Shown in pieces: positions 1 through 14,743 of a stretch of DNA of 14,743 nucleotides (position 1 is its first letter; every line of letters begins with the position of its first letter). The DNA is from an uncultured Rhodanobacteraceae bacterium (GTDB lineage: Bacteria > Pseudomonadota > Gammaproteobacteria > Xanthomonadales > Ahniellaceae), in contig CALMWD010000099.1 in NCBI GenBank assembly GCA_937873105.1, positions 1-14,743 on the forward strand, given 5' to 3'. Position numbers and translations under genes: made by a program. A model generated the notes under the pieces. That model ran no database searches. It worked only from the letters and a program-made list of their open reading frames with translations, and was not told where the DNA came from.

Positions 1-6
1 ACCTTC

Positions 7-35
7 AGTGGGAGCGGCCTCCCGGCCGCGATTCC
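7..35. repeat. REP-like palindromic element
   Basis: The stretch contains a perfect 6-bp stem, GCGGCC (14-19) and GGCCGC (24-29), around a TCCC loop, flanked by GTGGGA and GATTCC. The GTGGGAGCGGC...GCCGCGATTC layout resembles the dispersed REP elements common in Pseudomonas and Xanthomonadales genomes (established pattern, recalled rather than searched). It lies 5 bp beyond the stop codon of the minus-strand gene at 41-997, a typical REP location, where it could also act as an RNA-stabilising or terminating hairpin. Only one copy is seen in this window, so its repeat status is inferred. Confidence 0.5.
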
Positions 36-40
36 AGAAC

Positions 41-997
41 TTACTTGTCCTTCTTGCCGAACAGGCTGCCGATCTTGTGGAACAGCCCGCTCGGCGTATC
101 CGAAGGTTTGCCGCCGGCCGGAGGAATGGGCGCGGTCACGGCCGCCTGCTGCCCGGTCACTGCCTTCTGCTGGCCGGTCGCGGGCTTCGGGAACTCCCCG
201 GTAATGGCCTTGAAACTGCCGGTGATGCGATTGCCCTGCTGGGCCTTCTTCAACCGCTCTTCCTCGGCACGCTGAGCTTCGGCGATCTTCTGCTCCCACT
301 CGCGGCGGGTCTGCTCCTGTTGCAGCTTCGCGCGCCAAGCCTCGCGGTTCTCGTCGGAGATCGTCTCGCGCAGGATGTAGTTCTGCTGCAACGCGATGTA
401 CTTGCCGATGGAATCGAGCAACTCGTCGTTGAGGTCGGCGATGCGTATGGCCTGCTTTCGGGTGGCGAAGGCATCGAAGTTGGTGAACTCCATGCGCAAC
501 AGGTCGCTGTTCATCTCGGCGACGAAGGTCGCCACCATGTTGACCTTGCCGGCCGCCTGGAACCAGGCCTTCGTGTACTCGCCCTTCTCGTTCTTTTCGG
601 CCTTCTGCATCGCCTCGAAGCCGTAGCGCCGGAACAGTTCGACCATGGCGTCGATGCGCGAGGCGCCCTCGATCATCAGTTGCGGCGACTGCGATGTGTC
701 GACCACGCCGGTGACCGTGAGCGTGTAGGTGCGACCGTACATCGGCATCTGCGCCTGAACGTTCATGTCATTGCTGCAACGGGTGACAACCTCGCCATAG
801 CCGCTGATGGCGTAACGCCCGACGCGCGGCGCCTGCAGGAAATTGAGCGTCTTCGACAGGCGCGTCAGGTAGTCGAACAGGTTCTCCATCACCGGCAAGG
901 TGGTGTTCTTGAAGAACTCGCGCCTCTGCTTCTGCAATTCCTCCTTGCTGTCGCGCTCCTTCTGCGCCTGCTGTTCGAGATCGTCAAGTAGCCCCAT
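41..997 (-). CDS. Uncharacterised coiled-coil protein with tandem TG-repeat tail
   Basis: This is a 318-aa protein I do not recognise. The ATG at 997 (MGLLDDLEQQ) is preferred over an in-frame extension to 1102 because the extension has atypical composition and would swallow a good promoter (1039-1066). Residues 1-30 are charged and helical. Residues 30-200 look like a folded alpha/beta domain (LPVMENLFDYL, a beta-rich YTLTVTGVVD stretch, then helices). Residues 205-255 are a highly charged predicted coiled coil. Residues 258-288 hold about four degenerate 7-8-residue repeats (ITGSFKA, ITGEFPKP, ATGQQKA, VTGQQAA). The tail is Pro/Gly-rich and ends in an amphipathic, Lys-rich GLFHKIGSLFGKKDK. 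There is no signal peptide or membrane segment, so it is probably cytoplasmic, and it appears to be a single-gene unit. Coding status is well supported; function is unknown. Confidence 0.85.
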   Translation of the reverse strand: MGLLDDLEQQAQKERDSKEELQKQRREFFKNTTLPVMENLFDYLTRLSKTLNFLQAPRVGRYAISGYGEVVTRCSNDMNVQAQMPMYGRTYTLTVTGVVDTSQSPQLMIEGASRIDAMVELFRRYGFEAMQKAEKNEKGEYTKAWFQAAGKVNMVATFVAEMNSDLLRMEFTNFDAFATRKQAIRIADLNDELLDSIGKYIALQQNYILRETISDENREAWRAKLQQEQTRREWEQKIAEAQRAEEERLKKAQQGNRITGSFKAITGEFPKPATGQQKAVTGQQAAVTAPIPPAGGKPSDTPSGLFHKIGSLFGKKDK

Positions 998-1038
998 GGC
1001 GAGCCGGTTCCTGTATGGGTGATGTGTTAGCCGAGCGG

Positions 1039-1066
1039 ATTGTACGCGCCGGCAGGCTGGCGCCAA
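1039..1066 (-). promoter_or_regulatory. Candidate sigma-70 promoter for the gene at 41-997
   Basis: Read on the minus strand, the -10 is TACAAT (1039-1044, 5 of 6 consensus) and the -35 is TTGGCG (1061-1066, 4 of 6), 16 bp apart. Transcription would begin near 1032, leaving a 5' leader of about 35 nt that contains AGGAA upstream of the ATG at 997. Prediction only. Confidence 0.45.
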
Positions 1067-1130
1067 GCATTCGGTTGCCGCCCGCGCTCCTGCCGCCGCC
1101 AACGGGCGTGTGAACCTTGGTCACCCCGGG

Positions 1131-1145
1131 AAGTGCGTCGCACTT
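1131..1145. promoter_or_regulatory. Perfect 15-bp dyad upstream of the H-NS-like gene
   Basis: AAGTGCG-T-CGCACTT is a perfect 7+7 inverted repeat, 49 bp before the ATG at 1195. It overlaps a weak -35-like TTGCCA (1144-1149) that is followed about 16 bp later by GATGAT. Its size and symmetry would suit a dimeric repressor. Nothing in the window names a regulator, so an operator role is inferred. Confidence 0.3.
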
Positions 1146-1194
1146 GCCAAATCGGGGATTTTCCGGATGATCGCGCCTTTACCGGGGAAACACC

Positions 1195-1521
1195 ATGGCC
1201 ATTGATCTGAAAAAGCTTTCGCAAACCCAACTCAACGACCTGATCCAGCGCGCGGAACGCCGAAAGGAGGAAATCGCGGTGGAAAGCGTGCAGAAGATCC
1301 GCGATCGAATCCTGAAAATCCTCGCCGACGAGGGCGTTACCTTCGAACAGGTCTTTGGCGGCAAGCGCGCGCGCGGCAAGACCAAAGGCTCGAAGGTCAA
1401 GCCGAAGTACCGCAATCCGGCGGACCCGAGCCAGACCTGGGCCGGCCGCGGCAAGCGTCCGCGCTGGTTTGCCGATGCGCTGGCCGCGGGCAAGAAGGAA
1501 AAGGACCTGCTGATCGGCTGA
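1195..1521 (+). CDS. H-NS family nucleoid-associated DNA-binding protein
   Basis: This 108-aa protein is of the H-NS/BpH3 type, which binds AT-rich DNA, bridges it and silences transcription. The N-terminal half (residues 1-50) is an oligomerising helical region (LSQTQLNDLIQRAERRKEEI). A basic linker (residues 55-70, GGKRARGKTKGSKVK) leads to the C-terminal DNA-binding domain, whose signature YRNPADPSQTWAGRGKRPRW (72-91) includes the minor-groove-inserting GRGKRP loop. Length and domain order match the family. The ATG at 1195 follows GGGGA with good spacing. The gene is monocistronic: a perfect hairpin with a T-run follows 19 bp after its stop. A 15-bp dyad and weak promoter elements lie upstream. 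In accessory regions such proteins often silence foreign genes; whether it acts on the nearby RiPP operon is unknown. Confidence 0.93.
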   Translation: MAIDLKKLSQTQLNDLIQRAERRKEEIAVESVQKIRDRILKILADEGVTFEQVFGGKRARGKTKGSKVKPKYRNPADPSQTWAGRGKRPRWFADALAAGKKEKDLLIG

Positions 1522-1540
1522 ACTTCTCGGCAGTTTGCGC

Positions 1541-1574
1541 ACAACGGGCCGGCATGACCGGCCCGTTGTGTTTT
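1541..1574 (+). terminator. Rho-independent terminator after the H-NS-like gene
   Basis: A perfect 12-bp stem (ACAACGGGCCGG at 1541-1552 with CCGGCCCGTTGT at 1558-1569), a 5-nt loop CATGA, then GTTTT. It sits 19 bp downstream of the H-NS stop. The ThrE-family gene converges on it from the right, stopping at 1583, and could use the same hairpin, but the minus strand has no T-run. Confidence 0.88.
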
Positions 1575-1582
1575 CGGGTCCG

Positions 1583-2815
1583 TCAGATCGACCGGCGTGG
1601 CGGCACCAGCAAATTGCCGAACAGCAAACCCGCAACCAAGGCGATCAGGATCGCCAGCAGCGAAAACGCGGTATCGAGGCTGAGATAGACATCGCGCTCG
1701 AATGCGAAGAAAAGGCTGCGAAAACCCACCGAACCCGGCACCAGCAGAATGATGCCCGGAACACGCACCAATGCACCGGGACGCGAGCGCCAGCGCGCAT
1801 AGACATTGGCCGCGCTGCCCACCGCGATACCGCCGAGGAATACGCCGAACTCGGGGCCAGCCCAGGCACTGGCGCATTTCGTCGCCAGATAGCCGAGCCA
1901 TGCGGAAGCCATGACCAACGGATAATCGCGCTTCGACGCTTGGAACAACACGGCGAACGAATAGCTCGCCGCCACCAGCGCTACCCATTCCGCCCATTCC
2001 GGCACCGGCAATCCCTGTGCGGGCAGCGCGACGAGGCCGAATGCGCGCGCCAATTGCACCGCCGCGATGGTGCCGAGCGACAACTTCAACAGCGTCGCCG
2101 CCGCACCCATCAGTCGAACCGTGCCGGCGACCAGATGCTGGGTCGAGAGTTCGGTCACGGCGGTCGTCAATGTCAGCCCCGGCATCAGCACGATGATCGA
2201 GGCGATCAGGACCGAACGCACGTTCAGCGGCACCAACGACGACGCGATCAGCGACGCGAAAAACATGGCGAGGAACGCCGCAACGGCCTCGAACGAGGGC
2301 GCGAAATTCGACCGACGATCGGCCACCAGGGCCAGCAGGCCGATCAGCAGGCCGATGCTGCCCGCCGCGAGCACATCCGCCGAACTGCCCTTGAGCAAGG
2401 CGGCGACGGTGGCGCCGGCGATGCCGAAGCTGAGCACCTGCAAGCCCACGCCCTTCACCGACAAGCCGGTGCGCAGCGCGCGCAGTTCCGCCAATCCCTC
2501 GGTGATGCCGATCTGCTGCGCGAGCACGCGCTCGGCAATGGCATCGACTTCGCACAGGCGGCGCAGATTCACGTCGCCCGGATTCACGCGCATCACCATC
2601 GTCCTGCGCGGCAAGGCCAGTTCGCCGTCGTCCGGATCGACGAAGGACAGCGTGATCGACGTCGGCGTTGACAGGCTGGTCGGCAGCAGGCCGAGGCGCG
2701 CACTCACGCCGTCGATGGCGCGCTCCAGACGCGGCGCCGACGTGCCGTACTGATGCAGCCGTCGCGCCAGTTCCGCCACGAAGCGGACGCGCGCGTCGAA
2801 CTCGTCGGGACTCAT
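1583..2815 (-). CDS. ThrE-family (DUF1212/DUF3815) threonine/serine exporter-like membrane protein
   Basis: This 410-aa inner-membrane protein has the full two-part ThrE architecture. A soluble N-terminal region (about 1-120, starting FVAELARRLHQYGTSAPRLE) precedes roughly ten hydrophobic helices from residue 123 to 403. Family-type motifs are MPGLTLTTAVTELSTQHLVAG (from 211; Pro and Gly conserved) and PGIILLVPGSVGFRSL (353-368) in the C-terminal half. ThrE of Corynebacterium exports threonine and serine using the proton gradient; the substrate here is not shown. Its ATG overlaps the TGA of the upstream PqqD-like gene (ATGA at 2812-2815), so translation is probably coupled and the gene is last in the RiPP operon. 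That position makes export of a peptide product or of a substrate for the pathway conceivable, but this is inference. It could equally be an unrelated amino-acid exporter captured in the operon. Confidence 0.88.
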   Translation of the reverse strand: MSPDEFDARVRFVAELARRLHQYGTSAPRLERAIDGVSARLGLLPTSLSTPTSITLSFVDPDDGELALPRRTMVMRVNPGDVNLRRLCEVDAIAERVLAQQIGITEGLAELRALRTGLSVKGVGLQVLSFGIAGATVAALLKGSSADVLAAGSIGLLIGLLALVADRRSNFAPSFEAVAAFLAMFFASLIASSLVPLNVRSVLIASIIVLMPGLTLTTAVTELSTQHLVAGTVRLMGAAATLLKLSLGTIAAVQLARAFGLVALPAQGLPVPEWAEWVALVAASYSFAVLFQASKRDYPLVMASAWLGYLATKCASAWAGPEFGVFLGGIAVGSAANVYARWRSRPGALVRVPGIILLVPGSVGFRSLFFAFERDVYLSLDTAFSLLAILIALVAGLLFGNLLVPPRRSI

Positions 2816-3093
2816 GTCGCGACCGAGGTCCGCAACAGGCCCCGCGCGACCAGATCGGCGAGAAAGCGATCGAGGTCCGCACCGGCCCGATCCGCTTCGA
2901 CGCGATGCGTCGCGACCACGTCGGCCAGCAGCTCGTCACGGCGGGCACCGTTCCGGCATGCGCGAAGAATCAGGCTGGCGACCGGATTGGCGGCGAAGTA
3001 GCGACCGAGTGCCTCGTCGAGCAGGACCGCCTCGTCCAGGTCGAACTGGGCCAGCACATGCGGCGCGAGCAGGTAAGTGGTGTGGCGATTCAT
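2812..3093 (-). CDS. PqqD-like RiPP recognition protein (lasso B1 type)
   Basis: This 93-aa protein has the PqqD fold (RRE domain) that binds a RiPP leader peptide and presents it to the processing enzymes. Visible features are an N-terminal beta-strand region (YLLAPHVLAQFDLDEAVLLD), the family-typical YFAANPVASLIL helix (about 32-43), and a C-terminal winged-helix-like part with acidic helices ending DLDRFLADLVARGLL. Standalone lasso B1 proteins are usually 80-100 aa, so the length fits. The ATG at 3093 is preceded by AGGGA; a longer in-frame reading to 3273 would only overlap the kinase. It lies 37 nt after the kinase and overlaps the ThrE-like gene by 4 nt. Its expected ligand is the YxxPxLxxLG leader motif of the peptide encoded at 4030-4221. 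In canonical clusters the next gene is the B2 leader peptidase; none is present here. Confidence 0.85.
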   Translation of the reverse strand: MNRHTTYLLAPHVLAQFDLDEAVLLDEALGRYFAANPVASLILRACRNGARRDELLADVVATHRVEADRAGADLDRFLADLVARGLLRTSVAT

Positions 3094-3130
3094 CGGCGCG
3101 ACTGTCCCTGAAGCCGATGCCCGCCGCAAG

Positions 3131-4018
3131 TCACCACGCCGACAATCTGGCCAGCGCGGCCGCAACCTGCCCGGGAATCGCCGCTTCCGCACACTCCGGC
3201 CACGACATGCGCAGCGCCGGAACGCCGCGCGTGAATGCGGTGACGGCATCGAGATGCCAGCGCAGCAGCGCACGCGGAAACAGGCGCGCCGCCACCGAGT
3301 GCCGGATCAGCCGCAAACGCGTCTCGGCCGCAGACAATGGCTGCACACCCAAGGCGGCGGTACCGCGCTCGACGAACACGATTTGATCGATGCCGATGGC
3401 GCGATCGGCGCCCGACAGCGGCTGTGCCCACTTCAGTTGCGGAAAGCGCGGCAGCAACTGCGGCGTCGGCGCGATCCGGCAGGGCGCGATGTCGTCCACC
3501 AGCGTTTCCGCACCGCAAGCCGCCGCCAGGCGCGCAATGCTGGACTTGCCGCTGCCGGAAACACCGCAGAACAGGATCGTGCGTCCGCCATGGGCAATCG
3601 CCGAAGCATGCAATGCGAGCACGCCGTCCATCGCCAGCAGCAGCAGCAGTCCGGGTCCGAGCATCACTTCCGGACGTGCGGCGGACGGCACATCGGCATC
3701 GACGACAACCACGCGCCGATCGGCATCGACCTCCAGACCGCCCAGACCGGAGAACACCAGTCGTCGCCGTCGCCCCGACGATCGGACATCGACACGCCGC
3801 AATTCGCCGACGAGAAAGCCTTGCGTCGTCAGCTCGTCCTGCCAACTCGTCGGCGCATCCGCTGCCGCGACGACGGCCGATTCATCAGCCCGCCCGAATC
3901 CGTCAATCGCTTCGCTGCAAAACACGCGCACACCGGCGATACGGGTGGCGTAACACGCTTCGATTTGCCCGGCGACGGCAAGGACGAGGTCAGTCCGTGC
4001 GCACACCCCATCCCCCAA
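3131..4018 (-). CDS. HPr-kinase-like protein of lasso-type RiPP cluster
   Basis: About 295 aa, related to the HPr kinase/phosphorylase fold. Positions from the TTG start: an LHASA motif at 136-140, a Walker A P-loop GVSGSGKSS at 152-160 and an acidic LVDDIAP at 173-179 that matches the HprK Asp pair. The N-terminal 120 residues form a variable domain. Related kinases in lasso clusters (e.g. that of paeninodin) phosphorylate the hydroxyl of the C-terminal Ser of the precursor; here the precursor ends in Thr. No in-frame ATG exists near the 5' end. TTG at 4018 gives the longest reading, while GTG at 4006 is better placed behind a GGGGGA purine run, so the exact start is unsure. It begins 11 nt after the precursor stop and is followed after 37 nt by the B1 gene. 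Assignment as a RiPP kinase rests on motifs plus context; activity is not shown. Confidence 0.82.
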   Translation of the reverse strand: MGDGVCARTDLVLAVAGQIEACYATRIAGVRVFCSEAIDGFGRADESAVVAAADAPTSWQDELTTQGFLVGELRRVDVRSSGRRRRLVFSGLGGLEVDADRRVVVVDADVPSAARPEVMLGPGLLLLLAMDGVLALHASAIAHGGRTILFCGVSGSGKSSIARLAAACGAETLVDDIAPCRIAPTPQLLPRFPQLKWAQPLSGADRAIGIDQIVFVERGTAALGVQPLSAAETRLRLIRHSVAARLFPRALLRWHLDAVTAFTRGVPALRMSWPECAEAAIPGQVAAALARLSAW

Positions 4019-4029
4019 CCCGATGGATA

Positions 4030-4221
4030 TCAGGTGCGCTGCCCCTGTCCCGGACGGTTCATTGCCCGATGCGTACCCGAACCGCCCGAATCGCCGGTTC
4101 CCGGTGATGCGCCGAGCGTCAGGTCACGCACATCGCCCAGATCGCGCAACTCGGGAGCGACATAGCTCGCACGCGCATCGGTATCCGCAGGTTCAACGAT
4201 GTGTTCGACATGACCGGGCAT
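4030..4221 (-). CDS. Lasso-type RiPP precursor peptide
   Basis: This 63-aa peptide contains YVAPELRDLGDVRDLTLG (residues 20-37), an exact fit to the lasso leader signature YxxPxLxxLGxxxxLTxG. Tyr, Pro and Leu are the contacts for the B1 recognition protein, and the Thr (35) is the conserved residue two before the cleavage site. Cleavage after Leu36 would leave a 27-residue core beginning GASPGTGDSGGSG, with Gly at position 1 and Asp at position 8, so a Gly1-Asp8 macrolactam ring is predicted. The tail is polar and basic (THRAMN, then RPGQGQRT), with no aromatic residue, and ends in Thr. The ATG is 4 nt from the cyclase stop, and an ACAGG element inside the cyclase end serves as RBS. Being wedged between cyclase and kinase strongly supports a real gene. 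The mature structure is inferred; I recognise no named lasso peptide with this core. Confidence 0.85.
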   Translation of the reverse strand: MPGHVEHIVEPADTDARASYVAPELRDLGDVRDLTLGASPGTGDSGGSGTHRAMNRPGQGQRT

Positions 4222-4225
4222 GGCA

Positions 4226-6022
4226 CTACCTGTTTTCGGAAGAAAGCTGGCGGGATGCTAACACGGCCGGCCCTGCTGCCCAATGCGCCCGCCACCACAG
4301 CTCGAACGAGATCGCCAGCCAGATCGGCAGCAATTGCGCGTCCGATTCGGGGCTTGCGAGTGCCCGCATCAACGCATCGCGATCGATGTAGCGCGGCCAT
4401 CGCGCATCGGCATCCAGCAGCAGGCGTTCGACCTCGGCGCGATGACGATCGAGCACACCCCACTGGAACAGCGGCGTCAGGCTGCCGAGCTTGGGGCGCA
4501 GGCGAACCGACTCCGGCACGCGCCCGGACAACACCTGCCGACTCAACCATTTCGGCCCGCGCGCCGAATCCGAATAGTGCGCAGGCAGACCGAGAACGAA
4601 CGCCAGCAGCGCCGGGTCGCGATACGGAAAACGCAGTTCCAGACCATGCGCGTTCGCGTAGCGGCGCGCCAGTTCGGCGTCCTGCGCGCTGGCGCGTCCG
4701 AAGGCTTCCTCGACCCGCCGCGGCCAGCCGCGCCGTTCGGCGGTGTCCGGCAAGCGGTCCCTTGCGGTATCCGTCAACCAGTCCGGCACCCATGTGCGAC
4801 TCGGGCGCAGCCACGACAGCAGGCCGCGCACGCCCGGGTCATGCCGCAGCGCGAACCGCTGACGGGCCGTCTGGACAACCAACTCGGCGACGAAGGCAAG
4901 CATGCCGCGTTCGCGCACGAACGAGGCCGGCCAGTCGCGGCCATCGGCATAGATGTGATCGCCGAAATTGCCCGACAGCAGCACCGTGGCGCCTTCGGCA
5001 CGTGCCGCGGCGAACAGCGCCTGATTGAGGCGACGATACGGATTCGCCAGCGGTGCCTCGTCTTCCATCGGCCAGCTCGGCAGATCGGAGAGCGGTTCGT
5101 GGCTTCCGTCCGGCGCGCGCACATGACGCAACCGCAGTTGCGCAGCCGTCGCGGCGGCCAAGGCCGATTCGTCGCAATCGGGCAGATGCGGCACCGCCCA
5201 GCTCACCGCCAGCGAACGCGCCGGATCGAGACAGGAGGCGAGCAAGGTGGAGTCGATGCCGCCGCTCAGCATCAGCGCCGATGTCGCGGCGTCGGCACCG
5301 GCACGGGCCACTGCCTGCGCAACCGTATCGCGCCAGGCGTCTGCCGCCGCGTCGTCGCTGCGAAAGCGCAACGGCGACGACGGCAGCGCGGGCACAATGC
5401 GCGTTTGCCGCTCGCGACCATCGTCGATGATCAGCAGGCCGCCGGCCGGCAATTCGCGCACGCCGTGCATCCACGCCACGTCGTCCGGCGGCGCGCGCAG
5501 GGCGAAGAAATGCGCCATCGCCGTGTCGTCCGGTTGCAGGCGTTCGCCGCGCAGCGCCAGCAGCGCACTGCCGCGGCTCGACACGAACAGGCGGTCGCCC
5601 TCGCGCACGTAACGCAGGCCGCGCTCGCCGAGCGGGTCGCGGTACAGCACGACGCGACGCCGTGCCGGATCGAGCAGCACCAGCGCGAGGTCGGCGTCGA
5701 GGTCGTCGAACAGATGCACGTCGCGATCGGCGTAGGCGCGCAGGAGGGCTTCGGCATCGCCGCAGCCGTCGTCGATACGGTGACGCCGACGAAACGCGGC
5801 ACCATCACGCAGGCGGCCATCCAGTGCCAGCACGCATCCACGCCATTCGGCGACACCGGTGCCATGAAACGACCGCGCCACCCACCATCGCGCGGCAGGT
5901 ATCCGCAACTCGTCCGCACCGAACGGTGCGAAACCGCCGAGCGAACGGATACCCGCAGCCATGGCCTCATCGGACACGGTCGCCACGCCGGCCAACGCGA
6001 CGACGCCAAGCACGGCAGTCAT
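4226..6022 (-). CDS. Asparagine-synthase-like lasso peptide cyclase (C protein)
   Basis: This 598-aa member of the asparagine synthase B family should activate the Asp side chain of the precursor by adenylation and close the macrolactam with the core N-terminus. Residues 1-200 are a degenerate class II glutamine-amidotransferase domain. Position 2 is Thr, not the Cys nucleophile needed for glutaminase activity, as expected for lasso cyclases. The synthetase domain starts around 225 with the ATP pyrophosphatase loop LSGGIDST (252-259); further on is SGNFGDHIYADGRDW, the counterpart of the SGxGxDE region of asparagine synthetase. Length is typical (about 600). It is the first gene of the operon; the ATG at 6022 is 83 bp from the divergent ETF-QO start, and no strong promoter is evident on its own side. 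True asparagine synthetase is unlikely given the lost Cys2 and the adjacent precursor. Confidence 0.88.
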   Translation of the reverse strand: MTAVLGVVALAGVATVSDEAMAAGIRSLGGFAPFGADELRIPAARWWVARSFHGTGVAEWRGCVLALDGRLRDGAAFRRRHRIDDGCGDAEALLRAYADRDVHLFDDLDADLALVLLDPARRRVVLYRDPLGERGLRYVREGDRLFVSSRGSALLALRGERLQPDDTAMAHFFALRAPPDDVAWMHGVRELPAGGLLIIDDGRERQTRIVPALPSSPLRFRSDDAAADAWRDTVAQAVARAGADAATSALMLSGGIDSTLLASCLDPARSLAVSWAVPHLPDCDESALAAATAAQLRLRHVRAPDGSHEPLSDLPSWPMEDEAPLANPYRRLNQALFAAARAEGATVLLSGNFGDHIYADGRDWPASFVRERGMLAFVAELVVQTARQRFALRHDPGVRGLLSWLRPSRTWVPDWLTDTARDRLPDTAERRGWPRRVEEAFGRASAQDAELARRYANAHGLELRFPYRDPALLAFVLGLPAHYSDSARGPKWLSRQVLSGRVPESVRLRPKLGSLTPLFQWGVLDRHRAEVERLLLDADARWPRYIDRDALMRALASPESDAQLLPIWLAISFELWWRAHWAAGPAVLASRQLSSENR

Positions 6023-6047
6023 GGTCCGAGCATAGCGGCGTGCTTCA

Positions 6048-6077
6048 TTGCCCCGCGCCCGTTCCGACCGGGATAAT
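6048..6077 (+). promoter_or_regulatory. Candidate promoter for ETF-QO
   Basis: A -35 of TTGCCC (6048-6053) and a -10 of GATAAT (6072-6077, 5 of 6 consensus) are 18 bp apart. Transcription would start near 6084, giving a leader of about 22 nt to the ATG at 6106. The -10 overlaps an upstream in-frame ATG (6076), which argues that the downstream ATG is the real start. Prediction only. Confidence 0.45.
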
Positions 6078-6105
6078 GCCGACCTTTGCGGAACAGGACG
6101 GTGCC

Positions 6106-7704
6106 ATGAGCGAACGCGAAATCATGCAATACGACGTCTGCGTCGTCGGCGCCGGTCCGGCCGGGCTCGCGTTCGCGATCCGGCTGAAGCAACTCAAACC
6201 CGAAGCCAGCGTCTGCGTGATCGAGAAGGCCTCGACCGTCGGCGCCCATATCCTTTCGGGCGCGGTGATCGAAACCGGCCCGCTCGACCAGTTGCTGCCG
6301 GACTGGCGCAAGTCGCCGCCGCCGATCTGCGTCGACGTGGCCTCGGACGAGTTCTACCTGCTCGGTCAGAAGAAGCAGTGGAAGCTGCCGCTGCCGCCGC
6401 AAATGAACAACCACGGCAACGTCATCGTCTCGCTCGGCGCCTTGTGCGCCTGGTTGGCGCCGCAGGCGGAAGCGCTGGGCGTGGAGATTTTCCCCGGCTT
6501 CGCGGCCAGCGAGCCGGTGTTCGACGACAAGGGCGCAGTCTGTGGCGTGCGCATCGGCGACATGGGCGTGGCCAAGGACGGATCGCACAAGCCGAGCTAT
6601 GCGCAGGGCATCGACATCCATGCAGCGATCACCGTGTTCGCCGAAGGCGTGCGCGGCCACATCAGCAAGCAGCTGATCAAGCGCTACGAGCTCGACAAGT
6701 ACTGCGACCCGCAGACCTATTCGGTGGGTATGAAGGAACTGTGGCAGGTGCCCGCGGGCCGAGTAACGCCGGGGCGCGTGATCCACACCTTCGGCTGGCC
6801 CTCGGACAACGCCACCTACGGCGGCAGCTTCATCTATCACCTGGACCAGGACCGCATCGCCGTCGGCTACGTCTGCGGTCTCGACTACCAGGACCCGAAG
6901 CTGATGCCGTTCGAGCTGTTTCAGCAGCTCAAGCACCATCCGCTGATCCAGCCGATGCTAGAAGGCGGCACGATCCTGTCGGGCGGCGCGCGTGCGATTT
7001 CGGCGGGCGGCTTCCAGTCGCTGCCCCAGGTCGAGATGCCGGGCGCGATCCTGATCGGCGATGGCGCCGGCACCCTGAACGTGCCGAAGATCAAGGGCAC
7101 GCACCAGGCCATGCGCGGCGGCATCGTCGCGGCCGAGCACATCGCGCGTACCAACAGCGTGGCCGGCTTCGATGCGGCGCTGCGCGCATCGCCGGTGGTC
7201 GGCGAATTGAAGAAGGTGCGCAACATCAAGCCCGGTTTCCACGGGGGGTTGTGGATGGGCATGATCAATGCCGGCTGGGAGACCGTCACAGCGGGTCATT
7301 CGCCGTGGACGCTGCGCAATCATGCCGACCACGCGCAACTGAAGCGCGTGAACGAGATCGGCGACATCGACCGGCACTGGGTCGAGCGAACCCTGCCGCC
7401 ACGCGATCGCCTCGCTTCGGTGTATTTCGCCGCGACCGAGCACGACGAGGACCAGCCGGTGCACCTGCGCGTCGCCGATACCAACGTCTGCATCACGAAG
7501 TGTGCGGAAGAGTTCGGCAATCCGTGCACGAAGTTCTGTCCGGCCGGCGTCTACGAGATGGTTCAGGACGAGGCCGGAAAGCGCCTGCAGATCAATGCCG
7601 CGAATTGCGTGCACTGCAAGACCTGCGACATCAAGGACCCCTACCAGATCATCACCTGGGTGACGCCGGAAGGCGGCGCGGGGCCGAACTACCAGAATCT
7701 CTGA
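6106..7704 (+). CDS. etfD: Electron transfer flavoprotein-ubiquinone oxidoreductase
   Basis: This 532-aa enzyme passes electrons from reduced ETF (from acyl-CoA and other dehydrogenases) to ubiquinone at the inner membrane, using FAD and one 4Fe-4S cluster. The N-terminal FAD-binding Rossmann motif is VCVVGAGPAGLAFAIRL (11-27). Family-typical stretches follow (EKASTVGAHILSGAV; IGDGAGTLNVPKIKGTHQAM). The C-terminal ferredoxin-like part carries the cluster ligands: CPAG (Cys478) and CVHCKTCDIKDP (Cys501, 504, 507), with additional Cys at 466 and 474. Length is as expected. The ATG at 6106 (MSEREIMQYD) is chosen over in-frame ATG 6076 because the latter overlaps the -10 and lacks family-like residues. 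It is transcribed alone, divergent from the RiPP operon, and ends at a strong terminator; etfAB are not in the window. Confidence 0.95.
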   Translation: MSEREIMQYDVCVVGAGPAGLAFAIRLKQLKPEASVCVIEKASTVGAHILSGAVIETGPLDQLLPDWRKSPPPICVDVASDEFYLLGQKKQWKLPLPPQMNNHGNVIVSLGALCAWLAPQAEALGVEIFPGFAASEPVFDDKGAVCGVRIGDMGVAKDGSHKPSYAQGIDIHAAITVFAEGVRGHISKQLIKRYELDKYCDPQTYSVGMKELWQVPAGRVTPGRVIHTFGWPSDNATYGGSFIYHLDQDRIAVGYVCGLDYQDPKLMPFELFQQLKHHPLIQPMLEGGTILSGGARAISAGGFQSLPQVEMPGAILIGDGAGTLNVPKIKGTHQAMRGGIVAAEHIARTNSVAGFDAALRASPVVGELKKVRNIKPGFHGGLWMGMINAGWETVTAGHSPWTLRNHADHAQLKRVNEIGDIDRHWVERTLPPRDRLASVYFAATEHDEDQPVHLRVADTNVCITKCAEEFGNPCTKFCPAGVYEMVQDEAGKRLQINAANCVHCKTCDIKDPYQIITWVTPEGGAGPNYQNL

Positions 7705-7722
7705 TCGACGACGAAGCAAGCA

Positions 7723-7758
7723 AAAGGCCGCGCCGTTGCCGACGCGGCCTTTCTGTTT
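7723..7758. terminator. Bidirectional rho-independent terminator
   Basis: A 10-bp perfect stem, AAAGGCCGCG (7723-7732) with CGCGGCCTTT (7743-7752), and a 10-nt loop. The plus strand continues TTTCTGTTTG; the minus strand runs into TTTTGCTTGC. It lies between the convergent ends of ETF-QO (7704) and the C25 peptidase gene (7771), so it most likely serves both. Confidence 0.85.
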
Positions 7759-7770
7759 GTTGCGCCGGAC

Positions 7771-10700
7771 TCAGCGAACCGGTTGTGCCGGGTCGCCGAG
7801 CAGGGTGGCCGCGTTCAGGATGTCGGCGTGCGTCGTGCCTTCGGTCGCCAACTGCATCTTCGCCAGGCGCAGGGCGTCGCCGATGCGCGTGCCGACCGAC
7901 AGTTCCGGATACAGCGCCGAACCGAGCGCTTCATGTGCGGACAGTTCGGTGAGGCTGCTCACGCCGATGACGCCGGCCGCGCCGTGGCCCGCCGTGTTCA
8001 GGAACTTGTGCGCGAGCGAGTTCGCGTTCGGCGACACGAAGTAGCTGTTCCAGCAACCCCACTGCACGACCAGATCGACCGGCGTACCGGTGGTGGAAGC
8101 GATATCGGTCGCGCTCAGGATCGCATTGGAACCCCACTGCAAGGCCGCCGAGTGGCCGACGTAGCTCACCATCTGCACGTTGCCGTTCAGCGCGCCCAGC
8201 AGCGCAGAGCGCGCACCGGCCGTGCCCAGATCGTCGGCATAGGCACGGCTGGTTGCCCAGGTATTCGGCAACTGCGCGGCGAAGGCATCGCTGATGCCGG
8301 CGAAGTCTTCCTCGCCGTCCGCCGCCTGTGCCACCAGCATCAGCTTGCGATCCGGCACGCTGCCGTTCACCGCCACGAGCTTCGCCGTCAGCGCCTGCAA
8401 TTCGGCGATGGAACGCACCGGCAAACGACCCAGCGCGAACTCCGGCGCACCATCGCGATCGGCATCGGCATAGAACGCATCGACCGGCGCGAAGGTGATG
8501 ACATCGCCAAGCTTCGTGTACTGCGTCGGGACCAGCGAGATCGAACCGGTGCCGAGGTTGTTCTTGTAGTCGTAGGTGTCGCCGCCGACCAGCAGCACGT
8601 ACTCAACGCCCATGGCCGGCACCGCCGCATCGAGGAAGCGCTGGATCGCCGCCGCTTCCGGCACCGAGTCGTTGAACTGGTCGTAGATCTGTTGCAGGTC
8701 AACCACGCGCACGTTCAGCCCGCGCGACTGCTGCAAGCCGACCAGTGGTTGCAGTTCGTCGAGGAACAGCGTCGGGCTGATGATCAGGTAGTCGGCCTGA
8801 CCGGCAATCAGCGGCGCAGCCGATTCCAGCGGTTCGATCTGCGGCGCGCGCAGGCCCGACACGTTCGACACCCAGTACGAGGAACCGGTGTCGGACGGCA
8901 GCAGGGCCGTACCGCCCGTGGCCTGCACGGAATGGGCGATCCACTGCCAGTCGTCGCCGCGACCGACATAGGCGACGATTTCGCCGTCGGCCAGTCCATC
9001 GACGCGGAATCCGGCCACGCTGTCCGGACCTTCAAAGCCGGACAGGAAGCTGTGCAGGATGTCGCCGTCGCCCGCGCCTTCGACGAAGAACGCATGGCCG
9101 CTTTGCAGTGCGTCGATGAACAGACGCTCGCCGTCCGCGACCGGCAGGCGCGGATAGCGCAGGTTGATGCGGTCGATGTAGGCCATGTCGAACTCGAAGC
9201 CGGTGTCGCCCGGCAGCACCACGCCGGCGTCGAGCTGGCCGGCACCGAACAGCGGCAGACGCAGGCGCACGCTGTGCGCAACGCTGCCGTCGAAGCGCTC
9301 GTCGGCCACGGTCTGGCCGTCGATTTGCAGCAGCGCATGGTGATCGGCTTCGCCGCCGTCGAAGTTGGTCAGACCGATCAGGTCGGCTTGCAGTTCGGCG
9401 ATGTCGCCGACATCGGTCGCGACCGCCGATACCGGCAGCGACACCGAACGGCTCACTGGCTGGTTCGCGTAGGCGAGCAGTTCGTCGGCATGCCACGGGT
9501 CGCCCGTCGGCGAGGAATGGTTGTACTTGTTGTCCGGCGCGTAGCGCGATTCCGCCCAGTACCAGGCCGAGGTTTCGGTATCGGCCACCCAGTTGTTGCG
9601 GTCGATGGCGACGACGCCGATCGCGTCGCCGCGCACCAGGTACGGGAACGCCTTGGTGTAAAGCGATTCGTGCGTGCCGGCGAGGAAGTCGATGTACGAG
9701 TTCGCGCCGAAGTTGCCGCTGTCCGGAACGATGCGGCGCGGCACGCCTTGGCCACGGAAGGTGACGGCGATCCGTTCGACCGGCACGCCTTCAAGGTGCA
9801 CGCCGGCCGCTGCAAGCTGCGTGGCCGTCACACGATGGAAGCCGGCCTGTTCGACCCAGAGCTTGCCGGCGTTCGACGAGGCCGTGCTGCGTGCCAGCGC
9901 CTTGAGTTGGGCGATGGCATTCGCGGTGTCGTCCCAGCGGAAGCGTTCGGCGGAACTGTCGATGCCGAAGTTCGCGCCCACTTCAAACGGGCCGTGTACG
10001 GCGCGCGCGCCGCTGCTCGAATGATCGACCAGGTAGAACTTGCCGGTCGCAGGCACCGTCGCAAGTTGCGTGGCGTAGCTGCTCGCTTCGGCGGTGTTGT
10101 TGCGCTGGCTCGCGATCATCGACGACACGGCCACGGGCACGAAGCGGCCGTCGGCACCGCGTTCTTCCACGGTGAAGCCGATGTTGTCGATTTCGCTGGC
10201 GGTGCCGAAGCGCAGGTCGAGCTTGCCTTCGACGATGCGCGAGCGCACCCACGACAGCGTGACGGGCAAGGTATTGGCCGGAATGCGATGGTCTTCCACT
10301 TCGCCGTCGCTGGCGAGGCCGACGGGCGACGGTGACGAGTCGCTCATGAAGGAGCTGTCGGTGGTGATGCGCAGGCGCAGGTAGGTGTCGCTGTTCAGGT
10401 TGGCACCGGGCAGGCCGGACCACACCAGCACACGCGTCACGTTCGTCGTGCCGTTCGGAATGTTGGCGGTGGTGAAGGTGGTGTCGCCCGAAGGTGCTGT
10501 GGTGAATCCGCCCAGACGCGGCAGGCTGCGTTCGTTGGCGTCGAGGAAGTCGCCGTCGTCGTTCATGTCGAGCCAGCCGACGAGCTGGGCGCCGGTGCCG
10601 GAATTGTTGGTCACGTTCACGGTGACGCAGTATTCGCCGGGCGCGGTCGAATAGGTGCCGCCCGACCAGGTGCATTGGTAATGCGGGTTGCCGCCGCCTC

Positions 10701-12075
10701 CGCCCACATAGGTCGGCAGCGTCAGCGAACCGTTTTCGTCGGCGCCGTCGCTGTCGGCGTTCGTGTCACCGATACCATCGCCTTCGCCATCAGGCATGGT
10801 GCCCATGTACACGTTGCGGTTGCCCAGCGTATGACGGGCACCGCCGTCGTTGAAGTTCGTGTCGTAGCTGTCCGGCGCATCGCCGAAATCGAAGCCGCAG
10901 AAGCTGACAGTACCGATGCCGACTAGCTGATTGCCGGAATTGTTGTTCGGCTGATCGCCCTGCGCATAGGTGACGCGCACGCGCCGAACCGGCTTGGTGA
11001 ACGTCCAAGTGGCGTTGCCATCGGTGCTGTTGTCGTCAACATTACTGTCGCCTTCCACCCAATCACCTGCGTAGCTCAACTGACTGTTGGCGAGCACCGA
11101 CTGACGCGGCACCTGAATGGTCATGGCGGTATCGTCAAAGCCCTCGACACGCATGTAGTCCTCGAACTGAGCTGAGGACGAGTCGGTGTCCAGCGTCGAG
11201 AAGCTCAATCCATGCACGGGCACGTCGAAGTTGAAGACCGCCCATTCCATGCCGTTGGGCTCGGGATTACCCGATGTCGAAAGGTTCATGTAGAACCGGT
11301 AATAGCCGCCGGTACTATTCCCGGTTTGACCGGTACTGGTGCGGAAACTGGGGTTTGAGCCGGTGCTGGTATCACCCGTGGCTTCCCCGCTCGTGGACGG
11401 CTGCGTCATCGTGATGCCGTTGATCGCACCGGTGGTGCTGAACGCAACGTTGTTGCCGTTGCTGCTCCAGGCGTAGGTGCTCTTGGTGCCGCAGGACGCC
11501 GGCGCGACTTCGGACTGATTGCGCAGCACCAAGCGCACGCTATTGAACGTGCCCACGTCGCTGTTCGCTGCATCGCAGACCGAGATGACCCAGTCGCCGT
11601 TGACCGGGTGATTCGTGTTGGCGTCGTCGAACGGGTTGGCGGTGAACTGCATGAGCCGCCGGTACCGTATCGCCTGCCCGGACGCATCGGCGTTGCCGTC
11701 GTCGGTACTCGTGGTGTCGTTGTTGGTGGACAGCATGATGCGCAGGGCGTCCCGGTTGCCGCCGGAGGCAGTGAGCACCGTGCGATTGAGTTCGCCCGCC
11801 TCGGGCGGGTCGACCTGGATGCTCAGGTCGCCGCGCCACGTGTGACTGACATCCACACCCACCGCGACCTGCGTGTTGCCGACGTTGAAGCTGTCCGGCA
11901 CGTTGATCGTGACCGCCGTGCAGGCGTTGTCGTTGATGGCGCCCGGGTTCGGTACGGCATCGTAGGTGTAGATCACCTGCGCCCGACCCACTTCCGGCAC
12001 GCACAGGGCCAGCAGGAAGATGGACAACAGCGCGGCCGTCGGTAGCACAAAGCGCGACCCAAGAAAGAACTGCAT
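7771..12075 (-). CDS. Secreted C25 (gingipain-type) cysteine peptidase with P and GEVED domains
   Basis: This 1434-aa exported protein begins with a Sec signal peptide (hydrophobic about 10-26, likely cut after GRA32). Residues 34-190 look like a proprotein-convertase P domain (HTWRGDLSIQV; NGDWVISVCDAA). A beta-rich segment (195-393) is followed by FGDAPDSY (397-404) and a GEVED domain (about 485-597: GWLDMNDDGDFLDANER, then DGEVEDHRI at 590-598). A short FN3-like module (LSWVRSRIVEGKLDLRFGTASE) leads into a C25-type prodomain and the caspase-like catalytic domain (about 1080-1434). Visible catalytic candidates are His1308 (VSYVGHSAALQWG) and Cys1341 (VVQWGCWNSYF). The end, LLGDPAQPVR, resembles the C25 terminus. 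No type IX sorting domain follows, so export is Sec then type II or another route. It is a single-gene unit with its own promoter. Clan CD peptidase is secure; substrate and secretion route are unknown. Confidence 0.9.
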   Translation of the reverse strand: MQFFLGSRFVLPTAALLSIFLLALCVPEVGRAQVIYTYDAVPNPGAINDNACTAVTINVPDSFNVGNTQVAVGVDVSHTWRGDLSIQVDPPEAGELNRTVLTASGGNRDALRIMLSTNNDTTSTDDGNADASGQAIRYRRLMQFTANPFDDANTNHPVNGDWVISVCDAANSDVGTFNSVRLVLRNQSEVAPASCGTKSTYAWSSNGNNVAFSTTGAINGITMTQPSTSGEATGDTSTGSNPSFRTSTGQTGNSTGGYYRFYMNLSTSGNPEPNGMEWAVFNFDVPVHGLSFSTLDTDSSSAQFEDYMRVEGFDDTAMTIQVPRQSVLANSQLSYAGDWVEGDSNVDDNSTDGNATWTFTKPVRRVRVTYAQGDQPNNNSGNQLVGIGTVSFCGFDFGDAPDSYDTNFNDGGARHTLGNRNVYMGTMPDGEGDGIGDTNADSDGADENGSLTLPTYVGGGGGNPHYQCTWSGGTYSTAPGEYCVTVNVTNNSGTGAQLVGWLDMNDDGDFLDANERSLPRLGGFTTAPSGDTTFTTANIPNGTTNVTRVLVWSGLPGANLNSDTYLRLRITTDSSFMSDSSPSPVGLASDGEVEDHRIPANTLPVTLSWVRSRIVEGKLDLRFGTASEIDNIGFTVEERGADGRFVPVAVSSMIASQRNNTAEASSYATQLATVPATGKFYLVDHSSSGARAVHGPFEVGANFGIDSSAERFRWDDTANAIAQLKALARSTASSNAGKLWVEQAGFHRVTATQLAAAGVHLEGVPVERIAVTFRGQGVPRRIVPDSGNFGANSYIDFLAGTHESLYTKAFPYLVRGDAIGVVAIDRNNWVADTETSAWYWAESRYAPDNKYNHSSPTGDPWHADELLAYANQPVSRSVSLPVSAVATDVGDIAELQADLIGLTNFDGGEADHHALLQIDGQTVADERFDGSVAHSVRLRLPLFGAGQLDAGVVLPGDTGFEFDMAYIDRINLRYPRLPVADGERLFIDALQSGHAFFVEGAGDGDILHSFLSGFEGPDSVAGFRVDGLADGEIVAYVGRGDDWQWIAHSVQATGGTALLPSDTGSSYWVSNVSGLRAPQIEPLESAAPLIAGQADYLIISPTLFLDELQPLVGLQQSRGLNVRVVDLQQIYDQFNDSVPEAAAIQRFLDAAVPAMGVEYVLLVGGDTYDYKNNLGTGSISLVPTQYTKLGDVITFAPVDAFYADADRDGAPEFALGRLPVRSIAELQALTAKLVAVNGSVPDRKLMLVAQAADGEEDFAGISDAFAAQLPNTWATSRAYADDLGTAGARSALLGALNGNVQMVSYVGHSAALQWGSNAILSATDIASTTGTPVDLVVQWGCWNSYFVSPNANSLAHKFLNTAGHGAAGVIGVSSLTELSAHEALGSALYPELSVGTRIGDALRLAKMQLATEGTTHADILNAATLLGDPAQPVR

Positions 12076-12106
12076 GGGAACCCCCGGTTGGTTCAGTTTG
12101 CGAAGC

Positions 12107-12135
12107 AGTATGGCAATCTGTGCATCGGATCACAA
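12107..12135 (-). promoter_or_regulatory. Candidate promoter for the C25 peptidase gene
   Basis: On the minus strand TTGTGA (-35, 12130-12135) and CATACT (-10, 12107-12112) are spaced exactly 17 bp. The start would be near 12100, 25 nt upstream of the ATG at 12075, leaving room for the GGGGGT run before the ATG. This is one of the less GC-rich patches of the window. The rest of the 12076-12281 gap shows no gene; no clear Shine-Dalgarno precedes the plus-strand ATG at 12282. Confidence 0.45.
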
Positions 12136-12281
12136 TTCGCCGGTGCGCAATACATTGCAAATACCGGGCCAACATGCTTGGGAATCGTGACAATCGATGG
12201 CGCCCGCCCGCCGCCATGCCTCGCTCGCTTCGGGCGATCCATGCGCCCAACCTCTCGGACCCGTGACCCGAATCGACCCAC

Positions 12282-13157
12282 ATGCCCCGCATCGCCCTCG
12301 TCACCGCCCGTGAAGCCGAGTCGCTGGACGAAGACCTGCCGCCGCTGATCGACGCCTTCGCGGGCGAGGCGGTGGCGGTGTGCTGGGACGACGCGGCCGT
12401 GGACTGGTTGCGTTTCGACCTGGTCCTGCTGCGTTCGGCCTGGGACTACGTGCCGCGGCTGGCCGAATTCCTGGCCTGGTGCGAACGCGTGGCGGCGCAA
12501 ACGCGGCTGCTGAACCCGCCGGCCCTGGTGCGCTGGAACACCGACAAGCACTACCTGTCCGATCTCGCCGCCCGCGGCCTCGCGACCGTGCCCAGCCATT
12601 TCCTCGAACCGGGCCGGCATGTGGCCGATGACCTGTAGGACCTCGTCGCGGCCTTGCCCAGCGAGGAATTCGTCGTGAAACCCGCGGTCGGGGCCGGGTC
12701 GAAGGACGCGCAACGCTACCGGCGCCGGCAGATCCAGACCGCGATGCGGCATGCGGACGTGCTGCTTCGGGACGGCCGCAGCGTCCTGGTCCAGCCGTAT
12801 CTCGACCAGGTCGATACGGCCGGCGAAACCGCGCTGATGTTCTTCGACGGCGAGTTCAGCCATGCCATCCGCAAGGGGCCGTTGCTGCGCCTCGACGAGG
12901 GCCCGACCGAGAAGCTGTTCGCGCCCGAGGAGATCACCGCGCGCATGCCGACGCCGGAGGAGCAGGCGCTGGCGACGCGCGTGGTCGCGGCCATCCCCGG
13001 CGGCGCGCCGCTGTATGCCCGCGTCGACCTGCTGCGCGCGGCCGACGGTTCGCCCTGCGTGCTGGAGCTGGAACTGACCGAACCCTCGCTGTTCTTCCCG
13101 TTCGGTCCGGGCTCGGCCGAGCGTTATGCGGCGGCGGCGCGGAAACGACTGGGTTGA
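12282..13157 (+). pseudogene. ATP-grasp ligase gene interrupted by in-frame amber codon
   Basis: Two consecutive open segments in the same frame (12282-12638, 118 aa, and 12639-13157) together encode an ATP-grasp protein of about 290 residues, split by TAG at 12636-12638 (codon 119). The N-terminal part shows the family-typical LRSAWDYVPRLAEFLAW and NPPALVRWNTDKHYLSDLA, resembling the DcsG-like (cycloserine-cluster) and RimK/glutathione-synthase-like ligases. The C-terminal part holds FVVKPAVGAGSKDAQRY (ATP-binding lysine), VQPYLDQVDTAGE and the Mg-binding YARVDLL...CVLELELTEPSLFFP. Such enzymes join a carboxylate to an amine via acyl phosphate; the substrate here is unknown. Everything past the stop stays in frame with intact motifs, so the change is recent, a sequencing error, or read through. 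DDL-TAG-DL would be explained by one substitution, for example from GAG. Confidence 0.8.
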
Positions 13158-13262
13158 GGCCCGCGCGTATCCGGTCAGCGCATTACACTGGCCGCGACCC
13201 CGCTTGGGACGGCCCGACCGCATGTCTCCGAACGCGACGCCCTCCACCGGCCGGACACACCG

Positions 13263-14743
13263 ATGAGCTTTGATACCGAGCCGATGTTCGCGACCGGCGG
13301 CGCCTTGCGTGGCGCCGTGGCGCGACGCCTGATGGCGTCCGATACGGCGCCCGAGGCGGCGGCGGGCACGCGCATCGGCGCCTTCGAGATCCGCGAGCCG
13401 ATCGGCCGCGGCGGCATGGGCGCGGTATTCCGCGCCGAGCGCGTCGAAGGCGGCTTCGAGCAGACCGTCGCGATCAAGCTGATGTCGGCCACCGACGCCA
13501 CCACGCGCGAACGCTTCCGCGCCGAGATGGAGATCCTCGCCCGCCTCGCGCACCCGAACATCGCGCAGCTGGTCGACGGCGGCGTCTGCGCCGACGGCAG
13601 TCTCTACCTGGCGATGGAGTACGTCGACGGCGAACCGATCGACGACTACTGCGAACGACTGGGGCTCGACACGCCTGCGCGCATCCGCCTGCTGCTGCGC
13701 ATCGCCGATGCCTTGGCGCACGCGCATCGCAGCCTGGTCATCCATCGCGACATCAAGCCGAGCAACATCCTGGTGCGACGCAACGACGGTCGCCCGAAGC
13801 TGCTCGATTTCGGCATCGCCAAGCTCTACGGCGAAGCGCAAGACCGAGAGCTGACGCAGCAAGGCTTGGGCCCGATGACGCCGACCTATGCCGCGCCGGA
13901 ACAGTTCCGGGCCCAGCCGGTGACGGTGGCGACCGACATCTACCAGTTCGGCGTGCTGATGTATCGGCTGCTCAGCGGCGGCCTGCCCTACGACACCCCG
14001 ACAGACGATCCCGTGGCCTGGGCGCGCGCCGTGCTCGAGCACGACCCGCTCGCGCTCGACCGCGCGCGCCTGCGGCGCAGCGCCGCATCCTCGGCACAGA
14101 CGTCGCCGGTCTCGCAACGCGGACTGCGCGACCTCGATGCAATCGTGCAGATGGCCTTGAAGAAGGATCCGGCCGAACGCTACGGCGCGATGCTGGCGCT
14201 GATCGCCGACCTCGAAGCCTTCCTCGACGGTCGTCCGGTCGTGGCGCGACACGGCGGCACCGGCTATCGGCTGGGGCGATTCGTGGCGCGACACCGCTGG
14301 ACGGTGCTGGCCGCCGCGGTCGCCGTGCTCGGGCTCGCCGCCACGTCCCTGGTCGCGCTGTCGCAAGCCCGGCAGGCGCGCGAGGAAGCGACCAAGCTGC
14401 GCGCCTCGGTGGACTTGCTGAACGCGGTCTTCGCCGCTGCCGACGTGAACGCCGGGCGCGGCGGCAAGCGTTCGCTGGAAGACCTGCTCGACGTCGCCGC
14501 CAAGGACGTGGTGCAACGCCTCGATCGCCATCCGGAACTGCGCGCCGGCATGCTGCTCCAGGTCGCCGACGTCTATGCCAGCATGGGCCTGCCGGCGCGC
14601 GCGGCGCCGTTGTATGCGCGCTCCATCGCCGATTTCCGCAGCCGCGGCGAGCGCGGCATGGCCTACACCCGGGCCCTGCAACGCGGCGCGCTGGCCGCCT
14701 ACTGGAACGGCGACTTCCGCCAGTCGCAGGCCTGGATCGACGA
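13263..14743 (+). CDS. Transmembrane Ser/Thr protein kinase, probable TPR sensor region (3' truncated by window)
   Basis: 493 residues are visible; the gene continues beyond the window. A short N-terminal region precedes a complete Hanks-type kinase domain (about 38-325): glycine loop IGRGGMGAVF (47-56), ATP-binding Lys72 in VAIKLM, catalytic HRDIKPSNIL (161-170, Asp163), DFGIAKL (Asp182), APEQF (211-215) and DIYQFGVLMYRLLSGG. One transmembrane helix follows (about 347-367, WTVLAAAVAVLGLAATSLVAL), then a helical periplasmic region with TPR-like pairs (ELRAGMLLQVADVYASMGLPARAAPLYARSI). The architecture suits the PknB-like kinases common in Xanthomonadales and Myxococcota. The ATG at 13263 is used because it gives a complete domain; its Shine-Dalgarno is weak, and a 14-codon ORF (13222-13266) ends in an ATGA overlap with it. 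All catalytic residues are present, so an active kinase is expected. Target unknown. Confidence 0.9.
   Translation, partial: MSFDTEPMFATGGALRGAVARRLMASDTAPEAAAGTRIGAFEIREPIGRGGMGAVFRAERVEGGFEQTVAIKLMSATDATTRERFRAEMEILARLAHPNIAQLVDGGVCADGSLYLAMEYVDGEPIDDYCERLGLDTPARIRLLLRIADALAHAHRSLVIHRDIKPSNILVRRNDGRPKLLDFGIAKLYGEAQDRELTQQGLGPMTPTYAAPEQFRAQPVTVATDIYQFGVLMYRLLSGGLPYDTPTDDPVAWARAVLEHDPLALDRARLRRSAASSAQTSPVSQRGLRDLDAIVQMALKKDPAERYGAMLALIADLEAFLDGRPVVARHGGTGYRLGRFVARHRWTVLAAAVAVLGLAATSLVALSQARQAREEATKLRASVDLLNAVFAAADVNAGRGGKRSLEDLLDVAAKDVVQRLDRHPELRAGMLLQVADVYASMGLPARAAPLYARSIADFRSRGERGMAYTRALQRGALAAYWNGDFRQSQAWID

Follow-up and report, generated by a model that had tools for sequence, protein, structure and literature searches.

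A minus-strand operon in the window (the whole stretch of 14,743 nucleotides that was analysed) very probably makes a ring-shaped product from a short peptide. It is likely to be a RiPP locus of the lasso type with a cyclase from a distinct clade, where the precursor A would be matured by B1, K, a B2 supplied in trans, and C. The biosynthetic genes are present, residues of the predicted core are fixed among relatives, the cyclases form a separate clade, the B genes of several relatives are unlinked, and genes for Peptidase family C25 proteins are linked to the locus.

Gene order and the precursor peptide

Four minus-strand genes, C, A, K and B1, are confirmed by the ORF listing of the window, with the positions and the tight spacing of the original prediction. 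The features are as follows.

4226..6022, minus strand: C, predicted macrolactam synthetase of the Asn_synthase fold, lasso-cyclase-like, no Cys2 nucleophile (PF00733, own clade)
4030-4221, minus strand: A, whole precursor ORF, 63 aa (ORF listing)
4114..4221, minus strand: leader of A, 36 residues, with Tyr-17, Pro-14, Leu-12 and Thr-2 (NF033521 and alignment of relatives)
4033..4113, minus strand: predicted core of A, GASPGTGDSGGSGTHRAMNRPGQGQRT, with predicted ring Gly1-Asp8 (conserved core positions; cleavage site and ring predicted)
3131..4018, minus strand: K, P-loop protein resembling HPr kinase, predicted precursor-peptide kinase (sub-threshold TIGR04352, invariant motifs)
2812..3093, minus strand: B1, PqqD-like leader-recognition (RRE) protein (PF05402)
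1583..2815, minus strand: ThrE-like threonine/serine exporter family gene, pathway membership uncertain (PF06738, 167.4 bits)
6106..7704, plus strand: ETF-ubiquinone oxidoreductase gene between the C25 gene and C, host gene outside the pathway (read by eye)
7771..12075, minus strand: giant secreted-looking protein of 1434 aa with a C-terminal Peptidase_C25 domain at 7786-8790, candidate partner (PF01364)

The copy of the ETF-ubiquinone oxidoreductase gene beside C in a related genome (G370) matches PF05187 and PF21162. No ABC transporter (D) was found among the ten window ORFs scanned with profiles (the ETF-ubiquinone oxidoreductase ORF was entered in the wrong frame), and the window holds no B2. 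These two absences, the ThrE-like gene and the C25 protease gene had not been mentioned in the original prediction. The ThrE-like gene shares 4 nt with the end of B1. Of 14 loci searched, those of G433, G405 and G380 have a homologue after the cluster and the remaining 11 have none, which makes ThrE a weak candidate for a family-wide exporter.

The predicted 63-residue precursor peptide carries YVAPELRDLGDVRDLTLG and scores 26.4 bits against the NCBIfam lasso leader domain NF033521 (cut-off 19). Ten other precursors were compared with the same model: three reach 19 bits (one exactly), four lie at 16–18.8 bits and three have no match. Precursors of the A type lie beside C at loci of 16 genera, a conservation that is partly built in because a profile of A was used to find the precursors; some cyclase loci have no recognisable A. 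The pairing is more than chance, since other genera also have A-type ORFs next to C.

Core position 1 of lasso peptides is usually Gly. In our alignment of 27 precursor rows (25 distinct cores), positions 1 and 9 are Gly and Ser in every row, position 8 is acidic throughout (Asp in 20, Glu in 7), and position 3 is Ser or Thr in 26. The leader is of the lasso type, with YxxPxL and, in 26 of the 27 rows, Thr at -2. Thus the residues for an isopeptide ring are present in all rows, the bond itself being predicted, and the fixed Gly1, Asp/Glu8, Ser9 and Thr-2 fit a Gly1-Asp8/Glu8 macrolactam. According to the available part of a study of Bradymonas (PMC10368454), Asp or Glu at core positions 7–9 serves the isopeptide ring of lasso peptides. 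Besides the clade of loci L025, L121, L122 and L124, loci L123 and L088 and one of L084's two precursors have Glu8. The two acids have thus been exchanged more than once, as expected of a residue whose side chain is used. The window core is Gly-rich and has no obvious bulky plug, which counts against the lasso reading. Core strings had no match in the open literature searched.

Cyclase, kinase-like protein and dispersed B genes

As predicted, C is an AsnB-like putative cyclase without the Cys2 nucleophile: it scores 123.3 bits against PF00733 (cut-off 21), its SGGIDS motif is intact and an N-terminal MCG is absent. S.G.DS and KW..R are invariant in an alignment of ten C sequences. Its scores are far below the cut-offs of the two NCBIfam lasso cyclase models that matched, NF033535 (112.7 of 525 bits) and NF033561 (57.7 of 300). 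In the tree, a split with support 100/97 sets 30 cyclases of the family apart from the rest, and 13 AsnB-type sequences, E. coli AsnB among them, group in a clade of their own (support 100/100). The family also stands apart from five sampled lasso-locus cyclases, and the Priestia cyclase of the paeninodin family falls outside the clade. Of the marks of asparagine synthetase B, C shows neither the Cys2 glutaminase nucleophile nor grouping with AsnB. The two points on which the original prediction had been staked beforehand, a cyclase apart from true asparagine synthetases and a precursor conserved beside it in relatives, were both found, which supports the reading as a lasso or lasso-like RiPP locus.

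K is the weakest item of the locus. The Walker A serine-glycine-lysine, a preceding H.S and a following DD are invariant in eight sequences (the window and seven relatives), but the cut-offs of the curated HprK-related models are not reached (TIGR04352 HprK_rel_A, 19.6 bits; TIGR04355, 16 bits; cut-off 200 for both), and a single-sequence structure model was uninformative (pLDDT 37.8). B1, with a likely start at the ATG at 3093 and its end at 2812, is PqqD-like as claimed (PF05402, 49.7 bits, cut-off 23.4). It remains below the cut-off of the lasso-specific model NF033530 (49.4 of 70 bits), and its top fold matches, the lasso B1 protein TbiB1 (5v1v/5v1u), are statistically insignificant.

A B2 gene lies between K and B1 in G380 and in seven relatives from the order, and is missing at this place in the window; the full order C-A-K-B2-B1 is found in G380, G386, G371, G377 and G378. 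Neither PF13471 nor a B2 profile built here detected B2 in the window's own genome (G000, 67% complete), nor did the built profile in the sister genome G433 (86% complete). The one PF13471 match of G433 (31.8 bits, cut-off 26) lies inside a 478-aa frame and was taken for another transglutaminase-like protein. Matches of at least 40 bits to PF13471 are present in 9 of 11 genomes of one set (all but G000 and G433) and in 13 of 16 of another; the match in G409 is interrupted by one stop. In several relatives B1 and B2 are found away from A and C; a different contig often carries them, and the distance exceeds 1 megabase in one two-contig genome. B2 is at a distant place in G370 and on another contig in G405; both pass the NCBIfam model lasso_biosyn_B2 (58.2 and 75.3 bits, cut-off 33), and each genome has one PqqD match.

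Genome mining for lasso peptides usually looks for compact A-B-C(-D) clusters. Because A and C form the smallest cassette here and B1 and B2 are often unlinked, cluster-based mining may miss such loci or call them incomplete. We found no description of unlinked lasso B genes in the open literature, though subscription journals or further papers may hold one. In the accessible parts of the sources, unlinked lasso genes are tailoring or transporter genes rather than B genes; citrulassin likewise depends on an enzyme whose gene lies outside its cluster, but that enzyme is a tailoring deiminase (PMC12971885), whereas here the core pair B1 and B2 is unlinked.

Proposed pathway and alternatives

B1 would bind the leader of A via Tyr-17, Pro-14 and Leu-12. 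While the leader is still attached, K would phosphorylate the core, probably at Ser3 and less likely at Ser9. A B2 peptidase whose gene lies at another place in the genome would then cut after Leu-1, next to Thr-2, and C would adenylate the side chain of Asp8 and couple it to the Gly1 amino group that the cut has released. The predicted product is an 8-residue macrolactam with a 19-residue tail, which may or may not thread, and which probably acts jointly with the C25 protease encoded nearby, on the cell surface. The chemical steps, export and any contact with the protease are what we infer from the comparisons.

We favour this explanation because A passed the leader model, the core residues are fixed, C falls outside AsnB, relatives show the order C-A-K-B2-B1, and the bsf system offers a precedent. 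It is weakened by the lack of B2 in G000 and G433, the low scores of C and B1 against lasso models and the uninformative model of K. As described in the available text of PMC10368454, the bsf-type clusters of Bradymonadales also comprise A, B1, B2, C and K, with a YxxPxL leader at -17 to -12 and a predicted Gly1-Asp8 ring, and BsfK, helped by BsfB1, phosphorylates Ser3 and accepts Thr3, a site that fits 26 of our 27 rows. By that description, rather than by bsf sequences, they differ in having Ile-2 where 26 of 27 precursors here have Thr-2; further, the window locus lacks B2 and D but has a C25 neighbour. Clusters of the paeninodin type and of Sphingobium yanoikuyae also contain an HPr-kinase homologue, but its target is a C-terminal Ser (PMC8498205, as far as available). 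Such a site is ruled out here, as none of the 27 precursors ends in Ser; four end in Thr, that of the window among them.

Other readings of the operon have to be weighed. It is virtually excluded that C is a normal asparagine synthetase with a small ORF next to it by chance: the best NCBIfam match of C is indeed asparagine synthase (TIGR01536, 128.7 bits, cut-off 267), but the missing Cys2, the separate clade and the conserved precursor already contradict this. C might instead close the same Gly1-Asp8/Glu8 ring to give a branched cyclic peptide that is unthreaded. We regard this as unlikely, although the cores, 17–37 residues long and Gly/Ser/Pro-rich around the ring, the distance from the sampled lasso-locus cyclases and the bsf result, where expression in several hosts yielded no detectable mature lasso according to the accessible text (PMC10368454), would agree with it; lasso pathways share the leader, Thr-2 and the B1/B2 logic, and no sign of failed threading is seen in the sequences. 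Decay of the cluster in the window species, with B2 lost and no mature product, is considerably less probable still. The missing B2 between K and B1 and the failure to find B2 in either genome are what decay would leave, but the remaining ORFs are intact, C is 100% identical in G433, both assemblies are incomplete, and G370 and G405 keep B2 away from the cluster.

Linkage to C25 proteases

The C25 gene of the window lies 1.8 kb from C. By its domain (PF01364, 200.1 bits) and the catalytic His and Cys, its product is a member of Peptidase family C25 with predicted activity. It shares domain and dyad with gingipains and the type IX secretion sortase PorU (NF033707 PorU, 105.5 bits, cut-off 420), but its N-terminal domains differ, and it is linked here to a cyclase of the Asn_synthase type and the precursor of a RiPP. 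By eye, the C25 proteins look secreted, with a signal-like N-terminus. A C25 gene occurs within 7 kb of an A-C pair at 16 of 42 loci, where 0.5 would be expected; the 16 are not independent, three being from G412, two from G430 and three having the window's arrangement.

The open literature yielded nothing on the C25 family together with asparagine synthase and RiPP, and no description of a link between C25 and a cyclase or of this cyclase clade, though subscription journals or further papers may differ; in the accessible text of one source combining lasso and gingipain, the latter appeared only in a reference title. As a main hypothesis, leader removal by C25 instead of B2 was rejected: the C25 proteins seem to be secreted, whereas the core has to be released in the compartment that holds ATP and C, and most of the relatives searched do have B2 genes.

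Tentatively, and as one joint proposal, the dispersed enzymes may serve several precursors in trans, and the lasso-type macrolactams may be dedicated partners of giant secreted C25 proteases rather than free antibiotics, acting in a two-part surface system as inhibitor, activator, propeptide or substrate. Such a cyclase-protease partnership is possible and would be new. If functional, it would assign RiPP macrolactams a role in the cell, the control of a surface protease. It would also point to a use of giant C25 proteins in bacteria that are not known to have a type IX secretion system.

We think it somewhat unlikely that C25 and the cyclase are functionally unrelated and are linked because both lie in gene islands where surface proteins abound. 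This would agree with the 26 of 42 cyclase loci unlinked to C25, with the host gene that separates C25 and C in the window, G433 and G405, and with the non-independence of the linked loci. At 20 fetched C25 loci not near C, no ORF matched the profiles of A, C, K, B1 or B2, which also rules out A-like genes beside every C25. On the other hand, none of 24 other Asn_synthase homologues used as controls has C25 within 7 kb, and C25 directly adjoins A or C at 13 of the 16 linked loci. At nine it stands in series with A and C on one strand, five of these with a gap of 1–11 nt or a 4-nt overlap.

Genes of the window

As the original prediction had it, the window carries ORFs for an Asn_synthase-fold cyclase (C), a precursor peptide (A), a P-loop kinase (K) and a PqqD-like protein (B1). 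Profile scanning gave 123.3 bits to PF00733 for C, with no NCBIfam model above its own cut-off; A (26.4 bits to the lasso leader model NF033521, cut-off 19) and B1 (49.7 bits to PF05402, cut-off 23.4) both passed. The HprK-like character claimed for K was borne out in part: the gene is present, but all HprK-related profile matches were sub-threshold. A structure search with the predicted B1 model returned lasso B1 (TbiB1) as top matches, at an insignificant level (E 0.33, probability 0.97). Two further genes flank the cluster:

Downstream, with a 4-nt overlap at the end of B1: ThrE-like gene
7771-12075, minus strand, upstream of C, past an ETF-QO gene on the opposite strand: 1434-aa protein with a Peptidase_C25 domain (C25, PF01364) at its C-terminal end

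An ATP-grasp-like gene (12282-13157, plus strand) resembles D-cycloserine synthetase DcsG (first piece 140.8 bits against NF058666, cut-off 360). It appears as two ORFs, 12282-12638 and 12654-13157, which may be a single gene with an interruption or the result of misassembly. The small protein encoded at 1195-1521 (plus strand) looks by eye like an H-NS family nucleoid protein; a similar ORF is close to the cluster in locus L021.

Cyclase family and precursors

With the window cyclase as sole query, matches were found in 14 of 398 genomes of the order (E 1e-40) and in two of 369 genomes of the class (E 1e-30), both counts including the window's own assembly (G000, 67% complete). The cyclase of genome G433 is identical, and the same cyclase is encoded on JAKJFE010000002.1 (Proteobacteria bacterium isolate UR.bin165). 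The wider set was found with a profile built from ten cyclases; at a threshold of at least 222 bits, the family comprises at least 42 loci in 39 of the 398 genomes. Locus counts are lower bounds because at most three cyclase and four C25 candidates were scored per genome. G654 (218.5 bits) was excluded because its N-terminus, VCGIAG, is AsnB-type.

In a maximum-likelihood tree of 49 rows (two of 51 sequences, both partial, were left out), a split supported at 100/97 sets the 30 family rows apart from all others, and 13 AsnB-type rows including E. coli AsnB form a clade (100/100). The window-type cyclases are thus separate from true asparagine synthetases, as predicted, although their standing as a clade of their own is provisional because the tree holds few lasso cyclases for reference. 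The Priestia cyclase, annotated as paeninodin-family, falls into a third, open group (86/95) together with four cyclases of other loci that carry B1 and B2 (leader peptidase) genes; one further such cyclase, from L184, stands alone on that side of the tree. An MC(G/A) N-terminus was found in none of 32 family rows, at least two of which are truncated there.

Non-conservation of the precursor beside the cyclase would have spoken against the original prediction. We found a common residue pattern in 27 rows (25 distinct cores) from 16 genera, a conservation somewhat overstated because the search profile was built from part of the same rows. The leader has Tyr at -17 (26/27, Trp once) and Pro at -14 (27/27), both shifted one residue toward the core in five rows, and Thr at -2 (26/27). 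Conserved in the core are Gly1 (27/27), Ser/Thr3 (26/27), Gly5 (25/27), an acidic position 8 (20 Asp, seven Glu), Ser9 (27/27) and Gly10 (26/27). Tails vary in sequence and length, and cores span 17-37 residues. The weak match L125 (G437) was left out, as it did not fit the core pattern.

An A match beside C was absent at several cyclase loci, e.g. L024, L028 and L030 (genus g283). These three and L226 have a family cyclase without a recognised adjacent precursor, and their genomes also have C25 proteases; in the first three, the cyclase follows genes that by eye are cell-wall-like (RodA/MltB/RlpA-like). In L084, one cyclase lies between two different precursors (1-177 and 1892-2524), with cores GVSRGALESG... 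(Glu8) and GGSVGRADSG... (Asp8).

None of the 27 precursors has Ser as its last residue, evidence against the C-terminal-Ser phosphorylation described for lasso kinases (PMC8498205). Ser/Thr3, present in 26 of them, matches the Ser3 mode demonstrated for BsfK, the kinase of the Bradymonadales bsf lasso cluster (PMC10368454).

Distribution of B1 and B2

B1 is present in G000 and G433; B2 was not found in profile searches of either assembly, both incomplete. The order C-A-K-B2-B1 occurs in eight genomes (G380, G386, G371, G377, G378, G381, G398, G390). In G370 (two contigs, 100% complete), A-C-K lies at 5.78 Mb, B2, the only PF13471 match above cut-off, at 4.56 Mb, and B1, the only PqqD match, at 2.01 Mb. 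G412 combines three A-C loci with a single K-B1-B2 island, which by eye adjoins the apparent start of a further window-type C25 protein, truncated at the edge of the contig. In G401 (one contig) B2 adjoins C, and of two PqqD matches the higher-scoring one is ~258 kb off. A-C-K and B1-B2 are on separate contigs in G405, and neither A nor C is matched in its B1-B2 island (L193, contig C11, 275-2396). By eye, this island also contains a nucleotidyltransferase-like gene, with an ABC transporter just beyond. Among 16 further genomes, 13 have a PqqD match; PF13471 is matched at 48 bits or more in 13, only weakly in G423 and G654, and not in G526.

C25 proteases and the cyclase loci

PF01364 was detected in all seven large neighbours of A-C pairs (L020, L021, L029, L084, L085, L087, L088) and was absent from a single further neighbour at each of L022, L023, L025, L026 and L028. 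The domain is present in 73 of the 398 genomes: 38 of the 39 with the cyclase family (exception G437) versus 35 of the 359 others (Fisher p 1.5e-31, uncorrected for relatedness and inflated by large groups lacking the family). Within 7 kb on the same contig, C25 was found at 16 of 42 cyclase loci (13 genomes), where genome size and C25 number predict 0.52 (maximum six in 200,000 simulations), and at none of 24 Asn_synthase homologues outside the family from genomes with C25, hand-picked among the matches listed. The linked loci are not independent: three come from G412 and two from G430, and the same layout, with ETF-QO between C25 and C, recurs in the window, G433 and G405. At 13 of the 16, C25 directly adjoins A or C. 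Of 48 aligned C25 rows, in which a few genes are counted twice, 45 have both the catalytic His and the catalytic Cys; the other three have gaps.

At nine linked loci (G380, the second of G430, three of G412, G389, G394, G490, G536) C25 lies in series on one strand, in G394 with A only, C being on the opposite strand. By ORFs with mechanically assigned starts, A and C25 are 1-2 nt apart at two G412 loci and overlap by 4 nt at the third; the gap to C25 is 8 or 11 nt in G490, depending on the start codon, and G430 has a 4-nt overlap of C with C25.

Two observations count against the link. Twenty fetched C25 loci not near C had no A, C, K, B1 or B2 profile match, also when the search was rerun at E 10 with an A included as positive control, and 26 of the 42 cyclase loci are unlinked, some of them (G409, G377, G426) on contigs too short for linkage to be judged.

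The favoured interpretation of the cluster is a lasso-type pathway to a macrolactam that would draw on a B2 acting in trans and serve at the cell surface in connection with C25; the C25 partnership, if true, would be the new element. The genes are predicted to act as in a lasso pathway. The locus is a candidate member of the lasso class, not an established one, because threading is not readable from sequence, B2 was not found in the incomplete assemblies, and the curated cyclase and kinase cut-offs were not reached.

On contig C33 of G430, three giant C25 genes lie in ~22 kb beside two A-C pairs (L127 4285-12189 and 12339-17600; L029 11425-17655).
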